This document shows positions 1-64,000 of a stretch of 64,000 bases of DNA, piece after piece. The notes below the pieces were generated by a model, which was given only the letters and a program-made list of their open reading frames with translations, ran no database searches and was not told the DNA's origin. A program made the translations under genes and the position numbers. Source of the stretch: Flavobacterium ichthyis (GTDB lineage Bacteria; Bacteroidota; Bacteroidia; Flavobacteriales; Flavobacteriaceae); contig NZ_JAABLM010000001.1 in the NCBI RefSeq assembly GCF_009915155.1, positions 1 through 64,000 on the forward strand, given 5' to 3'. Position 1 is the first letter of the stretch. Every line of letters begins with the position of its first letter.

Positions 1-310
1 AAATATCTGCCGAAATTGCGTTTTCGTCTGTTGGACCAATTCTATCGTTGACAAAGGAAAGTCCAAGCCCTAAATTAGTGTTGTTAATTGGGGTGTTCAT
101 CGAAAAGGCGTTAGTGGTTGGAGCACCATCGAGTCCAACCCATTGGGTTCTGTGCAACCCGAAAAAACTCATCGCACCGCGACTTCCCGCATAAGCCGGA
201 TTAATGTTGATGGTGTTGTACATGTATTGTGTGTACTGTGCATCTTGCTGGGCGAAAGCGGGAGCGATTGTGAGTAGTGCTAACGCGATGAATTTATATT
301 TAATTTGCAT
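1..310 (-). CDS. PorP/SprF family T9SS-associated outer membrane protein, N-terminal part (cut by window edge)
   Basis: Reading from the ATG at 310 gives 103 codons without a stop before the window ends. The protein opens with a signal peptide (MQIKYKFIALALLTIAPAFA, cleaved before QQDAQYTQ) and continues with the QYTQYMYN, INPAYAGSRG and FFGLHRTQWVG motifs typical of the PorP/SprF family. Members are roughly 300-residue outer membrane beta-barrels; they act with the type IX secretion system and are usually encoded next to a cargo protein with a type B sorting domain, SprF with SprB being the model pair. Here the upstream neighbour is exactly such a cargo, its stop lying 3 bases before this start, so the two are almost certainly cotranscribed. 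Inferred role: attachment or export of that cargo at the cell surface. The C-terminal two thirds lie outside the window. Confidence 0.9.
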   Translation of the reverse strand, partial: MQIKYKFIALALLTIAPAFAQQDAQYTQYMYNTININPAYAGSRGAMSFFGLHRTQWVGLDGAPTTNAFSMNTPINNTNLGLGLSFVNDRIGPTDENAISADI

Positions 311-313
311 AAC

Positions 314-1588
314 CTATTTGTCGTTTATATATAAATAACCTGCTTTTTCGATGTTTCTGTTACCAGTACTACCAGGAATTTCGTATGTAAGAATGTAATA
401 ATATGTTCCTGAAGGTAAACGGTCTTCAGGATTGAAGGTAGCTCTTCCTTCGGAATAACCGTTGAATACGTTTCCGTTAGAATCGTAACTTGTGGTTTCA
501 AAAACTTTTACTCCCCAACGGTTGTATATCATTACTTTATTGTTTGGATAATTTCTGATTCCATCGATAATAAAATAATCGTTTAATCCATCACCATTTG
601 GAGTGACACCGTTATAAATTACAATATTTCCTGCTGGTTCTACTCTTTGTCTTACTTTTGCCAGTGTAAAAACCCCGAAACCTGAAGTTGTAAAAAATGA
701 AGTGACTGTTCCTGTACCAATTCCGTTAGCACCAATTTCTACAATTCCTCCTTCGTCCACCCAAAGATTTTGCGTTTCGTCCCATCGTGCAATGGTAATG
801 GTTTCGTTTTCGGGAATACTAGGATTCAAATCACCCCAAATGAAATCCGGTGTTGTGGTTTGATCCCAAGAAAGAGTTAACATTATTTCTGTTTGACCTT
901 CGGTTCTGTCCATTGTCCAATATTCTTGGTCATCAATCCTAAGAAGGTTTCCTACTCTACTTTGATGCGGATAGAGGTCATTTGAGTTTTCTAAAAAATA
1001 TTTTCCTGTAAATTTATCTGCACTATTATTAGGCGAGGTAGGTAAAATTTGCGCAAAGCGATAATAACCTCCATCTCCAATGGGATAAGTAAATTGTTCG
1101 TTTCCGTTTTTTTGCACATACCCATCTACGTGACTATCATTATCGGTATTGACGTGGTTTGCAGTATTTTGGTACACCATTAATCCACCAAAATCATCAT
1201 TTTTTACGATACCGTTGAAGAAATCAGTTGTACCAAAAATTCTCATTTCACCTGCTAATTGAAATGCAGGTTGGTTACTTGGATTATTGAAAAACACGTC
1301 ATAAAAATCTGCGGGAACACTTCCATCAATTAATTGATTATTTGTTCCTTGAAAACGTGTAAAGCTTGAAATTAACCCTGGTGTAAATGAAACGAGTCCA
1401 TCATTATTAAAATGAGAGTAAACGTAAAATTCCCCATCATTAACAAATGTACCTGTAGCTTGATTATCAAATGCGGCTACAGTGGAAATAATGGTATTGG
1501 GCATGACGGTTACTTCGCCGATATTTGTAGTTTGCGCAATATTATTGGCAGAAATTAGCAACAGTGTTATTAGAATAAGATTTTTCAT
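314..1588 (-). CDS. T9SS type B cargo protein with gliding-motility-associated C-terminal domain
   Basis: A 424-residue exported protein. I chose the ATG at 1588 because it gives a clean signal peptide (MKNLILITLLLISANNIAQ) and leaves a 13-base gap to the upstream gene; an upstream ATG at 1663 would overlap that gene by 62 bases. The last 85 residues form a type B sorting domain: GVTPNGDGLND, then the MIYNRWGVKVFET strand, then LPSGTYYYILTY and a final aromatic strand. This domain directs T9SS export and commonly pairs with a PorP/SprF protein, which is the next gene. The middle of the protein is beta-rich with no named domain that I recognise. It is the fourth gene of a five-gene operon. The natural ligand or surface role cannot be read from the sequence. 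Confidence 0.9.
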   Translation of the reverse strand: MKNLILITLLLISANNIAQTTNIGEVTVMPNTIISTVAAFDNQATGTFVNDGEFYVYSHFNNDGLVSFTPGLISSFTRFQGTNNQLIDGSVPADFYDVFFNNPSNQPAFQLAGEMRIFGTTDFFNGIVKNDDFGGLMVYQNTANHVNTDNDSHVDGYVQKNGNEQFTYPIGDGGYYRFAQILPTSPNNSADKFTGKYFLENSNDLYPHQSRVGNLLRIDDQEYWTMDRTEGQTEIMLTLSWDQTTTPDFIWGDLNPSIPENETITIARWDETQNLWVDEGGIVEIGANGIGTGTVTSFFTTSGFGVFTLAKVRQRVEPAGNIVIYNGVTPNGDGLNDYFIIDGIRNYPNNKVMIYNRWGVKVFETTSYDSNGNVFNGYSEGRATFNPEDRLPSGTYYYILTYEIPGSTGNRNIEKAGYLYINDK

Positions 1589-1601
1589 TAAAATCGATTT
1601 T

Positions 1602-2108
1602 TTATTTCCAGTAATTCCAAACATTTCCATCAAAAACGGCAAGCGCTTTTCTATTAGTATCATAACACATCATTCCGGGATAAGGACTTTTAACCGTTAA
1701 ATGTGGGTTTGCTACATGCGGCAATACTAACGCTTTATTAGTCGATTCTAACACCAATACGCCATCAGCAGTTGACTCTGTTGCACCAATAACAGTTTTT
1801 TTATTATTTTCTACTGTACCACTATATCCAACTAAGGTTGATGAATTACCTGTTGCCGACAAGTCTACCCATACTCCGTTTTGTCTCATTTTTACTTTAC
1901 TGTCATTCCTATCAAATAAAAATGTGCCATTCGCAGGAGTTGTAGGTAATGCTTGAACAGCTGGTAAAATAAGACCGTTAGTAGTTCCTGTTTTAAAATT
2001 TAGCAGTGCCGAAACACTGGTAGTTGTTTGTTGTTCGATAACTGTTTGTGCATTTACGTTGTCGTAAATTCCTAAACTAACTATTGCGATTAAAAAATAC
2101 TGTTTCAT
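1602..2108 (-). CDS. Small exported protein of a flavobacterial surface locus, unknown function
   Basis: A 168-residue protein with a signal peptide (MKQYFLIAIVSLGIYDNVNA). The C-terminal 45 residues read VLPHVANPH...PGMMCYD...VFDGNVWNYWK, a compact module in which a V(L/I)xxV strand is followed by a PGM(L/M)xYD turn and an NGxxW strand. The same module is at the C-terminus of the upstream 1102-residue protein and, in a longer form, near the N-terminus of the 1066-residue protein, so three adjacent genes share it. Gaps to its neighbours are 11 and 13 bases, so it belongs to the operon. There is no T9SS sorting domain. Function unknown; the repeated module suggests a shared assembly or surface-anchoring role, which is inference. 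Confidence 0.8.
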   Translation of the reverse strand: MKQYFLIAIVSLGIYDNVNAQTVIEQQTTTSVSALLNFKTGTTNGLILPAVQALPTTPANGTFLFDRNDSKVKMRQNGVWVDLSATGNSSTLVGYSGTVENNKKTVIGATESTADGVLVLESTNKALVLPHVANPHLTVKSPYPGMMCYDTNRKALAVFDGNVWNYWK

Positions 2109-2119
2109 CTTAAAAAAAT

Positions 2120-5100
2120 TTAATTAGTTGCACCGCTACAATCTTTTTCTAAACATTTCCAAATCGATCCGTTGTATAACTTTACACAAGGTGTTGGGCT
2201 ATTGGAAAGGTCATAAATTAACATTCCTGGGACAGGATTTGTAATGACAGAAGTATTTGCAACTCTAGTAATTACAAAACCTTTATTTCTTGATTCAATG
2301 GCTATAAACCCATTTGGTACGTTTCCTGGCCAACCTGTTGTTCCTCCGGCAAATCCTTGGATATCAGAAATACCTGTTTTTGTGAAACTATCAGCTGGAT
2401 TATTGTTAGGCAAATAGGTACAAACTTCTATTGTTACTACATTTGAAGTAGCTGTACAACCACCTGTATTAGTTACAGCCGCACGGTAATACCTGGTTGA
2501 AGTGATTATGCCAGGGCTATAGGTAGCCGAAGTGCCACCTGTTGCTACGTTTGCAAAGTTAATATTGTCTGAAGATACCTGCCATTGAATGGTACCTGAA
2601 GATCCAGTTAATGTTAAAATTGATGGTGCTGTACCAGAAGGAATTGATTGGTTTGCAGAAGCGGTTCCAGCTGCTGCAGCTGGATTTGCAGCTGCAGATG
2701 TTCCTACTGATTGCCCAGCCGATTGTGTATAGCCTGTAATTGCAGGTGTTGCTGTTGGAACAGTTGCAACACCACTTGAATTTACAGTAGTATTTAATTT
2801 ATCTCCAGTAAGATAATTGTCTCCTGACTGAAAATTAGCCCCTCCCTCAATAACATCTGGGCAGCCATCATTATCAGAATCTAAATCTAAATAATCAGGT
2901 TTTCCATCACCATCTGTATCACTATGGTTACAGTAAGTAATTGTGTTTTGAGCAATCATAACAAAACCTTGTTCTCCAAGATTATTAGCAAATGAGCCAG
3001 AGCCGTCATCTAGCGCTGTATAGTCGTAAATAAACGATTGACCATACATAATAGAAGATGGTTGACTATTTGCTGCCGAAGATGGATTGACAATTGGCTG
3101 AAGTTGATTTCTTGCAAAAATTGCACTTCTCACAATGTTGTTTGCAGCAACTGCCCTAAAAGACGCGTAATTAGTTATACCAGTATGGCTACTAAATGAG
3201 GACAGCGGTCCGCTTACATTAGGTAAATTACCAACAGAAATCGTAAAAGTACCTAGTTTATCAACAAAGCCTTGTTCTAAAAAGGTCCTCATGTAAGAAT
3301 CTAATGAACTAGGATTTGGAGCCACACTAGAATTTTCTGTGTTAGTATTATTAATTGGCAAATTAGTGTACAGAGACGATGTAAGCGGTCGAATACCTAA
3401 AACTGTAGTAAAAGGTAGTCCTACTCCTTGCCAAGTATGATTTACAGTACTTGCTTGATTATTCAAATCTGAATATGTAAATGGAACATTGAAGGTATTC
3501 CCTAATCCCGAAACGGGCGTACCTGATGTTAACGTGTAAACCAAATTAAACGTTGCACCACTGACATTGAAAGTAGCATTTGCAGATGCCAAAGTTGCAT
3601 TCATATCCATAGTATAAACACTTTGGGTTGCGCAATATCCCTCATTGGCGTCTAAGATACCATCATTATCATCATCTAAGTCACAGACGTCAGCCACACC
3701 ATCAGCATCAGAGTCCAATCCAGTTGAGCAGTTAAAAACGGTAATAGTTACTACGTTTGATGTGCCGACACAACCGCCTACACTCGAAACAGCTGCGCGG
3801 TAGTAACTTGTAGCACTTAATACTCCTGGGTTATAAGTAGCCAAAGTTCCACCACTAGCAACATTAGTGAATGTTATGTTATCTGATGATACTTGCCATT
3901 GAATGCTTCCCGTAGCTCCCGTTAACGTTAAAGCTGTCGGGGTTGTTCCCGATGGAATTGACTGATTAGCTGAAGCGGTTCCGACAACTAAAACAGGATT
4001 TGCAGCTGCAGATGTTCCTACTACTTGCCCAGCGGCTTGTGTATAACCCGTAATAGAGGGAGTTGCCGTTGGAACCGCTGGCACACCACTTGAATTGACA
4101 GCAGTATTTAACCTACTAACTGAAATATAACTAGCACCTGACTGAAAATTAGCGCCACCTTCTATAACATCTGGACAACCGTCATTGTCGCTGTCTAGAT
4201 CAAGGTGATTGGGAATGCCATCTCCGTCAGTATCAATATCGGTGCAAAAACTTCCTCTAAGATTATAAACTGAATAAGAGCCACCATCCTCATCATAATA
4301 TTCAAACTCGACATAAGCTATTGTAAAACCAGTGTAATTCAAATCAATACGACCTCTATTTCCCTCATTCGCAGGCTGACCAACGGCAGAGAAAGTATTG
4401 TTAATAATTGGAGTAGCAATATTAGTAGGACTGTATAAAGTATAAATAGAAGTAGTTATAGGAATGATGTTACCACTTAAATCATATGCTTTTACAATCA
4501 CTACATCATCATCATCCACATCGAGAAGGCTAAATGTTAAGTTTTTAATAGGAAATTCAAAAGTGTAACGAGAGCCTATTCGTTCAGAGAAATCTGTCTC
4601 ACTTTGACTGGTTCTAATTGCAAATTGCCCAGATTGCCCAATCTGACCACTATGTTCGTTACTAATATCTTGACTGGATATCTGATTTGAATTTAGGTAG
4701 TTTACAAGTGTAATATTATTAGTTCCAATCGCTCCCTGTGGATTTGTTCCATTTAAAACGTTTGTGGCGACGCTATTAGATGATGTTAAGGCAATAGATG
4801 CCGATGTTGTACATGTTCTTTCATTATCATTTAATATTCCATCGTTATCAGCATCTAAGTCACAACTATCACTAATACCATCCCCGTCTGCATCTGGATT
4901 TCCAGAAGCTACCGCATCACATGGATTAACTGGTTGGCTTATAATTACATTATCCCAATAAATATCTTCTGAAGAAGAATTTGCAGTTGAGGTTAAAAGT
5001 ATAGCCGTTGAGGTAATGCCTGCCGGAAGCAAAATATTTCCTGTATTGCCCGTTTGATTATTACCCGAACTTGGACAAATTTGATCGCCGTTTCGAGTCC

Positions 5101-5428
5101 AAAGTACTACCCATGTCGAACCAGTCCAATATGATACGCTAATTGTATCGTCTGATTCGAAGCCTCCGCTTGAGTCCACACAATTCCAGTCAACAGAAAC
5201 TTGCGCTTGCGCTATGCCTACTAAACTAAAAGTAGGAGAAGAGGCAAATCTGGTGCTACCTCCATCCATAAATATTCGTCCGCCAGTAACAGTAGTACCG
5301 TTTTGGAGACTCCAGCCTTGCGCACCTGTATTGAAATCATAGGATTGAATGATTTGGGCTTTTGCGCTATAACCAAAGTATAGTATGGATATTAATACTA
5401 ATAAATATGAAAGATAATTTTTTGTCAT
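2120..5428 (-). CDS. Large exported thrombospondin-type-3-repeat protein
   Basis: A 1102-residue protein. The start is the ATG at 5428; a GTG directly before it is also in frame. It begins with a signal peptide ending in SAKAQ. Residues about 20-165 resemble a beta-sandwich adhesion domain (SYDFNTGAQGWSL...). Four calcium-binding thrombospondin type 3 stretches follow (DADGDGISD, DTDGDGIPN, DSDADGVAD and DTDGDGKPD, each with a second DxDNDG half). Two copies of a roughly 165-residue block run from the TSP3 motif through GGANFQSG to an Ig-like IQWQVSSDN...TSNVVTI domain. The last 50 residues are the RVAN...PGMLIYD...NGSIW module shared with the next gene. No canonical T9SS sorting domain is visible. 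A calcium-stabilised surface adhesin is the most likely role, by analogy with other TSP3 proteins. Confidence 0.85.
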   Translation of the reverse strand: MTKNYLSYLLVLISILYFGYSAKAQIIQSYDFNTGAQGWSLQNGTTVTGGRIFMDGGSTRFASSPTFSLVGIAQAQVSVDWNCVDSSGGFESDDTISVSYWTGSTWVVLWTRNGDQICPSSGNNQTGNTGNILLPAGITSTAILLTSTANSSSEDIYWDNVIISQPVNPCDAVASGNPDADGDGISDSCDLDADNDGILNDNERTCTTSASIALTSSNSVATNVLNGTNPQGAIGTNNITLVNYLNSNQISSQDISNEHSGQIGQSGQFAIRTSQSETDFSERIGSRYTFEFPIKNLTFSLLDVDDDDVVIVKAYDLSGNIIPITTSIYTLYSPTNIATPIINNTFSAVGQPANEGNRGRIDLNYTGFTIAYVEFEYYDEDGGSYSVYNLRGSFCTDIDTDGDGIPNHLDLDSDNDGCPDVIEGGANFQSGASYISVSRLNTAVNSSGVPAVPTATPSITGYTQAAGQVVGTSAAANPVLVVGTASANQSIPSGTTPTALTLTGATGSIQWQVSSDNITFTNVASGGTLATYNPGVLSATSYYRAAVSSVGGCVGTSNVVTITVFNCSTGLDSDADGVADVCDLDDDNDGILDANEGYCATQSVYTMDMNATLASANATFNVSGATFNLVYTLTSGTPVSGLGNTFNVPFTYSDLNNQASTVNHTWQGVGLPFTTVLGIRPLTSSLYTNLPINNTNTENSSVAPNPSSLDSYMRTFLEQGFVDKLGTFTISVGNLPNVSGPLSSFSSHTGITNYASFRAVAANNIVRSAIFARNQLQPIVNPSSAANSQPSSIMYGQSFIYDYTALDDGSGSFANNLGEQGFVMIAQNTITYCNHSDTDGDGKPDYLDLDSDNDGCPDVIEGGANFQSGDNYLTGDKLNTTVNSSGVATVPTATPAITGYTQSAGQSVGTSAAANPAAAAGTASANQSIPSGTAPSILTLTGSSGTIQWQVSSDNINFANVATGGTSATYSPGIITSTRYYRAAVTNTGGCTATSNVVTIEVCTYLPNNNPADSFTKTGISDIQGFAGGTTGWPGNVPNGFIAIESRNKGFVITRVANTSVITNPVPGMLIYDLSNSPTPCVKLYNGSIWKCLEKDCSGATN
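2420..2930 (-). repeat. Second copy of the TSP3 + Ig-like block within the 1102-residue protein
   Basis: This stretch encodes DTDGDGKPDYLDLDSDNDGC through TSNVVTIEVC. It is a diverged intragenic duplicate of 3734-4240: GGANFQSG, SANQSIPSGT, IQWQVSSDNI and TSNVVTI recur in the same order with similar spacing. Confidence 0.85.
3734..4240 (-). repeat. First copy of the TSP3 + Ig-like block within the 1102-residue protein
   Basis: It encodes DTDGDGIPN through TSNVVTITVF and matches 2420-2930 along its whole length. The two copies are separated by an unrelated roughly 270-residue domain, so this is a modular duplication and not a tandem array. Confidence 0.85.
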
Positions 5429-5501
5429 CACTAATTATTTAATGTGAGCAATTATAAAGTTGCAATACTTTACCGATAGGATAAAGTATTGCAACACATA
5501 A

Positions 5502-8500
5502 TTAGTTTTTTTTGTTTAACAACAATTCTTCCAAACGGTTTAAACGTTCTTGTGTATCTTGGGCTTGTTTTTTAAGCGCTTCGATTTCGGATTGTTGTTT
5601 ATCTATGGTATCTTGTTGTTCTATTGTGTGAATGTACAACTCTTCAATTTTCTCTAAGCTTTGAATGGTTAACTTGGTCATATCAAATGTATAGCCGTTT
5701 TCTGCTTTGGATAAATCTGAAATTGATTCTACACCAGGTAAGTGGTTTTTTTCTTTAATGAAATTTCTAACATAATCTAAAGACTTGAACTCATAGTTTG
5801 GATTAATGTTGGATTTTCCATTGAAATATTTTTCAAAAACATAATCGGCATATACACTATTGGTGGTGTAAATTTTACCTGTTGTAGAGATATCACCTGC
5901 TACATGGAATTTTGGTGTTATCGTTGAAGCACCTACTGTAATTGTTGGGGTAACTACTGCATTGATAAGCAGTTCTCCTGTTGGTGTAAGTCGCATCTTT
6001 TCTGAAGAAATTGTATTTCCAACCTCGTTCGTTGTAAACCTAATTGGTGAAGGTACAAAAGTGTTATGTGTTCCAAGCGTCAAACTGGTTGCACCTTCTC
6101 CCGCAAAAACTTGAGCAGAATTATCATCAAATGATTGTAGATATAAATTTGTTACTCTGCCGTTTGAGTTTGCATCATTAGACTTTACTGTAATATCAGC
6201 GGTATTAGCTAAGCCTTCTTGAATAAGAGAACCATTAGATGCCATTCTAGTTCTTTGTGCAGAACCTACAAAGCGTAACTCGTTGCCGTTTAGCGTAGCA
6301 GTTCTTATTCCTGTACCCCCACCAGCTGGAACAATAGAACCATTAGCCGTGTAGATGTTGTTTGCAGCAGGATTCGCCCAAATAATATTTCCTGAAGCTG
6401 TTTGTGTCATTACCTGACCGCTATTTCCAGTTGTAGTTGGGAACCAATATTCACCAGTTTGAGCTCCTCCCGAATCTCTAAAGTTAAAACGTACACCTGT
6501 TGTTTTTTGTATAAAAATCTCTGACATATTATTTACCGGGAATGGATTTAACGCTCCATTTGTATTAGTATGTCTTAAACGTAAGCCATCGTTAAGCAAC
6601 GAAATCGTAGTACCATAATTTGCCCCAACATTATAGCTTTCTAAAAAGAAGTTTCCAGATGCATCAGTACGCACCTCAGATTTTGAACTTCCGCTCTTAT
6701 CTCTAGATGAAACTGTTGAGCGAAGATCATCTGTAGAAATGATAGACTCAACACCAGAATTTGGATTTGATCCGTTTGTTCCAGAGGTGATAAACGCTGA
6801 TGTAGAGTGAACCGCACCTACCCTATACGACCCATTTGCACCAAGCCAATAGGTGGAAGACACTTGCGTTCCAGGCACTAATGCGTTGTCGATTTCCATA
6901 CCATAAATATTACCTCCAGAAGAAACTTGAGATTTAAAATTACCTTTTACCTCTAACTGTTTCTGAGGACTACTTACCGTTGCAAAATTTCCAATACCTA
7001 CTCTTCCATTTTGATAAATATCCTGAGTATTAGCAGATGCTTGGGTCGTACCACCCTGTATATTCCAAGGTTCAACTTTTAAAGTACTTATATCTAGGCT
7101 ATTTGATGGTATTCCATTTACGGTAGATGTTAAATTGTTTCCGGAAAGCGCTAAGCTGTTGCTATTAATAATGTTCGCCGTTGGACTGATTCCATTAACT
7201 GTACTGGTCAATACATTCCCATTAGAACTCAAAGTATGAGTCACTGTTTGTGGCGTTGAAGGACCTGCTGGACCTTGAGGACCTTGTGCAGCAATTCCAG
7301 TATCAGTTGATCCAATAAACCAGTTTCCGTTGCCACCGATTGTTGGCGTTAATCCATCTTGACCGTCTTGTCCGTCTGCTCCATCTTGTCCTGCTGGACC
7401 TTGCGCAACAATTCCGGTATCAGTTGATCCAATAAACCAGTTTCCGTTTCCACCAATTGTTGGGGTTAATCCGTCTTGTCCATCTTGTCCGTCTTGACCG
7501 TCTGCTCCATCTTGTCCTGCTGGACCTTGTGCAGCAATTCCGGTATCAGTAGTTCCAATAAACCAGTTTCCGTTGCCACCGATTGTTGGCGTTAATCCAT
7601 CTTGACCGTCTTGTCCGTCTTGTCCGTCTTGTCCGTCTGCTCCGTTTTGTCCTTGTGCAGCAATTCCGGTATCGGTAGTTCCGATGAACCAGTTTCCGTT
7701 TCCACCGATTGTTGGCGTTAATCCATCTTGTCCATCTTGTCCGTCTGCTCCGTTTTGTCCTTGTGCAGCAATTCCGGTATCAGTTGATCCAATAAACCAG
7801 TTTCCGTTTCCACCGATTGTTGGCGTTAATCCATCTTGTCCGTCTTGACCGTCTGCTCCATCTTGTCCTGCTGGACCTTGTGCAGCAATTCCGGTATCGG
7901 TTGTTCCGATGAACCAGTTTCCGTTTCCACCGATTGTTGGGGTTAATCCATCTTGACCGTCTTGTCCGTCTGCTCCGTTTTGTCCTTGTGCAGCAATTCC
8001 GGTATCAGTTGATCCAATAAACCAGTTTCCGTTTCCACCAATTGTTGGGGTTAATCCGTCTTGTCCGTCTTGACCTGCTGGACCTTGAGGGCCTACCAAA
8101 TCTCCTATATTAAGTACCGTTGAATTGCCATTTTCATCTACATAAGTAATTGTACCAGCAATTGGATCGTGTGAAATAGATGTTAAGGTCTCGAAATTAG
8201 GAACCATTTGCCCTAAATTTAAAGAATTGGCAACTCCATTTTCATCGTTGTAAACTAATATACCTGTAGCGGGATTGAATGAGGCAGACGTTAATGTCTC
8301 GTTATCCTGAATTATTTGTTGTATGTTAACATTTTGAATATTACCACCTGCATCTACATATGTAAATTGATTGGTTGTAGGATTCCATATAACAATATTT
8401 GCTGGAAGTTCGGCTGAAGTTGCCAATCTTCTCCAACGATCTACATACCAATAATAATAACCTGGCACAATATCTCCAGCAGTAGCCGTGTTAAATACTA

Positions 8501-8702
8501 ATAAACTATTAATATTACCATTGGTGATTGTGGTGTTATCAACTGAACTAGTTAGAGTCACTCTGGGAATAAGAACCCCTTTATCTGAAGCGACAATTTC
8601 CAGTTGAGATGAGGAATTCGGTAAAGATGTACCAATCCCTACTTGACCGTAGGAAGCATAAGCTCCCAATACCAACATTAGTGGAAGTAATTTATTTTTC
8701 AT
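5502..8702 (-). CDS. Collagen-like repeat, tail-fibre-type exported protein with C-terminal coiled coil
   Basis: A 1066-residue protein with a signal peptide (MKNKLLPLMLVLGAYASYG) followed by QVGIGTSLPNSSSQLEI, an opening shared by many flavobacterial tail-fibre-like proteins. Residues about 45-100 hold the GVLIPRV...PGYYYWYVDRW module related to the C-termini of the next two genes. Residues about 205-480 carry seven units of GLTPTIGGNGNWFIG plus linkers of GQDG/GPAG collagen-type triplets. A long beta-rich fibre region follows. The C-terminus (KYFNGKSNINPNYEF...NHLPGVESISDL) resembles the end region of proteins with an intramolecular-chaperone tail and finishes in a heptad-rich coiled coil (residues about 1015-1066). 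It is probably a trimeric surface fibre. First gene of the five-gene operon, 73 bases before the next start. No T9SS sorting domain is visible, so its export route is uncertain. Confidence 0.85.
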   Translation of the reverse strand: MKNKLLPLMLVLGAYASYGQVGIGTSLPNSSSQLEIVASDKGVLIPRVTLTSSVDNTTITNGNINSLLVFNTATAGDIVPGYYYWYVDRWRRLATSAELPANIVIWNPTTNQFTYVDAGGNIQNVNIQQIIQDNETLTSASFNPATGILVYNDENGVANSLNLGQMVPNFETLTSISHDPIAGTITYVDENGNSTVLNIGDLVGPQGPAGQDGQDGLTPTIGGNGNWFIGSTDTGIAAQGQNGADGQDGQDGLTPTIGGNGNWFIGTTDTGIAAQGPAGQDGADGQDGQDGLTPTIGGNGNWFIGSTDTGIAAQGQNGADGQDGQDGLTPTIGGNGNWFIGTTDTGIAAQGQNGADGQDGQDGQDGQDGLTPTIGGNGNWFIGTTDTGIAAQGPAGQDGADGQDGQDGQDGLTPTIGGNGNWFIGSTDTGIVAQGPAGQDGADGQDGQDGLTPTIGGNGNWFIGSTDTGIAAQGPQGPAGPSTPQTVTHTLSSNGNVLTSTVNGISPTANIINSNSLALSGNNLTSTVNGIPSNSLDISTLKVEPWNIQGGTTQASANTQDIYQNGRVGIGNFATVSSPQKQLEVKGNFKSQVSSGGNIYGMEIDNALVPGTQVSSTYWLGANGSYRVGAVHSTSAFITSGTNGSNPNSGVESIISTDDLRSTVSSRDKSGSSKSEVRTDASGNFFLESYNVGANYGTTISLLNDGLRLRHTNTNGALNPFPVNNMSEIFIQKTTGVRFNFRDSGGAQTGEYWFPTTTGNSGQVMTQTASGNIIWANPAANNIYTANGSIVPAGGGTGIRTATLNGNELRFVGSAQRTRMASNGSLIQEGLANTADITVKSNDANSNGRVTNLYLQSFDDNSAQVFAGEGATSLTLGTHNTFVPSPIRFTTNEVGNTISSEKMRLTPTGELLINAVVTPTITVGASTITPKFHVAGDISTTGKIYTTNSVYADYVFEKYFNGKSNINPNYEFKSLDYVRNFIKEKNHLPGVESISDLSKAENGYTFDMTKLTIQSLEKIEELYIHTIEQQDTIDKQQSEIEALKKQAQDTQERLNRLEELLLNKKN
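7267..8094 (-). repeat. Seven tandem 36-42-codon units in the collagen-like protein
   Basis: Each unit encodes GLTPTIGGNGNWFIG, then (S/T)TDTGI(A/V)AQG, then a run of GxDG triplets. Units differ mainly in the number of GQD (9-base) steps and in GQNGADG versus GPAGQDGADG linkers. The high DNA identity between units makes the array prone to length change by recombination or slippage. Confidence 0.9.
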
Positions 8703-9357
8703 AGACGTTAAATATGTTCTTCGTAATCTTACTCACAATTATTTTAATTCTTCAATTCATAGTCGACTAACTTCTGCTTGAAACATTTAAATTCAAGAAG
8801 AAACGACTACAGCAAATTGAGATTGCTGCATTTAAAAACTAAAAAATATATGTGCGGCACGATGGGGATAAGCTACACAAGCCATCAAATTGTGGTTGAT
8901 ATAAGTGATGGTGGTTAATTTCAATGGAATTATTTCAGTCATCCATGGGGATGAATTTTTCACGACCTAATAGTCCTATCAAAATTATGCAACAAAGTTA
9001 GAGTACTTAAACCATTTCACAGATAAAAAAACGAAAAAAATCGATGAAATACATATTTTATAGGCTAAAACCATATAATTTGTAATATTTTTCGCTAAAA
9101 AACAAACGTATTTGTAAATCATTTATGTCTTATTTTTCTCTCATTATTTTCAAGATATTGAAATGCAGCAATTTACCGTTATACACTTATGTTTCGCATA
9201 AATTTAAATATTCATGATCTAAATAAACTGAGTTTAATAACTTTAAAACAAATAGGGTCTATTTTATTTTAAAGCCATCTTCTTTATAGCAAGTTTCAAT
9301 TTTTTTAAGATAATTTTTTAAATTCTAATCGTATCTTTATTTTTTTGATCCTACAGT
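8703..9357. other. 655-base AT-rich intergenic region between divergent genes
   Basis: It separates the minus-strand surface operon from the plus-strand MscS gene. I see no credible gene. The longest tidy reading frame (minus strand, ATG at 8942) is 34 codons with no family resemblance. A small hairpin, TCATCC-ATGG-GGATGA, lies at 8939-8954 and is followed by a T run. The regulatory signals of the surface operon must lie here, but I could not identify a clear TTTG-N19-TAnnTTTG promoter in either direction. Confidence 0.5.
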
Positions 9358-11121
9358 ATGATTATCCAAAAAATTATATTTTATACTTTATTAGTTATAT
9401 TACTATCTGGTGCTTTTAATCCTGCAAATAGTCAATTATTAGAAACGCCTGTAAAAGAAGCAACAATTGAGCAAATTCCTGGTGACTCTTTAGGTAGGAG
9501 AAATCCACGAGGCACAGTTAGTGGATTTTTCAAAGCCTTTGAAGAACAGGATTTTCAAAGGGCAAGTCAATATCTTACTCTCAAGCGTTCCTATCGAAAC
9601 AAAAAAGATCGAGAGCGTGTGGTAAAACAATTTCAACAAGTACTTGATCAAAGCGGTGAAATCTTGCCTTATTCTTTAATTAGCAATAAAAATATTGGAC
9701 AAACTGACGATGACTTAGAACCTGAGTTAGATTTCGTGGGATCAGTAGATATTAATGGTGAAAAAGTTAGCTTATTAGTAGAAAATTCTGGTGATGAAAT
9801 GCGAGCCGTTTGGAAATTTTCTCAAGAAACTATTGAAGCAATTACCGCTGTAAAAATTGACGACAGTGCTTTAATCAATACTATTTTACCCGTAAGCTTA
9901 AAAGAAAAAATTTTGGCCGGTGTTCCAATTGGTCATTGGCTTGCCATTATTGTTATTCTAGCAATTTCCTATGTATTAGCATGGGGATTAACAAGTTTAA
10001 TCAATTTTATTGTCAGAAAAATTTGCAAAGAAAACACCGAGCGACAAATATTTGGCTTACTTAATGCCATTTCATTACCGTTGCAATTAATTTTTGCGGT
10101 ATGGATTTTTGTTGATTTTTCTCAAAGAAGCGGTATTTCGATTATTATCAGGCAACGATTTAGTTTCCTTACAGTTCTAGTAGGTATTGTAGCTTTCTTG
10201 ATTTTTTTATGGAGAATAACCGACTTATTGAGCGAAATTACAAAAAATAAAATGACTGTGAGAGGACGTGTTTCTGCTATTTCTGTTATTTTGTTTTTAA
10301 AAAGAACCCTTAAAGTTGCCATTTTTATTTTTGGTGCCATAGCTATTTTAGGAGCCATTGGGATTGATGTAACCACTGGACTTGCCGCATTAGGAATAGG
10401 TGGTATTGCATTGGCCTTAGGTGCTCAAAAAACAGTAGAAAATTTTGTTGGTAGTGTTACCTTAGTAATAGATCAGCCCATTCGTGTGGGGGATTTTTGT
10501 CAAATAAATGATGTAAAAGGTACAGTAGAACAAATAGGAATGCGTTCCACTAAAATTAGGACTACTGCCAGAACTGTAGTTACAATTCCAAATGGAATTC
10601 TTTCTGCTACAAATATTGAAAATTATACATTTAGAGATCGATTCTTGTTCAATATTTTTCTTGATTTGAGATATGAAACCACACCAGATCAACTGAGATT
10701 TCTATTAGTTGAACTTAGAAAAATCTTATATTCACATCCTAAAGTGAGTCCAGATCCCGCTAGAGTAAGATTTGCCGAATTAGGCGCTAATTCACTTAAA
10801 ATAGAAATATTTTCTTATATTCTAGCTGATGATATTGATGACTTCCAAGAGGTTAGAGAGGATTTACTCTTACGATTTATAGATTTAGTTGCCGAAAGTG
10901 GAACTGGGTTTGCCTTTCCTTCACAAACACTTTATTTTGCTCAGGACGAAGGAATTTCGCCAGAAAAAATATCCGCTACAGAAGAAAAAGTGAAGCAATG
11001 GAAAAATGAAAATAAGATGCACTTGCCGAAATTTAAACAGGAAACTATTGACCAACTTCGCAATACAATTGAATATCCAACTAAAGGATCTTCAGGCTAT
11101 GAAAAACCAGAAGTTAATTAA
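9358..11121 (+). CDS. MscS-family mechanosensitive ion channel
   Basis: A 587-residue protein starting with a signal peptide (MIIQKIIFYTLLVILLSGAF, cleaved near ANSQ). A roughly 150-residue periplasmic domain follows. Membrane segments begin near residue 195 (HWLAIIVILAISYVLAWGL), and further helices lead to the conserved pore helix and beta domain: GIGGIALALGAQKTVENFVG, then IDQPIRVGDFCQI, GTVEQIGMRSTKIRT and IPNGILSATNIENYT. These are the MscS hallmarks. MscS channels open under membrane tension and release solutes during hypo-osmotic shock. The protein is about twice as long as E. coli MscS because of the extra N-terminal domain, which is common in Bacteroidota. The gene stands alone and ends in a strong terminator. 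A weak TATCTTTA -7 element lies shortly upstream of the start. Confidence 0.93.
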   Translation: MIIQKIIFYTLLVILLSGAFNPANSQLLETPVKEATIEQIPGDSLGRRNPRGTVSGFFKAFEEQDFQRASQYLTLKRSYRNKKDRERVVKQFQQVLDQSGEILPYSLISNKNIGQTDDDLEPELDFVGSVDINGEKVSLLVENSGDEMRAVWKFSQETIEAITAVKIDDSALINTILPVSLKEKILAGVPIGHWLAIIVILAISYVLAWGLTSLINFIVRKICKENTERQIFGLLNAISLPLQLIFAVWIFVDFSQRSGISIIIRQRFSFLTVLVGIVAFLIFLWRITDLLSEITKNKMTVRGRVSAISVILFLKRTLKVAIFIFGAIAILGAIGIDVTTGLAALGIGGIALALGAQKTVENFVGSVTLVIDQPIRVGDFCQINDVKGTVEQIGMRSTKIRTTARTVVTIPNGILSATNIENYTFRDRFLFNIFLDLRYETTPDQLRFLLVELRKILYSHPKVSPDPARVRFAELGANSLKIEIFSYILADDIDDFQEVREDLLLRFIDLVAESGTGFAFPSQTLYFAQDEGISPEKISATEEKVKQWKNENKMHLPKFKQETIDQLRNTIEYPTKGSSGYEKPEVN

Positions 11122-11123
11122 AA

Positions 11124-11150
11124 AAAAGCTGCCCGAATTGAGCAGCTTTT
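11124..11150. terminator. Bidirectional intrinsic terminator
   Basis: AAAAGCTGC and GCAGCTTTT form a perfect 9-bp stem around a 9-base loop, with A and T runs on both sides. It can end the MscS transcript on the plus strand and the small acidic gene (stop at 11166) on the minus strand. Confidence 0.85.
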
Positions 11151-11165
11151 CTTTAGAAATTTTTA

Positions 11166-11327
11166 TTAAACGGCACTTCCTGGAGCCGTTGGCGCGTCGC
11201 CACCATTTGGATCAATGTCGCCCCAATCTTCAAGGGGTTCGTCCACTTTTTCACGATCATCATTATCCGTATCGAGTAAAGCAAAGAAAATCATTTCTTC
11301 TATTAGTCCGCTATTTTCTATTTTCAT
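11166..11327 (-). CDS. Small acidic 53-residue protein, unknown
   Basis: The reading frame starts at the ATG at 11327 (MKIENSGLIEEMIFFALLDT) and ends in GGDAPTAPGSAV. The composition is strongly acidic (DTDNDDREKVDEPLEDWGDI) with a Gly/Pro/Ala tail and no signal peptide or membrane helix. Three independent signs support it as a gene: a -7 element TAACTTTG 33 bases upstream on the same strand, a bidirectional terminator right behind the stop, and otherwise empty space between two flanking genes. I do not recognise a family. The mostly charged first part followed by a GG and a short small-residue tail could be a precursor peptide or a small binding or regulatory protein; this is speculative. 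Confidence 0.6.
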   Translation of the reverse strand: MKIENSGLIEEMIFFALLDTDNDDREKVDEPLEDWGDIDPNGGDAPTAPGSAV

Positions 11328-11359
11328 ACCTATATAATTTACAACATTATTAATAGTAA

Positions 11360-11367
11360 CAAAGTTA
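11360..11367 (-). promoter_or_regulatory. -7 promoter element of the 53-residue gene
   Basis: The minus strand reads TAACTTTG, an exact TAnnTTTG match. It predicts a leader of roughly 25-30 bases before the ATG at 11327. No clear -33 TTTG is visible. Confidence 0.5.
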
Positions 11368-11529
11368 ACTCAGAAAGCTGTAAACCCATTTACGTAATTT
11401 CCATAGAGATTTATGCGATTATGTGCTTTGATAAATTTTAATCAAAAATATATTGAAAGTTTAAAACTTTACACATTAAAAATTTTAAAACCCTTGCCTA
11501 TATCTTTTCAAACATTTTTTAATTCAGTA

Positions 11530-12450
11530 TTATTTTTTGAGAAATTTTTTGGTGATAATATTTCCTTCTTCGGTAGTAATTTGAAGAAAATAAGTTCCTG
11601 ATGTTAAATGGCTAACATCAAAATTTTCCTGATTTTTAACCGCAACTTTTTGCCCCATCATATTGTAAATAGAAAGCTCAGACACTTTTTCATTTTGAGG
11701 CAGTTGTACAGAAATTTCACCAGAGGTTGGATTTGGATAAATTGACACTTCGGTATTTTCAAATGGTTTTATGCTCAAATTATCGCTTGTAATCACAATA
11801 TTATCGTAATAAGCATTAGCTCCATAATTATTATGCAACATATTAAAACCGTAAACTGGCGACTGCAAAAATACCGGAATTGTGTGACTTAAAGCGTTAT
11901 TGATATAATACTTAACTTCTGTGGTAGTAATTTCGATTTTGATATTAATCCATTGGTTTGGTGTCCAGGTTTCATTTGCATAATCAAAACCGTAATTTTC
12001 ATTTTTAATTAAATAAATGTAACCTCTATTTTCAATTCCAACTCCTGCAATTGGCGCAAAATAATCTCCAAAATCATCTTGTACTACAGTATAAAGTGTG
12101 AATTCAAAGTCAGATAAACCTTGCTGGCTTACACGAACATCGTATGAAATCGTGAAATTTTGTGACGGAACTGGTTGGATAAAAGTTCTTTCAGCACCAA
12201 TAATCGGAGCAAATTGATCGCCATAAGCCGATTCATAGGCATTTTTAAAAGAAAAAGTTCCAGCAGATGCCTGTTCGTTAGAAATCACTTGATTTAAAAT
12301 CAATCCATCTACCCCTTCTGTAACTGTCCAGCCATTTTGTCCGTGAATGGTAGCCAATTCGTATCCTTCGGATTGTTCAAATGAAATAGTTTGTTGTGCA
12401 AAAATTGTTGTCGATGCTATCGAAAGCGCCAAAATGTAAAGTTGTTTCAT
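11530..12450 (-). CDS. Exported protein with T9SS type A sorting domain
   Basis: A 306-residue protein with a signal peptide (MKQLYILALSIASTTIFAQ). The central part (residues about 20-225) looks like a concanavalin/lectin-type jelly roll: SFEQSEGYELATIHGQNGW at the start, then FTISYDVRVS and NQWINIKIEITT. The C-terminal 75 residues are a type A sorting domain: VSIYPNPTSGEISVQL, LSIYNMMGQKV, HLTSGTYFLQI and a basic end ITKKFLKK. Such proteins are exported by the T9SS and processed at the surface, often with lipid attachment by PorU. No catalytic motif is visible, so carbohydrate binding is only a guess. It is a single gene with a TAAATTTG -7 element upstream. Confidence 0.88.
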   Translation of the reverse strand: MKQLYILALSIASTTIFAQQTISFEQSEGYELATIHGQNGWTVTEGVDGLILNQVISNEQASAGTFSFKNAYESAYGDQFAPIIGAERTFIQPVPSQNFTISYDVRVSQQGLSDFEFTLYTVVQDDFGDYFAPIAGVGIENRGYIYLIKNENYGFDYANETWTPNQWINIKIEITTTEVKYYINNALSHTIPVFLQSPVYGFNMLHNNYGANAYYDNIVITSDNLSIKPFENTEVSIYPNPTSGEISVQLPQNEKVSELSIYNMMGQKVAVKNQENFDVSHLTSGTYFLQITTEEGNIITKKFLKK

Positions 12451-12469
12451 TGTAAAAATTTATTTGGTA

Positions 12470-12477
12470 CAAATTTA
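12470..12477 (-). promoter_or_regulatory. -7 promoter element of the T9SS type A gene
   Basis: The minus strand reads TAAATTTG 20 bases upstream of the ATG at 12450. It is an exact consensus -7 match; the -33 element is not evident. Confidence 0.5.
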
Positions 12478-12567
12478 CATTTCCTCAATTGAAACACCTC
12501 TTACAATTTTCATAAATAAAACCCAAAAAGACGAGATTTAGCCAGCATTTCCGCAGGAAATAATGAT

Positions 12568-12948
12568 TTATTTCAATACAAAAGTTGCCAGCACTTTTTG
12601 CACATCGTAAACATTTACGCTTTTGTTAAACTGTTTTTTAATACTTGGATTGTTCTCACTACTTACCCAAATTTTTAGTTCAGCATCGAGTTCAAATGTT
12701 CCCGCAGTTTCTACACTAAAACGCGAAATATTTTTGTAAGAAACACTCTTATACTCTACTTTGCTTCCGGTAATTCCTTGAACCTCAACTAAAATCAATC
12801 TTTTATTGGTGAAAATAAATGTATCGCGAATGAGCTTGAAACCCATTTCTATTCGTTCACCATCAATTAATAGTTTACCAAATTTTTTATGTAATTCTTC
12901 CGAACCAACCGCCCCTGCGTTTCCTAATAATGCCGAGAATAATCCCAT
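12568..12948 (-). CDS. Bacterial PH-domain protein (bPH type)
   Basis: A 126-residue soluble protein without a signal peptide. From residue about 20 it reads as a single bacterial pleckstrin-homology domain: LLIDGERIEMGFKLIRDTFI, FTNKRLILVEVQGITGSKVE, YKSVSYKNISRFSVETAGTF, then a C-terminal helix (VNVYDVQKVLATFVLK). The FTNKRLI strand is characteristic of these domains. The molecular role of the stand-alone bacterial versions is not well established. The start lies 10 bases behind the stop of the DUF2130 gene, so the two are likely cotranscribed. Confidence 0.8.
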   Translation of the reverse strand: MGLFSALLGNAGAVGSEELHKKFGKLLIDGERIEMGFKLIRDTFIFTNKRLILVEVQGITGSKVEYKSVSYKNISRFSVETAGTFELDAELKIWVSSENNPSIKKQFNKSVNVYDVQKVLATFVLK

Positions 12949-12958
12949 ATATTTTTTT

Positions 12959-14305
12959 TTAAATTAATTCCGAATCGTCAAACGGTAATTCATCATTATC
13001 GCTTCCTAGTTCTAATGCTTTTACTTGCTGTACTGCGTTTCCGGCGATTCCTCTAATCGAACCATACATGCCAATCGTATTTTGAATCACTTTATCAATT
13101 TGTTTTTCGCGTTGTGCCCAAATTCGTTTCATAGCATTTTTTTCTTTATTCAAATCTTCTTGCATTTGGCTAAATCCTTCCACAATTCCTTCAATTTGTA
13201 ACCGAAATTCTGTACTCGTTAAAAAATCGTACAACAACGCCATTTTATCTCCTTTATTTTCTTGCGATTGAACGGCTTGTGCTACCTGAATCAAACTTTG
13301 ACGCAACACGGCACTCAAACCTTTAAATTCTTCGTAAGTACAAATCCAGATGCCTTCTTTCAATCCCATTCTTTGCATGTCGCTTGGCAAAACTTCAGTG
13401 ACCAAAACCCCAATATTTGCTTTTTTGTCACGAATATCATTTTTAAATTTTTCAATCCATTGCGGCGAAAAATTCTTAGTTCGTTTACTTTCGTAATAAA
13501 TTGTTCCGCAATTTCTCAACTCAAAGGTGTTGACGGTTTGCAAACAATCGGCTCCATTGGCCCCTTTTTTTATTTCGTCAATAGTGTCCAGCGGAAAATT
13601 ATTTGCCAGCCATTCTTCCATCGCTAATTCCAAAACTTCGCCTTGCAATTGCATCGAACCTTGCTCCTGCTTGCGTTTCATTTCTTCAATCAGTTTCTTT
13701 TGATCGTCTGCTTGTTTTTGATATTCCTTGATTTTTAATTCGTTTTTTTCCTCTTCTTGTTTCCGAATTCTTTCTCTTTCTTGCAACAAAGTTTCGTTTA
13801 ATTGCTTTTGTGCCTGGGCTTCAATCGATTCTTTCATCTCGTCTTTTTCACGCTGAAGCCTTAAAATTTCGCCTTGCATTTTATTCAACTCTCTCAATTT
13901 CTCGGACTTTTCCGATAGTTCTTTCTCCATCAACAAAATTCGGTCGCGGTTGTCTTCCTCTAATTGTTGCTTCAATTTCAGCGCCATCGCTTTTTCAGCT
14001 TCACGTTTTTCGGCCTCTAACTTTTCCTGCAATGCCGCTTTTTCGCGTTTGGCTTTTAAGTCAAATTCTTCCCGTGCTTTTTCTAAACGCTCCTGAAAAA
14101 TTTCGTTTTCCTTTTTTTTCTTTGTTTCAAATTCTTCTCGTGCTTTCTCCAAAGCATCTGCCTTCGACTGAAATTCTTGCTGTTGCTGAGATAATTTCTG
14201 TTGAAATTCTTTTCTGAGCGTATCTTCTATTTGGTGTTTCAAGATGTCGTTAACATCTACATTCGTACCGCAATTCGGGCATAATATTGAAGCTTGTTGT
14301 GCCAT
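12959..14305 (-). CDS. DUF2130 domain protein with long coiled coil
   Basis: A 448-residue protein. It starts with a short zinc-ribbon-like segment (MAQQASILCPNCGTNVDVND; only one CxxC pair is obvious). Residues about 30-225 are a continuous Lys/Glu/Gln-rich coiled coil. Residues about 225-400 are the DUF2130 domain: GEVLELAMEEWLANNFPLD, IKKGANGADCLQTV, GTIYYESKRTKNFSPQWIEK, FKNDIRDKKANIGVLVTEVL. The E...D...ESKR pattern resembles a PD-(D/E)xK nuclease-like core, as proposed for this family. The cellular function is not established. First gene of a likely pair with the PH-domain gene. Confidence 0.88.
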   Translation of the reverse strand: MAQQASILCPNCGTNVDVNDILKHQIEDTLRKEFQQKLSQQQQEFQSKADALEKAREEFETKKKKENEIFQERLEKAREEFDLKAKREKAALQEKLEAEKREAEKAMALKLKQQLEEDNRDRILLMEKELSEKSEKLRELNKMQGEILRLQREKDEMKESIEAQAQKQLNETLLQERERIRKQEEEKNELKIKEYQKQADDQKKLIEEMKRKQEQGSMQLQGEVLELAMEEWLANNFPLDTIDEIKKGANGADCLQTVNTFELRNCGTIYYESKRTKNFSPQWIEKFKNDIRDKKANIGVLVTEVLPSDMQRMGLKEGIWICTYEEFKGLSAVLRQSLIQVAQAVQSQENKGDKMALLYDFLTSTEFRLQIEGIVEGFSQMQEDLNKEKNAMKRIWAQREKQIDKVIQNTIGMYGSIRGIAGNAVQQVKALELGSDNDELPFDDSELI

Positions 14306-14472
14306 TAAAAGTTGCCTATTTTAAATTTTGAATTAACCTTTTAAGATATATTTTTTTGGCAAAAAAGGAAATCATAGAAATTTTGTGCCAAATCTTATAA
14401 AACATAAAAGTATAAATAATATGAACTTTACAAATAGAAATCTGCTCCAGATTACAATAAAATTTTGTTACT

Positions 14473-14739
14473 ATGAAAAACATGCTCAAAACATCTGCCT
14501 TTTTACTGTTGTGTTTGCTTTTGATGGCAGCCGTTTCTTGCCACGGAAATAAAAATGATGGAACCAACCCCGAAAATGTAATGGATGCTACCAAAGTTGA
14601 CCTCGATGCACAACCCGAAAATCCTGATCCAAACGATACCGTTTCAAGAATCGTCAATGATGCCGAGAGAAAAAACCTAAATAGCATGACGGATTCTACC
14701 ACTACAGATGCTGAAGAGGCAAGTTTGCCAAAAAAATAA
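14473..14739 (+). CDS. Small lipoprotein, unknown
   Basis: An 88-residue protein with a lipoprotein signal peptide (MKNMLKTSAFLLLCLLLMAA, then VSC with the lipidated Cys at residue 23). The mature part is short, polar and acidic (NDGTNPENVMDATKVDLDAQ...). No known domain is apparent. An opposite-strand frame over 14316-14744 is a shadow: it lacks a recognisable protein character, whereas this one has a textbook lipobox. It lies 32 bases upstream of the DUF2383-type gene, so the two may be coexpressed. Proteins of this pattern often accompany stress-related four-helix proteins in flavobacteria, but a function cannot be assigned. Confidence 0.75.
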   Translation: MKNMLKTSAFLLLCLLLMAAVSCHGNKNDGTNPENVMDATKVDLDAQPENPDPNDTVSRIVNDAERKNLNSMTDSTTTDAEEASLPKK

Positions 14740-14771
14740 ATCAATCCAATATATAACTAAAAAAAAATGCT

Positions 14772-15221
14772 ATGGAAAATCAAAAAAGTATTGACGCTTT
14801 AAACAAATTAGTTGAAATCAACAACGACCGCGTAGAAGGTTATGAAACTGCATCTAAAGAAACTACTGATGCGGATTTAAAATCACTATTTGCAGGATTA
14901 CAAGCTACAAGCCAAGACAACCTTTCTGAACTACATGCCGAAGTTACCCGTTTAGGCGGAAAACCTGAAGATGGAACCAGAATTACCGGAAAATTTTTCC
15001 GAGCTTGGATGGACGTAAAAGCGGCTTTGGCTGGAAACGAAAGAAAAGCCATTTTGGAATCTTGTGAGTTTGGCGAAGATAAAGCGCTGGAAGTTTACGA
15101 AGATGTTTTAGAAAACGCTAACGGAAATCTTTCAGATTCGCAACGTCAATTGGCAACAAATCAACAACAACGTTTAAGAGCCGATCACGATAGAGTAAAG
15201 GCTTTGCGTGACGCTCAATAA
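14772..15221 (+). CDS. PA2169/DUF2383-type four-helix-bundle protein
   Basis: A 149-residue, wholly helical soluble protein: IDALNKLVEINNDRVEGYET, then KSLFAGLQATSQDNLSELHA, then a GTRITGKFFRAWMDVKAALA segment and a second helical hairpin ending in RLRADHDRVKALRDAQ. This is the layout of the PA2169/DUF2383 ferritin-like four-helix family. Glu and His residues at helix positions could bind metal, but the biochemical role is not established; members are often induced under stress or in stationary phase. It follows a small lipoprotein gene and is closed by a terminator at 15244-15278. Confidence 0.88.
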   Translation: MENQKSIDALNKLVEINNDRVEGYETASKETTDADLKSLFAGLQATSQDNLSELHAEVTRLGGKPEDGTRITGKFFRAWMDVKAALAGNERKAILESCEFGEDKALEVYEDVLENANGNLSDSQRQLATNQQQRLRADHDRVKALRDAQ

Positions 15222-15243
15222 TATTTAAAATTTTCATGTTTGG

Positions 15244-15278
15244 TCCCGTCGGCTGTTAAAGGTTGGCGGGATTTTTTT
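15244..15278 (+). terminator. Intrinsic terminator after the DUF2383-type gene
   Basis: TCCCGTC (15244-15250) pairs with GGCGGGA (15265-15271) with one G-T pair, and is followed by seven T residues. Its end touches the stop of the convergent DUF1810 gene. Confidence 0.75.
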
Positions 15279-15699
15279 ATTGTAAAATCTCTAAGGTTCG
15301 CACATCTTTTTCTCCGTTGTAAAAAGTGTCCAACACTTTTTCAAAAATCACAGGAGCATTTTCAGTTTGCAAAAAAAGTGTCATGCAGGACTTCAATTTT
15401 AAATCATCGGGTTTACCAAAAATTTCGTTCGCAGATTTATTTTGATGTTTTAACAATACTTCGGAAATGGCAAGTAATCTTTTTCCCAAAACAGGATGCT
15501 TTAAATAAGCTTTGGCTTCTTCAATAGATGAAATTCCAAAAAATTTTGCCGTTTCAGTTTTTCCCAAATCCTTCAATTGCGGAAAAACATACCACATCCA
15601 ATGCGTGACTTTTTTACCATTATAAATTTCATTTATTGCCGCTTCGTAATTTTTATTTTGCGCCTCAATAAAGCGCTCCAAATCAAATGATTGACTCAT
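15277..15699 (-). CDS. DUF1810 family protein
   Basis: A 140-residue protein covering the family's usual full length: FDLERFIEAQNKNYEAAINE, then KKVTHWMWYVFPQLKDLGKT, then the KFFGI(S)SIEEAKAYLKHPVLG stretch and DDLKLKSCMTLFLQ. The WMWYVFPQL motif is the DUF1810 signature (about 135-150 residues, all-helical, cytoplasmic). Structural similarity to calpastatin-type names in databases is not informative, and function is unknown. It is convergent with the DUF2383-type gene, the stop lying inside the shared terminator zone. Confidence 0.9.
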   Translation of the reverse strand: MSQSFDLERFIEAQNKNYEAAINEIYNGKKVTHWMWYVFPQLKDLGKTETAKFFGISSIEEAKAYLKHPVLGKRLLAISEVLLKHQNKSANEIFGKPDDLKLKSCMTLFLQTENAPVIFEKVLDTFYNGEKDVRTLEILQ

Positions 15700-15855
15700 A
15701 GTTTTTTATTTTAAATTACAAAAAATTGGGAACCTGGCCAAAACATAAATCGTTATTATTGCATTAAAATTGTGATTTTTGGCTGAAATTTTTTGACTAA
15801 AAATACTATTTTGTTAAACATTCGCCAACGCTGTGAGTATGTGAAGAATAAAAAA

Positions 15856-15863
15856 TAAATTTG
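15856..15863 (+). promoter_or_regulatory. -7 promoter element of the RND efflux operon
   Basis: TAAATTTG, an exact -7 consensus, lies 40 bases upstream of the adaptor ATG at 15904. An imperfect -33 candidate (TGTG) lies about 20 bases further upstream. Confidence 0.5.
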
Positions 15864-15903
15864 CGAATTACGAACTATAAATTTTTGCAAACAATTCCTT
15901 TCC

Positions 15904-16962
15904 ATGAAATTTAAACATATCATTTACACCGTACTTATCTTGGGAATTGGCGGTTTAATTGCTTACAGAATCAGCAGTAATAAAGAAAATAAAGAAAAAA
16001 ATGCTAAAGGCTCAGGTAAAAAAGAAACCGTCGTCAGTGGAATTGTCGCTCAAAAAAGTGAATTTGCCGATAATTTAACGCTTTCTGGTACTTTAGAAGC
16101 TAACGAGCAAATTTTAGTAAGAAGTGAAGTTTCGGGCATTGTAGAACAAATTTTTTTCAACGAAGGTTCTCAAGTAAGTCAAGGTCAGATTTTATTTAAA
16201 GTCAATGATGTGGAATTGAGAGCCAATTTGATTCAAACTAAAACGGCTCAAACGCTTGCTTCAGAAAATGAACGCAGGGCAAAACTTTTATTGGAAAAAG
16301 AAGCTATCAGTCGCGAAGAATATGATATTGCAAGTGCCGATTTTAAAACCGCAAAGGCACAAACCCAACTGATCAATGCTCAATTGGCAAAAACTTCAGT
16401 TAGAGCTCCTTTTTCGGGAACCATAGGTTTAAGGTCGATTTCCAAAGGAACTTATGTCACCCCAGAAACAGTTGTTGCGCAATTGGTGAATACTTCTCAA
16501 TTAAAAATTACATTTTCTGTTCCCGAAAAATATGCTTCGCAAATAAAAACCGGACGTAAAATTTCGTTCAATGTACCGGGTTCGGCAGAAAAATTTTCCG
16601 CCGAGATATATGCTATTGATCCACAAATTGAACTTTCCACCAGAACACTTCGTGTGAGAGCGGTTGCCAAAAATCCGCAAGGAAAATTATATCCGGGAAC
16701 TTACGCCAATGTTACCCTTCCATTAGAAAAAATTGAAGATGCCATTTTTATACCTACAGAAGCTTTGATTCCCATTCAAAACGGTAAAAAATTATTCATT
16801 GCCGAAAACGGAAAAGCCAAAGAAATTATCGTCACCACAGGTTCAAGAACTGACAAAAACATTTTAATCACAAGCGGTTTAAAACCCGGAGATACCGTTT
16901 TAACCTCTGGCGTAATGACGGTTAAAAATGAGATGCCGGTAAAAGTTTCCATTAAAAAATAA
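15904..16962 (+). CDS. RND efflux periplasmic adaptor (membrane fusion protein)
   Basis: A 352-residue protein with an N-terminal membrane anchor (residues about 5-22). The order is that of HlyD/AcrA adaptors: a lipoyl half (LVRSEVSGIVEQIFFNEGSQ), a short alpha hairpin (SENERRAKLLLEKEAISREE), a second lipoyl half (VRAPFSGTIGLRSISKGTYV), a beta barrel and a membrane-proximal domain (PTEALIPIQNGKKLF). It links the inner membrane RND pump to the outer membrane channel. First gene of a three-gene operon, 6 bases before the pump gene. A linked regulator is not visible, so induction conditions and drug substrates cannot be inferred. Confidence 0.95.
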   Translation: MKFKHIIYTVLILGIGGLIAYRISSNKENKEKNAKGSGKKETVVSGIVAQKSEFADNLTLSGTLEANEQILVRSEVSGIVEQIFFNEGSQVSQGQILFKVNDVELRANLIQTKTAQTLASENERRAKLLLEKEAISREEYDIASADFKTAKAQTQLINAQLAKTSVRAPFSGTIGLRSISKGTYVTPETVVAQLVNTSQLKITFSVPEKYASQIKTGRKISFNVPGSAEKFSAEIYAIDPQIELSTRTLRVRAVAKNPQGKLYPGTYANVTLPLEKIEDAIFIPTEALIPIQNGKKLFIAENGKAKEIIVTTGSRTDKNILITSGLKPGDTVLTSGVMTVKNEMPVKVSIKK

Positions 16963-16968
16963 AACGCG

Positions 16969-19900
16969 ATGAGTTTATCAACCCTAAGTATAAAACGCCC
17001 GGTTTTAACCATCGTGCTCAATTTAATGTTGATTCTTTTTGGCGTGATTGGCTACACTTATTTGGGTGTTCGCGAGTTTCCGTCGATCGATCCGGCACAA
17101 ATTTCTGTAAGAACTACTTATACTGGTGCGAATGCCGACATTATTGAATCTCAAATAACAGAACCGCTCGAAAAAGCCATTAATTCTATCGATGGCATCA
17201 GAAATATTTCGTCTTCGAGTAATCAAGGAAGCAGTAATATTACGATAGAATTTAATCTGGATAAAAATCTGGAAGAAGCCGCCAATGACGTTCGGGATAA
17301 GGTTTCGCAAGCGGTAAGAAGTTTGCCACAAGATATCGATGCACCTCCTGTAGTTTCAAAAGCCGATGCCGATTCCGAACCTATTATTACCATGACCGTT
17401 CAGAGTGATAATAAAAATGTTTTAGAACTTTCGGATTATGCTGATAATGTTTTGGCACAACGGTTACAAACGATTCCCGGAGTAAGTTCTGTACAAATTT
17501 GGGGTAACCGAAAATTTGCCATGCGATTATGGATGGATCCTGGAAAAATGGCTTCTTACGGTGTTACTGTTGCCGATGTTAGAAATGCTTTGGCAAGCCA
17601 AAATGTGGAACTTCCGGGTGGGAAATTAACGGGTGCAAACACGGAACTTACGGTAAAAACCATTGGAAATCTTTCAACCGAAAAAGAATTTAATGACATT
17701 ATCATTTTGGCGCAAGGCGAAAGAATCGTACGTTTTAGCGATATTGGAAATGCCGCACTTGAAGCCGAAAATCTCGAAACAAAATTGAGTGATTCCGGAC
17801 AAGAAATGGTGGGTTTAGCCATTATTCCGCAACCTGGAACCAATTATCTGGATATTGCCGATGCTTTTTACATTCAATACGAACAATTGCAAAAGGATCT
17901 TCCCAAAGATTTTAAATTGAATATTGCCATCGACAATACGGTTTTCGTAAAAAAAGCCGTCACAGAAGTTGCTGAAACTTTGCTAATTGCCATAGTTTTG
18001 GTAGTGTTAATTATTTATCTTTTTTTTCGAAACTGGAGCATTGCATTCAGACCGTTAATTGATATTCCGGTTTCATTGATTGCTACATTTTTCATCATGT
18101 GGCTGTTTGGGTTTTCGGTAAACGTCTTGACATTATTGGCTATTGTTTTGGCAACTGGTTTGGTAGTGGATGACGGAATTGTGGTCACCGAAAATATTTT
18201 CAAAAAGGTAGAAGAAGGAATGACCCCAATTGAAGCCGCAATTAAAGGTTCGAACGAAATATTTTTTGCGGTAATTTCTATCTCAATCACTCTGGCAGCT
18301 GTGTTCCTTCCGGTAATTTTTCTCGAAGGATTCGTGGGTCGATTGTTCCGGGAATTTGGTGTGGTCATTGGTGCCGCAGTTTTAATTTCTGCATTTGTTT
18401 CTTTAACATTAACCCCTATGTTAAATGCTTATTTAATGAAAGGTGGTGAACAAAAAAAATCTAAATTTTACAATTGGAGTGAACCTTATTTTGAAAAAAT
18501 GAACAAAGGTTACGCCGAAAGTTTAGGCAATTTTATGAAGAAAAAATGGCTCAGTTTCCCTATATTAATTATTTGTTTAGGATTGATTGCGTTGTTTTTT
18601 AGTGTTTTGCAAAAAGAAACCGCACCATATGACGACCGAAGTTTTGTTGGCGTAAATGTTACCGCTCCAGAAGGTGCTTCATACGATTACATGGATCGTT
18701 TCATGACGGATTTATCGCAATTAATCAACGATTCTATTCCAGAGAAAAAAGTCAGCTTAATCATTACTTCACCAGGATTTGGTTCAGCTTCTGTGAATAG
18801 CGGTCGTGCCCGAATTGCTTTGGTTGAAGCCGGAGATCGTGAACGAACCCAGAAACAAATTGCCGATGATCTTACTAAAAATGTAAAAAAATATGCTGAA
18901 GCTAAAGTTTCCGTTTCCGAACAACCTACAATTTCCGTAAATCGACGTGGTGGTTTGCCAATTCAGTATATTATTCAGGCACAAAATTTCGAAAAATTGC
19001 GTGAAAAAATTCCAGAATTCATGGACGAAGCTTCCCAAGATCCAACATTTTCGATTACTGATGTCAATTTGAAATTTAATAAACCTGAAATTTATGTCAC
19101 TATTAACCGTGAAAAAGCAGAAGGTTTAGGTGTTTCAGTTTTTGATATTGCACAAACACTTCAACTTTCTTTAAGTGGTCAACGTTTTGGCTATTATTTG
19201 ATGAACGGAAAACAATATCAGGTAATGGGACAATTTGATAAAAAAGACCGTGATGCTCCAATAGATTTAACGTCAATTTTTGTAAGAAGTGCTTCGGGAG
19301 AATTAATTCAGCTCGATAATTTAGTGGAAATTGAGGAACAAAGTAGCCCGCCACAGTTGTACCATAATAACCGATATATGTCAGCAACGGTTTCCGCTGG
19401 TTTAGCTCCCGGAAAAAGTATTAGCGACGGAATTGAAGCTATGGAACGCATCAAACAAAAAGTTTTAGACGACACTTTTACAACAGATTTAGGTGGTGAG
19501 TCTCGTGATTTTGCGGAAAGTAACTCGAATACAGCTTTTGCATTTGGACTTGCACTTTTACTGATTTATTTAATTTTAGCAGCTCAATTTGAAAGCTTTA
19601 TTGATCCTTTCATTATCATTTTAACGGTTCCAATGGCAGTTGCCGGAGCCTTGCTTTCACTTTGGCTCTTTGGGCAAACGTGGAATATTTTCAGCCAAAT
19701 TGGTACCATCATGTTAATTGGTTTGGTAACCAAAAACGGAATTTTGATTGTAGAATTTGCCAACCAACTTCGCGAAGAAGGCAAAAATAAATTTGAAGCC
19801 ATCATGGAAGCTTCAGAAAGTCGTCTTCGTCCTATTTTAATGACAAGTTTGGCGATTGCGTTAGGAGCTTTGCCAATTGCCTTGTCGCTTGGTGCCGCTT

Positions 19901-20058
19901 CTCAAAGCCGTATGGGAATGGGAATCGTAATAGTTGGCGGAACTTTATTTTCGCTAATATTGACACTTTTCGTCATTCCTGCCATTTATTTTATGTGGTC
20001 TCGAGAGAAAAAACACAGACCAGAATTTGATAATATTGAAAAATATGACAAAGAATAA
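16969..20058 (+). CDS. RND efflux pump, HAE1/AcrB-type permease
   Basis: A 1029-residue protein, the full family length. TM1 is at residues about 11-31. The large periplasmic loop has SSSNQGSSNITIEF and TIPGVSSVQIWG. The central membrane bundle carries the proton-relay motif GLVVDDGIVVTENIF in TM4, with two adjacent Asp. The second half repeats the fold (SISDGIEAMERIKQ, FINPF-like DPFIIILTVP, GLVTKNGILIVEFANQ). RND pumps export hydrophobic compounds using the proton gradient. Substrate specificity cannot be predicted from sequence alone. The gene overlaps the downstream outer membrane channel gene by 14 bases, so translation is probably coupled. Confidence 0.96.
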   Translation: MSLSTLSIKRPVLTIVLNLMLILFGVIGYTYLGVREFPSIDPAQISVRTTYTGANADIIESQITEPLEKAINSIDGIRNISSSSNQGSSNITIEFNLDKNLEEAANDVRDKVSQAVRSLPQDIDAPPVVSKADADSEPIITMTVQSDNKNVLELSDYADNVLAQRLQTIPGVSSVQIWGNRKFAMRLWMDPGKMASYGVTVADVRNALASQNVELPGGKLTGANTELTVKTIGNLSTEKEFNDIIILAQGERIVRFSDIGNAALEAENLETKLSDSGQEMVGLAIIPQPGTNYLDIADAFYIQYEQLQKDLPKDFKLNIAIDNTVFVKKAVTEVAETLLIAIVLVVLIIYLFFRNWSIAFRPLIDIPVSLIATFFIMWLFGFSVNVLTLLAIVLATGLVVDDGIVVTENIFKKVEEGMTPIEAAIKGSNEIFFAVISISITLAAVFLPVIFLEGFVGRLFREFGVVIGAAVLISAFVSLTLTPMLNAYLMKGGEQKKSKFYNWSEPYFEKMNKGYAESLGNFMKKKWLSFPILIICLGLIALFFSVLQKETAPYDDRSFVGVNVTAPEGASYDYMDRFMTDLSQLINDSIPEKKVSLIITSPGFGSASVNSGRARIALVEAGDRERTQKQIADDLTKNVKKYAEAKVSVSEQPTISVNRRGGLPIQYIIQAQNFEKLREKIPEFMDEASQDPTFSITDVNLKFNKPEIYVTINREKAEGLGVSVFDIAQTLQLSLSGQRFGYYLMNGKQYQVMGQFDKKDRDAPIDLTSIFVRSASGELIQLDNLVEIEEQSSPPQLYHNNRYMSATVSAGLAPGKSISDGIEAMERIKQKVLDDTFTTDLGGESRDFAESNSNTAFAFGLALLLIYLILAAQFESFIDPFIIILTVPMAVAGALLSLWLFGQTWNIFSQIGTIMLIGLVTKNGILIVEFANQLREEGKNKFEAIMEASESRLRPILMTSLAIALGALPIALSLGAASQSRMGMGIVIVGGTLFSLILTLFVIPAIYFMWSREKKHRPEFDNIEKYDKE

Positions 20059-21379
20059 GATATTGATTTTCAATTACATAAAAACACAGTTACTGTTTTG
20101 TTTTATCGCTTGTAACGCTTTTGCACAAGAATTATTAACGATTGAAGATGCTGTAAAAATAGCTTTAGTAAATAATTATGATATTAAAATTGCTTCCAAC
20201 GATGTAAAAATCGCTACGCAAAATATCAGTTTAGCTAATGCCGGAATTTTGCCGGGCTTAAACGCCATCGTTACCAATAATAACAGTATTCTGGATACAG
20301 AACAAACCCAACAAGACGGTAGCGTGAGAAACTTGGATAACGCCCGAAATTTTAATCTTACCTACGGTGTTCAATTAAGTTGGACAGTTTTCAACGGCTT
20401 CGCAATGTTTGCGCGATATCGAGAATTAAAAGAATTAAAAAAATTGGAAGAAGCCGAATTTCAACTGGCCGTTTTTACCAGAATTTCAGATGTTTATTCC
20501 ACTTATTATGATTTGGTACAACAAAAAAAACAACTGCAGGCTTTGGATACCGCGATCGCAATTTCTGATTTGCGATTAAACACCGCAAAAAACCGTTACA
20601 CTATTGGAAAAGCTGCAAAATTAGAAGTTTTAAATGCCGAAGTGGACATGAATTCGGATCAAACAATGTTGCTTCGTCAAAAGGAATTATTTGCTAATAC
20701 TAAAATTTTATTAAACGAAATTTTGGCAAGAGATGTGAACACAACTTTTGATATTCCAGACGAGGTAACCATAGACGAAAGCCTACTTTTACCAGAATTA
20801 ATGCAATTGGCAGAAAAACAAAATCCACAACTTCAAGCCCAAATCGTTAACAAGCGTGTTGCCGAATTACAACTGAAGCAAGTAAAAGGAGCCCGATTAC
20901 CTTTGGTCAATATTACTTCGGGATATAATTTTACACGGCAAGAAGCCTCACTTGGATTTATCACGCAATCTACTGGAAATGGTTTAACTTACGGAATAAG
21001 TGCTTCTCTGCCAATCTTTAATGGTGGTTTACAAAATCGAAATGAACGCATTGCCAAAATTCAAATCGAAAATAGTGAAATTGCCATCAAGCAACAAAAA
21101 CAATTGTTGCAATCCCAACTTTCATCGGCTTATCAAACGTATTTAACTAATTTAGAATTAACAAAATTGGAGGCTAAAAATCTCAAAATTGCAAAGGAAA
21201 ACATGGACATCACCTTGGCAAAATTTAGAATTGGGACAATCGCTCCGTTAGAGTTTCGTGAAGCGCAATTGAATTATATTAATGCGAAAGTGCGAAATAG
21301 CAATGCTCAATTTGCAGCAAAAGTATCTGAAATCAATTTAAAAGAAATTGCAGGAAACCTTCCAATCACCGGAATTTAA
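20045..21379 (+). CDS. TolC-family outer membrane efflux protein
   Basis: A 444-residue protein. I take the ATG at 20045, which gives a signal peptide ending in CNAFAQ directly before ELLTIEDAVKIALVNNYDIK, the first conserved TolC motif; an ATG 18 bases upstream is also in frame. Two repeats of helix-strand-helix follow (TYGVQLSWTVFNGFAMFARY and TYGISASLPIFNGGLQNRNE), each with the beta-strand pair that builds the trimeric barrel. The C-terminal helix has ISLAKFRIGTIAPLEFREAQ-like sequence. It forms the exit duct for the pump encoded upstream and overlaps its gene by 14 bases, completing the tripartite system. Confidence 0.95.
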   Translation: MTKNKILIFNYIKTQLLFCFIACNAFAQELLTIEDAVKIALVNNYDIKIASNDVKIATQNISLANAGILPGLNAIVTNNNSILDTEQTQQDGSVRNLDNARNFNLTYGVQLSWTVFNGFAMFARYRELKELKKLEEAEFQLAVFTRISDVYSTYYDLVQQKKQLQALDTAIAISDLRLNTAKNRYTIGKAAKLEVLNAEVDMNSDQTMLLRQKELFANTKILLNEILARDVNTTFDIPDEVTIDESLLLPELMQLAEKQNPQLQAQIVNKRVAELQLKQVKGARLPLVNITSGYNFTRQEASLGFITQSTGNGLTYGISASLPIFNGGLQNRNERIAKIQIENSEIAIKQQKQLLQSQLSSAYQTYLTNLELTKLEAKNLKIAKENMDITLAKFRIGTIAPLEFREAQLNYINAKVRNSNAQFAAKVSEINLKEIAGNLPITGI

Positions 21380-21416
21380 AAATAACTTTTTTTTCATAAA
21401 ATGTGTTAATTTTACA

Positions 21417-21424
21417 TATATTTG
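21417..21424 (+). promoter_or_regulatory. -7 promoter element of the DUF1761 gene
   Basis: TATATTTG, an exact -7 consensus, lies 22 bases before the ATG at 21447, downstream of the efflux operon. It suggests a new transcription unit here. Confidence 0.5.
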
Positions 21425-21446
21425 TTAAAACTCATTACGTAATACT

Positions 21447-21929
21447 ATGGAAATTAATTATTTAACGCTACCGGTTTCTGGGATGGTCGCCCTTTTTTTG
21501 GGGTTTATTTGGTACAATCCTAATGTTTTGGGAAAAATTTGGATGAAAGAATCAAAATTGACGGACGCGCAAATTTCTAGTGGAAATATAATTAAAATTT
21601 ACGGCTTGACATTTATTTTCGCCATGATGATTGCTATGATAATGCATCCCATTGTGATTCATCAATATGGTGCTTTGGGGATGATTGGCGGTATTGAAAA
21701 AATAGCAAAACCTTCTTATACAGCATTTATGAACGATTACGGAAATGATTTTAGAAGTTTTAAACATGGTGCATTCCATGGCTTTTTTGTGGGATTGATG
21801 CTAGCCTTACCTATCTTTGCCACCAATGCTTTGTTTGAAAGAAAATCATGGAAATATATCTTGATAAATGGTGGTTATTGGGTTGCTTTACTCACAATTG
21901 TAGGAGGAATCGTTTGCGGATGGAAATAA
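21447..21929 (+). CDS. DUF1761 family membrane protein
   Basis: A 160-residue integral membrane protein with four predicted helices (starting near residues 8, 48, 107 and 138). The opening NYLTLPVSGMVALFLGFIWY followed by NPNVLGKIWMKES is the DUF1761 signature, and the second half carries KHGAFHGFFVGLMLALPIFA. The family is small, widespread and functionally uncharacterised. Its stop overlaps the start of the following acyltransferase-like gene by 10 bases (21920-21929), so the two are translationally linked. Confidence 0.88.
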   Translation: MEINYLTLPVSGMVALFLGFIWYNPNVLGKIWMKESKLTDAQISSGNIIKIYGLTFIFAMMIAMIMHPIVIHQYGALGMIGGIEKIAKPSYTAFMNDYGNDFRSFKHGAFHGFFVGLMLALPIFATNALFERKSWKYILINGGYWVALLTIVGGIVCGWK

Positions 21930-23134
21930 CAAAATACCAATGTAATTATCGGGTGCAACACTTCACCCCTACTTTTAAAAGTCATGTGTCCAATTACAGT
22001 TTCCAAATTTTTACCAATCCAGATTTCTTGCCCAAGGAATGGGAACTTCTTGCTAATCATAATATTTTTCTTTCTCAATCTTACTTCAAAATTTTAAAAA
22101 GCTCTGCACCCGAAAATATGCAGGTTTTTTTCATTGGAATTTTTAAAAACGAAAATCTTTGCGGTATCGGCATTGCTCAATTTTTAAATTTAAATTTGCT
22201 TGAATCTTTCGGCGAACGCGATCGTTGTTTTAAAACTTCCATAAGAAATTTTATTTTTAAAACTTTTAGTTCACACGTTTTGTTCATGGGCAATAATATG
22301 CTTACAGGCGAAAATTCATATTTTTTTACAGAAAAAATTACATTTAACGAAGGCTTTAAAATTTTAAAAGAAGCCGCCGAAACCATTCGTTTGAAGTTAA
22401 AAAAAGAAGGTATTAAAATTCACTTGGTTTCTTACAAAGATTTTTATCCTGAAACCGCAAAAGCATTTGACTCAAAAATTTTCAACAAATTCTATAAGTT
22501 TAGCACTCAACCCAATATGACTTTCAATGTTCGAAAAAATTGGAAATCATTTGATGATTACATCTTGGATTTATCCAAAAAATACCGGGATCAATACAAG
22601 CGAGCACGGAAAAAATCAGAAAAGATAACCAAGAAAAAATTGGTTTTAGAAGACATTCTCCAACAAGAAGAAAACATTTACGAACTGTATTTTCACGTTG
22701 CAAAAAACGCACCTTTCAATACATTTTTTCTGGCTAAAAATCATTTTTCGGAATTAAAAAAAATCTTTGGAGAAAATTTTCTCTTGTACGGTTATTTTTT
22801 AGAAGGCAAACTTGTAGGTTTCAGCACCTTGATTAAAAATAATGAAATAATGGAAACATATTTTTTGGGCTACGATGTTGGTGTTCAAAAAAATAAGATG
22901 CTTTACCTCAATATGTTATACGACATGATTGCGTATTCAATCAACAATAATTTTAAGAAAATAATTTTCGGAAGAACTGCATTAGAAATTAAAAGTTCAG
23001 TAGGTGCCGAAGCTGTCGAAATGCAGGGATTCATCAGTCATCAAAATTCGCTCATCAACAAAAAAATAAACAAAATTTTCAGCACGTTAGAACCCAAAAC
23101 GGTTTGGCAAGCTCGCAGTCTATTTAAATCTTAA
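21920..23134 (+). CDS. GNAT/FemAB-like acyltransferase-fold protein
   Basis: A 404-residue protein. I prefer the ATG at 21920, which overlaps the previous gene by 10 bases; an in-frame ATG at 21848 would overlap by 82. The C-terminal half has GNAT/FemAB features: DYILDLSKKYRDQYKRARKK, FHVAKNAPFNTFFLAKNHF, then FLLYGYFLEGKLVGFSTLIK and TYFLGYDVGVQKNKMLYLNM and an aliphatic strand KKIIFGRTALEIKSSVGAEA. The N-terminal half is a related but diverged domain, as in double-GNAT proteins. Likely a cytoplasmic acyl- or aminoacyltransferase; substrate unknown. No signal peptide. Confidence 0.75.
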   Translation: MEITKYQCNYRVQHFTPTFKSHVSNYSFQIFTNPDFLPKEWELLANHNIFLSQSYFKILKSSAPENMQVFFIGIFKNENLCGIGIAQFLNLNLLESFGERDRCFKTSIRNFIFKTFSSHVLFMGNNMLTGENSYFFTEKITFNEGFKILKEAAETIRLKLKKEGIKIHLVSYKDFYPETAKAFDSKIFNKFYKFSTQPNMTFNVRKNWKSFDDYILDLSKKYRDQYKRARKKSEKITKKKLVLEDILQQEENIYELYFHVAKNAPFNTFFLAKNHFSELKKIFGENFLLYGYFLEGKLVGFSTLIKNNEIMETYFLGYDVGVQKNKMLYLNMLYDMIAYSINNNFKKIIFGRTALEIKSSVGAEAVEMQGFISHQNSLINKKINKIFSTLEPKTVWQARSLFKS

Positions 23135-23170
23135 CGGTAGTTTTTGACAAAAAAAATCATTCAGAAAAGT

Positions 23171-23178
23171 TATCTTTG
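23171..23178 (+). promoter_or_regulatory. -7 promoter element of purK
   Basis: TATCTTTG lies 16 bases before the purK ATG at 23195. A TTTG at 23143-23146 is 24 bases upstream, longer than the usual 19, so only the -7 box is convincing. Confidence 0.5.
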
Positions 23179-23194
23179 CACAAACACAACTACA

Positions 23195-24349
23195 ATGAAT
23201 TATTTTTCTTCAGATTTTAAACTTGGAATTTTAGGTGGCGGACAATTGGGCAAAATGTTGCTTTCCGAAACCCGAAAATTCGATATTCAAACCTATGTTC
23301 TAGATCCAAGTGCCGAAGCACCAAGCCGAATAGTGTGTAATAAATTTTTTCAGGGAAGCCTGATGGATTTTGAGACCGTTTACAATTTTGGAAAACAAGT
23401 CGATGTTCTGACTTTCGAAATTGAATTGGTAAACCTCGAAGCATTGGAAAAATTAGAAGCGGAAGGTGTTAAAGTTTATCCTTCTCCAGCAACTTTGAGA
23501 GGTATTCAAAATAAAGGAAGACAGAAAGCTTTTTACAAAGACAATAACATTCCAACTTCTAATTTCAGATTATTTGAAAACCTGAAAACATTGGTTTTAA
23601 ATTGTTTGGAAGGAAAAATTCCGTTGCCCTTTGTATGGAAAAGTACCGAATTTGGCTATGATGGAAATGGCGTAAAAGTCGTTCGAAATGTTGAAGATTT
23701 AGAAAATCTTCCGGATGTGGAATGTATTGCCGAAGATATGGTGCCCTTTAAAAATGAGTTGGCAGTTATCGTGGTTCGAAATCCAAAAGGCGACATCAAG
23801 ACCTATCCGGTTGTGGAAATGGAGTTTCATCCAGAAGCCAATCAGGTGGAATATGTGATTTGTCCTGCCAGAATTGATGATGCAGTTGCACAAAAAGCAC
23901 GAGCGATTGCACTTGAAGTTTCGGAGAAATTCAATCACGTAGGACTTTTGGCTGTGGAAATGTTTCAAACCGAAGATGATGAAATTTTGGTAAATGAAGT
24001 TGCTCCAAGACCACACAATTCCGGGCATTATTCTATTGAAGCCAGTTATACTTCGCAATTTGAAAACCATTTGAGAGCGATTCTAGATTTGCCGTTAGGA
24101 AATACCGATAGCAAAGTAGCTGGAATTATGGTCAATTTGGTTGGAGCCGAAGGTTTTTCTGGCGATGTAGTTTATGAAAATATCGAAAAAATATTAACAA
24201 TTGATGGTGTAACTCCTCATATTTATGGCAAACGTGAAACACGACCTTTTAGAAAAATGGGACATGTGACGATTGTGGATGAGGATATTGATAAGGCAAG
24301 GAAAATTGCTGAAGAAGTGAAGGGGTTGATAAGAGTGGTAAGTAAGTAG
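23195..24349 (+). CDS. purK: N5-carboxyaminoimidazole ribonucleotide synthase
   Basis: A 384-residue ATP-grasp enzyme. I start it at 23195 (MNYFSSDFKLGILGGGQLGK): the GILGGGQLGKML nucleotide-binding motif sits at the expected distance, and a -7 promoter lies between this ATG and the upstream in-frame start at 23144. Other family features are WKSTEFGYDGNGVKVV, the catalytic-region VNEVAPRPHNSGHYSIEA and HIYGKRETRPFRKMGHVT. PurK makes N5-CAIR from AIR, bicarbonate and ATP in purine synthesis; PurE then isomerises it. purE follows at 26331, but a two-gene ATPase/HNH cassette separates the two, which is unusual. Confidence 0.95.
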   Translation: MNYFSSDFKLGILGGGQLGKMLLSETRKFDIQTYVLDPSAEAPSRIVCNKFFQGSLMDFETVYNFGKQVDVLTFEIELVNLEALEKLEAEGVKVYPSPATLRGIQNKGRQKAFYKDNNIPTSNFRLFENLKTLVLNCLEGKIPLPFVWKSTEFGYDGNGVKVVRNVEDLENLPDVECIAEDMVPFKNELAVIVVRNPKGDIKTYPVVEMEFHPEANQVEYVICPARIDDAVAQKARAIALEVSEKFNHVGLLAVEMFQTEDDEILVNEVAPRPHNSGHYSIEASYTSQFENHLRAILDLPLGNTDSKVAGIMVNLVGAEGFSGDVVYENIEKILTIDGVTPHIYGKRETRPFRKMGHVTIVDEDIDKARKIAEEVKGLIRVVSK

Positions 24350-24357
24350 ATTTTAGT

Positions 24358-24365
24358 TAAATTTG
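24358..24365 (+). promoter_or_regulatory. -7 promoter element of the ATPase/HNH cassette
   Basis: TAAATTTG sits in the 30-base gap between purK and the ATPase gene, 14 bases before its ATG. It suggests the cassette has its own promoter. No convincing -33 is visible. Confidence 0.45.
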
Positions 24366-24379
24366 TAAAAATTCGATAA

Positions 24380-25672
24380 ATGAAAATTTCAAAATTACAT
24401 ATTGACTCTTATAAGCATTTAGAAAATCTTTCTTTCGATTTCACTTACCAAAGTGGAGATAGAAAAGGTCAGCCGTTGGATAAAATTTGTTTTATTGGAC
24501 AGAGTGCTAGTGGAAAAACAAATTTGTTAGAATTGATATTTGAATATGTACAATTTAGTTTTGGACTTGAACTTATCGATGGTAAATATCTTTCCTCTTT
24601 TATGGGAGGATTTAAAAAAATGCCAGGTGAAATCTGTCTTAGTATAAAAAATGAATATTACAGTCATAAAAATGATATTGTATCCTATAGAGGCAGAGAT
24701 CACAAATATAATAATGTTGGAGGTTCAGTTTCCGCATTCATAGATTATAAAGATACAGGCCAGCTTTACTTTTATAAATCTAATCTAATATCTGAACAAA
24801 ATATAGATTTATTTTCAAAGAATCCTATTGATCTAATCGAAAAATACAGTACAGAAATTGATAGAATTAAATCCAAAAGTGGAAAACTTTATGAAATTAG
24901 AGAAATAGTTTTTAACGATAAAGTTGAAGAAACAACTTGGATTCATTTAATAAGTGAAATTTTAGATTACAGAAAAAATTTTACTCGAAAAATGTCTGAA
25001 TTGATTCATAAAGGTTTATTAGCAAACGCAAAAAAATTAAGTGCTGAGTTCGAAAAATGGCAAAAAGAGAACCCTAATAAACTTGAAGAATTTGCTGAAA
25101 AGTTTAATCCAATTTTAGAAAAACTTAATTTAGAAGTTGACATTATAGATACTGAATATTCTATACCAATTAAGAATAAACGCAGCGATGAAATAATTCC
25201 AATTCAGAACACGAGTACTGGAACTAAAGGATTATTATTATCATTTTTACCGTTGTATAAATTGGACACTAAAGATTCAATCATTTTAATTGATGAACCT
25301 GAACGTTCCTTGTATCCTGACATGCAAATGGATTTAATGGAATACTATAAAAATTTCGCTCCTGAAGCACAATTTATAGTTGCAACACATTCCCCTTTTA
25401 TTGCGGCTTCTTTTGAACCGGATGAAAGATTTATTTTAGAATTTGACGAACAAGGAAAGGTGACTGTTCGCCGCGGAAGTTCACCTATCGGAGATGACCC
25501 AAATGACATGTTAAAAAATGATTTCAATGTAAATTACTACAACAAACATGGAGAAGAAGCTTATCAAAAATACATTAACTTAAAGCAAGAAGTAGCTAAA
25601 GAAAACAATCCTAAAAGAAAAAAAGAATTATTATTAGAAACCGTTAAACTCGGAGATACTTATAATTTCTAA
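24380..25672 (+). CDS. AAA/ABC-type ATPase, PtuA-like (candidate Septu-like defence component)
   Basis: A 430-residue SMC/OLD-type ATPase. Walker A is GQSASGKT at residues 40-47. The signature-like segment TSTGTKGLLLSFLPLYK precedes Walker B, IILIDEPERSLYPDMQ (residues about 302-317), with the catalytic DE pair. The H-loop is ATHSPFIAASF (His about 337). The middle third is helical and poorly conserved, as in PtuA and related defence ATPases. There are no membrane segments and no TOPRIM domain, so it is not a full OLD nuclease. One base separates its stop from the HNH gene, a gene order and spacing seen in Septu (PtuA-PtuB) systems. No reverse transcriptase is nearby, so a retron is unlikely. 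Inferred role: nucleotide-controlled sensor that gates the HNH nuclease against phage. Confidence 0.72.
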   Translation: MKISKLHIDSYKHLENLSFDFTYQSGDRKGQPLDKICFIGQSASGKTNLLELIFEYVQFSFGLELIDGKYLSSFMGGFKKMPGEICLSIKNEYYSHKNDIVSYRGRDHKYNNVGGSVSAFIDYKDTGQLYFYKSNLISEQNIDLFSKNPIDLIEKYSTEIDRIKSKSGKLYEIREIVFNDKVEETTWIHLISEILDYRKNFTRKMSELIHKGLLANAKKLSAEFEKWQKENPNKLEEFAEKFNPILEKLNLEVDIIDTEYSIPIKNKRSDEIIPIQNTSTGTKGLLLSFLPLYKLDTKDSIILIDEPERSLYPDMQMDLMEYYKNFAPEAQFIVATHSPFIAASFEPDERFILEFDEQGKVTVRRGSSPIGDDPNDMLKNDFNVNYYNKHGEEAYQKYINLKQEVAKENNPKRKKELLLETVKLGDTYNF

Positions 25673-25673
25673 A

Positions 25674-26270
25674 ATGAGAAAGGTTTTAAAAAACAGAGAT
25701 TCTGAAATCATTAAAGACGGCTTGAACTATATCGAAGGTAATTCAAATAATAATTTGAAAATTTCGAAAATATTATATAAAGAACAAAAGGGATTTTGTG
25801 TTTATACCGAAGAATATTTGAGCAGAGCTGATGCCAGAGATATTGAACACTTCAATCCAAATTTAAAGGGAACTGCTCAAGATGGTTATAATAATTGGTA
25901 TTTAGTCAAGCATCAATGGAATAAGGAAAAAGCCTCAAAGTGGGAAAATTTCCAACCCGTTTTAGAACCTACAAATGACACCTTTAACGAAAGAATTGTT
26001 TATGACGGTGGTGACTACCGCGTTTCAGATTCCAATGACATTGAAGCAACCAATTTGATAAAACTGCTCAAACTTGACGATATTATTTTAGCCGATGAAC
26101 GAAAAAAATACATTCAACGAAAAGCCAAAGAAATTTCAATGTATGGTGATTTGCCAGAAAACTTCTTTAAGATATTAATTGATGATGATATAAAACAAAT
26201 ATCATATCTAAGAGCTATTCAACAAGAATTTGGTGTTGACATTTGGAATATGATTCCAGAAATAGAATAG
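25674..26270 (+). CDS. HNH nuclease-like protein, PtuB-like (candidate Septu-like defence effector)
   Basis: A 198-residue protein starting one base after the ATPase stop. The core reads KEQKGFCVYTEEYLS, then DIEHFNPNLKG (His59, the likely catalytic His), then YNNWYLVKHQWNKEK (Asn74, with Asn83/Lys86). This matches the order of HNH nucleases of the PtuB/TIGR02646 kind, where (C)xYC(E) ... IEHxxPK ... W/N ... CNxxK is typical. Two points are odd: CVYT replaces the usual CxYC, and VKHQWN replaces the second cysteine pair, so the structural zinc site seems lost. The pairing with the ATPase, not similarity alone, supports the nuclease call. Confidence 0.68.
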   Translation: MRKVLKNRDSEIIKDGLNYIEGNSNNNLKISKILYKEQKGFCVYTEEYLSRADARDIEHFNPNLKGTAQDGYNNWYLVKHQWNKEKASKWENFQPVLEPTNDTFNERIVYDGGDYRVSDSNDIEATNLIKLLKLDDIILADERKKYIQRKAKEISMYGDLPENFFKILIDDDIKQISYLRAIQQEFGVDIWNMIPEIE

Positions 26271-26330
26271 ATTAAGTATTTTACAGTTTCCAAAAACTTT
26301 AACCCTGAAAAACAACATTCAACATAAAAT

Positions 26331-26810
26331 ATGAAAGTAGCTATAATAATGGGATCCATCTCTGACATGCCAGTCATGCAGGATGCCATCGATATATTAA
26401 AAGAATTTGGAATCGAAACTGAAGTGGATATCGTTTCAGCTCACAGAACACCCGAAAAACTTTTTGATTTTAGTAGGAATGCCCACAAAAGAGGCATTTC
26501 GGTAATTATTGCTGGAGCTGGTGGAGCTGCACATTTACCGGGAATGGTCGCTTCTATGTCGCCACTTCCTGTGATTGGCGTTCCGGTAAAATCGAGCAAT
26601 TCTATTGATGGTTGGGACTCGGTTTTGTCTATTCTTCAAATGCCGGGTGGTGTTCCTGTTGCAACGGTTGCCTTAAACGGAGCCAAAAATGCGGGAATTT
26701 TAGCGGCTCAAATTATCGGAAGTGCTAATAAAACGGTTCAAGATAAAATGATAGACTATAAAAATGGATTGAAAGAAGCAGTTCTTAAAGCTTCGGAAGG
26801 ATTGAAGTAA
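26331..26810 (+). CDS. purE: N5-carboxyaminoimidazole ribonucleotide mutase
   Basis: A 159-residue protein of normal class I PurE length. Signatures: MGSISDMPVMQDAIDILKEF, VDIVSAHRTPEKLFDF (the SAHR loop with the catalytic His), IIAGAGGAAHLPGMVASMSP, and GVPVKSSNSIDGWDSVLSIL. It converts N5-CAIR to CAIR in purine synthesis, directly after PurK. It usually lies immediately beside purK; here two unrelated genes are between them. No clear -7 promoter was found in the 60 bases ahead of it, so it may depend on transcripts from the cassette or from purK. Confidence 0.96.
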   Translation: MKVAIIMGSISDMPVMQDAIDILKEFGIETEVDIVSAHRTPEKLFDFSRNAHKRGISVIIAGAGGAAHLPGMVASMSPLPVIGVPVKSSNSIDGWDSVLSILQMPGGVPVATVALNGAKNAGILAAQIIGSANKTVQDKMIDYKNGLKEAVLKASEGLK

Positions 26811-26824
26811 TTTTTTAACAATAA

Positions 26825-26847
26825 TCTCGAAGTCTCGAAGCTTCGGG
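26825..26847. repeat. CGAAGCTTCG palindrome, copy 1, with tandem TCTCGAAG
   Basis: TCTCGAAG occurs twice in tandem (26825-26832, 26833-26840), and the second copy runs into the palindrome CGAAGCTTCG (26836-26845) and GG. Related palindromes occur at 52909-52922 and 60075-60088. Confidence 0.7.
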
Positions 26848-26906
26848 AATGTGATTAAATTACCAAACGTTTTCATAACAACCTTTCAAATGAGGCAATA
26901 GTTCTA

Positions 26907-26914
26907 TACTTTTG
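26907..26914 (+). promoter_or_regulatory. -7 promoter element of the M3 peptidase gene
   Basis: TACTTTTG is an exact TAnnTTTG match 22 bases before the ATG at 26937. A near -33 (TTTC at 26884-26887) stands at the consensus 19-base distance. Confidence 0.55.
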
Positions 26915-26936
26915 AATCAAATAAACCATTAAAAAT

Positions 26937-28964
26937 ATGTCAGTTCTACTTCATAAATTCACTACAAAACACGATACCGCTCCTTTTTCTCAAATTAAAA
27001 CCGAAGAATATCTTCCTGCTTTTCAAGAAGCAATCCATTTGGCGAAAGCCGAAATCGACGATATTGCTAACAATCCAGAAGCACCTACTTTTGAAAACAC
27101 AATTGAAGCAATGGCTTTTAGTGGTGCGACTTTAGACCGAATTTCAAACATTTTTTTCAATCTTCATTCGGCAGAAACCAATGACGAATTACAACAAATT
27201 GCACAGGAAGTTTCACCGCTTTTGTCAGAATTTGGCAATGATGTTCGTTTGAATGCAGATTTGTTTAAAAGAGTCAAAACCGTTTATGATACTAAAGAAA
27301 ATTTAGATTTAACTCCAGAACAAGCAACTTTATTGGATAAAAAATACAAGAGTTTTTCCAGAAACGGAGCTAATTTAACCGAAGAAAAGAAAAACCAATT
27401 GCGTGAAATCGACAAGCAATTATCCAAATTAAGTCTTGAATTTGGCGAAAATGTTTTGGCCGAAACCCACGCTTTTCAATTGCACATTACTGATGAAAAA
27501 GATTTGTCGGGTTTGCCGGAAGGAACAATTGAAGCAGCAAAGGAAACCGCAAAAACACTCGAAAAAGAAGGTTGGATTTTCACATTAGATTATCCAAGTT
27601 ATGTTCCGTTTTTGACCTATGCTGATAATCGTGAATTGCGAAAAAAAATGGCAATTGCTTTTGGTTCCAAAGGTTTTCAGGACAATAAAAACAACAATGA
27701 AAAAATTGTTTTAGAAATTGCACGATTGCGTTTTGAACGTGCAAAATTGCTAGGTTATGCCTCACATGCTCATTTTGTTTTAGAAGAACGAATGGCAGAA
27801 AATCCAGAAAAAGTAACGACTTTCTTGAATGATTTATTAGCAAAAGCAAAACCTGCTACTTTAAAAGAATTTGAGCAGTTATCGAAATTTGCAAAAGATT
27901 TGGACGGCATTGAAACGCTGGAAAAATGGGACGGAGCTTATTATTCGGAAAAATTAAAACAGCAATTATTTAATTTAGATGATGAAAAACTGAAGCCTTA
28001 TTTTAAATTAGAAAACGTGCTGGAAGGTGCTTTTAAGGTTTCTAATCAATTATTTGGTTTGACTTTCGTCGAAGTAAACGACATCGAGAAATACCATCCT
28101 GATGTAAAAACCTATGAAGTAAAAGACATCAAAGGCGATTTGGTTTCAATTTTTTATGCCGATTTTTTCCCAAGAAAAGGCAAACGAAATGGTGCTTGGA
28201 TGACATCTTATAAATCACAATATGTTTTAGACGGAAACAACGAACGACCTCACGATTCGATAGTTTGCAATTTTACAAAACCAACCGAAACAAAACCTTC
28301 ACTGTTGACTTTCAACGAAGTAACGACTTTGTTTCACGAATTTGGTCACGCTTTACACGGAATGTTAGCCGACACGGTTTACCCAAGTCTTTCAGGAACA
28401 AGCGTGTATTGGGATTTTGTGGAATTACCAAGTCAGATTTTTGAAAACTGGTGTTACGAACCGGAAGCCTTGGCTTTGTTTGCCCATCATTATGAAACCG
28501 GAGAAGTGATTCCGACCGAATACATTCAAAAAATTAAAGAAAGTGCAAGCTTCCAAGAAGGTTTGGCTACAATGCGTCAGTTGAGTTTTGGATTGCTCGA
28601 TATGGGTTGGCACGGTCAAGATCCAACGGGAATCACTTCTATAAAAGATTTTGAAACCGAGCAATTTGCTTCGACAAAATTATATCCTGATGTCAAGGAA
28701 AACGCCATGAGTACTTCCTTTTCGCATATTTTTCAAGGTGGTTATTCTTCGGGTTATTACAGCTATAAATGGGCAGAAGTTTTGGATGCCGATGCTTTTG
28801 AATATTTCAAGGAAAAAGGAATTTTTAATACCGAAGTTGCTCAGAAATTCAAAGAAAATATCCTTTCAAAAGGCGGAACCGAACATCCGATGATTTTGTA
28901 TAAACGCTTTCGCGGAAGTGAACCTAAGCCGGATGCTTTGTTGAAACGGGCGGGGTTGGTTTAA
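26937..28964 (+). CDS. M3-family metallopeptidase (Dcp/oligopeptidase A type)
   Basis: A 675-residue cytoplasmic protein without a signal peptide, the family's usual length. The active site is TLFHEFGHALHGML (HExxH zinc motif, Glu catalytic), with the third zinc ligand expected about 25 residues on in YWDFVELPSQIFENW. The N-terminal helical domain opens with FTTKHDTAPFSQIKTEEYLP, typical of peptidyl-dipeptidase Dcp and oligopeptidase A. It degrades short peptides released by larger proteases. Single gene with its own promoter-like box and a strong terminator. Confidence 0.95.
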   Translation: MSVLLHKFTTKHDTAPFSQIKTEEYLPAFQEAIHLAKAEIDDIANNPEAPTFENTIEAMAFSGATLDRISNIFFNLHSAETNDELQQIAQEVSPLLSEFGNDVRLNADLFKRVKTVYDTKENLDLTPEQATLLDKKYKSFSRNGANLTEEKKNQLREIDKQLSKLSLEFGENVLAETHAFQLHITDEKDLSGLPEGTIEAAKETAKTLEKEGWIFTLDYPSYVPFLTYADNRELRKKMAIAFGSKGFQDNKNNNEKIVLEIARLRFERAKLLGYASHAHFVLEERMAENPEKVTTFLNDLLAKAKPATLKEFEQLSKFAKDLDGIETLEKWDGAYYSEKLKQQLFNLDDEKLKPYFKLENVLEGAFKVSNQLFGLTFVEVNDIEKYHPDVKTYEVKDIKGDLVSIFYADFFPRKGKRNGAWMTSYKSQYVLDGNNERPHDSIVCNFTKPTETKPSLLTFNEVTTLFHEFGHALHGMLADTVYPSLSGTSVYWDFVELPSQIFENWCYEPEALALFAHHYETGEVIPTEYIQKIKESASFQEGLATMRQLSFGLLDMGWHGQDPTGITSIKDFETEQFASTKLYPDVKENAMSTSFSHIFQGGYSSGYYSYKWAEVLDADAFEYFKEKGIFNTEVAQKFKENILSKGGTEHPMILYKRFRGSEPKPDALLKRAGLV

Positions 28965-28980
28965 AATAAATAATTTAAGA

Positions 28981-29009
28981 AAAAACTGTCAAATATTGAC
29001 AGTTTTTTT
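28981..29009 (+). terminator. Intrinsic terminator after the M3 peptidase gene
   Basis: AAAAACTGTCAA and TTGACAGTTTTT form a perfect 12-bp stem with a 3-base loop, ending in a T run. Confidence 0.85.
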
Positions 29010-29042
29010 GTTTTAATTCAGTATATCAATTAAATAAAACCT

Positions 29043-29050
29043 TATATTTG
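29043..29050 (+). promoter_or_regulatory. -7 promoter element of the giant T9SS type B gene
   Basis: TATATTTG lies 25 bases before the ATG at 29076, exact match to the -7 consensus. The -33 element is not obvious. Confidence 0.5.
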
Positions 29051-29075
29051 AGAAACTTACTATCTCCCCATGCTT

Positions 29076-32000
29076 ATGAAAAAACAGTACGCATTTGTAT
29101 TATTTCTCTTCTTCTACTACATTACTTCATTCTCGCAATTTAATTTTTCTATTTCAACCACATCGGAAAGTTGTCCAAATAATGGAACTTTAACCATTCT
29201 GGTAAGTGGAAATACCCAAAATGATGCAATTGTTTTCTCGGTTTTTAAATTACCGAATGTTACGCAAGCAGTTACCTCCACAACAAACACTACAATTTCA
29301 GGACTTTCAGCTGGAGATTATCGCATTATCGGGACGAACCAAAATACTAATCAAATCGTAGAGCAAGAAGCTTCGATTGAAAATACGGAAGTGATACTCA
29401 CTTATGGGATTGCGGATGGTGCAAATAGTTGCAGCAACAGATTTTTAACCGTAAACATTACAACTGGAACCGCAACTGGTTACGAGATTCTTGCGGGACC
29501 CGTGACAAAACCGCTGCAATCATCCGATACTTTTAACGGTTTGCTTCCCGGAAATTATTTAGTAAGAGTATTCGATAGTTGTGGAAACGGAATCACAAAA
29601 TCTCACACAATTGTTGACCTTCCCTTTCAAACCAACGGGCTTCAAATTCTTTCAAGTAATTTTCCAGAAGAAGAATTATCAAGCTGTGATGAAATTTTTA
29701 TAGGACAACAACTCGATGTTGCAGGTCAATATTATATTGCCTTTCCTTTAACTTTTACCTATACTATTTTCCCGCCAAATGGTGGTGCTCCAATTATAAT
29801 AACACATATATACGGAAACCCAGGTTTGACATTTTTTGAAGATAGAACAATTTTTCCTGACCAACCCTTACTATTTGACATTCCGTACTTTACAGAACCT
29901 TATACCTACAATTTAACCGTAACTGACGGCTGTGGAAACGTTTATACACGAAATACCGAAATTATCAGCCAAGATCAAAGTCTTCAATTATCACCTTCTT
30001 TATTAAAATGTGGCACCAAAGGTTTATCGATTACCGCCAATAATTTTGTACCCCCGTTAAATATACATTTTGCAAATGCGCCTCAAGGCTTCAATCCACA
30101 AGATTTTAACGCAAATCATCCAATTTATAGTGAAATCCCTATTGAATTTGGCACTAATGATAATCCTGTTCCGGAAGGCAACTATTCGATTTTGGCAACG
30201 GATGCGTGTGGCAGAGAATTTTTATCCACAACCACTATAACTTACGAAGTAGAAATGGCTTTAAGCCCCAGAAATACTTGTACCTCAAATCCTACCATTA
30301 ACGTTACAATTCCGGGTACTAATATTATTTCAATCCAAATAGATGAAGTTCCATTGGGTTCGCCAATTACGCCACCATACGATGCTTCGCATTTTATTAG
30401 CGACGGTGTTGGAGAAATTTCAAGCGGAATTATTCCGGGAAACTATGTGATTTCTGCTACTGACGAATGTGGGAACGTTTATACAAAACCTGTGACGGTT
30501 TTACTTCCGCAAGCGAGTAATTTTTACATAAGTACACAACCAGATTGCGACAGCGGTTTCGGAACCGTTTTAATTACTTCTTCTAATCCTGAATCGCCAA
30601 TAACAAGTGTAATTTTAGTTTCGGGATCGCCAAATTTTCATTTGCCTTACCAAGCTGATGTTTCGAACTTGATTGAAAACGGAAAATTATCGATGAGTGG
30701 TTTACCAATAGGAAATTACACTGCAAAAGTTCAAGATGCTTGTGGAACTGAACGGTTGGTTAGTTTTCAAGTCAACGAATATCAAGGTAATACCGAAGTG
30801 GAAATCGCCGAATTCTGCTCGAGTCATAATGTTTTTCTAAACCATACCATTAATGGCGGTTTTTCTAATTTAGGATATTGGATTCAAAAATTTAATCCGC
30901 AAACTGGTTTTTGGGAACATCCGGTTACTGGCGTTCAATTTCCAGGTGTTGGAATTCCAAACAGTAACAATTCTATTTTAATTTCAAACAATTCTTGGAC
31001 GTATAACCTGGACGAAACCGGAGTTTTTAGAATTGTAACGGTTTCATCGCGATTTGCATCGCCTGGCGAAAGTACATATTGCTTGAGAGTAATTCATGAA
31101 TATGAGATTTCTGGTCGAATTTCTGTTGAAAATGTAAACTCTTTTTCATGTTCCAATCAACTTTTGGACGTCTTGATTGATGCTTCTGGGCGAGGAAATT
31201 TAACGTATAGAATTGTAGAACGTGATGATCAACCTTTTGAGGTAAATAATGGAAATAATCCACTTTTTACAGGTTTAGAATATGGAAAATATGTATTTGA
31301 AATTGAAGATTCTTGTCAAAATATTTTGGTTTACACATACCAAGTAAGAGCTCCATTTACCTTTACTATTCGGGCACAAATTTGCAACAATCAAAATAGT
31401 TTTTTACAGGTAGCAGCAATCAACGGCTTCACATATAGATGGTACAAATCCGGAAATCCGAGTGTTACATTGAGCACCACTCCTACGCTAAATTTTACGC
31501 CATTGAATTTAAACACCCATGCAGGAATTTATTTTGTAGATATTATTTACAATCAAAATACTAATTCTTGCTCAAACCAAACCTTGTCTTACGAAATTGC
31601 GCCAGGACAAAATCCGAACGCCGGAAATGACAAAACCGTGGAATTCTGTGGCATTCCGCCACTAATTACCTTGGCAGATTATTTAGATGAAAATGTGACG
31701 ACTAATGGCGAATTTACACAAATTACACCAGGCGGAAATTTCAATACCGGAAGTTGGGACACCTCCGGAATTACTCCGGGAACCTATTATTTTTCTTACA
31801 TCGTGAACGGTTTTTGTGGCGAAACTGATGATGCAGTTATTGCGATCAAGTTTGGCCTACCATTAGAAAATCCTGTGATTGATACACAACCTTCCGTTTG
31901 CGTAGGTCAAGAAATCGTGTTATCCATAAGTAATCCGTTACCAGGAAATACCTACCAATGGACAGGTCCTAATAATTTTTCGTCAACAGCAATGAATCCT

Positions 32001-32843
32001 GTGATTACTAATGCTATTATGGAAAACGCAGGACAATATTTTGTAAGAATTGTGAATGGAAATTGTTCGGCAGAAGCTAATGTTTCAATTGCAATTATTG
32101 CGGTTCCAAATTTTAGTTTGGAAGCAAATAACCAAATAATTTGCAACGGACAAGAAACACAATTACATTTAACTCCCGAATCTTTGGAAAGCGTTTATTC
32201 TGAAATTAATTGGTATTTCGAAGGAAACTTATTGGCGCAAGACGTTTTAAAGTTAAACGTGAATCAACCCGGAAATTATAGTGTTTCGATTTCTAACGGC
32301 AATTGTGCACAAAATTTATCGGTAGCGGTTTTAGAAAATCAAAATCCTTTTGAAATAGCGGTTTTGGCCAAATGCGAAAATGAAAAATTTATGGCGAGAG
32401 TGGTTTCGGTTGATGATTCTTTTGATGAAAATTCCGCCAGTTATTCTTGGACTGGTCCCGAAAATTTTTCGGCAAATACCCAAGTAATTGATCTAAGCGA
32501 TGCCGTTTCGGGCAGTTACGAAGTAACGGTTACCACTGAAAATGGTTGCGAAGTGACTTTGGCAACCGATATTATCAAAAGTTTGTGCAACATTCCTAAA
32601 GGAATTTCTCCAAATGGCGATGGCAAAAATGACTCGTGGGACCTTTCGGGATTGGATATCGAGAAGGTCAAGATATTTAACCGTTATGGCACATTGGTTT
32701 ATGAGTTAAACGATTATGTTGACCAATGGAAAGGCCAAGCGTTTAACGGAAATATTTTGCCAACCGCTACTTATTATTATTACCTCAAACTCAAGTCTGG
32801 AGAAGAAAAAACCGGATGGGTTTACTTACATTGGGGAATTTAA
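29076..32843 (+). CDS. Giant T9SS type B cargo protein with repeated beta domains
   Basis: A 1255-residue exported protein. I start at the second of two ATGs (29076), which gives a compact signal peptide (MKKQYAFVLFLFFYYITSFS). The body contains at least five beta-sandwich units ending in similar phrases (GLSAGDYRI, GLLPGNYLVRVFDSCGNG, GNYVISATDECGNVYTKP, GNYTAKVQDACGTE, YGKYVFEIEDSCQN), each with a conserved Asp-x-Cys-Gly turn. It then has PKD/Ig-like units (YQWTGPNNFSS, YSWTGPENFSA) and a type B sorting domain (GISPNGDGKNDSW, VKIFNRYGTLVYE, PTATYYYYLKL). It probably acts as an adhesin or matrix protein at the surface. No PorP/SprF gene is next to it. Confidence 0.88.
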   Translation: MKKQYAFVLFLFFYYITSFSQFNFSISTTSESCPNNGTLTILVSGNTQNDAIVFSVFKLPNVTQAVTSTTNTTISGLSAGDYRIIGTNQNTNQIVEQEASIENTEVILTYGIADGANSCSNRFLTVNITTGTATGYEILAGPVTKPLQSSDTFNGLLPGNYLVRVFDSCGNGITKSHTIVDLPFQTNGLQILSSNFPEEELSSCDEIFIGQQLDVAGQYYIAFPLTFTYTIFPPNGGAPIIITHIYGNPGLTFFEDRTIFPDQPLLFDIPYFTEPYTYNLTVTDGCGNVYTRNTEIISQDQSLQLSPSLLKCGTKGLSITANNFVPPLNIHFANAPQGFNPQDFNANHPIYSEIPIEFGTNDNPVPEGNYSILATDACGREFLSTTTITYEVEMALSPRNTCTSNPTINVTIPGTNIISIQIDEVPLGSPITPPYDASHFISDGVGEISSGIIPGNYVISATDECGNVYTKPVTVLLPQASNFYISTQPDCDSGFGTVLITSSNPESPITSVILVSGSPNFHLPYQADVSNLIENGKLSMSGLPIGNYTAKVQDACGTERLVSFQVNEYQGNTEVEIAEFCSSHNVFLNHTINGGFSNLGYWIQKFNPQTGFWEHPVTGVQFPGVGIPNSNNSILISNNSWTYNLDETGVFRIVTVSSRFASPGESTYCLRVIHEYEISGRISVENVNSFSCSNQLLDVLIDASGRGNLTYRIVERDDQPFEVNNGNNPLFTGLEYGKYVFEIEDSCQNILVYTYQVRAPFTFTIRAQICNNQNSFLQVAAINGFTYRWYKSGNPSVTLSTTPTLNFTPLNLNTHAGIYFVDIIYNQNTNSCSNQTLSYEIAPGQNPNAGNDKTVEFCGIPPLITLADYLDENVTTNGEFTQITPGGNFNTGSWDTSGITPGTYYFSYIVNGFCGETDDAVIAIKFGLPLENPVIDTQPSVCVGQEIVLSISNPLPGNTYQWTGPNNFSSTAMNPVITNAIMENAGQYFVRIVNGNCSAEANVSIAIIAVPNFSLEANNQIICNGQETQLHLTPESLESVYSEINWYFEGNLLAQDVLKLNVNQPGNYSVSISNGNCAQNLSVAVLENQNPFEIAVLAKCENEKFMARVVSVDDSFDENSASYSWTGPENFSANTQVIDLSDAVSGSYEVTVTTENGCEVTLATDIIKSLCNIPKGISPNGDGKNDSWDLSGLDIEKVKIFNRYGTLVYELNDYVDQWKGQAFNGNILPTATYYYYLKLKSGEEKTGWVYLHWGI

Positions 32844-32950
32844 TTCGCACCGTTTAATTTTTTTTTGCAAAAAAATAAAAAGTTTGAAAAATTTATATTT
32901 ACTTTGAATTTAAAAGTTCTTTTTAAAAATAATTTAAAACCTTTTATATT

Positions 32951-33241
32951 ATGATTACGCAACAACAACGTACCGCTTTATTTTTTTGTATTCCGTTAAT
33001 ACTTTTGACCTTTCCGCTGGTGGCAATGCAATTTACAACGGAAGTAGATTGGAATTGGTTTGATTTTTTAATTGCCGGAATTTTACTTTTCGGAACTGCC
33101 TTTTTGTGCGAATTGGTATTGCGAAAGTTCAAACCCACCAAAACACGATTGATGATTTGTACCGGAATCTTATTTATTTTATTTTTAATTTGGGCTGAAT
33201 TAGCGTTAGGTATATTTGGTTCGCCGATTGCCGGAAGTTAA
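32951..33241 (+). CDS. Small two-to-three-helix membrane protein, unknown
   Basis: A 96-residue protein with hydrophobic segments at residues about 9-27, 38-56 and 68-87, separated by short charged loops (TTEVDWNWFD and RKFKPTKTR). No named domain. It stands alone between the giant T9SS gene and the GbsR module and is closely followed by the first 108-bp repeat copy. Small proteins of this layout are common in flavobacteria, but I cannot name a function. Confidence 0.65.
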   Translation: MITQQQRTALFFCIPLILLTFPLVAMQFTTEVDWNWFDFLIAGILLFGTAFLCELVLRKFKPTKTRLMICTGILFILFLIWAELALGIFGSPIAGS

Positions 33242-33293
33242 TTGAGCTTCGTTTTTAAACTTTTTTCCATCACAATTTCGTCAAATTTAAAAT

Positions 33294-33401
33294 TTTGGCA
33301 AAGTTCAAAATTTTCTTATCAAAAAAAATTCAATTTTAGCCGAAACGAAAAACTTTATACGATTTTCCGGATAATTGTTGCGTTGTAAGTCGTAGAACGC
33401 C
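33294..33401. repeat. 108-bp direct repeat, copy 1
   Basis: Runs from TTTGGCAAAGTTC to GTAGAACGCC. It is nearly identical to 36134-36240, with four substitutions and one A-run length change by eye. The two copies are in the same orientation and bracket the GbsR-to-oxidoreductase module. A match this long is far above chance. Confidence 0.92.
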
Positions 33402-33420
33402 ATAAATAAAAACCGAAAAA

Positions 33421-33444
33421 AACTTTCAAATATTTTTGAAAGTT
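33421..33444. promoter_or_regulatory. Candidate operator: perfect 10-bp inverted repeat upstream of the GbsR/MarR gene
   Basis: AACTTTCAAA-TATT-TTTGAAAGTT is a perfect palindrome with 4-base spacer. Its right arm supplies the TTTG of the -33 element of the adjacent promoter, so bound regulator would block RNA polymerase. Size and position fit an autoregulated MarR-type dimer. Confidence 0.7.
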
Positions 33445-33458
33445 TAAAAACAATATTG

Positions 33459-33466
33459 TACATTTG
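33459..33466 (+). promoter_or_regulatory. -7 promoter element of the GbsR/MarR gene (leaderless)
   Basis: TACATTTG is 20 bases after the TTTG at 33435-33438 and only 4 bases before the ATG at 33471. Transcription should begin at or next to the start codon. Confidence 0.65.
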
Positions 33467-33470
33467 AACT

Positions 33471-33974
33471 ATGGAATTCAAAGAAGCAAAAAATAAATTT
33501 ATCCAAACTTGGGGTTCGCTCGGTTCTCAATGGGGAATTAACAAGACGATGGCGCAAATTCATGCGTTGCTGATGGTGTCGCCAGAACCGCTTTCGATGG
33601 AAGATATTATGGAAGAATTGCTGATTTCGAGGGGAAATGCAAGTATGAATTTGCGGGCGTTGATGGATTGGGGAATTGTTTACAAGGAGTTTAAATCTGG
33701 CGAACGAAAGGAGTTTTTTACGGCGGAAAAAGATTTGGATGAGTTGGCGGTGAAAATTGCAAAAGAACGCAGCAAACGGGAAATTAAACCGGCTTTGAAA
33801 GTTTTGAAAGAGGTTTCATCAATTGAAAAAAACCAGTCGAATGAAACGAAACATTTTGTAGAGAAAACAAATGAACTGTACGATTTTGTGCTCAAAGCCG
33901 ACAATATGATTGAAAAAGCCACGGAATTTCAAGACAATTGGATTGGCAGAATGTTATTGAAAATGATGAAATAA
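33471..33974 (+). CDS. GbsR/MarR-family transcriptional regulator
   Basis: A 167-residue DNA-binding protein. The winged helix spans residues about 20-85: WGINKTMAQIHALLMVSPEP, LSMEDIMEELLISRGNASMN (recognition helix) and LRALMDWGIVYKEFKSGERK (wing). The C-terminal half is helical and likely dimerises. The GbsR branch of MarR-type regulators in other bacteria controls osmoprotectant or stress genes; here the ligand is unknown. A perfect inverted repeat covers its own promoter and a second imperfect palindrome lies in front of the next gene, so it probably represses itself and the small membrane-protein genes downstream. Confidence 0.88.
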   Translation: MEFKEAKNKFIQTWGSLGSQWGINKTMAQIHALLMVSPEPLSMEDIMEELLISRGNASMNLRALMDWGIVYKEFKSGERKEFFTAEKDLDELAVKIAKERSKREIKPALKVLKEVSSIEKNQSNETKHFVEKTNELYDFVLKADNMIEKATEFQDNWIGRMLLKMMK

Positions 33975-33981
33975 AAAAATT

Positions 33982-34011
33982 TGAAATATTGTTTCACTTT
34001 TTTCTGAAAGT
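33982..34011. promoter_or_regulatory. Second operator-like palindromic stretch before the membrane-protein genes
   Basis: TGAAA-TATTG-TTTCA (33982-33996) is directly followed by ACTTTTTTCTGAAAGT, whose ACTTT/AAAGT arms repeat the edges of the upstream palindrome. It lies 18 bases before the ATG at 34029. It is a weaker match than 33421-33444. Confidence 0.4.
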
Positions 34012-34028
34012 TTAAAAATTAGTAAATT

Positions 34029-34370
34029 ATGAAAGCAGCTTATAAATTAAATTATTTTTTCATAACGTTGCCAGCGGCGTTAGCGCTGTTTGGATTAATC
34101 GAAGAAAAATTTCTGTATTATTCTTTGTTGTCATTTATCCCCTTAGGTCTCTATCAAATTGTAATTACAATTCGGCTTGCAAGTGTTCTTTCTACAAATG
34201 TTCACTATCAAATTTACGTTATCGGTGTTCATTTATTTTTTATCCTGGCAGTCACATTAGATTTTTGGTGGGATTATCTCGAACCTAATAGTGAAATTTT
34301 CTATGGAATTCCACCATTGTTGGCAATTTATTTCTCATTTATTCTTTACCAAAAATCCCGAAAATTATGA
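34029..34370 (+). CDS. Small four-helix membrane protein, unknown
   Basis: A 113-residue membrane protein with hydrophobic segments at residues about 9-23, 30-50, 57-78 and 89-108, and very little soluble sequence. It reads like a small sensor, permease-like or DUF-type protein, but I recognise no family. It overlaps the following gene by 4 bases (stop 34370, start 34367), an ATGA coupling. It follows the GbsR gene and an operator-like palindrome and should be under that regulator's control. Confidence 0.7.
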   Translation: MKAAYKLNYFFITLPAALALFGLIEEKFLYYSLLSFIPLGLYQIVITIRLASVLSTNVHYQIYVIGVHLFFILAVTLDFWWDYLEPNSEIFYGIPPLLAIYFSFILYQKSRKL

Positions 34371-34714
34371 ATCTAAATGTTGTTGGCTACTTTATTTTTT
34401 TGGCAATATCCATATACATTATTTTAATTGTTGGAAAAATATGTTTTCGAAACGGAAATATTTTTGTGATGGAATTAATTCCTGATTATCAAGAATTGTG
34501 TCAGCAAATAAACAAACTTTTATTGGTTGGCTATTACTTGGTGAATATTGGTTATTGTGCAATGACGCTTATCAATTGGTCTAAAATTGAAACACTGCTT
34601 CAGTTAACTGAAATTATAGCTATAAAAACGGCCTTAATTATCGGGATCCTCGGCTTTTTACATTACCTCAACATTTTCATTCTTACTAATTACCTTCAAA
34701 AATTTTTTAAATAA
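34367..34714 (+). CDS. Small membrane protein, paralogue A of a tandem pair
   Basis: A 115-residue protein with three to four hydrophobic segments (residues about 6-24, 50-68, 85-110). Its VGKICFRNGNIFVMEL and GYYLVNIGYCAMTL phrases match VSKTLFKNGKIFMLYI and GFYLLNIGFALMIL in the next gene at the same spacing, so the two are tandem paralogues. Translation is coupled to the preceding gene by a 4-base overlap. No named family that I recognise. Confidence 0.72.
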   Translation: MNLNVVGYFIFLAISIYIILIVGKICFRNGNIFVMELIPDYQELCQQINKLLLVGYYLVNIGYCAMTLINWSKIETLLQLTEIIAIKTALIIGILGFLHYLNIFILTNYLQKFFK

Positions 34715-34733
34715 ATCTTTAAAATTCAACATT

Positions 34734-35120
34734 ATGGAAACTACAAAAATTTTAATCGGATACATTATCTATTTGCCAATCGCATTATTTTTAACCTATT
34801 TTGTTTCTAAAACATTGTTTAAAAATGGAAAAATATTCATGCTCTACATCTTCAAAGGTCGTACTGAAATTGCGGATGCAACAAACACTCTATTTGAAAC
34901 CGGATTTTATCTCCTAAACATTGGTTTTGCTTTGATGATATTGAAAATAGACGGAAATGTAAATAATTATCAGCGTTTGATCGAAGCTTTAAGTTATAAA
35001 ATTGGTGGCTTTTCAATTTATCTTGGCGTGATGCTTTTTTTAAATTTATATTTCTTTTTTAGAGGAAAGAGAAAAGCAAGAGAAAATCAAGCGACAGAAC
35101 GACCCGTTTTTAAAGCCTAA
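34734..35120 (+). CDS. Small membrane protein, paralogue B of a tandem pair
   Basis: A 128-residue membrane protein with hydrophobic segments at residues about 8-26, 54-71 and 88-110 and a basic, polar C-terminus (RGKRKARENQATERPVFKA) that should face the cytoplasm. It is a diverged copy of the preceding gene, 19 bases downstream. The shared F(K/R)NG(K/N)IF and (L/V)NIG motifs imply a defined family, perhaps a heteromeric membrane complex with its partner; this is inference. Confidence 0.72.
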   Translation: METTKILIGYIIYLPIALFLTYFVSKTLFKNGKIFMLYIFKGRTEIADATNTLFETGFYLLNIGFALMILKIDGNVNNYQRLIEALSYKIGGFSIYLGVMLFLNLYFFFRGKRKARENQATERPVFKA

Positions 35121-35144
35121 CCAAACTTCCTAAATTTTTTCAAA

Positions 35145-35169
35145 CTTTGGAAAAGTTCTTCCGGATAAT
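35145..35169. repeat. Short relic resembling the ends of the 108-bp repeat
   Basis: CTTTGGAAAAGTTC followed directly by TTCCGGATAAT recalls the left end (CTTTGGCAAAGTTC) and inner part (TTTTCCGGATAAT) of the 108-bp repeat with about 55 bases missing between. It could be a deleted third copy. The match is short. Confidence 0.35.
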
Positions 35170-35214
35170 CACCTTTAAATTTTAAAACTTAAATGCTCAT
35201 AAAAACAAAAAAAT

Positions 35215-36120
35215 ATGAAAAAGCTAATCATTGCAGCGGGAACTGGATTTTTAGGTCAGGTTTTGGCAAATTATTTCAAAAATAAATTTGAAGAAATTGT
35301 CATCCTGACAAGAGGAAAATCGGAAGTAAAAAACAAGATAAAGTATGTTAATTGGGATGCCAAAACATTTTCGGGCTGGGAAGAAGAACTTGAAAATGCG
35401 GATGTTTTAATCAACCTTGCCGGAAAATCTGTTGATTGCAGATATACCGAAGAAAATAAAAACGAAATTTTAGCTTCAAGAATTGACAGTACCAAAATTT
35501 TGAATCTCGCCGTTTTAAACTGTGAAAATCCGCCCAAACATTGGCTTAACTCTTCTACTTCTACCATTTACCGACATTCTTTAGACAAACAAATGGCTGA
35601 AATAAATGGCGAAATTGGTGACGATTTTTCGATGAATGTCGCAAAAGCGTGGGAGAAATCTTTTTTTGAAACCGAAACTCCCCAAACTAAAAAAACGGCT
35701 TTGAGAACTTCGATTGTTTTGGGTAAAAATGGTGGCGCTTTTCTTCCACTAAAAAACTTAACAAAGCTTGGTTTTGGTGGAAAACAAGGCAAAGGAAATC
35801 AGTTTATCAGTTGGATTCACGAAAAGGATTTTGCAATAGCCATAGAATTTATCTACGAAAAAGAAATGACGGGAGTTGTGAATATCGTTTCGCCAAAACC
35901 CATTCGAAACGCAGAATTCATGAAAATTTTACGCGAAAGTTTAGGGGTTCCTGCAGGAATTGCTATTGGAGAAAAACTACTAAAATTAGGAGCCAAAATC
36001 ATTGGAACAGAAACTGAATTGGTTTTGAAAAGCAGAAATGTGATTCCGACACGGTTGCTGGAAAATGGTTTTACTTTTAAATTTGGAGATTTACGCAAAG
36101 CGTTTGATGATATAAGATAA
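35215..36120 (+). CDS. TIGR01777-family NAD(P)-dependent oxidoreductase
   Basis: A 301-residue short-chain/epimerase-fold protein. It starts with a nucleotide-binding strand-turn-helix (KKLIIAAGTGFLGQVLANYF; GxxGFLG), followed by a WDAKTFSGWEEELENADVLI phrase and NLAGKSVDCRYTEENKNEIL, the TIGR01777 hallmark. Further family signs are LNSSTSTIYRHS, RTSIVLGKNGGAFLPL and FISWIHEKDFAIAIEFI. The YxxxK catalytic pair of classical dehydrogenases is not obvious here. Substrate unknown. Last gene of the GbsR module, with the second 108-bp repeat copy starting 13 bases after its stop. Confidence 0.9.
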   Translation: MKKLIIAAGTGFLGQVLANYFKNKFEEIVILTRGKSEVKNKIKYVNWDAKTFSGWEEELENADVLINLAGKSVDCRYTEENKNEILASRIDSTKILNLAVLNCENPPKHWLNSSTSTIYRHSLDKQMAEINGEIGDDFSMNVAKAWEKSFFETETPQTKKTALRTSIVLGKNGGAFLPLKNLTKLGFGGKQGKGNQFISWIHEKDFAIAIEFIYEKEMTGVVNIVSPKPIRNAEFMKILRESLGVPAGIAIGEKLLKLGAKIIGTETELVLKSRNVIPTRLLENGFTFKFGDLRKAFDDIR

Positions 36121-36133
36121 TAATTTTTACAGC

Positions 36134-36240
36134 TTTGGCAAAGTTCAAATTTTTCTTATCAAAAAAATTCAATTTTAGCCGAAACGAAAAACTTTACACG
36201 ATTTTCCGGATAATTGTTGCGTGGTAAATCGTAGAACGCC
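36134..36240. repeat. 108-bp direct repeat, copy 2
   Basis: Runs from TTTGGCAAAGTTC to GTAGAACGCC, same orientation as 33294-33401, about 95% identical by eye. It lies between the TIGR01777 gene and the convergent UbiA-like gene. Confidence 0.92.
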
Positions 36241-36291
36241 AAAAAAGAAAATGAGATTTTTTCAAATTTTAAAAACTTTGACGAAAATAAT

Positions 36292-37101
36292 TTACATCAA
36301 AAAAACCATCGCCAACCAAAAAATCGGGATGCTTTCTACCCAGAAACTGGTGTAATATTTGCTTCGGTTTTCGTGGGCAAAATATATAAATAGTGATGTG
36401 ATTACAATTAAAACAGCATTGATAATAAGCTGTTTTTCGTCAATTTCGCTTTTAAAAAATTCTAAAAAGTAAAAAGGAATGAGTAGCAAAATGCCGAGGA
36501 TTTTGGTGTTTTTTACACCTATTTTTTGTGGAACGGTTTGCAATTTTAAGTCGTCGGTTTTGAGGTCGATGATTTCGAAAATTAAAATCAAGACAATGAC
36601 GAGCAAAAATCTTTGGCAAAATTTCAGCAAAACGTCGGCACTAATGTTAGTTTCAAAATTTAGAAGTGGCAACAAAATCGTTACACCAGCCCAGCAAAAT
36701 GCTACGATGTAAATTTTGATACCCGTCCAATTTCGGAAGTTGGGTTTGTGGGAAAATAACGGAATGGCATACAAAAATGTGAATCCGGAAAATATTAAGG
36801 CGACAATTTGTGTGTTACTTTTTAATTGTAAAAAAAAATATCCTGAAATTAAAATTGATAAAGCGCTCAAGCCGAAAATTAATTTTATTTCCCGAGAAAT
36901 CTTTTTTTTGTTTCTGCAAAAACTTTCAAACTTGATAAAATTGTACCCGAAAATTGTTCCAAAAAAAGCAAAACCTGCCATCTCAAAATCAAATGGTTTT
37001 TGGAACATGTGATTCGTCATTAAAACCAATGACAATACGGAAATTGCAACATGAATACTTGCTTTTACATAGAATTGAAATAGTTTTTGAGCGACTTGCA
37101 T
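36292..37101 (-). CDS. UbiA-like polytopic membrane protein
   Basis: A 269-residue protein with eight or so hydrophobic helices. The loop FEIIDLKTDDLKLQTVPQKI followed by GVKNTK matches the second Asp-rich loop of UbiA prenyltransferases (DxxxD, then QTxPxxxG). The first loop, normally NxxxDxxxD, reads GYNFIKFESFCRNKKK here and has no Asp pair, so the enzyme may be inactive as a standard prenyltransferase or use another substrate. The start is the ATG at 37101, 4 bases after a consensus -7 element, so the mRNA is probably leaderless. It is convergent with the GbsR module. Confidence 0.7.
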   Translation of the reverse strand: MQVAQKLFQFYVKASIHVAISVLSLVLMTNHMFQKPFDFEMAGFAFFGTIFGYNFIKFESFCRNKKKISREIKLIFGLSALSILISGYFFLQLKSNTQIVALIFSGFTFLYAIPLFSHKPNFRNWTGIKIYIVAFCWAGVTILLPLLNFETNISADVLLKFCQRFLLVIVLILIFEIIDLKTDDLKLQTVPQKIGVKNTKILGILLLIPFYFLEFFKSEIDEKQLIINAVLIVITSLFIYFAHENRSKYYTSFWVESIPIFWLAMVFLM

Positions 37102-37105
37102 GACA

Positions 37106-37113
37106 CAAATTTA
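37106..37113 (-). promoter_or_regulatory. -7 promoter element of the UbiA-like gene (leaderless)
   Basis: The minus strand reads TAAATTTG, then TGTC, then the ATG at 37101. Spacing equals that of the GbsR gene. Confidence 0.55.
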
Positions 37114-37199
37114 GCGAATCGTTAAAAGTGTTGGGTATTTTGGTATAAATTTCCTAAAAAATACGTGTTAAAAATAAATTTCTTTTTCAATTTAATAAG

Positions 37200-37207
37200 T
37201 ACTTTTG
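37200..37207 (+). promoter_or_regulatory. -7 promoter element of gcvP
   Basis: TACTTTTG, an exact TAnnTTTG match, 36 bases before the ATG at 37244. It overlaps an in-frame TTG at 37205, which argues that translation begins at 37244. Confidence 0.55.
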
Positions 37208-37243
37208 TGCCACAAAAAACACAACCCAACATATCTTATTTTT

Positions 37244-40093
37244 ATGAGAACAGATGCTTTTGCTTTAAGACACATTGGTCCGCAAGAAAATGATTTACAG
37301 CACATGCTGAAAATTATTGGCGTAGAATCGATTGACCAATTGATTTATGAAACGCTTCCTGACGACATCCGTTTGAAAGCGCCTTTGAACTTGGATCCGG
37401 CCATGACGGAATACGAGTATTTAAACCACATTCAGCAATTAGGAAATAAAAATAAGGTATTCAAATCTTATATTGGTTTGGGTTATCATCCGGCAATTGT
37501 TCCGGCTGTAATTCAGAGAAATATTTTTGAAAATCCGGGTTGGTACACGGCTTACACACCTTACCAAGCAGAAATTGCTCAAGGTCGATTAGAAGCTTTG
37601 TTAAATTATCAAACTACAGTTATTGAGTTAACCGGAATGGAAATTGCCAATGCGTCACTTTTAGACGAAGGCACGGCTGCTGCCGAAGCGATGGCGTTAC
37701 TCTTTGACGTGAGAACGCGTGATCAGAAAAAAAATAACGTAAATAAATTTTTTGTCTCTGAAGAAATTTTGCCACAAACACTTTCGGTTTTACAAACACG
37801 TTCTACCCCAATTGGTGTGGAATTAGTGATTGGAAACCACGAAGAATTTAATTTTGGCACAGAATTTTTTGGAGCCATTTTACAATATCCTGGAAAATAC
37901 GGACAAATTTTCGACTATGCTTCTTTTATTTCCAAGGCTAAAGAAAACGAAATTAAAGTGGCGGTTGCTGCTGATATTTTAAGTTTGATAAAATTAACGT
38001 CTCCAGGAGAAATGGGTGCCGATGTTGTTTTGGGAACCACACAACGTTTTGGAATCCCAATGGGTTACGGAGGTCCTCACGCGGCATATTTTGCTACAAA
38101 AGAAGAATACAAGCGAAGTATGCCGGGAAGAATTATTGGCGTAACCGTTGATACTAACGGAAATCGTGCGCTTCGAATGGCTTTGCAAACACGTGAACAA
38201 CATATTAAGCGTGAAAAAGCAACTTCAAATATTTGTACGGCTCAAGTGCTTTTGGCTGTTATGGCCGGAATGTATGCGGTATACCACGGTCCAAAAGGTT
38301 TAAATTATATTGCTGATAAAGTTCACGCAGCTGCGGTTACCACGGCTGATGCCTTGAATAAAATTGGCGTTTACCAAACCAATACATCATTTTTTGATAC
38401 CATCGTTGTAAAAGCCGATGCTCAAAAAGTAAAAGCAATTGCCGAGCAAAAAGAATTCAATTTTTATTATATTGACAACGAAACCATTTCGATTTCTTTT
38501 AACGAAACGACTTCAATTGCGGATATCAATACGATTATTGCGATTTTTGCTGAAGCAGTTTCAAAAGAAACTATTTCGGTTAAAGAATTGGCAAATGATT
38601 CAATGGTTTTAGATAGCGTTCAAAGAACATCTGAATTTTTGAAGCACGAAGTTTTCAACAAACATCATTCTGAAACGGCTTTGATGCGTTACATGAAAAT
38701 GTTGGAAAGAAAAGATTTAGCGCTAAATCACTCGATGATTTCGTTGGGATCTTGTACGATGAAATTAAATGCTGCCGCAGAAATGTTGCCTTTGAGCATA
38801 GCAAATTGGAACAATATTCACCCGTTTGCACCAATTGAGCAGGCAGAAGGTTATCAAATCATGCTTAAAAAATTAGAGCATCAATTAAACGTTATTACTG
38901 GTTTTGCAGGAACAACTTTGCAACCTAATTCTGGAGCTCAAGGCGAATATGCAGGTTTGATGGTCATTAGAGCTTATCACCAATCGAGAGGAGAATCACA
39001 CAGAAATATTGCGTTGATTCCGGCTTCAGCACACGGAACCAATCCAGCAACGGCGACAATGGCAGGAATGCAAGTTGTGGTAACTAAAACTTCCGAAAAT
39101 GGAAATATTGATGTAGAAGATTTAAGAGCAAAAGCCATTCAATACAAAGATAATTTGGCGTGTTTGATGGTAACGTATCCTTCAACTCATGGGGTTTACG
39201 AAGCTTCTATCATTGAAGTGACTAAAATTATCCACGAAAATGGTGGTCAAGTTTATATGGATGGTGCCAATATGAATGCACAAGTTGGATTAACGAATCC
39301 GGCAACAATTGGTGCTGACGTTTGCCACTTAAATTTACACAAAACATTTGCGATTCCTCATGGAGGTGGTGGACCTGGCGTGGGACCAATTTGCGTAGCA
39401 AAACATTTAGTAGAATTTTTACCTACCAATCCAGTTGTAGCTACAGGAGGAAATAGTGCCATCACAGCTATTTCTGCGGCTCCTTGGGGTTCTGCTTTGG
39501 TTTGCTTGATTTCTTACGGATATATTACAATGCTTGGTGCAGAAGGTTTGACAAGTTCTACACATCATGCGATTTTAAATGCCAACTATATTAAAGAAAG
39601 ATTAAAAGGTCATTTTGAAACACTTTACACTGGTGAAATGGGTCGTGCGGCTCACGAGATGATTATTGAATGTCGTCCGTTTAAAGAAAAAGGAATTGAA
39701 GTGACTGACATTGCAAAACGTTTGATGGATTATGGTTTCCATGCGCCAACGGTTTCTTTCCCGGTTGCCGGAACGTTGATGATTGAGCCAACAGAAAGTG
39801 AAAATTTAGAAGAATTAGACCGTTTTTGTGATGCGATGATTTCAATTAGAAAAGAAATTGCTGCCGCAACCGCAGAAGACGAAAATAATGTTTTGAAAAA
39901 TTCACCTCACACTTTGGCAATGTTAACTGCTGAAACTTGGGATTTTCCTTACAGCAGAGAAGCTGCCGCTTTCCCGTTAGAATACATTGCTGAAAATAAA
40001 TTTTGGCCTTCGGTAAGAAGAGTGGATGACGCTTATGGCGATAGAAACTTGGTTTGTTCTTGTGCGCCAATTGAAGCGTATATGGAAAGTTAA
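37244..40093 (+). CDS. gcvP: Glycine dehydrogenase (aminomethyl-transferring), P-protein of the glycine cleavage system
   Basis: A 949-residue full-length fused P-protein. It starts at MRTDAFALRHIGPQENDLQH, the usual N-terminus. The first half holds YIGLGYHPAIVPAVIQRNIF and GWYTAYTPYQAEIAQGRLEA. The second half has the PLP-binding lysine in VCHLNLHKTFAIPHGGGGPG. It decarboxylates glycine and passes the aminomethyl group to the lipoyl arm of GcvH, giving one-carbon units for folate. Genes for the T and H proteins are not in this window, so it stands alone, which is common in Bacteroidota. A strong terminator follows. Confidence 0.97.
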   Translation: MRTDAFALRHIGPQENDLQHMLKIIGVESIDQLIYETLPDDIRLKAPLNLDPAMTEYEYLNHIQQLGNKNKVFKSYIGLGYHPAIVPAVIQRNIFENPGWYTAYTPYQAEIAQGRLEALLNYQTTVIELTGMEIANASLLDEGTAAAEAMALLFDVRTRDQKKNNVNKFFVSEEILPQTLSVLQTRSTPIGVELVIGNHEEFNFGTEFFGAILQYPGKYGQIFDYASFISKAKENEIKVAVAADILSLIKLTSPGEMGADVVLGTTQRFGIPMGYGGPHAAYFATKEEYKRSMPGRIIGVTVDTNGNRALRMALQTREQHIKREKATSNICTAQVLLAVMAGMYAVYHGPKGLNYIADKVHAAAVTTADALNKIGVYQTNTSFFDTIVVKADAQKVKAIAEQKEFNFYYIDNETISISFNETTSIADINTIIAIFAEAVSKETISVKELANDSMVLDSVQRTSEFLKHEVFNKHHSETALMRYMKMLERKDLALNHSMISLGSCTMKLNAAAEMLPLSIANWNNIHPFAPIEQAEGYQIMLKKLEHQLNVITGFAGTTLQPNSGAQGEYAGLMVIRAYHQSRGESHRNIALIPASAHGTNPATATMAGMQVVVTKTSENGNIDVEDLRAKAIQYKDNLACLMVTYPSTHGVYEASIIEVTKIIHENGGQVYMDGANMNAQVGLTNPATIGADVCHLNLHKTFAIPHGGGGPGVGPICVAKHLVEFLPTNPVVATGGNSAITAISAAPWGSALVCLISYGYITMLGAEGLTSSTHHAILNANYIKERLKGHFETLYTGEMGRAAHEMIIECRPFKEKGIEVTDIAKRLMDYGFHAPTVSFPVAGTLMIEPTESENLEELDRFCDAMISIRKEIAAATAEDENNVLKNSPHTLAMLTAETWDFPYSREAAAFPLEYIAENKFWPSVRRVDDAYGDRNLVCSCAPIEAYMES

Positions 40094-40109
40094 ACAGATA
40101 AATAAAATT

Positions 40110-40136
40110 AAAAAGCCGGAAAAATCCCGGCTTTTT
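40110..40136. terminator. Bidirectional intrinsic terminator between gcvP and the convergent gene
   Basis: AAAAAGCCGG and CCGGCTTTTT form a 10-bp perfect stem with a short loop; A and T runs on either side allow use from both strands. Confidence 0.88.
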
Positions 40137-40158
40137 AGTTTATAATATTTTTCAATGT

Positions 40159-40719
40159 TTATTCTGCAACGGCAAAAGTAGAAACTACCGTTTGCTTTTC
40201 ATCCAAAGCATTAGGATTAGAGATTGTAATTCCGTATTCTCCAGATTCCAATGTTGGTATATTAATAAGGTAAGAACTTGTACCATATTTTTTTCCTGTG
40301 AACGAAACGTAATCTAAATTGTTTCTTTTTGCTCCTCCAAAATTATTAACAGCAGCAAGTTCAGCTCTACGGTATTTTTTCCTTTTCTCAAATTTAAAAA
40401 TTCTTACAATCGAAAGCGGATCTGTAAGATTATCCACACCTCTAATTATAAGTTTTACTTCTTTATTTTTATCAAGCACAATTCCAGAACAACATCCATC
40501 AATTTGAAGTTGAGTTCGAACCTTACCTATTCCGGTAAGCATGAGTCCCGTAGAGGCTGCAGTTCTACTTTGAGTTAGCTGCTTTTCCAAAAGAGTATGC
40601 GATTGATCTGCATTTACCAACATAGCTTCCCCAACAAATTCTGGTTCTTCTGTACTTTGAGCAAAACAAGTTGCAGTGAAGAGAGAAACCGCCAACATAG
40701 AAAATAATTTTGTTTTCAT
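40159..40719 (-). CDS. Exported protein of unknown function
   Basis: A 186-residue protein with a signal peptide (MKTKLFSMLAVSLFTATCFA, then QSTEEPEF). The mature part is beta-rich: VGEAMLVNADQSHTLLEKQL, KVRTQLQIDGCCSG, IVRIFKFEKRKKYRRAEL and LINIPTLESGEYGITISNPN. The CC pair in DGCCSG could form a disulphide. The last third resembles a small periplasmic or surface beta-sandwich. I recognise no family. Single gene with a TATATTTG -7 element in front and a bidirectional terminator behind. Confidence 0.75.
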   Translation of the reverse strand: MKTKLFSMLAVSLFTATCFAQSTEEPEFVGEAMLVNADQSHTLLEKQLTQSRTAASTGLMLTGIGKVRTQLQIDGCCSGIVLDKNKEVKLIIRGVDNLTDPLSIVRIFKFEKRKKYRRAELAAVNNFGGAKRNNLDYVSFTGKKYGTSSYLINIPTLESGEYGITISNPNALDEKQTVVSTFAVAE

Positions 40720-40760
40720 TTAATTCGAGTTGTAATATTTATTTTTAAAATTGATTCCCG

Positions 40761-40768
40761 CAAATATA
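40761..40768 (-). promoter_or_regulatory. -7 promoter element of the 186-residue exported-protein gene
   Basis: The minus strand reads TATATTTG, an exact consensus, 41 bases before the ATG at 40719. A TTTG lies 15 bases upstream of it, shorter than the usual 19. Confidence 0.5.
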
Positions 40769-40853
40769 AAATCTTTTCGTTTACAAAAAACTCTTGATTA
40801 AATTTTCTTAAAAGAATTGTAATTCGTAAATTTATTTTACAAAAATTTAAGCA

Positions 40854-41240
40854 ATGACCGACCTTTCAGACAGGAAAGATATCAGTATTCTCACAGAAAA
40901 ATTTTATCAAAAACTGCTGTCAAACATTAACATCAACTTTATTTTTACTGATGTGGCCAAAATTAATCTGGAATCGCATTTGCCCAAAATCATCAATTTT
41001 TGGTGCTTATCCATGTTTGGCGAACCGGGTTATGATACCAATGTCATGCATGTTCACCTAGAGTTAAACGAAAAATTCCCGCTTCAACCCGAGCACTTCA
41101 AAATTTGGCTTGACACCTTTTTTGAGACCGTTGACGAAAATTTTTCTGGCGTCAATGCACAATCTATCAAAACGAGAGCATTATCAGTTGCCACAATAAT
41201 GCAGCTAAAAATCAACCAATTCCACAATAATAATTCGTAA
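40854..41240 (+). CDS. Group III truncated haemoglobin
   Basis: A 128-residue globin. The LTEKFYQKLLSNININFIF segment gives the early helices, HLPKIINFWCLSMFGEPGYD covers the distal and B-to-E region, and VMHVHLELNEKFPLQPEHFK is the characteristic group III stretch around the proximal His, followed by WLDTFFETVDENF. Group III trHbs bind O2 and NO and are thought to help with redox or nitrosative stress; the best studied example is Ctb of Campylobacter. The gene is monocistronic in context and lies divergent from the preceding exported-protein gene. Confidence 0.9.
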   Translation: MTDLSDRKDISILTEKFYQKLLSNININFIFTDVAKINLESHLPKIINFWCLSMFGEPGYDTNVMHVHLELNEKFPLQPEHFKIWLDTFFETVDENFSGVNAQSIKTRALSVATIMQLKINQFHNNNS

Positions 41241-41343
41241 AAAAAATATTATTCGTAAAAATTATATGCAAGCATAATAAATTAACTGCTTTCACTGTTA
41301 TTTTTTTATAACTTAGCTAAGAATTTAATTGTCAAACAATATC

Positions 41344-42402
41344 ATGACTATCAAAATAATTGGCTCGGGAAGTTATATTCCGGAAATAAAAATATCTAAT
41401 CGCGATTTTCAGCAACACTATTTTTTAAGTGAAGAGGGCGAACCGCTCACTCAAGGAACCGATGTGATTGTAGAAAAATTCAAAGACATTACCGGAATTG
41501 AAGAACGCCGTTACGCTAACGAAGAATTTTTGGCGTCAGACCTTGCCTATTTTGCTTCGGAAAAAGCCATTGAGGACGCTAAAATCGACCCCGAAACCAT
41601 CGATTATATTATTCTTGCACACAATTTTGGCGATGTCAAACTAGGAAAAATCCAATCGGATATTTTACCAAGTTTAGCCACTCGCGTCAAACATAAGCTG
41701 CAAATAAAAAATCCAAAATGCGTAGCATACGACATTCTTTTCGGTTGTCCCGGTTGGATTGAAGGCGTTCTACAAGCCAATGCATTCATCAAATCTGGCA
41801 TGGCAAAACGCTGTTTAGTCATTGGTGCCGAAACTTTGTCCCGCGTCATCGACCCGCATGACCGCGACTCTATGATTTATGCCGATGGTGCTGGTGCCAC
41901 AATTATCGAGGCCTCACATGACGAAACCGGAATGCTTTCGTACGAAACCGCAACGTTCGCCTACAACGAAGCCAACTATTTATTTTTTGGAAAATCATAT
42001 AACAAAACCCTCAATCCCGACGTGCGTTACATCAAAATGCACGGCCGAAAAATTTATGAATTTGCTTTAAGCAACGTGCCTCAAGCCATGAAATCTTGCG
42101 TAGAAAAAAGCAATATCCCCATTGGTAACATCAAAAAAATAATCATCCATCAAGCTAACGAAAAAATGGACGAAGCTATAATCCATCGCTTCTACAAACT
42201 TTTCGGGCAAACGCCTCCGCCACAAATCATGCCTATGACCATTCACAAATACGGTAACAGTAGCGTGGCAACTGTTCCCACACTTTTCGACCAGCTTATC
42301 AAAGGAAATCTCGAAAATCACCAACTAAATAAAGGAGATGTTATTATCTTTGCCTCGGTTGGAGCCGGTATGAACATTAACGCCTTCACCTACAGGTTAT
42401 AA
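41344..42402 (+). CDS. FabH-like 3-oxoacyl-ACP synthase III family protein
   Basis: A 352-residue thiolase-fold condensing enzyme. The start is the ATG at 41344 (MTIKIIGSGSYIPEIKISNR); a TTG 15 bases upstream is in frame but less likely. The catalytic triad is visible: Cys in AYDILFGCPGWIEGV, His in IIIHQANEKMDEA and Asn in HKYGNSSVATVP. It also carries ITGIEERRYANE and DGAGATIIEAS. It joins an acyl-CoA starter to malonyl-ACP. No acyl-carrier or fab genes are nearby, so it may be a paralogue of the main FabH with a different starter or a specialised role. Followed by a composite repeat element. Confidence 0.88.
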   Translation: MTIKIIGSGSYIPEIKISNRDFQQHYFLSEEGEPLTQGTDVIVEKFKDITGIEERRYANEEFLASDLAYFASEKAIEDAKIDPETIDYIILAHNFGDVKLGKIQSDILPSLATRVKHKLQIKNPKCVAYDILFGCPGWIEGVLQANAFIKSGMAKRCLVIGAETLSRVIDPHDRDSMIYADGAGATIIEASHDETGMLSYETATFAYNEANYLFFGKSYNKTLNPDVRYIKMHGRKIYEFALSNVPQAMKSCVEKSNIPIGNIKKIIIHQANEKMDEAIIHRFYKLFGQTPPPQIMPMTIHKYGNSSVATVPTLFDQLIKGNLENHQLNKGDVIIFASVGAGMNINAFTYRL

Positions 42403-42418
42403 AATATTTTTTTTAAGA

Positions 42419-42558
42419 AGCCAATCCCGCTTTCCGCTGCAAGCCTTCGGCAAAAAAAATAATTTTCCATCTCGCGGCAGGAGCTTGCTCTGGTCGCTCT
42501 GCCACTTCGGGAAAATTAATTTTTTTTTACCTCAGGGCTTTCCGCTACAATCGGGGCT
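42419..42558. repeat. Composite intergenic repeat element, copy 1
   Basis: Begins AGCCAATCCCGCTTTCCGCT, ends TTTCCGCTACAATCGGGGCT. Between the two directly repeated CTTTCCGCT(G/A)CAA segments is a long inverted repeat (AAAAAAAATAATTTTCC near 42452-42468 against GGAAAATTAATTTTTTTT near 42510-42528) and an inner GGCAG-type hairpin. The architecture matches 52901-53001 read on the other strand. Such elements occupy intergenic space and can form strong hairpins. Confidence 0.7.
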
Positions 42559-42570
42559 ATACACAAAACC

Positions 42571-43104
42571 ATGTACGAAAAAACATACCCTTCAAAAAGA
42601 TTCAAGCTCACACTCGAATTTTTAAAAAAACACATCAATCCTACAGAAAAAATTCTCGATTTGGGAACCGAAAACCCTTTTTCCAAAATCATGAAACAAG
42701 AAGGATTTTCGGTTACAAATACAAAAGGCGAAGATTTAGATAACGATCAAACCACACTTCAAACCCAAGAATACACGGTGACAACTGCTTTCGAAATTTT
42801 CGAACATTTACTTAACCCGTACACCATTCTTCAAAATATAAAATCCGACAAAATTTTTATTTCAATTCCTTTAAGATTGTGGTTTTCACCAGCATACAAA
42901 AGTAAAACTGACATGTGGGACCGTCATTACCACGAATTTGAAGATTGGCAGCTCGACTGGCTTTTGGAAAAAACAGGCTGGAAAATCATCGACCGAAAAA
43001 AATGGACCAATCCCGTAAAACAAATTGGTATCAGACCATTATTGCGTCAATTTACCAATAGATATTACATCGTGTACGCAGAAAAAATTTTGGAACAAAA
43101 ATAA
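42571..43104 (+). CDS. Class I SAM-dependent methyltransferase
   Basis: A 177-residue protein. The SAM pocket shows as EKILDLGTENPFSKIMKQEG (motif I DLGTEN), followed by LQTQEYTVTTAFEIFEHLLN, where FEIFEHLLNP is the motif II/III strand. A short length suggests a minimal methyltransferase domain. The C-terminal half has FEDWQLDWLLEKTGWKIID. It lies 6 bases before a glycosyltransferase gene, so the pair probably acts in glycan or lipid modification. Substrate unknown. Confidence 0.82.
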   Translation: MYEKTYPSKRFKLTLEFLKKHINPTEKILDLGTENPFSKIMKQEGFSVTNTKGEDLDNDQTTLQTQEYTVTTAFEIFEHLLNPYTILQNIKSDKIFISIPLRLWFSPAYKSKTDMWDRHYHEFEDWQLDWLLEKTGWKIIDRKKWTNPVKQIGIRPLLRQFTNRYYIVYAEKILEQK

Positions 43105-43110
43105 AACCGC

Positions 43111-43959
43111 TTGAAATATTACATCGTCATTCCAGCCCATAACGAAGAAAAATTTATTTCGCTAACGCTTCAATCCATTGCAGAACAAACCTTGTTACCT
43201 GTGAAAGTAGTGGTGGTTGACGATAATTCAACTGATAAAACTTCGGAAATAGTTCACAGTTTTTCTAAAAAATATCCGTTCATTAGTTTGCTCAAAAAAA
43301 ATTCTGATGCCATTCACCTTCCCGGAAGTAAAGTGATTCAGGCGTTTCAATTTGGGTATGATTCTTTGGATGAAAACTACGAAATGATTGTAAAACTCGA
43401 TGCCGATTTAATTCTCCCAGAACATTATTTTGAAACCATTGCCAATATTTTTAATTCGGACGAAAACGTTGGAATGGCTGGCGGATATGCTTATATAGAA
43501 CAAAACGGGGAATGGGTTTTGGAAAATCTTACCAATAAAGACCATATTCGCGGCGCTTTTAAAGCGTATCGAAAAAAATGTTTTGACCAAATTGGCGGCC
43601 TCAAACCGGCAATGGGATGGGACACGGTTGACGAATTACTTTGTAAATTTTACAATTGGAAAATTGTTACTAACGAAAAATTAATTGTTAAACACTTGAA
43701 ACCAACAGGTGCGAAATATAATAAAGCCGCGAGATACAAGCAAGGAGAAGCGTTTTATAGTTTGGGTTACGGTTTTTTCATTACCGTTATTGCTTCGGCG
43801 AAATTGGCTTTTATGAAGAAAAAACCTTTTTTGTTTTTCGATTACGTCAAAGGATTTGTTAAAGCAAAATCTGCGAAAAAACCGCTTTTAGTAACACCTG
43901 AACAAGCCCAATTTATCCGAAATTATCGCTGGCAAAGCATGAAAAAAAAGTTAATTTAG
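43111..43959 (+). CDS. Family 2 glycosyltransferase
   Basis: A 282-residue GT-A fold enzyme, beginning MKYYIVIPAHNEEKFISLTL, the classic GT2 start, with VVVVDDNSTDKT next and the catalytic-region DxD as VKLDADLILPEHYF. A later GGLKPAMGWDTVDELLCKFY carries the acceptor-side motif (typically ED; here the DTVDE stretch). The start codon is TTG at 43111, 6 bases after the methyltransferase stop; no ATG fits the conserved N-terminus. The GT2 plus methyltransferase pair suggests synthesis of a surface glycan or glycolipid. Sugar donor and acceptor unknown. Confidence 0.88.
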   Translation: MKYYIVIPAHNEEKFISLTLQSIAEQTLLPVKVVVVDDNSTDKTSEIVHSFSKKYPFISLLKKNSDAIHLPGSKVIQAFQFGYDSLDENYEMIVKLDADLILPEHYFETIANIFNSDENVGMAGGYAYIEQNGEWVLENLTNKDHIRGAFKAYRKKCFDQIGGLKPAMGWDTVDELLCKFYNWKIVTNEKLIVKHLKPTGAKYNKAARYKQGEAFYSLGYGFFITVIASAKLAFMKKKPFLFFDYVKGFVKAKSAKKPLLVTPEQAQFIRNYRWQSMKKKLI

Positions 43960-44099
43960 TAGTTTGACAAATCATCGATTCTTATCTTTAGTAAGAAAAA
44001 TTAGTTTTCTTTTGGCTTCAAAAATAAATTCGTTTTAAATCGAAACCATTACTGCTGACTAATTTCGTATTTTAGCCCATATTTTTTTAGAAATTATAA

Positions 44100-44840
44100 A
44101 TGATTCGATATTTAACTCAAATAGGTCGCTATTTCATTATGTTGAAAGAAGTATTCAACAAACCTGTAAAATGGTCCTACATGCGACAATTAATCTTAAA
44201 AGAGATTGATGACCTCATCATAGGATCTTTAGGAATAGTAGCTTTTATTTCCTTTTTCATTGGTGGTGTTGTTGCCATTCAAACGGCGTTAAACCTTACT
44301 AATCCATTAATTCCCAAAACTTTAATTGCTTTTGCCACACGACAATCAGTGATTTTGGAGTTTGCACCAACATTTATTTCGATTATTATGGCGGGAAAAG
44401 TGGGTTCTTTTATCACTTCGAGTATTGGAACGATGAGAGTTACTGAGCAAATCGACGCTTTGGAAGTAATGGGAGTGAACTCGCTTAATTATCTGGTTTT
44501 TCCAAAAATTGCTGCTTTAATGCTTTATCCGTTCGTGATTGCATTAAGTATGTTTTTAGGAATTTTGGGCGGCTATGTTGCAGCTGTTGCGGGAAATCTA
44601 ACTTCAGGAGACGAGTTTATTAACGGTTTGCAAACTGATTTTATTCCGTTTCATATTGCTTATGCATTTATCAAAACATTAGTTTACGCAATAATTTTAG
44701 CGACTATTCCGTCATTTCATGGGTATTACATGAAAGGTGGTGCATTAGAAGTTGGAAAAGCAAGTACTACATCTTTCGTTTGGACGAGCGTTGTGGTCAT
44801 TTTAATGAATTTTATCCTAACCCAATTACTTTTAAGTTAA
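44100..44840 (+). CDS. MlaE-type ABC transporter permease
   Basis: A 246-residue integral membrane protein of the MlaE family. It shows IGSLGIVAFISFFIGGVVAI, then NPLIPKTLIAFATRQSVI, LEFAPTFISIIMAGKVGSFI and TSSIGTMRVTEQIDALEVMG, the conserved loop of the family. Five or so membrane helices. MlaE with its ATPase MlaF moves phospholipids or other lipids across the inner membrane to keep outer membrane asymmetry. The ATPase gene starts 1 base after its stop. MCE-type (MlaD) substrate-binding genes are not seen directly after, so the partner is elsewhere. Confidence 0.93.
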   Translation: MIRYLTQIGRYFIMLKEVFNKPVKWSYMRQLILKEIDDLIIGSLGIVAFISFFIGGVVAIQTALNLTNPLIPKTLIAFATRQSVILEFAPTFISIIMAGKVGSFITSSIGTMRVTEQIDALEVMGVNSLNYLVFPKIAALMLYPFVIALSMFLGILGGYVAAVAGNLTSGDEFINGLQTDFIPFHIAYAFIKTLVYAIILATIPSFHGYYMKGGALEVGKASTTSFVWTSVVVILMNFILTQLLLS

Positions 44841-44841
44841 A

Positions 44842-45624
44842 ATGATTGAAGTTAAAGACATCAAAAAATCTTTCGGAGATGCCGAAATATTAAAAGGAAT
44901 TACAACGACATTCGAGACTGGCAAAACTAATTTAATTATTGGTCGAAGTGGCTCTGGAAAGACGGTTATGCTAAAAACCTTGTTAGGGATTCATATCCCG
45001 GAGCATGGCTCAATTGCTTTTGACGGCAGGATTTATTCCGAAATGGATAAAGACGAAAAACGTGCGTTGAGAACCGAAATTGGGATGGTTTTTCAGGGAA
45101 GCGCTCTTTTTGATTCGATGACCGTTGAAGAAAATGTTGGGTTTCCGTTGAAAATGTTTTCAAACAAGAAATCTTCAGAAATAAGAACGCGTGTAAATGA
45201 AGTGCTCGAGCGAGTCAATCTGGTTGACGCAAATAAAAAATTCCCGTCTGAAATTTCCGGAGGGATGCAAAAACGTGTAGCAATTGCTCGTGCGATTGTG
45301 AATAATCCAAAATATTTATTTTGTGACGAACCTAATTCTGGCTTAGATCCCGAAACCTCTATTTTGATTGATGTTTTGATTCAAGAAATTACAAAAGAAT
45401 ACAACATGACAACCGTGATTAACACTCACGATATGAACTCGGTTTTGCAAATTGGTGAAAAAATTGTATTCCTGAAAAATGGTTTAAAAGAATGGGAAGG
45501 AAATAATGAGCAAGTGTTAGAAACAAAAAATAAATCAATTGTCGAATTCGTTTATTCGTCTGATTTATTTAAAAAATTACGCGAAGGTCTTTTGGCGGAA
45601 GCAGACGAGGAAAATCAAGAATGA
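44842..45624 (+). CDS. MlaF-type ABC transporter ATP-binding protein
   Basis: A 260-residue ABC ATPase. Walker A is GRSGSGKT in LIIGRSGSGKTVMLKTLLGI, the Q-loop is GMVFQGSALFDSMTVEENVG, the signature is EISGGMQKRVAIARAIVNNP, Walker B is YLFCDEPNSGLDPET and the H-loop VINTHDMNSVL. GMVFQGSALFDSMTV is typical of MlaF-like proteins. It powers lipid transport through the MlaE permease encoded immediately upstream. Followed by a repeat-rich intergenic stretch and a terminator. Confidence 0.95.
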   Translation: MIEVKDIKKSFGDAEILKGITTTFETGKTNLIIGRSGSGKTVMLKTLLGIHIPEHGSIAFDGRIYSEMDKDEKRALRTEIGMVFQGSALFDSMTVEENVGFPLKMFSNKKSSEIRTRVNEVLERVNLVDANKKFPSEISGGMQKRVAIARAIVNNPKYLFCDEPNSGLDPETSILIDVLIQEITKEYNMTTVINTHDMNSVLQIGEKIVFLKNGLKEWEGNNEQVLETKNKSIVEFVYSSDLFKKLREGLLAEADEENQE

Positions 45625-45633
45625 TTTTTTTTA

Positions 45634-45720
45634 ATTCCAATTAGTGAAATTCCAAATTTAAAACAGTGCCGTAAATTCCAATAAAGAAATTCCAAAATTG
45701 AATTGAAATTGAAGTTCCAG
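45634..45720. repeat. Clustered AATTCCAA-type short repeats
   Basis: At least four copies of AATTCCAA are packed into about 70 bases with variable spacing, plus a diverged GTTCCAG. No gene fits here. It looks like a decayed simple or dispersed repeat and not a regulatory array with even spacing. Confidence 0.45.
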
Positions 45721-45732
45721 TTGAAAATTCAC

Positions 45733-45774
45733 AAAAAAACCTAACAGATTTTTAAAGTTGTTAGGTTTTTTTTT
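45733..45774. terminator. Bidirectional terminator between the mla operon and manC
   Basis: AAAAACCTAACA pairs with TGTTAGGTTTTT around a roughly 12-base loop, flanked by A and T runs. It serves the two convergent transcripts. Confidence 0.85.
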
Positions 45775-45793
45775 GATTCGAAATCTTGAAAAA

Positions 45794-46852
45794 CTATTTC
45801 GTTACCATTTCGGTAATTCGTTTAATATCTTGCTCCTTGCCTTTTGGATAAATCAGCAAAACATCTTCTTTATCAACAATGATATAATCGCTTAAACCAT
45901 CAACGATAATCAACTTTTTAGCATCGGTTCTAATGATATTGTTTGAGGCATTTTCTAAAAAAACTTGAGCATTCACTACTGCATTCAGCTTGTTGTCTTT
46001 TGGTAATTTTTCATAAAGAGATCCCCAAGTTCCTAAATCATTCCAATCGAAAGTGGCTGGCAAAACATATACATTATCTGCTTTTTCCATGATGGCATAA
46101 TCGATTGAAATATTTTCTGCCAAACCATAATTTTGATTGATGAATTCTTGTTCTCTTTCTGTATTTAAAACGGGATAACCTTCTTCAAATAAAGCATTCA
46201 TTTGCGGTTGAAATTGTTCAAAAGCTTCGGTTACAGCTTTGACACTCCAAATAAAAATTCCGGCGTTCCACAGAAAGTTTCCACTTGCTAAGAAAGATTT
46301 TGCAGTATCATAATCGGGTTTTTCTCTAAATTGGTTTACCTTCTTGATAGGATTTTGCATATTTTTATCAAATTCAATATAACCAAAACCAGTATTTGGA
46401 AAGGTAGGTTGAATCCCTAAAGTCATCAATGCATTATTATTTTTACAAAAATCAAATGACTGTTTAAGATTCTCGACAAATGTACTCTCATCTTCAATCC
46501 AGTGATCGCTTGGAGCAACTACCATTAAAGCATCAGGATTTATTTTTTGAATTTTTAAAGAGGCGTATAAAATACATGGAGCAGTATTTCTCATCGCTGG
46601 TTCAAGCAGCACCTGCTCTTGCTTTACTTGCGGCAACTGATTTAAAACCAATTCATTATAACGCTCATTTGTTAATATAAATATATTTTCTGCTGGAATT
46701 AATTTGGCTAACCTCCCGAAAGTTTTTTGAATGAGTGTTTCGCCCGTTCCTAACATATCGTGAAATTGTTTTGGAAATTCATTTGTACTAACTGGCCAAA
46801 AACGTGATCCAATCCCGCCTGCCATTAAAATGGCAAAATAATTATTATTCAT
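45794..46852 (-). CDS. manC: Mannose-1-phosphate guanylyltransferase
   Basis: A 352-residue GDP-mannose pyrophosphorylase, single-domain type without the C-terminal isomerase. It has the nucleotidyltransferase signature AGGIGSRFWPVSTNEFPKQF at the N-terminus, then VAPSDHWIEDES and FREKPDYDTAKSFLASGNFL, WNAGIFIWSVKA and FDWNDLGTWGSL. It makes GDP-mannose from mannose-1-phosphate and GTP for glycan synthesis. It is third in a minus-strand run with SprT-like and short-chain dehydrogenase genes; the 81-base gap ahead of it leaves room for its own promoter. Confidence 0.95.
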   Translation of the reverse strand: MNNNYFAILMAGGIGSRFWPVSTNEFPKQFHDMLGTGETLIQKTFGRLAKLIPAENIFILTNERYNELVLNQLPQVKQEQVLLEPAMRNTAPCILYASLKIQKINPDALMVVAPSDHWIEDESTFVENLKQSFDFCKNNNALMTLGIQPTFPNTGFGYIEFDKNMQNPIKKVNQFREKPDYDTAKSFLASGNFLWNAGIFIWSVKAVTEAFEQFQPQMNALFEEGYPVLNTEREQEFINQNYGLAENISIDYAIMEKADNVYVLPATFDWNDLGTWGSLYEKLPKDNKLNAVVNAQVFLENASNNIIRTDAKKLIIVDGLSDYIIVDKEDVLLIYPKGKEQDIKRITEMVTK

Positions 46853-46933
46853 TGCTTGTAGGTAAGTTTCAAAACTATGTTAAATATTCGACATATTATG
46901 CGAAAATACAAGTTTATTACATTTCATTTAACA

Positions 46934-47533
46934 TTACTGAGGTAACACTTCTACTTCAGCATTTGGATTAAAAAGATAGATTTTTCCAGTATTTAATTCT
47001 ACACATTCAAATCGTTTGGTACGTTGTGGTCCTTTTCGAAAAATTTTGCCGTTGTATATTCTAAAAACAGTACCATATGGAATTTCAAAAATATAATTTT
47101 TGTCACTTTGCAAATCAAATTGCTTTAAAGCCAAAGATAACGTGGTATCAGTATCACTACTCGCTGAAGGATTTCTAAAGTGCCTCGCTAAAAGCGGTAA
47201 CAGTTGCATCGGAAAAATTTCCGGACGAATAAATGGCACCATCAATTGTTGAAAAGTATATTTCCACTCGTTCCCATGAGGTTTAATGTTTCTTCCAAAT
47301 TTTTTAAACGCCACCAAATGTGCAATTTCATGGATTAAAGTCATCAAAAATTTATATTTATTCAAACTCGAATTTACAGTAATTTCATGCTTACCGGTTG
47401 GTCCTTTACGATAATCGCCATGTCTTGTCATGCGTTCGTTTACAATTTTCAAATGCACTTCGTTAGCAACGATGAGTTCAAAAACTGGTTCGACAGCGTG
47501 TTCGGGCAAATATTTAGCGAGCGTTTCGTTCAA
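46934..47533 (-). CDS. SprT-like zinc metallopeptidase-fold protein
   Basis: A 199-residue protein. The zinc site is TLIHEIAHLVAFKKFG (HExxH), with the third ligand likely His of NIKPHGNEWKYTFQQL. The C-terminal part forms a zinc-ribbon-like beta segment in related proteins, but here cysteines are scarce (FECVELNTGKI), so the second metal site is doubtful. SprT-type proteins in other organisms resemble the Spartan protease; bacterial function is not established. It lies 12 bases after the dehydrogenase gene. Confidence 0.85.
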   Translation of the reverse strand: MNETLAKYLPEHAVEPVFELIVANEVHLKIVNERMTRHGDYRKGPTGKHEITVNSSLNKYKFLMTLIHEIAHLVAFKKFGRNIKPHGNEWKYTFQQLMVPFIRPEIFPMQLLPLLARHFRNPSASSDTDTTLSLALKQFDLQSDKNYIFEIPYGTVFRIYNGKIFRKGPQRTKRFECVELNTGKIYLFNPNAEVEVLPQ

Positions 47534-47545
47534 AAAAAATGTTTA

Positions 47546-48223
47546 TTACGGTGTTGTGGAAGAAACTTGTAAGACTTTTCCGTTGAAAAATTGATTTCCG
47601 GTTAATACAAAATCAAAAATATATTTCGCCATTGCTAAAGGTAAGAGTGGCGCTTGATAACCCGGAAAAGCTTCGGCTAACATTTCCGTTTGCACAGAAC
47701 CTAAAGCCAAAACATTAAATGAAATTCCTTGTGCTTTATATTCCTCAGCCAATAATTCTGATAACGTAATTACGGCACCTTTACTCGAGCTATAAGCCGA
47801 TAAACCCGCAAATTTCATCGTCCCTTGAACACCACCCATAGAGCTTATGGTTACCACGTGACTTCCTTTTTGTAAAAATGGTAATGCGATTTTGGTTAAT
47901 GTGGCAACGCCAAAAACATTCACTTTATAAATTTTTTCGAAATCGCCCGCAGTTGTTTCAGTAAAAGGTTTTACTACAATTGCTCCTGCGTTATGTACAA
48001 CAGCATCTATCTTTTTCCAAGAACTTTCTAAAAAACAGGTAACTTTTTCAAATTCGGTTTCTACTGCTAAATCAACGGACAACCAAGTAATATTAGGATT
48101 TTCAAGCAATAATTTATGGCTATTTCGCGAAAGCGCTAAAACCTGATGACCTTGATTGGCAAATAAAAGTGCCAGCTCTAGTCCTATTCCACGGCTGGTT
48201 CCAGTAACAATAATGTTTTTCAT
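47546..48223 (-). CDS. Short-chain dehydrogenase/reductase
   Basis: A 225-residue SDR. I start at 48223 (MKNIIVTGTSRGIGLELALL) because the TGTSRGIG cofactor motif is then at the usual distance from the N-terminus; an upstream ATG at 48301 adds 26 residues unlike the family. The NAG strand is HNAGAIVVKPF, the active site Ser is in VVTISSMGGV, and the catalytic YxxxK is AYSSSKGAVITL. NAD(P)-dependent oxidoreductase of unknown substrate. First gene of a likely minus-strand unit with the SprT-like gene. Confidence 0.9.
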   Translation of the reverse strand: MKNIIVTGTSRGIGLELALLFANQGHQVLALSRNSHKLLLENPNITWLSVDLAVETEFEKVTCFLESSWKKIDAVVHNAGAIVVKPFTETTAGDFEKIYKVNVFGVATLTKIALPFLQKGSHVVTISSMGGVQGTMKFAGLSAYSSSKGAVITLSELLAEEYKAQGISFNVLALGSVQTEMLAEAFPGYQAPLLPLAMAKYIFDFVLTGNQFFNGKVLQVSSTTP

Positions 48224-48261
48224 TAAAATATTTTTTGTAGTAAAAAAGCTATTACCAAGCA

Positions 48262-48269
48262 CAAATTTA
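48262..48269 (-). promoter_or_regulatory. -7 promoter element of the SDR gene
   Basis: The minus strand reads TAAATTTG, 38 bases before the ATG at 48223. It lies downstream of the alternative start at 48301 and so supports the shorter protein. Confidence 0.5.
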
Positions 48270-48488
48270 CAAAAATATAAATGAGTATCGTTAAGATTCA
48301 TTTTCTACAATTTTACACAGCTAATTCCACACTTTTCCACATATCAAAGTTCTGGAAATTTCTCGCAAAAATAAATATTCTCTTATTTTTCAATAGTTTA
48401 CGATTGATGCTACTTCTTTTTATTTGAATGGCATATTTTTTTCATTATTCTAACTGAAGAAGAAAATCACCACCAAAAAAATATTGCT

Positions 48489-48782
48489 ATGAAAAAGTTT
48501 ATTATTACGATGGTTTTTGCAATAGGACTAAGTTTCCAGGCAGAAGCTTCGTACAAAAATCAAAATATAATTTCTGTTAATCAGGAAAAAACTTATAACC
48601 CTATTGAAGCATCGGCAATTCCGGCAGAAGTATTAAAAAACATCAGTTCGAAATACGGCGGATTCACCATTAGGGAAGCTTACGTTGCTGCAGATGGCGA
48701 ATACAAATTGGTTTTAGCAAAAGACGAAACCACTACAACAGCCTATTTTAACAGCAAAGGTGAGTTTATTAAAGAAGCATAG
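48489..48782 (+). CDS. Small exported PepSY-like protein
   Basis: A 97-residue protein with a signal peptide (MKKFIITMVFAIGLSFQAEA). The mature part, EVLKNISSKYGGFTIREAYV followed by GEYKLVLAKDETTTTAYFNS and KGEFIKEA, has the helix plus beta-strand pattern of small PepSY-like or BT_0923-type periplasmic proteins. Function unknown. It is a single gene with a clear terminator behind it. Confidence 0.78.
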   Translation: MKKFIITMVFAIGLSFQAEASYKNQNIISVNQEKTYNPIEASAIPAEVLKNISSKYGGFTIREAYVAADGEYKLVLAKDETTTTAYFNSKGEFIKEA

Positions 48783-48827
48783 TTTAAGTTAAGTTTGTTG
48801 AAAGAAAAGTATTATACTTTTCACAGT

Positions 48828-48862
48828 AAAAGGAGATGTGGGGGCATCTCCTTTATTGTTTT
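48828..48862 (+). terminator. Intrinsic terminator after the PepSY-like gene
   Basis: AAAGGAGATG and CATCTCCTTT make a 10-bp stem around a G-rich loop, then a T-rich tail. Confidence 0.85.
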
Positions 48863-48910
48863 TACCCGAGATTATAACATATATTAACACTTAAAAATCA
48901 TTTTTAATTT

Positions 48911-48918
48911 TAAATTTG
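48911..48918 (+). promoter_or_regulatory. -7 promoter element of the sigma-54 activator gene
   Basis: TAAATTTG is an exact -7 match 22 bases before the ATG at 48941. Confidence 0.5.
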
Positions 48919-48940
48919 TAATAAATCCATGCCAAAATAA

Positions 48941-50278
48941 ATGAGCGAAAAAATTCTGGTTATAGACGACGATGTTTCTTTCTGCATAATGCTGAAAACT
49001 TTTTTGCAAAAAAAAGGGTTTGATGTTACAAACGCTTTTAATGCAAAAGATGCTCAAATAGAAATAAGCAACCAAAATTTCTCAGTGGTTCTTACCGACA
49101 TTCGTCTCCCAGACAGTGATGGTTTGGAAATTTTAAAATTTGTTAAGCAAAATTCTCAAAAAACACAAGTTATTTTAATGACCGGTTACACGGATATTAA
49201 AACTGCTGTAAATGCGATGAAAATTGGAGCTTTCGATTATGTAGGAAAACCTATTAATCCTGACGAAATTTTGCATACCATTAAGCAATCTCTTAAAAAT
49301 AAGGCAGAAAACATTCCCGGCGAAACCGCAAATAAGATCACTTCCAGTCCAAAAAATATTGACGCTTTCGTAAAAGGTATTAGTGCTTCGTCAGGAAAAC
49401 TTCACGAATATATCTCGCTTGTGTCGCCAACTAATATGTCGGTTTTAATTATGGGCGATAGCGGAACCGGAAAAGAATATATTGCTCATACAATTCACAT
49501 CCAAAGCAAACGTGCCGAAAAACCTTTCATCGCTGTAGATTGTGGAGCGATACCCAAGGAATTGGCTTCTAGCGAATTTTTTGGTCACTTAAAGGGTTCG
49601 TTTACCGGCGCCATTAATGATAAAATCGGGCATTTTGAAGCAGCCAATGGCGGAACGCTTTTTTTAGACGAAGTAGGAAATTTAACTTACGAAGTTCAGG
49701 TACAATTACTTCGTGCTTTGCAGGAAAGAAAAGTAAAACCTGTGGGAAGCAACCACGAAATTAAAGTTGATATTAGGGTAATTGCCGCCACAAATGAGGA
49801 CTTAGCTGAAGCGGTAAAAAACGGAGAATTTCGTGAGGATTTATACCATCGGTTGAATGAATTTAGCATTCAAGCGCCAAAATTAAGCGAAAGAAAAACG
49901 GACATCATGGTTTTTGCGCATCATTTTTTAGAGTTAGCAAATACAGATTTAGAAAAAAACATTCAAGGATTTGATAGCGAAGTAAGTGAATTGTTCCTTA
50001 ATTACGATTGGCCAGGAAACCTTCGCGAAATGAAAAATACTGTAAAAAGAGCCGTACTTTTAACCCAAACTGAAACAATTTCAGTAGCCGTTTTACCGAC
50101 TGAAATGACGCAAACTCAACCGAGTCAAAATATTGCTTTTACCAAAGAAAATGAGGAAGAAATTATTAGAAAAGCGCTTCATCAAGTAAATTATAACAAA
50201 AGTAAAGCTGCAAAATTATTGAACATCGACAGAAAAACGCTTTACAATAAATTGAAATTATATAGCATTGACCTTTAA
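48941..50278 (+). CDS. NtrC-family sigma-54-dependent response regulator
   Basis: A 445-residue protein in three parts. The receiver domain spans residues 1-120, with phospho-acceptor Asp53 in VVLTDIRLPD and the acidic pocket at DDD (9-11). The AAA+ domain spans residues about 145-380: Walker A is GDSGTGKE, the sigma-54 contact loop is KGSFTGAIND, and Walker B is GTLFLDEVGNL, with an R-finger region FREDLYHRLNEF. The C-terminal Fis-type helix-turn-helix is VNYNKSKAAKLLNIDRKTLY. It activates RpoN promoters when phosphorylated. It converges on a hybrid histidine kinase gene, the two stops overlapping by 4 bases; the kinase is a plausible but unproven partner. Confidence 0.95.
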   Translation: MSEKILVIDDDVSFCIMLKTFLQKKGFDVTNAFNAKDAQIEISNQNFSVVLTDIRLPDSDGLEILKFVKQNSQKTQVILMTGYTDIKTAVNAMKIGAFDYVGKPINPDEILHTIKQSLKNKAENIPGETANKITSSPKNIDAFVKGISASSGKLHEYISLVSPTNMSVLIMGDSGTGKEYIAHTIHIQSKRAEKPFIAVDCGAIPKELASSEFFGHLKGSFTGAINDKIGHFEAANGGTLFLDEVGNLTYEVQVQLLRALQERKVKPVGSNHEIKVDIRVIAATNEDLAEAVKNGEFREDLYHRLNEFSIQAPKLSERKTDIMVFAHHFLELANTDLEKNIQGFDSEVSELFLNYDWPGNLREMKNTVKRAVLLTQTETISVAVLPTEMTQTQPSQNIAFTKENEEEIIRKALHQVNYNKSKAAKLLNIDRKTLYNKLKLYSIDL

Positions 50279-52695
50279 TTGTTGCCGTATTCTTTCTTTA
50301 TTGCGATTTCCAGTTCGTCTAATTTCTTGAAAATATTTTGCAGATATTCCTTTGTATTCAATTTAGAAATTGGAAAAGATTGGTCTTCAATCGGTTCAAG
50401 TAAATCGGAAATTTCGTAAACTTCCATTTGTTTTAGCATAGGAATCATTTTGTGGGCAATTTCAGACATTCTTTGTAGGTCGCTCATTTGAAAAGCCGCC
50501 ATCAGTTCCGTTTTATTTACTGCCACACTTTCGAAAAATGTATTTAAAATTAATCGTAAAGATGCTTCATCATTTTGTGTAAACTGATTCAAACTCTTTA
50601 AATCGAACATTTTTGCTGATGCTTTTATAGTTTGAAATTGTTCCGATGTGATTAATTTTTCGCCGGAAAAAACTTTTTCCATCAACTGTAGCAGCAATTC
50701 TAACTGCAAAGGCTTTGAATGAAAAGCGGTAAATCCTTTGCTTAAAAAATCATCTGCTGTTAGATTTCTTTTTCCCGAAAGGGCAATTACCGGAACTTCT
50801 GAAACCTGCTTGTTTTTGTGTAAACGAATTAATTTTACCAGTTCAAATCCATCTAAATTTGGCATTTGAATATCGGTTAAAATCAAATCGAATTTTTCGT
50901 ATTGAAGCAAATTGATAACTTTCCCGGCATCGATTAAAGTGATGATTTGACAAGAATATTTTGAAAAAATTTCCTGCATTAGCGAAAGTTGCATTGCATC
51001 ATCATCTACAATCAATATTTTTTTGTCCACTAAAAAAGGATACTCCTGATTAGTAACCTGTGATTCGATCTTTTCCGATGGATTTTCCGAAGCAATGGCG
51101 GGAATAATTACCGTAAAAATCGAACCTTGGTTTTCTTGACTGTCCACCGAAATTTTTCCGTCAAGCAGGCGAAGCATTTTTTTAGCAATAGTTAACCCCA
51201 ATCCGGTTCCACCAAATTTTTTCTCAATCCCGTCATGAGCTTGGGTAAATTCTTTAAAAACCGCTTTTTGTTTTTCTTTGGCAATTCCAATTCCGGTATC
51301 GATTACCGAAACAATAATTTTGTCACTTTCTTTTCTCGCCAATACTTCAACCGATCCTTCCTGGGTAAATTTTATTGCATTTGAAATAAGATTTGTAAAA
51401 ATTTGTTTCAACCGATAAGGATCAGAAATATATAAAGAATCGAGTTTTTCATCAATATCCCAATTGAGTTCAATTCCTTTATTTTCGGCATTGGGTTCCA
51501 AAGGTTTGCAAGTACTCAGAATTAATTCTTTAAAGTTAAAACTCACTTTGTCAATGGAAATTCGGTTGTTTTCGAGTTTCGAAAAATCGACTAAATCATT
51601 CACCAACCGAATAATATAGTTTGAAGAATGTTTGATGTTTTCCAAATACTGCAATTGTTTTGGGTTGATTTCAGTTTTTTTAAGCAAATCTGTAAAACCA
51701 ACCACGCTTCCCAAAGGCGTTTGAATATCATGGGTTACCGTAGCCAAAAGCATGGTTTTGCTTCGTAACAAATCTTCTTTTTCGGCATTTAAAACCTCAA
51801 GCTGATCTCGATAACGCTGGTTGATACTCACATCGCGAATGATAATCCAAGCAAATAAAATTAGTAAAAAAAGTGAAATAGCACCAACCCAAGCAATGGT
51901 TTTCATGGTGTTGTCAATGGTTTTTTGCGACTCCACGATTTTGGAATAAGACTTGTCGAGAATTTGTTTTTCGAGTTGTGACAAAACCACCCGAAGCTGA
52001 TCAGAAATAACACGGTTTTCTTCTAAAACTTTTTGTTCTTTTTTAAAAAGCTGATTTCGCAATTTATTTTCCCGAACCACCACTTTTGTAATTTGGTTAA
52101 CGAAAGCAATGGTTAATGAGTCATTTGAAAGCGGTAATTTGCTTAACGAGTCAATTTGCTTCTGCGTAAGAACATCACGCAAGAAACCTTGAAATTGTCG
52201 GGAATCGGAAATTTTTACGGGTTTGATTTGCGCCACCATGGAATCTTTTGTGGCATAAATTCGGCGACTTGCTCTTTCAAAAGGTGCTTCTTTTTCGTAT
52301 TCTTTTCTAAAACGAATTACTTCTGTTAGACTTCGTTTTTTGCGTTGCAAAAGCATTTGAATGGTGTCCAGTTTGCCTAATTGTTCGGCATCCATTTCTG
52401 TTTTAATGGCTTCAATTTCACCACTTACGCTATCCACCATTTTAAGGTAAACGGCATGATCTTTTGTTGAACCTGTTAAAATAGAATTTCTTCCAGCAGA
52501 TTCTGAAGCGTATAAATTGGCAATTGCATTACTGATTTTAATGATTTTTTGGTTTCCGGTGGTAGCAGTAGTATCGGGTTTGGCAATTTTTAAAATTTCG
52601 GTGTAAACGAACCAAATGGAAAATACTGCCAAAATAAATAGCAATAGATACCCAAGAATAACTTTACCTTTTAATGCTCGAGATTTGTGTCTCAT
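50275..52695 (-). CDS. Hybrid histidine kinase with receiver and Hpt-like domains
   Basis: An 806-residue membrane sensor kinase. TM1 is residues about 12-31, then a roughly 235-residue extracytoplasmic helical domain, then TM2 (about 268-290, WVGAISLFLLILFAWIIIRD). The dimerisation box has His in LATVTHDIQTPLGSVVGFTD. The ATPase domain shows NLISNAIKFTQEGSV, VIDTGIGIAKEKQ and FGGTGLGLTIAKKM. A receiver domain (residues about 560-680) has LILTDIQMPNLDGFEL. The C-terminal part (about 700-800) looks like a histidine phosphotransfer domain with IAHKMIPMLKQME. The whole phosphorelay thus sits on one chain. The stop overlaps that of the convergent sigma-54 activator. Confidence 0.92.
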   Translation of the reverse strand: MRHKSRALKGKVILGYLLLFILAVFSIWFVYTEILKIAKPDTTATTGNQKIIKISNAIANLYASESAGRNSILTGSTKDHAVYLKMVDSVSGEIEAIKTEMDAEQLGKLDTIQMLLQRKKRSLTEVIRFRKEYEKEAPFERASRRIYATKDSMVAQIKPVKISDSRQFQGFLRDVLTQKQIDSLSKLPLSNDSLTIAFVNQITKVVVRENKLRNQLFKKEQKVLEENRVISDQLRVVLSQLEKQILDKSYSKIVESQKTIDNTMKTIAWVGAISLFLLILFAWIIIRDVSINQRYRDQLEVLNAEKEDLLRSKTMLLATVTHDIQTPLGSVVGFTDLLKKTEINPKQLQYLENIKHSSNYIIRLVNDLVDFSKLENNRISIDKVSFNFKELILSTCKPLEPNAENKGIELNWDIDEKLDSLYISDPYRLKQIFTNLISNAIKFTQEGSVEVLARKESDKIIVSVIDTGIGIAKEKQKAVFKEFTQAHDGIEKKFGGTGLGLTIAKKMLRLLDGKISVDSQENQGSIFTVIIPAIASENPSEKIESQVTNQEYPFLVDKKILIVDDDAMQLSLMQEIFSKYSCQIITLIDAGKVINLLQYEKFDLILTDIQMPNLDGFELVKLIRLHKNKQVSEVPVIALSGKRNLTADDFLSKGFTAFHSKPLQLELLLQLMEKVFSGEKLITSEQFQTIKASAKMFDLKSLNQFTQNDEASLRLILNTFFESVAVNKTELMAAFQMSDLQRMSEIAHKMIPMLKQMEVYEISDLLEPIEDQSFPISKLNTKEYLQNIFKKLDELEIAIKKEYGNN

Positions 52696-53049
52696 GAGCT
52701 AAAGATAATATTTAAAGTTGAAAATGTAAAAATTTAGTTTCAGGTTTAAAGTTTTTGAATCTGAAACTTGAAGTTTTTGAAACAGTAAGAAGTTAAGGTT
52801 AATTAATGTTTTTACTGTTAAGTGTAAAACGTGTAACCTGAAACTTTAAACTTTAAACATTTTTCCAAAACTTTCCAAAAGTGCGGAAAGATTTTCCAAT
52901 AGCCCCGTCCCGAAGCTTCGGGAGAAGCGGAAATCCTTTTTGTCAATTACCTGGATGAAAATCCGTGGAATTGATAAAAAGATTGAAGCGAAAAGCGGGA
53001 ATTTCCTTTGCTGAAAATGCCTGACCTTTCGCTCCAAAAAAATATATTT
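52696..53049. other. 354-base intergenic region with repeat element
   Basis: The region between the kinase start and the acyl-CoA dehydrogenase stop. The first part (about 52738-52860) contains repeated CTGAAACTT/TTTAAAGTTT phrases in both orientations, a decayed simple repeat. The second part holds the composite repeat element at 52901-53001. A minus-strand reading frame at 52846-53037 runs through the repeat and has no protein character. A TATCTTTA box (52700-52707, minus strand) directly before the kinase ATG could be its promoter. Confidence 0.6.
52901..53001. repeat. Composite intergenic repeat element, copy 2, carrying the CCCGAAGCTTCGGG palindrome
   Basis: On the minus strand it reads TTCCCGCTTTTCGCTTCAAT, then a hairpin (TTTTTATCAATTCC against GGTAATTGACAAAAA), then GGATTTCCGCTTCTCCCGAA and a closing GGGGCT. 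This mirrors the architecture of 42419-42558. Where copy 1 has ACAATCGGGGCT, copy 2 carries the palindrome CCCGAAGCTTCGGG (52909-52922), so the palindrome looks inserted into the repeat. Confidence 0.7.
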
Positions 53050-54189
53050 TTAAGAAGTGATTCCTCGAGAAATTACAATGCGTTGAATTTCTGAAGTTCC
53101 CTCATAAATCTGTGTAATTTTAGCATCGCGCATCATGCGTTCTACGTGATATTCGCGAACGTAACCGTTTCCGCCATGAATTTGAACTGCCTCGATAGTG
53201 GTATCCATAGCAGTTTGCGAAGCAAAAAGTTTTGCCATTGCGCCAGAAACTGAAATGTCTTGACCAGCATCTTTTTCGGTGGCAGCTTTCAGGCATAACA
53301 ATTCGGCGGCAGTAATATTGACGGCCATATCTGCTAATTTGAAGGCAATCGCTTGATGTTTATTGATTTCTTTTCCAAACGCTTTTCTCTCCTTGGAATA
53401 TTGGAGTGCTAATTCGTAAGCTCCGGCAGCAATTCCTAACGCTTGAGAAGCAATCCCTATCCTTCCACCATTTAAAACAGCCATGGCAAAATTAAAGCCG
53501 AATCCATCAGCACCAATTCTGTTTTCTTTCGGCACTTTAACATCTGTAAACATTAGAGAATGTGTGTCGCTTCCGCGAATTCCCATTTTTTGTTCTTTCG
53601 GACCAATTTCAAATCCAGCCCAACCTTTTTCTACAATAAAAGCGTTGATTCCTTTGTGGCCTTTTTCAATATCAGTTTGCGCAATTACGATATAAGTGGA
53701 AGCTGTTGCTCCATTTGTAATCCAGTTTTTTGTTCCGTTTAACAAATAATAATCACCTTTATCGATAGCGGTTGTTTTTTGCGAAGTGGCATCACTTCCC
53801 GCTTCTGGCTCCGAAAGACAGAAAGCTCCAATGACTTCGCCTTTGGCTAACGGTACTAAATATTTTTGTTTTTGTTCTTCACTGGCAAATTTTTCTAAAC
53901 CTGCACAAACCAATGAATTATTTACTGACATCACTACTGCTGCAGAAGCGTCAATTTTAGCAATTTCTTTCATCGCCAAAACATAAGAAACACTATCTAA
54001 TCCGGCTCCTCCATATTTAGGATCTACCATCATTCCGAGGAAACCTAAATCAGCCATCATTTTTATCTGTTCAGTAGGAAATTTAGAGTGTTCGTCACGT
54101 TCAATAACTCCAGGTAATAATTCCGCTTGCGCAAAATCTCTTGCAGCTTGCTGAATCATCAAATGTTCTTCCGTAAATTTGAAATCCAT
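53050..54189 (-). CDS. Acyl-CoA dehydrogenase
   Basis: A 379-residue flavoprotein. Start chosen at 54189 (MDFKFTEEHLMIQQAARDFA), the normal start of the family; a longer frame to 54234 adds a Lys/Thr-rich stretch. FAD- and substrate-binding motifs: GAFCLSEPEAGSDATSQKTT and TNWITNGA-type KNWITNGATASTYIV. The C-terminal helical domain contains QIHGGNGYVREYHVERMMRD and ITQIYEGTSEIQRIVISRGI, where the Glu of YEGTSE is the usual catalytic base of short-chain enzymes. It introduces the first double bond in fatty acyl-CoA beta-oxidation or branched-chain acyl-CoA breakdown; the chain-length preference cannot be read here. Divergent from anmK. Confidence 0.95.
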   Translation of the reverse strand: MDFKFTEEHLMIQQAARDFAQAELLPGVIERDEHSKFPTEQIKMMADLGFLGMMVDPKYGGAGLDSVSYVLAMKEIAKIDASAAVVMSVNNSLVCAGLEKFASEEQKQKYLVPLAKGEVIGAFCLSEPEAGSDATSQKTTAIDKGDYYLLNGTKNWITNGATASTYIVIAQTDIEKGHKGINAFIVEKGWAGFEIGPKEQKMGIRGSDTHSLMFTDVKVPKENRIGADGFGFNFAMAVLNGGRIGIASQALGIAAGAYELALQYSKERKAFGKEINKHQAIAFKLADMAVNITAAELLCLKAATEKDAGQDISVSGAMAKLFASQTAMDTTIEAVQIHGGNGYVREYHVERMMRDAKITQIYEGTSEIQRIVISRGITS

Positions 54190-54231
54190 AAAATTATATT
54201 GTTTTGTTTTTGTTTTATTCAATTTAGTGGT

Positions 54232-54239
54232 CAAATGTA
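54232..54239 (-). promoter_or_regulatory. -7 promoter element of the acyl-CoA dehydrogenase gene
   Basis: The minus strand reads TACATTTG, 42 bases before the ATG at 54189. It lies within the longer upstream frame and so supports the shorter start. Confidence 0.5.
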
Positions 54240-54272
54240 GCTATTAAATATCAATTTTTCAATAAGATTGCC

Positions 54273-54280
54273 TAATTTTG
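54273..54280 (+). promoter_or_regulatory. -7 promoter element of anmK (near-leaderless)
   Basis: TAATTTTG is followed after 5 bases by the ATG at 54286, so the transcript should start at or just before the codon. It also lies within the frame of the alternative TTG start at 54268. Confidence 0.55.
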
Positions 54281-54285
54281 GCGGT

Positions 54286-55353
54286 ATGATTGAAGAAAAC
54301 TATAACGTTATCGGAATAATGTCGGGAACTTCGTTAGACGGCATTGATTTGGCCCGAATAATTTTTAAAATTTCAGGCGAAAAATGGACTTTCGAGATTC
54401 ATGAAACCGAGACGATAAGTTATCCTTCCTGTTGGTTACAAAGGTTGAAAAACGCCATTAATTTTAATGGCGAAGAATTATTCCAACTCAATGTGGAATA
54501 CACCGCTTTTTTGGGGAAAATTATTAATGGTTTTATCAAAAAAAATAAATTAGAAAACCTCGATGCCGTTTGTTCTCACGGTCACACGATTTTGCATCAA
54601 CCACAAAACGGATTGACACTTCAAATTGGGAATTTACCACAAATTGCCAAAATAATTCAGCAAAAAGTTGTTTGTGATTTTCGGGTACAAGACGTTGAAT
54701 TGGGTGGTCAAGGTGCTCCTTTAGTTCCTATTGGCGATAAAATTTTATTTACTGATTATGATTTTTGTTTGAATTTAGGCGGATTTTCGAATGTTTCTTT
54801 TGAAGAAAATCAGCAACGAATTGCGTTTGACATTTCTCCGGTAAATACGGTTTTAAATTTTTATGCCGAAAAATTAGGTTTTGCTTATGACGATGAAGGA
54901 AAAATTGCCCGAACCGGAAAGATTTCAAATGAATTATTATCAAAATTAAATGCACTTGAATTTTACCAAAAACCGTTTCCGAAATCCCTTGGTTTTGAAT
55001 TTGTAAAAACTGAAATTTTGCCGCTAATGGAAACTTTCCCGATTACGGATGAAGACAAATTAGCCACTTTTGTTGAACATATCGCTATGCAAACGGCTTC
55101 GGCTTTGCCTAAAAAATCGGGAAAAACATTAGTTACCGGTGGTGGTGCTTACAATCTTTTTTTAATGGAAAAAATGCAATTTCACCTTCCAAAAATGACT
55201 TTTGAAATACCTATCGATAAAATGATTCAATACAAAGAAGCGTTGATTTTTGCTTTGCTTGGCGTTTTGAAATTACGCAATGAAAACAATGTGCTTGCAA
55301 GTGTAACCGGAGCCAAACAAAATCATAGTTCGGGGAAAATTTTCACGCCTTAA
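54286..55353 (+). CDS. anmK: Anhydro-N-acetylmuramic acid kinase
   Basis: A 355-residue kinase of the ASKHA fold. The start is ATG at 54286 (MIEENYNVIGIMSGTSLDGI). GIMSGTSLDGIDLARI is the family signature; HGHTILHQP, TLQIGNLPQIAKIIQQKVVC, VELGGQGAPLVP and NLGGFSNVSF follow. The C-terminal nucleotide-binding strand is TLVTGGGAYNLFLMEKM. It phosphorylates 1,6-anhydro-MurNAc from recycled cell wall, giving MurNAc-6-phosphate. No other recycling genes are beside it. The promoter lies 5 bases before the ATG. Confidence 0.95.
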   Translation: MIEENYNVIGIMSGTSLDGIDLARIIFKISGEKWTFEIHETETISYPSCWLQRLKNAINFNGEELFQLNVEYTAFLGKIINGFIKKNKLENLDAVCSHGHTILHQPQNGLTLQIGNLPQIAKIIQQKVVCDFRVQDVELGGQGAPLVPIGDKILFTDYDFCLNLGGFSNVSFEENQQRIAFDISPVNTVLNFYAEKLGFAYDDEGKIARTGKISNELLSKLNALEFYQKPFPKSLGFEFVKTEILPLMETFPITDEDKLATFVEHIAMQTASALPKKSGKTLVTGGGAYNLFLMEKMQFHLPKMTFEIPIDKMIQYKEALIFALLGVLKLRNENNVLASVTGAKQNHSSGKIFTP

Positions 55354-55381
55354 AACCTTTTTTTAAACAACAACTAAAAAC

Positions 55382-55389
55382 TATATTTG
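55382..55389 (+). promoter_or_regulatory. -7 promoter element of the Glu/Leu/Val dehydrogenase gene
   Basis: TATATTTG, exact -7 consensus, 32 bases before the ATG at 55422. Confidence 0.55.
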
Positions 55390-55421
55390 CAAAAATTTAC
55401 ATTAATACTACGCAACAAAAT

Positions 55422-56648
55422 ATGAAAGATTTACTCAAAAAATTTGAAAATAAACAACCCGAAATTATTTTTAACTGGAAAGACGCCGAAACTGAAGCGG
55501 AAGGCTGGACAGTAATTAATTCTCTCCGAGGTGGTGCCGCTGGTGGTGGAACTCGAATGAGAAAAGGATTAGACATGAACGAAGTGTTGTCTTTGGCAAA
55601 AACCATGGAAGTAAAATTTTCGGTTTCCGGACCAGCAATTGGTGGCGCAAAATCGGGAATTAATTTCGACCCAAATGACCCGAGAAAAGAAGGCGTTTTG
55701 AAAAGATGGTACAAAGCTGTTTCACCTTTATTAAAAAGTTATTATGGAACCGGAGGCGATTTAAACGTAGATGAAATTCACGAAGTGATCCCAATGACAG
55801 AAGAATGTGGCGTTTGGCATCCACAAGAAGGTGTTTTTAATGGACATTTTAAACCTACAGAAGCGGACAAAATTAACAGAATTGGACAATTGCGTCAAGG
55901 TGTGGTAAAAGTAATTGAAAACCCAATTTATTCTCCGGACGTCAACCGCAAATACACCGTTGCCGATATGATTACCGGATTTGGCGTTGCAGAAGCCGTA
56001 CGTCATTTTTACGATATTTATGGCGGAAGCATCAAAGGTAAAAAAGCCATTGTGCAAGGATTTGGAAACGTAGGTTCTGCAGCGGCTTATTATTTAGCCA
56101 ATTCTGGTGCGAAAGTAGTAGGAATCATCGACCGTGACGGTGGTGTGATCAACGAAAATGGTTTTTCTTTTGAAGAAATCAGAAATTTATTTTTAAACAA
56201 AAATGGAAACCAGTTGGTAGCAGAAAACATGATTCCGTTTACAGAAATTAACGAAAAAATCTGGTCGATTGGCGCAGAAATTTTTACACCTTGTGCAGCT
56301 TCGAGACTGGTTACAAAAGAGCAACTTGACAAAATGCAAAAGGCTGGATTAGAAGTAATTTCGTGTGGAGCCAATGTCCCTTTTGCTGACAAAGAAATTT
56401 TCTTCGGACCCATTATGGAAGCCACCGACAAAGAAGTGAGTTTAATTCCAGATTTTATTTCTAATTGTGGAATGGCACGCGTTTTCGCCTATTTTATGGA
56501 GAAAAAAGTGCAAATGACCGACGAGGCAATCTTCAACGATACATCTGAAACCATTAAAAATGCAATCCAAAAAGCCCACGCCAAAAATGCTGACAAGAAA
56601 AATATCAGTGCAACTGCATTTGAAATTGCATTGAAACAATTAGTGTAA
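55422..56648 (+). CDS. Glu/Leu/Phe/Val-type amino acid dehydrogenase
   Basis: A 408-residue enzyme. The catalytic domain has SLRGGAAGGGTRMRKGLDMN and SGPAIGGAKSGINFDPNDPR, with the glycine-rich, lysine-containing active-site loop GGAKSGI, then YGTGGDLNVDEIHEV. The Rossmann domain has KKAIVQGFGNVGSAAAYYLA (GxGNVG) and IIDRDGGVI. It oxidatively deaminates an amino acid using NAD(P); glutamate, leucine and valine dehydrogenases share this fold and the exact substrate is not determinable by eye. Monocistronic, with an intact promoter box upstream. Confidence 0.9.
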   Translation: MKDLLKKFENKQPEIIFNWKDAETEAEGWTVINSLRGGAAGGGTRMRKGLDMNEVLSLAKTMEVKFSVSGPAIGGAKSGINFDPNDPRKEGVLKRWYKAVSPLLKSYYGTGGDLNVDEIHEVIPMTEECGVWHPQEGVFNGHFKPTEADKINRIGQLRQGVVKVIENPIYSPDVNRKYTVADMITGFGVAEAVRHFYDIYGGSIKGKKAIVQGFGNVGSAAAYYLANSGAKVVGIIDRDGGVINENGFSFEEIRNLFLNKNGNQLVAENMIPFTEINEKIWSIGAEIFTPCAASRLVTKEQLDKMQKAGLEVISCGANVPFADKEIFFGPIMEATDKEVSLIPDFISNCGMARVFAYFMEKKVQMTDEAIFNDTSETIKNAIQKAHAKNADKKNISATAFEIALKQLV

Positions 56649-56719
56649 TTATTTTTCTTTTTGAGAAAAACAATTAAATTCGCTTAAAATCGTTATTCAA
56701 AAAAACACTTTTAATTTTT

Positions 56720-57424
56720 ATGCTAAATCTAATTCAGGCAGATACTACTTCGGTAGCCAACCCAGAAGCATTAACGGATGTTCCTGCGGAAAAAACACTT
56801 TCAATTTGGGAATTAATCACAAGCGGCGGGATTGGTGGTAACATCATTATGCTCGCCATTGGCATCATGCTTTTTGTGGCACTTTACATTTATTTTGAAA
56901 GGTTGATGGTGATTAACGCTTCTTCTAAAATTGATCCTAATTTTATGAGTAGAATCCGCGAAAACATCATTACCGGAAGATTAGATGCCGCCAAGATGCT
57001 TTGTGCACAAACGCAATCGCCAGTATCAAGATTAATTTCGAAAGGAATTTCCAGAATTGGAAGACCTTTAGACGACATCAATACAGCCATTGAAAATGCC
57101 GGAAAATTAGAAATTAACAAGTTAGAAAAAAACGTGAGCGTTTTAGCCACCATTTCTGGAGCAGCACCAATGCTTGGATTTCTTGGTACGGTTTTGGGAA
57201 TGATTTTAGCGTTTCACAAAATGGCTTCAGGTGGCGGACAAATTGAAGTGGGTGCTTTGGCCGAAGGAATTTATACCGCAATGACCACAACCGTTGCTGG
57301 ATTAGTCGTGGGAATTATTGCCTACATCGGTTACAACCATTTGGTGGTTCGAACTGATAAAGTGGTATATCAAATGGAAGCCAATGCGGTAGATTTCCTT
57401 GATTTGTTGAACGAACCAACCTAA
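56720..57424 (+). CDS. exbB: ExbB/TolQ/MotA-type proton channel
   Basis: A 234-residue inner membrane protein with three hydrophobic segments (residues about 33-57, 145-165 and 190-210). The conserved core is LATISGAAPMLGFLGTVLGM, followed by GALAEGIYTAMTTTVAGLVV. This matches ExbB/TolQ, which forms a proton-conducting pentamer with ExbD. First of a four-gene unit with exbD, a TonB-like gene and folC. The energised complex drives outer membrane transport through TonB. The start at 56720 is the only ATG that keeps the N-terminal segment before TM1. Confidence 0.92.
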   Translation: MLNLIQADTTSVANPEALTDVPAEKTLSIWELITSGGIGGNIIMLAIGIMLFVALYIYFERLMVINASSKIDPNFMSRIRENIITGRLDAAKMLCAQTQSPVSRLISKGISRIGRPLDDINTAIENAGKLEINKLEKNVSVLATISGAAPMLGFLGTVLGMILAFHKMASGGGQIEVGALAEGIYTAMTTTVAGLVVGIIAYIGYNHLVVRTDKVVYQMEANAVDFLDLLNEPT

Positions 57425-57430
57425 AAAATT

Positions 57431-57823
57431 ATGAATTTTAGAGGAAGAAATAGGGTTTCGCCTGAATTTAATATGGCTTCAATGACCGATTTGGTTTTTT
57501 TGTTGCTGATATTTTTCATGCTAACCTCAACAATGGTAACGACTAACGCGCTCGATTTGGTTTTGCCGAAAGCGAAAGGAAAAACCGACAATAATAAAAG
57601 TATTTCGGTAAGCATCGATAAAGATTTGAATTTTTTTATTGACAAAGAACCCGTGGCTGAAGCAGAATTGGAAAGCAGATTGCTCGGAATTTTCACCAAC
57701 AATCCGGAAAAATCTTTGGTTTTAAGAGCGGAAGAAGGCGTGCCAATCGAAAAAGCAGTGAGCGTTTTAGACATTGCCAACCGAAATCAAATAAAAGTAG
57801 TTTTGGCAGTTCGACCTAAATAA
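57431..57823 (+). CDS. exbD: ExbD/TolR biopolymer transport protein
   Basis: A 130-residue protein with one membrane helix near the N-terminus. The segment FNMASMTDLVFLLLIFFMLT holds the proton-accepting Asp (MTDLVF) typical of ExbD. The periplasmic domain has ISVSIDKDLNFFIDKEPVAE and KAVSVLDIANRNQIKVVLAV, the usual ExbD beta-alpha domain. It partners the ExbB gene 6 bases upstream and supplies energy to TonB. Confidence 0.93.
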   Translation: MNFRGRNRVSPEFNMASMTDLVFLLLIFFMLTSTMVTTNALDLVLPKAKGKTDNNKSISVSIDKDLNFFIDKEPVAEAELESRLLGIFTNNPEKSLVLRAEEGVPIEKAVSVLDIANRNQIKVVLAVRPK

Positions 57824-57838
57824 AAGTCAAAATACGGT

Positions 57839-58609
57839 ATGAAATATTTAGAAACAGACGAAGAAAAAAAATCATTTGCCATTAGCAGCGCAATTATCAT
57901 TGTGTTGCTATTGCTGTTTATTTTTTTCGGATTAACCTATCTCGATCCACCACCCGAAAATGGAATTGCCGTTAATTTTGGTAATACTGAAATGGGATCG
58001 GGCGATAACATAACTAGTACCGAAACCGTAAAATCGGCTCCACAACCGGCTACTTCACAACCTGTTCCAGACGACGAAGAATTGGCCACACAAGATATTG
58101 AAGATGCTCCGGTAGTGAAAGAAACCAAAAAACCAACCAAAAAACCGGTGGAACAACCCGTGAAACAAACGCCTTCAAAATCGACATCGGATGCGCTTTC
58201 AAGTTTGTTAAACGGTCCAAAATCTGACGGAAAAAATACCCAAGGCGAAGGCGATGATGACGTTCCCGGAAATAAAGGACAATTGAACGGAAGTCCTTAC
58301 GCCAACTCTTATTATGGTGCTGGAACCGGAAAATCCGGAAGCGGTTGGGGATTAAACGGACGAAAATTAAGCAACAGCGGGAAAGAAGTTCAAAAATGTA
58401 ATGAATCTGGAACCGTTGTGGTGCAAATTACCGTAAACCGTAGCGGAAATGTGATTGCCGCACAATACACAAAAGGAACGACCAACACCAATCCTTGCTT
58501 GGTAGAACCTGCTTTGGCAACTGCCAGAAAATACCGTTGGCAACCCGATTCTAACGCTCCAGAAACACAAATTGGCTTTATTGTAGTCAACTTTAAATTA
58601 GGAGAATAA
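57839..58609 (+). CDS. TonB-like energy transducer
   Basis: A 256-residue protein. One membrane anchor (residues about 15-36, SAIIIVLLLLFIFFGLTYL) is followed by a Pro/Lys/Glu-rich periplasmic spacer (KKPTKKPVEQPVKQTPSKST) and a C-terminal TonB/TolA-like domain with KCNESGTVVVQITVNRSGNV, ATARKYRWQPDSNAPETQIG and FIVVNFKLGE. It carries energy from ExbB/ExbD to outer membrane receptors. It is more TolA/TonB hybrid-like than classic TonB because the C-terminal domain is compact, so the receptor set cannot be named. Confidence 0.85.
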   Translation: MKYLETDEEKKSFAISSAIIIVLLLLFIFFGLTYLDPPPENGIAVNFGNTEMGSGDNITSTETVKSAPQPATSQPVPDDEELATQDIEDAPVVKETKKPTKKPVEQPVKQTPSKSTSDALSSLLNGPKSDGKNTQGEGDDDVPGNKGQLNGSPYANSYYGAGTGKSGSGWGLNGRKLSNSGKEVQKCNESGTVVVQITVNRSGNVIAAQYTKGTTNTNPCLVEPALATARKYRWQPDSNAPETQIGFIVVNFKLGE

Positions 58610-58621
58610 TTTTTTTTTGCT

Positions 58622-59842
58622 ATGAATTATTCCGAAACCCTGAATTGGATGTTCAGCCAATTGCCCATGTACCAAAAACAAGGCGCTTCTGCATACAAAG
58701 CAGATTTGAGCAATACACTTTTATTGGCAAAACATTTAAATTATCCCGAAAAAAAAATCAAAACCATACACGTTGGCGGCACTAATGGCAAGGGTTCGAC
58801 TTCGCATCTTTTGGCATCGATTTTTCAGGAAGCCGGATACAAAACCGGACTTTACACTTCGCCACATCTCAAAGATTACGGTGAAAGAATTAAAATTAAC
58901 GGCATCGATATTCCAGAGGAATTTGTGGTCCATTTTATCAATGCTAACAAAAAGTTTTTTGAAGAAAATCAGTTGAGTTTTTTTGAAATGACGGTAGGTT
59001 TGGCGTTTGATTATTTTCGTCAGGAAAACGTTGACATTGCCATTATCGAAGTCGGTTTGGGCGGAAGATTAGATTCTACCAATATCATCCAGCCGATGGT
59101 TTCCGTGATTACCAACATCGGGATGGATCATGTGCAATTTTTAGGCGATACTTTAGCGAAAATTGCTTCAGAAAAAGCCGGGATTATCAAAGCCAAAACG
59201 CCTGTTGTCATTGGTGAATACCTTCAGGAAACCCAACCTGTTTTCACAGAAAAAGCCCTTGAAATGCAGTCTGAAATTTATTTTGCTTCAGATGAAATTC
59301 AGGAAACTTACCCTTCTACTCTACTTGGTGATTACCAAATTCACAATAAAAAAACGGTTTTGCAAACCATCAGAATCATTCAATCGCAAGGTGAATTTTT
59401 TATTTCCGAAAAAAATATAAAAGATGGTTTTTGGAAAGTCATCGAAAATACTGGATTGCAAGGTCGTTGGCAACAATTGGGCGAAAATCCGAGAATTATT
59501 TGCGATACCGCTCACAACAAACACGGCCTGGAAATTGTGATGAAGCAAATTCAGCGAGAAGATTTTGCGCAATTGCATATCGTTTTGGGAATGGTAAACG
59601 ACAAAAATCCCCACGATGTGTTGCCACTTTTTCCCAAAAATGCTATTTTTTATTTTTGTCAACCCAATATTCCACGAGCAATGCCTGCCGAAGAATTGAA
59701 GCAAAAAGCACACGTTTTTGGATTGATTGGTAATGCATATCATTCAGTAACAGAAGCTTACCAAGCTGCAAAAAATAATGCCGCTAAAACCGACTTTATT
59801 TACATTGGAGGAAGCACCTTTGTAGTAGCCGAAATTTTGTAA
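58622..59842 (+). CDS. folC: Folylpolyglutamate synthase / dihydrofolate synthase
   Basis: A 406-residue Mur-ligase-family enzyme. The P-loop is VGGTNGKGSTSHLLASIFQE, followed by GLYTSPHLKDYGERI, the folate-binding region, and VEVGLGGRLDSTN-type IIEVGLGGRLDSTNII. The C-terminal domain has NPRIICDTAHNKHGLEIV. It adds glutamate to dihydropteroate or folates. It starts 12 bases after the TonB-like gene, so it is probably cotranscribed with an unrelated energy-transduction unit. The tRNA-Val promoter begins 16 bases after its stop. Confidence 0.95.
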   Translation: MNYSETLNWMFSQLPMYQKQGASAYKADLSNTLLLAKHLNYPEKKIKTIHVGGTNGKGSTSHLLASIFQEAGYKTGLYTSPHLKDYGERIKINGIDIPEEFVVHFINANKKFFEENQLSFFEMTVGLAFDYFRQENVDIAIIEVGLGGRLDSTNIIQPMVSVITNIGMDHVQFLGDTLAKIASEKAGIIKAKTPVVIGEYLQETQPVFTEKALEMQSEIYFASDEIQETYPSTLLGDYQIHNKKTVLQTIRIIQSQGEFFISEKNIKDGFWKVIENTGLQGRWQQLGENPRIICDTAHNKHGLEIVMKQIQREDFAQLHIVLGMVNDKNPHDVLPLFPKNAIFYFCQPNIPRAMPAEELKQKAHVFGLIGNAYHSVTEAYQAAKNNAAKTDFIYIGGSTFVVAEIL

Positions 59843-59858
59843 TTTTTTAAAATAAATA

Positions 59859-59889
59859 TTTGCAGATATAAAAAAAGCGCCTATATTTG
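59859..59889 (+). promoter_or_regulatory. Consensus Bacteroidota promoter of tRNA-Val
   Basis: TTTG (59859-59862), exactly 19 bases, then TATATTTG (59882-59889). This is the best promoter in the window and stands 38 bases before the tRNA. Confidence 0.85.
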
Positions 59890-59927
59890 CACTCGCAATC
59901 AGGAAATATTTTGGTTGTAACCCGAAA

Positions 59928-60002
59928 GGGCGATTAGCTCAGCTGGTTCAGAGCACCTCGTTTACACCGAGGGGGTCGGGGGTTCGAACCCCTCATCGCC
60001 CA
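59928..60002 (+). tRNA. tRNA-Val (anticodon TAC)
   Basis: A complete cloverleaf. The acceptor GGGCGAT pairs with ATCGCCC, the anticodon stem CCTCG/CGAGG encloses TTTACAC, with TAC at 59963-59965, and the T-arm GGGGGTTCGAACCCC is present. CCA is not encoded. The tRNA-TAC reads GUN-type valine codons and is a common tRNA. Confidence 0.95.
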
Positions 60003-60014
60003 CAAAATTGTTAG

Positions 60015-60044
60015 AAACGCTTCAGGAAACTGAGGCGTTTTTTT
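60015..60044 (+). terminator. Intrinsic terminator of tRNA-Val
   Basis: AAACGCTTCAG (60015-60025) and CTGAGGCGTTT (60030-60040) form an 11-bp stem with a GAAA tetraloop and one G-T pair, then a run of T. Confidence 0.88.
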
Positions 60045-60061
60045 GTTTTAAAAAGATTGTT

Positions 60062-60126
60062 GTTCGAACTCCTTTCCGAAGCTTCGGAACCCACAAAAAT
60101 TATTAAAAACGCTTCAGGAAACTGAG
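60062..60126 (+). pseudogene. Decayed partial copy of the tRNA-Val 3' end and terminator
   Basis: GTTCGAACTCC (60062-60072) repeats the T-arm, and CCCACAAAAATTATTAAAAA followed by CGCTTCAGGAAACTGAG (to 60126) repeats the acceptor end and the 5' part of the terminator of the intact tRNA. A palindrome, CCGAAGCTTCGG, sits between the two parts at 60075-60088 region. The 3' terminator arm is gone (CTAT instead of GCGTTT). It could be a tandem duplication remnant or the relic of an element that used the tRNA 3' end as its attachment site. Confidence 0.7.
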
Positions 60127-60298
60127 CTATATTTTCGTTAATAAAAAAAAATTAGCATCTCATATTAAATCGAAGATTTAAAATATTATATATAACCAGT
60201 ACACTTGAACCAGACAGAGCCTAAGAACTAGGTCTTGACGAACCTATGTTAATAAAAATAGCTTAGGAGAGTACAGGATATCGACATTAAGAATGCAG
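60127..60298. other. AT-rich intergenic stretch between the tRNA remnant and murF
   Basis: No gene or RNA is recognised. A CCTAAG...CTTAGG inverted repeat about 50 bases long lies near 60218-60270. It may be residue of a lost element or simple spacer. Confidence 0.4.
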
Positions 60299-61582
60299 TT
60301 ACACCAACTCCAAAACCCTTTCCAATGCCATTCCTCTTGAGCCTTTGATGAGCATGGTTTTATGTTGTGCTTTTGTTTGGGCAAATGCTTCCGCAAAAGT
60401 TTCAAAGGTTTCAAAAAAGTGCATGAAATCGGTTTGAATTTTATTGGCATAAAAATCCTTCCCTACAAAATACGTTTGCACGTCGCTTTGGTTTTTGAGC
60501 AAATCCACGATGTTTTTGTGTTCGGCGAGGCTTTCGGTACCCAATTCAAACATATCGCCTAAAACCGCAATTTTATTAGTTTTATCGAGTTCCAAAAAGT
60601 TTTTAATAGCCACTTCCATACTACTTGGATTCGCGTTGTAAGCGTCTAAAATTATTTCATTGGTCTTTTTATGCAACAATTGCGAACGGTTATTATCCGG
60701 AACATAAGTTTCAAGCGCTTCTTTGATTTGTTCATCCGCAATTTTAAAATATCGCCCGATTGTAACAGCGACATTAATGTTATTGGCGTTGTAAATTCCA
60801 ATCAGATTGCTGTTTACGACTTGACCATCAAAAGTAATTTTCACAAAAGGATTGGCTTCAACCGACTTAATTTTCACCGAAGCCTCGTCATTTGTCAAAC
60901 TAAAAGTAATGCGTAAATTATCTTTCGTTTTCTCCACCTGAATGGCATCGTCTAAATTGACAAAAGCAAATTTATCGTGTTTCCGAAGATAATCATACAT
61001 TTCACTTTTGCCTTTAATCACGCCTTCGGTTCCACCGAAACCTTCCAAATGCGCTTTTCCGAAATTGGTGATATACCCAAAATCAGGTTGGGCTAATTCA
61101 CACAAAAACTGAATTTCTTTTTGGTGGTTGGCTCCCATTTCTACAATCCCAATTTCCGTTTCTTCATTAAACGACAATAAAGTTAGCGGTACCCCAATAT
61201 GGTTATTTAAATTTCCAACGGTCGCTTTTACGTTGTATTTTTTTTGCAAAACGACATTAATCAATTCTTTCGTGGTGGTTTTTCCGTTGCTTCCGGTTAG
61301 GGCAATAATGGGCAATTTTAAATAATTGCGGTGAAAAGTTGCCAATTCCTGCAAAGCCGTCAACGAATCTTTTACGAGAATCGTTCTTTCATCTACAAAA
61401 TATTTTTCATTGTCAATAATTACGTAAGACGCGCCTTTTTCCAACGCTTCTTTGGCAAATGTATTGGCATCGAACCTTTCGCCTTTGATGGCAAAAAACA
61501 TAACCTGTGAAGTTATTTTCCGAGTATCCGTAGAAACTGCGGCACATTCTAAAAATTTTTGATGAATTTGATTGATTTCCAT
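60299..61582 (-). CDS. murF: UDP-N-acetylmuramoyl-tripeptide--D-alanyl-D-alanine ligase
   Basis: A 427-residue Mur ligase. The P-loop is ALTGSNGKTTTKELINVVLQ, with the family aspartate and histidine motifs in EIGIVEMGANHQKEIQFLCE and ITNFGKAHLEGFGGTEGV. The C-terminal domain has ILDAYNANPSSMEVAIKNFL and IAVLGDMFELGTES. It adds D-Ala-D-Ala to the UDP-MurNAc-tripeptide in peptidoglycan synthesis. A terminator lies between it and gldJ, so murF has its own transcript even though both are on the minus strand. Confidence 0.96.
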   Translation of the reverse strand: MEINQIHQKFLECAAVSTDTRKITSQVMFFAIKGERFDANTFAKEALEKGASYVIIDNEKYFVDERTILVKDSLTALQELATFHRNYLKLPIIALTGSNGKTTTKELINVVLQKKYNVKATVGNLNNHIGVPLTLLSFNEETEIGIVEMGANHQKEIQFLCELAQPDFGYITNFGKAHLEGFGGTEGVIKGKSEMYDYLRKHDKFAFVNLDDAIQVEKTKDNLRITFSLTNDEASVKIKSVEANPFVKITFDGQVVNSNLIGIYNANNINVAVTIGRYFKIADEQIKEALETYVPDNNRSQLLHKKTNEIILDAYNANPSSMEVAIKNFLELDKTNKIAVLGDMFELGTESLAEHKNIVDLLKNQSDVQTYFVGKDFYANKIQTDFMHFFETFETFAEAFAQTKAQHKTMLIKGSRGMALERVLELV

Positions 61583-61610
61583 AAAAGCGTTGTAAGAGTT
61601 TACAAAAAAA

Positions 61611-61642
61611 CAAAAGCCCTTTCAAAAATGAAAGGGCTTTTG
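61611..61642 (-). terminator. Terminator between gldJ and murF
   Basis: CAAAAGCCCTTTCA and TGAAAGGGCTTTTG form a perfect 14-bp stem around AAAA. On the minus strand it is followed by T residues and ends the gldJ transcript. Confidence 0.88.
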
Positions 61643-61659
61643 TAAAAAATATTCAGAAA

Positions 61660-63324
61660 TTAATTTCTTGCTTTTTTCTTGTCAGATTTTGGACCTACTC
61701 TCGACATTGCACATCTAAATCCAATGTAGTCTGTAGCCATATCTTGCGGGAAGTATCTTCTTTGTGCAGGATCTAACCAGTACGCTCTATCTCTCCAAGA
61801 ACCACCTTTGTAAACACGAACGTTATCGTCAATTAAAGTTGTTCTTTTTGAAGATTTATCAAATCTTCTTACCATGTTTCCTAAACTATCTGTAGAAACA
61901 TTATGTTTTGGAGAATCGTACATACGTTTGTCGTCTGCTAATTTCTCTCCTTCTTCAGCGCTTCCAAAATCGTAATAACGAGTGGATTGTTTATCACCAT
62001 CTCTGTAGTTACGGTTGTCAGACTTGTCAAAGTTTTGACGTAGGTAGGTTTCTCTTTCGTCAATTGGCACTTGAGCAATTTGCCCAGGGAAATTTCTTGC
62101 GATAATTCTACCGTTAGATAAAGTATCGTAAGCAATGTTTTCAGTTGTTACGATTTCCACTTTTCCGTCTTCACCAATTTTATTTTTCATATAAACGTTA
62201 CCTCTGTAGTAGTTGAAGTCGTTTGCTTCATCATCAACAATCGGACGATAAACATCGGCAACCCATTCTGCCACGTTTCCTGCCATATCATACAATCCAA
62301 AATCATTTGGTGGATAATATTTTACGTATTGGGTAATGTCAGCTCCATCATCAGACCAACCTGCGATTCCGCCGTAATCTCCTTTTCCTTGCTTGAAGTT
62401 AGCCAATTGGTCTCCACGCATTTTTCTTTTTCCAGAACGTGTGTAATTTCCTTTCCAAGGATATTTTTTTTGACCTCTATAAAGGTTGTATTCACGGTTT
62501 CCGATATCGGCTGCTGCTGCATATTCCCATTCTGCTTCAGTTGGAAGTCTGTATTCTGGCAAAATAATTCCGGAAGTTCTTTGAGCATAAAGGTTGGTGC
62601 TGTCTTTAGAAGCTCTTCCTCTTTTGCCTTTTAGAACAATTTCTTCGTTACCTCCGTAAGTTTTGGTTGGAGCATTGATATAAGTTTCTGTGCTGAAAGT
62701 ATTTTCACCTTTTGCTTCAGTAATTTTAGCATCACGCTTTAAATAACCTTCGCGTTCTAAAACATTTTCGTTTACACGGTCAGTTCTCCATTTGCTAAAC
62801 TCAACTGCTTGAATCCAGTTTACCCCAACTACAGGATAATTAGCATAAGCAGGATGACGAAGATAGTTGTTAGTCATGGTTTCGTTATAACCTAAACGAT
62901 CTCTCCAAACTAATGTATCTGGCAAAGCACCTTCGTAAATGTTAGCGTAATTTTCGTCATTTGGATCAAAAACTCTTTTAGTCCAATCCAAATATTCCAT
63001 GTACATTAAATTGGTAACTTCAGTTTCGTCCATATAAAAGGATTGAACGTGTTGCTGATTTGGCGTATTGTTCCAATCGTGCATCACATCATCCTGAACT
63101 TTACCCATTGTAAACGTTCCTCCTTCAACCAAAACAAGCCCTGGAGCAGTTTCTTGCTTTTTGAACTTAGAATTGTACTGAAAACCACCCTTCTTGTCAT
63201 TAATTTTCCAACCCGTGGCAGAGGAGGTGTTTTTTGAACTGGAACTCTTGCTACAACTTGAGAAACCAGCAACTAATGCCAAACCAAGCACTAGCTTAAA
63301 AGTCATAATTTTGTTTACTTTCAT
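61660..63324 (-). CDS. gldJ: Gliding motility lipoprotein GldJ
   Basis: A 554-residue lipoprotein. The start is the ATG at 63324 (MKVNKIMTFKLVLGLALVAG) with the lipidated Cys24 in GFSSC; an earlier in-frame ATG at 63387 would put residues before the signal peptide. The body is a formylglycine-generating-enzyme-like domain: LVEGGTFTMGKVQDD, FYMDETEVTNLMYMEYLDWT, VVGVNWIQAVEFSKWR, RLPTEAEWEYAAAADIGNRE and VYKGGSWRDRAYWLDPAQRR. GldJ is essential for gliding and T9SS stability in Flavobacterium johnsoniae and anchors the GldK/GldN ring. It is divergent from porU, the same neighbours as in other flavobacteria. Confidence 0.95.
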   Translation of the reverse strand: MKVNKIMTFKLVLGLALVAGFSSCSKSSSSKNTSSATGWKINDKKGGFQYNSKFKKQETAPGLVLVEGGTFTMGKVQDDVMHDWNNTPNQQHVQSFYMDETEVTNLMYMEYLDWTKRVFDPNDENYANIYEGALPDTLVWRDRLGYNETMTNNYLRHPAYANYPVVGVNWIQAVEFSKWRTDRVNENVLEREGYLKRDAKITEAKGENTFSTETYINAPTKTYGGNEEIVLKGKRGRASKDSTNLYAQRTSGIILPEYRLPTEAEWEYAAAADIGNREYNLYRGQKKYPWKGNYTRSGKRKMRGDQLANFKQGKGDYGGIAGWSDDGADITQYVKYYPPNDFGLYDMAGNVAEWVADVYRPIVDDEANDFNYYRGNVYMKNKIGEDGKVEIVTTENIAYDTLSNGRIIARNFPGQIAQVPIDERETYLRQNFDKSDNRNYRDGDKQSTRYYDFGSAEEGEKLADDKRMYDSPKHNVSTDSLGNMVRRFDKSSKRTTLIDDNVRVYKGGSWRDRAYWLDPAQRRYFPQDMATDYIGFRCAMSRVGPKSDKKKARN

Positions 63325-63384
63325 ACTTTCAGTAGGTAATAAATTTCGTGGCGCAATATAATAATTAACCATTAAATTGCAATA

Positions 63385-63392
63385 CAAAATTA
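63385..63392 (-). promoter_or_regulatory. -7 promoter element of gldJ
   Basis: The minus strand reads TAATTTTG, a consensus -7 match, about 60 bases before the chosen ATG at 63324 and overlapping the earlier ATG at 63387, which supports the shorter protein. Confidence 0.5.
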
Positions 63393-63532
63393 TAATTTAA
63401 TTAAAAACTAATTTTTTGTTAACAGGATAAAGTGATAACGCAAATTTATTGACTTTATTGTTCCTAATTTTAAGTTAAAGAATTATTTTTGAATTTCGTA
63501 ATAAATATACACGCTTTGCGTTATTCATTGTG

Positions 63533-64000
63533 ATGAAAAACTTTCTTTCTATACTTTTTCTGATTTTGTTTCAGCATTCATTTTCGCAATCGCTGACGAA
63601 TGTTCAGTTGAAATGGGTGGACAATCAAGGACTTTCCTCCGAAGCATTTAAGCTTAATGTTCCCGTTTTTAATTCAAATAATTATCTTTTCGACTACGAC
63701 AAAAATGCCATTTGGTACGTTTCCAAAATCAATACCGATGGTTTTGTAGATGAAAATTCACTTCAAATTACCAATGTCAGCTATCAAGATGTAAGTATTG
63801 CCACTTTAGGTGATTTGAATTTAAAAAATATTCCTGAAAATTTTTCGGCAAAAATTGAAAATGTCATCAATAGCGAATCCCCAAAAGCAGTTTTAAAACT
63901 TTCTCCAATTATTAAGGTAGGAAGTAGTTTCAAACGCATGATTTCATTTTCTTATTCCTTTTCGCTTACGCAAAATAAAAGCATGCAAACCACTTTTGCC
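63533..64000 (+). CDS. porU: Type IX secretion sortase PorU, N-terminal part (cut by window edge)
   Basis: A frame open from the ATG at 63533 to the window end (156 codons). It starts with a signal peptide (MKNFLSILFLILFQHSFSQ) and a beta-rich propeptide-like region: TNVQLKWVDNQGLSSEAFKL, NVPVFNSNNYLFDYDKNAIW and ISFSYSFSLTQ. This is the start of PorU, a gingipain-like cysteine-protease-fold sortase that cleaves T9SS sorting domains and attaches cargo at the surface; catalytic residues are outside the window. It is divergent from gldJ across a 208-base gap, the known flavobacterial neighbourhood. Confidence 0.85.
   Translation, partial: MKNFLSILFLILFQHSFSQSLTNVQLKWVDNQGLSSEAFKLNVPVFNSNNYLFDYDKNAIWYVSKINTDGFVDENSLQITNVSYQDVSIATLGDLNLKNIPENFSAKIENVINSESPKAVLKLSPIIKVGSSFKRMISFSYSFSLTQNKSMQTTFA

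Follow-up and report, generated by a model that had tools for sequence, protein, structure and literature searches.

MITE, REP and ERIC-type repeats are short, intergenic and non-coding, and they occur in more than one copy; in MITE families the number of copies is usually higher than in the case described here (PMC10969869). Integron gene cassettes present another arrangement, in which genes are followed by a repeat of ~100 bp (attC) in the same orientation. A further short element, the DUF805 RNA of the Rfam collection (RF03081; related entry DUF805b, RF02914), is found in relatives in the very interval considered below. The window, a stretch of 64,000 nucleotides from Flavobacterium ichthyis, contains a locus that resembles each of these systems in part. 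Two near-identical copies of a short repeat surround a compact group of genes, comprising a regulator, three small genes and an oxidoreductase gene, with the following features:

32951–33241, plus strand: gene of 96 aa with homologues in 48 of 249 genomes, directly left of repeat copy 1
33294–33402, plus strand: repeat copy 1, 109 bp, with the 96-aa gene on its left and the regulator gene on its right
33421–33444, no strand assigned: candidate operator before the regulator gene, the 24-bp palindrome AACTTTCA-N8-TGAAAGTT, perfect match
33471–33974, plus strand: GbsR/MarR-type regulator, 167 aa; MarR_2 at E 4e-7, CudC-like NCBIfam entry at E 2e-14 and under its cut-off
33989–34012, no strand assigned: second, weaker candidate operator, after the regulator gene and before the 113-aa gene; 13 of 16 arm positions
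34029–34370, plus strand: small gene, 113 aa, without family match
34367–34714, plus strand: small gene, 115 aa, paralogue of the 128-aa gene (cross-matches of 26–38% identity in relatives)
34734–35120, plus strand: small gene, 128 aa, paralogue of the 115-aa gene
35145–35169, plus strand: stretch once claimed as a relic of a third repeat copy, judged a chance likeness
35215–36120, plus strand: TIGR01777 family oxidoreductase, E 4.5e-79
36134–36241, plus strand: repeat copy 2, 108 bp, between the convergent TIGR01777 gene and 269-aa gene

The original prediction of near-identical direct repeats around a gene module holds: the copies share orientation, are 95% identical and differ only by four substitutions and one 1-nt indel, and all five genes (the regulator gene, the three small genes and the TIGR01777 gene) lie between them. 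Exact matches of 36 and 25 bp are common to both copies, far beyond chance. Both copies are intergenic and non-coding, with a spacing of 2.8 kb, and each comes after a plus-strand gene. The likeness of their left flanks is reached by 351 of 500 shuffles and so lies below most of them, while the marginal likeness of the right flanks is reached by 45 of 500; the similarity therefore ends at the core edges of the repeat. Read from the sequence and the alignment, terminal inverted repeats are weak (copy 2 has TTTGGC...GCCAAA, copy 1 no more than TGGC...GCCA), and no target site duplication is seen by eye in the AT-rich flanks. The supposed third copy does not stand up: its score, 25, is no better than chance, being equalled or exceeded by 84–103 of 500 dinucleotide shuffles. 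A minus-strand open frame of ~30 codons was considered as a protein remnant and rejected: it has no plasmid match, and its sole weak match in the genus (E 0.009) lacks DNA similarity.

The repeat is confined to this locus and, within the material searched, to this lineage. Copies were counted by sequence search of the host genome, a draft of 2.86 Mb in 37 contigs that is 99.98% complete. The genome holds exactly two, and the next best match is an AT-rich stretch of 36 bp. Among 398 genomes of the genus, none except the window's own contains the repeat at E 1e-5; at E 1e-3, 23 others give short matches only (21–55 bp), mostly to the AT-rich part of the repeat. Searches of plasmids and phages yielded no copy, and an exact 22-mer of the repeat has no match in viral contigs. 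An exact 20-mer has four matches in genome contigs, which were dismissed as unrelated because the alignment is confined to the 20-mer region. Where relatives have a homologue of the 96-aa gene, the repeat was looked for beside it and not found; in one of them (G078) this homologue and the regulator gene are on different contigs.

Comparison with relatives bears on the age of the module. In their mapped loci the regulator gene lies upstream of the 269-aa gene and of the gene downstream of the latter, which, from its sequence, we take to be gcvP-like. Several relatives also have the TIGR01777 gene, in unchanged order, and the repeat is absent in every relative examined that has the regulator. 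G111, the nearest sampled relative by the gcvP-like gene (92%), shows the order of the window: a large secreted-type gene, the regulator gene, the TIGR01777 gene, the 269-aa gene and gcvP. The gap between the TIGR01777 and 269-aa genes is ~57 bp in G111, without the repeat, versus 172 bp in the window, and the gap before the regulator gene, ~133 bp in G111, contains neither the 96-aa gene nor the repeat. Given that relatives, G111 among them, carry the regulator locus with no repeat at both junctions, the repeats were added to a locus already in place; on this comparison of gene order, the regulator-membrane-oxidoreductase module is older than the repeat. The earlier proposal of a joint insertion or amplification of module and repeat is thus not supported, as the regulator is single-copy, has this position throughout the genus with no repeat beside it, and both junctions are repeat-free in G111. 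The gene content and order of the regulator-to-gcvP interval vary by species. Across species, the paralogues of 115 and 128 aa (34367–35120) shift together relative to the TIGR01777 gene.

Other species have repeat pairs of their own in this interval, unrelated to that of the window. In L132, copies of the DUF805 RNA at 7312–7378 and 9996–10059 flank a two-gene insert and form, like the window repeat, a direct-repeat pair, here 2.7 kb apart; the second of them falls below the family's gathering score. In L133, a gene at 8613–9062 is accompanied by a broken second copy near 9990–10095, 81% identical. In G111, CCCTGGCAGGG palindromes flank the TIGR01777 gene on both sides and represent two of the ten sites listed for that genome. 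The DUF805 RNA (RF03081) or its exact core is seen near the regulator gene in L067, L070, L073, L077, L095, L132 (twice) and L133, mostly ~250 bp upstream. The GTGGAGCAGA element had been considered as a generic dispersed repeat; this was rejected, as it has 0 exact matches in 400 kb of G283 and its Rfam identity is DUF805 RNA. It might be that the regulator-gcvP interval repeatedly captures and copies short non-coding elements across species (the window repeat, the DUF805 RNA and the CCCTGGCAGGG palindromes), and that repeat pairs drive the turnover of regulator-controlled membrane genes, but we regard this generalisation as a long shot.

A compact set of genes with a direct repeat at each end could suggest a module inserted as a unit bounded by these repeats, in the manner of an integron-like or att-like cassette. 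However, relatives including G111 hold the regulator and TIGR01777 genes in place without repeats, and the GC content of the flanks falls within the range seen in the module. Unlike attC sites, neither copy contains the core motifs RYYYAAC or GTTRRRY on either strand, and a search of the genome for the integron integrase (TIGR02249) gave nothing above the cut-off, only sub-threshold integrase-like matches. A cassette is accordingly scarcely tenable. A MITE- or REP-like mobile element, non-autonomous and of low copy number, might have inserted twice. Relative to G111 both copies are intergenic insertions, the ends of the repeat are weakly inverted (TTTGGC...GCCA), and a different palindromic repeat family flanks the TIGR01777 gene in G111. 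This explanation is nevertheless unlikely. Unlike MITE, REP and ERIC elements, the repeat has only two copies, at one locus instead of the dispersed positions expected of a MITE, and it lacks convincing terminal inverted repeats or a clear target duplication; no relatives of it were found in the genus sample, plasmids or phages, and as RNA, whole copies fold close to background. The originally envisaged landing of a dispersed element at two sites was judged unlikely because the genome's only two copies are 2.8 kb apart in the same orientation; by our own estimate, two random insertions would fall <3 kb apart with a chance of ~0.2%. Alternatively, the repeats might have a function as non-coding elements, for example as a small RNA, a protein-binding site or a terminator, and have been retained at two places for that reason. 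The location of each copy after a plus-strand gene, the 95% identity kept in non-coding DNA and the DUF805 RNA that precedes the regulator gene by ~250 bp in relatives would be compatible with such a role, which is still quite unlikely: unlike the DUF805 RNA, the repeat matches no Rfam covariance model, RF03081 included, up to E 5 in 33200–36400, neither copy has a terminator-like site, and the repeat is not conserved in relatives. A structured RNA was rejected, given this result and whole-copy RNA folding z-scores of -0.6 to -1.5, near background. Half-copies folded as DNA give z-scores of -1.8 and -2.0, in different halves of the two copies.

The repeat is best explained, with a probability of about 50%, as lineage-specific non-coding DNA that was copied locally and so came to stand at either end of an older module. 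Random insertions would seldom lie so close together, so that the presence of two copies only, direct and 2.8 kb apart, makes a local event more likely; the variable gene content and order, together with the independent repeat pairs in other species, speak for a fluid interval and for local duplication or recombination within it. The second copy would have arisen by such an event within the interval, either because the repeat and the module were duplicated in tandem and the spare module was later lost, or through recombination with a variant of the same interval that had a different gene order; the module itself is not mobile via these repeats. What counts against local duplication is that no clear remnant of a second module is found beside either copy, that the likeness of the right flanks is marginal, and that no relative with a single copy was found. 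Given the 5% divergence between the copies, the duplication is not very recent. With repeats of this length and identity, a loss of ~2.8 kb by recombination would be possible in principle. The pair resembles an ordinary local duplication of DNA, not the edge of a mobile gene cassette. Near-identical repeats round a compact gene group thus need not signal such a cassette, as relatives show that the genes predate the repeats.

Among the enclosed genes, the TIGR01777 gene passes the curated cut-off of its family (266.1 versus 207.35 bits), whereas the regulator falls short of the CudC equivalog cut-off (53.9 versus 218 bits); the regulator is therefore only a distant relative of CudC, and the name GbsR is a loose one. 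It is matched in 146 of 299 genomes of the genus, almost always one per genome. Across all 30 aligned regulator loci, sites of the type found at 33421–33444 retain 14–16 of 16 arm positions and those of the type at 33989–34012 retain 13–16, compared with 12 of 16 at most for control stretches within the regulator gene. In the host genome the palindrome is matched perfectly only at 33421, where it abuts TACATTTG, a sequence similar to the Bacteroidetes -7 element. Its sequence conservation makes the palindrome a strong candidate operator for autoregulation of the regulator and for control of the next operon. The conserved 24-bp palindrome flanking the gene thus provides a directly testable candidate operator of an uncharacterised regulator that is found in about half of the genus.

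Elsewhere, the window contains two matches to the Flavo-1 RNA (42419–42562, minus strand, and 52910–53006, plus strand), a tandem array of 108–117-bp units at 7282–8102, and a 300-bp direct repeat (2416–2715 and 3730–4029) whose copies are 72% identical and 1.3 kb apart.
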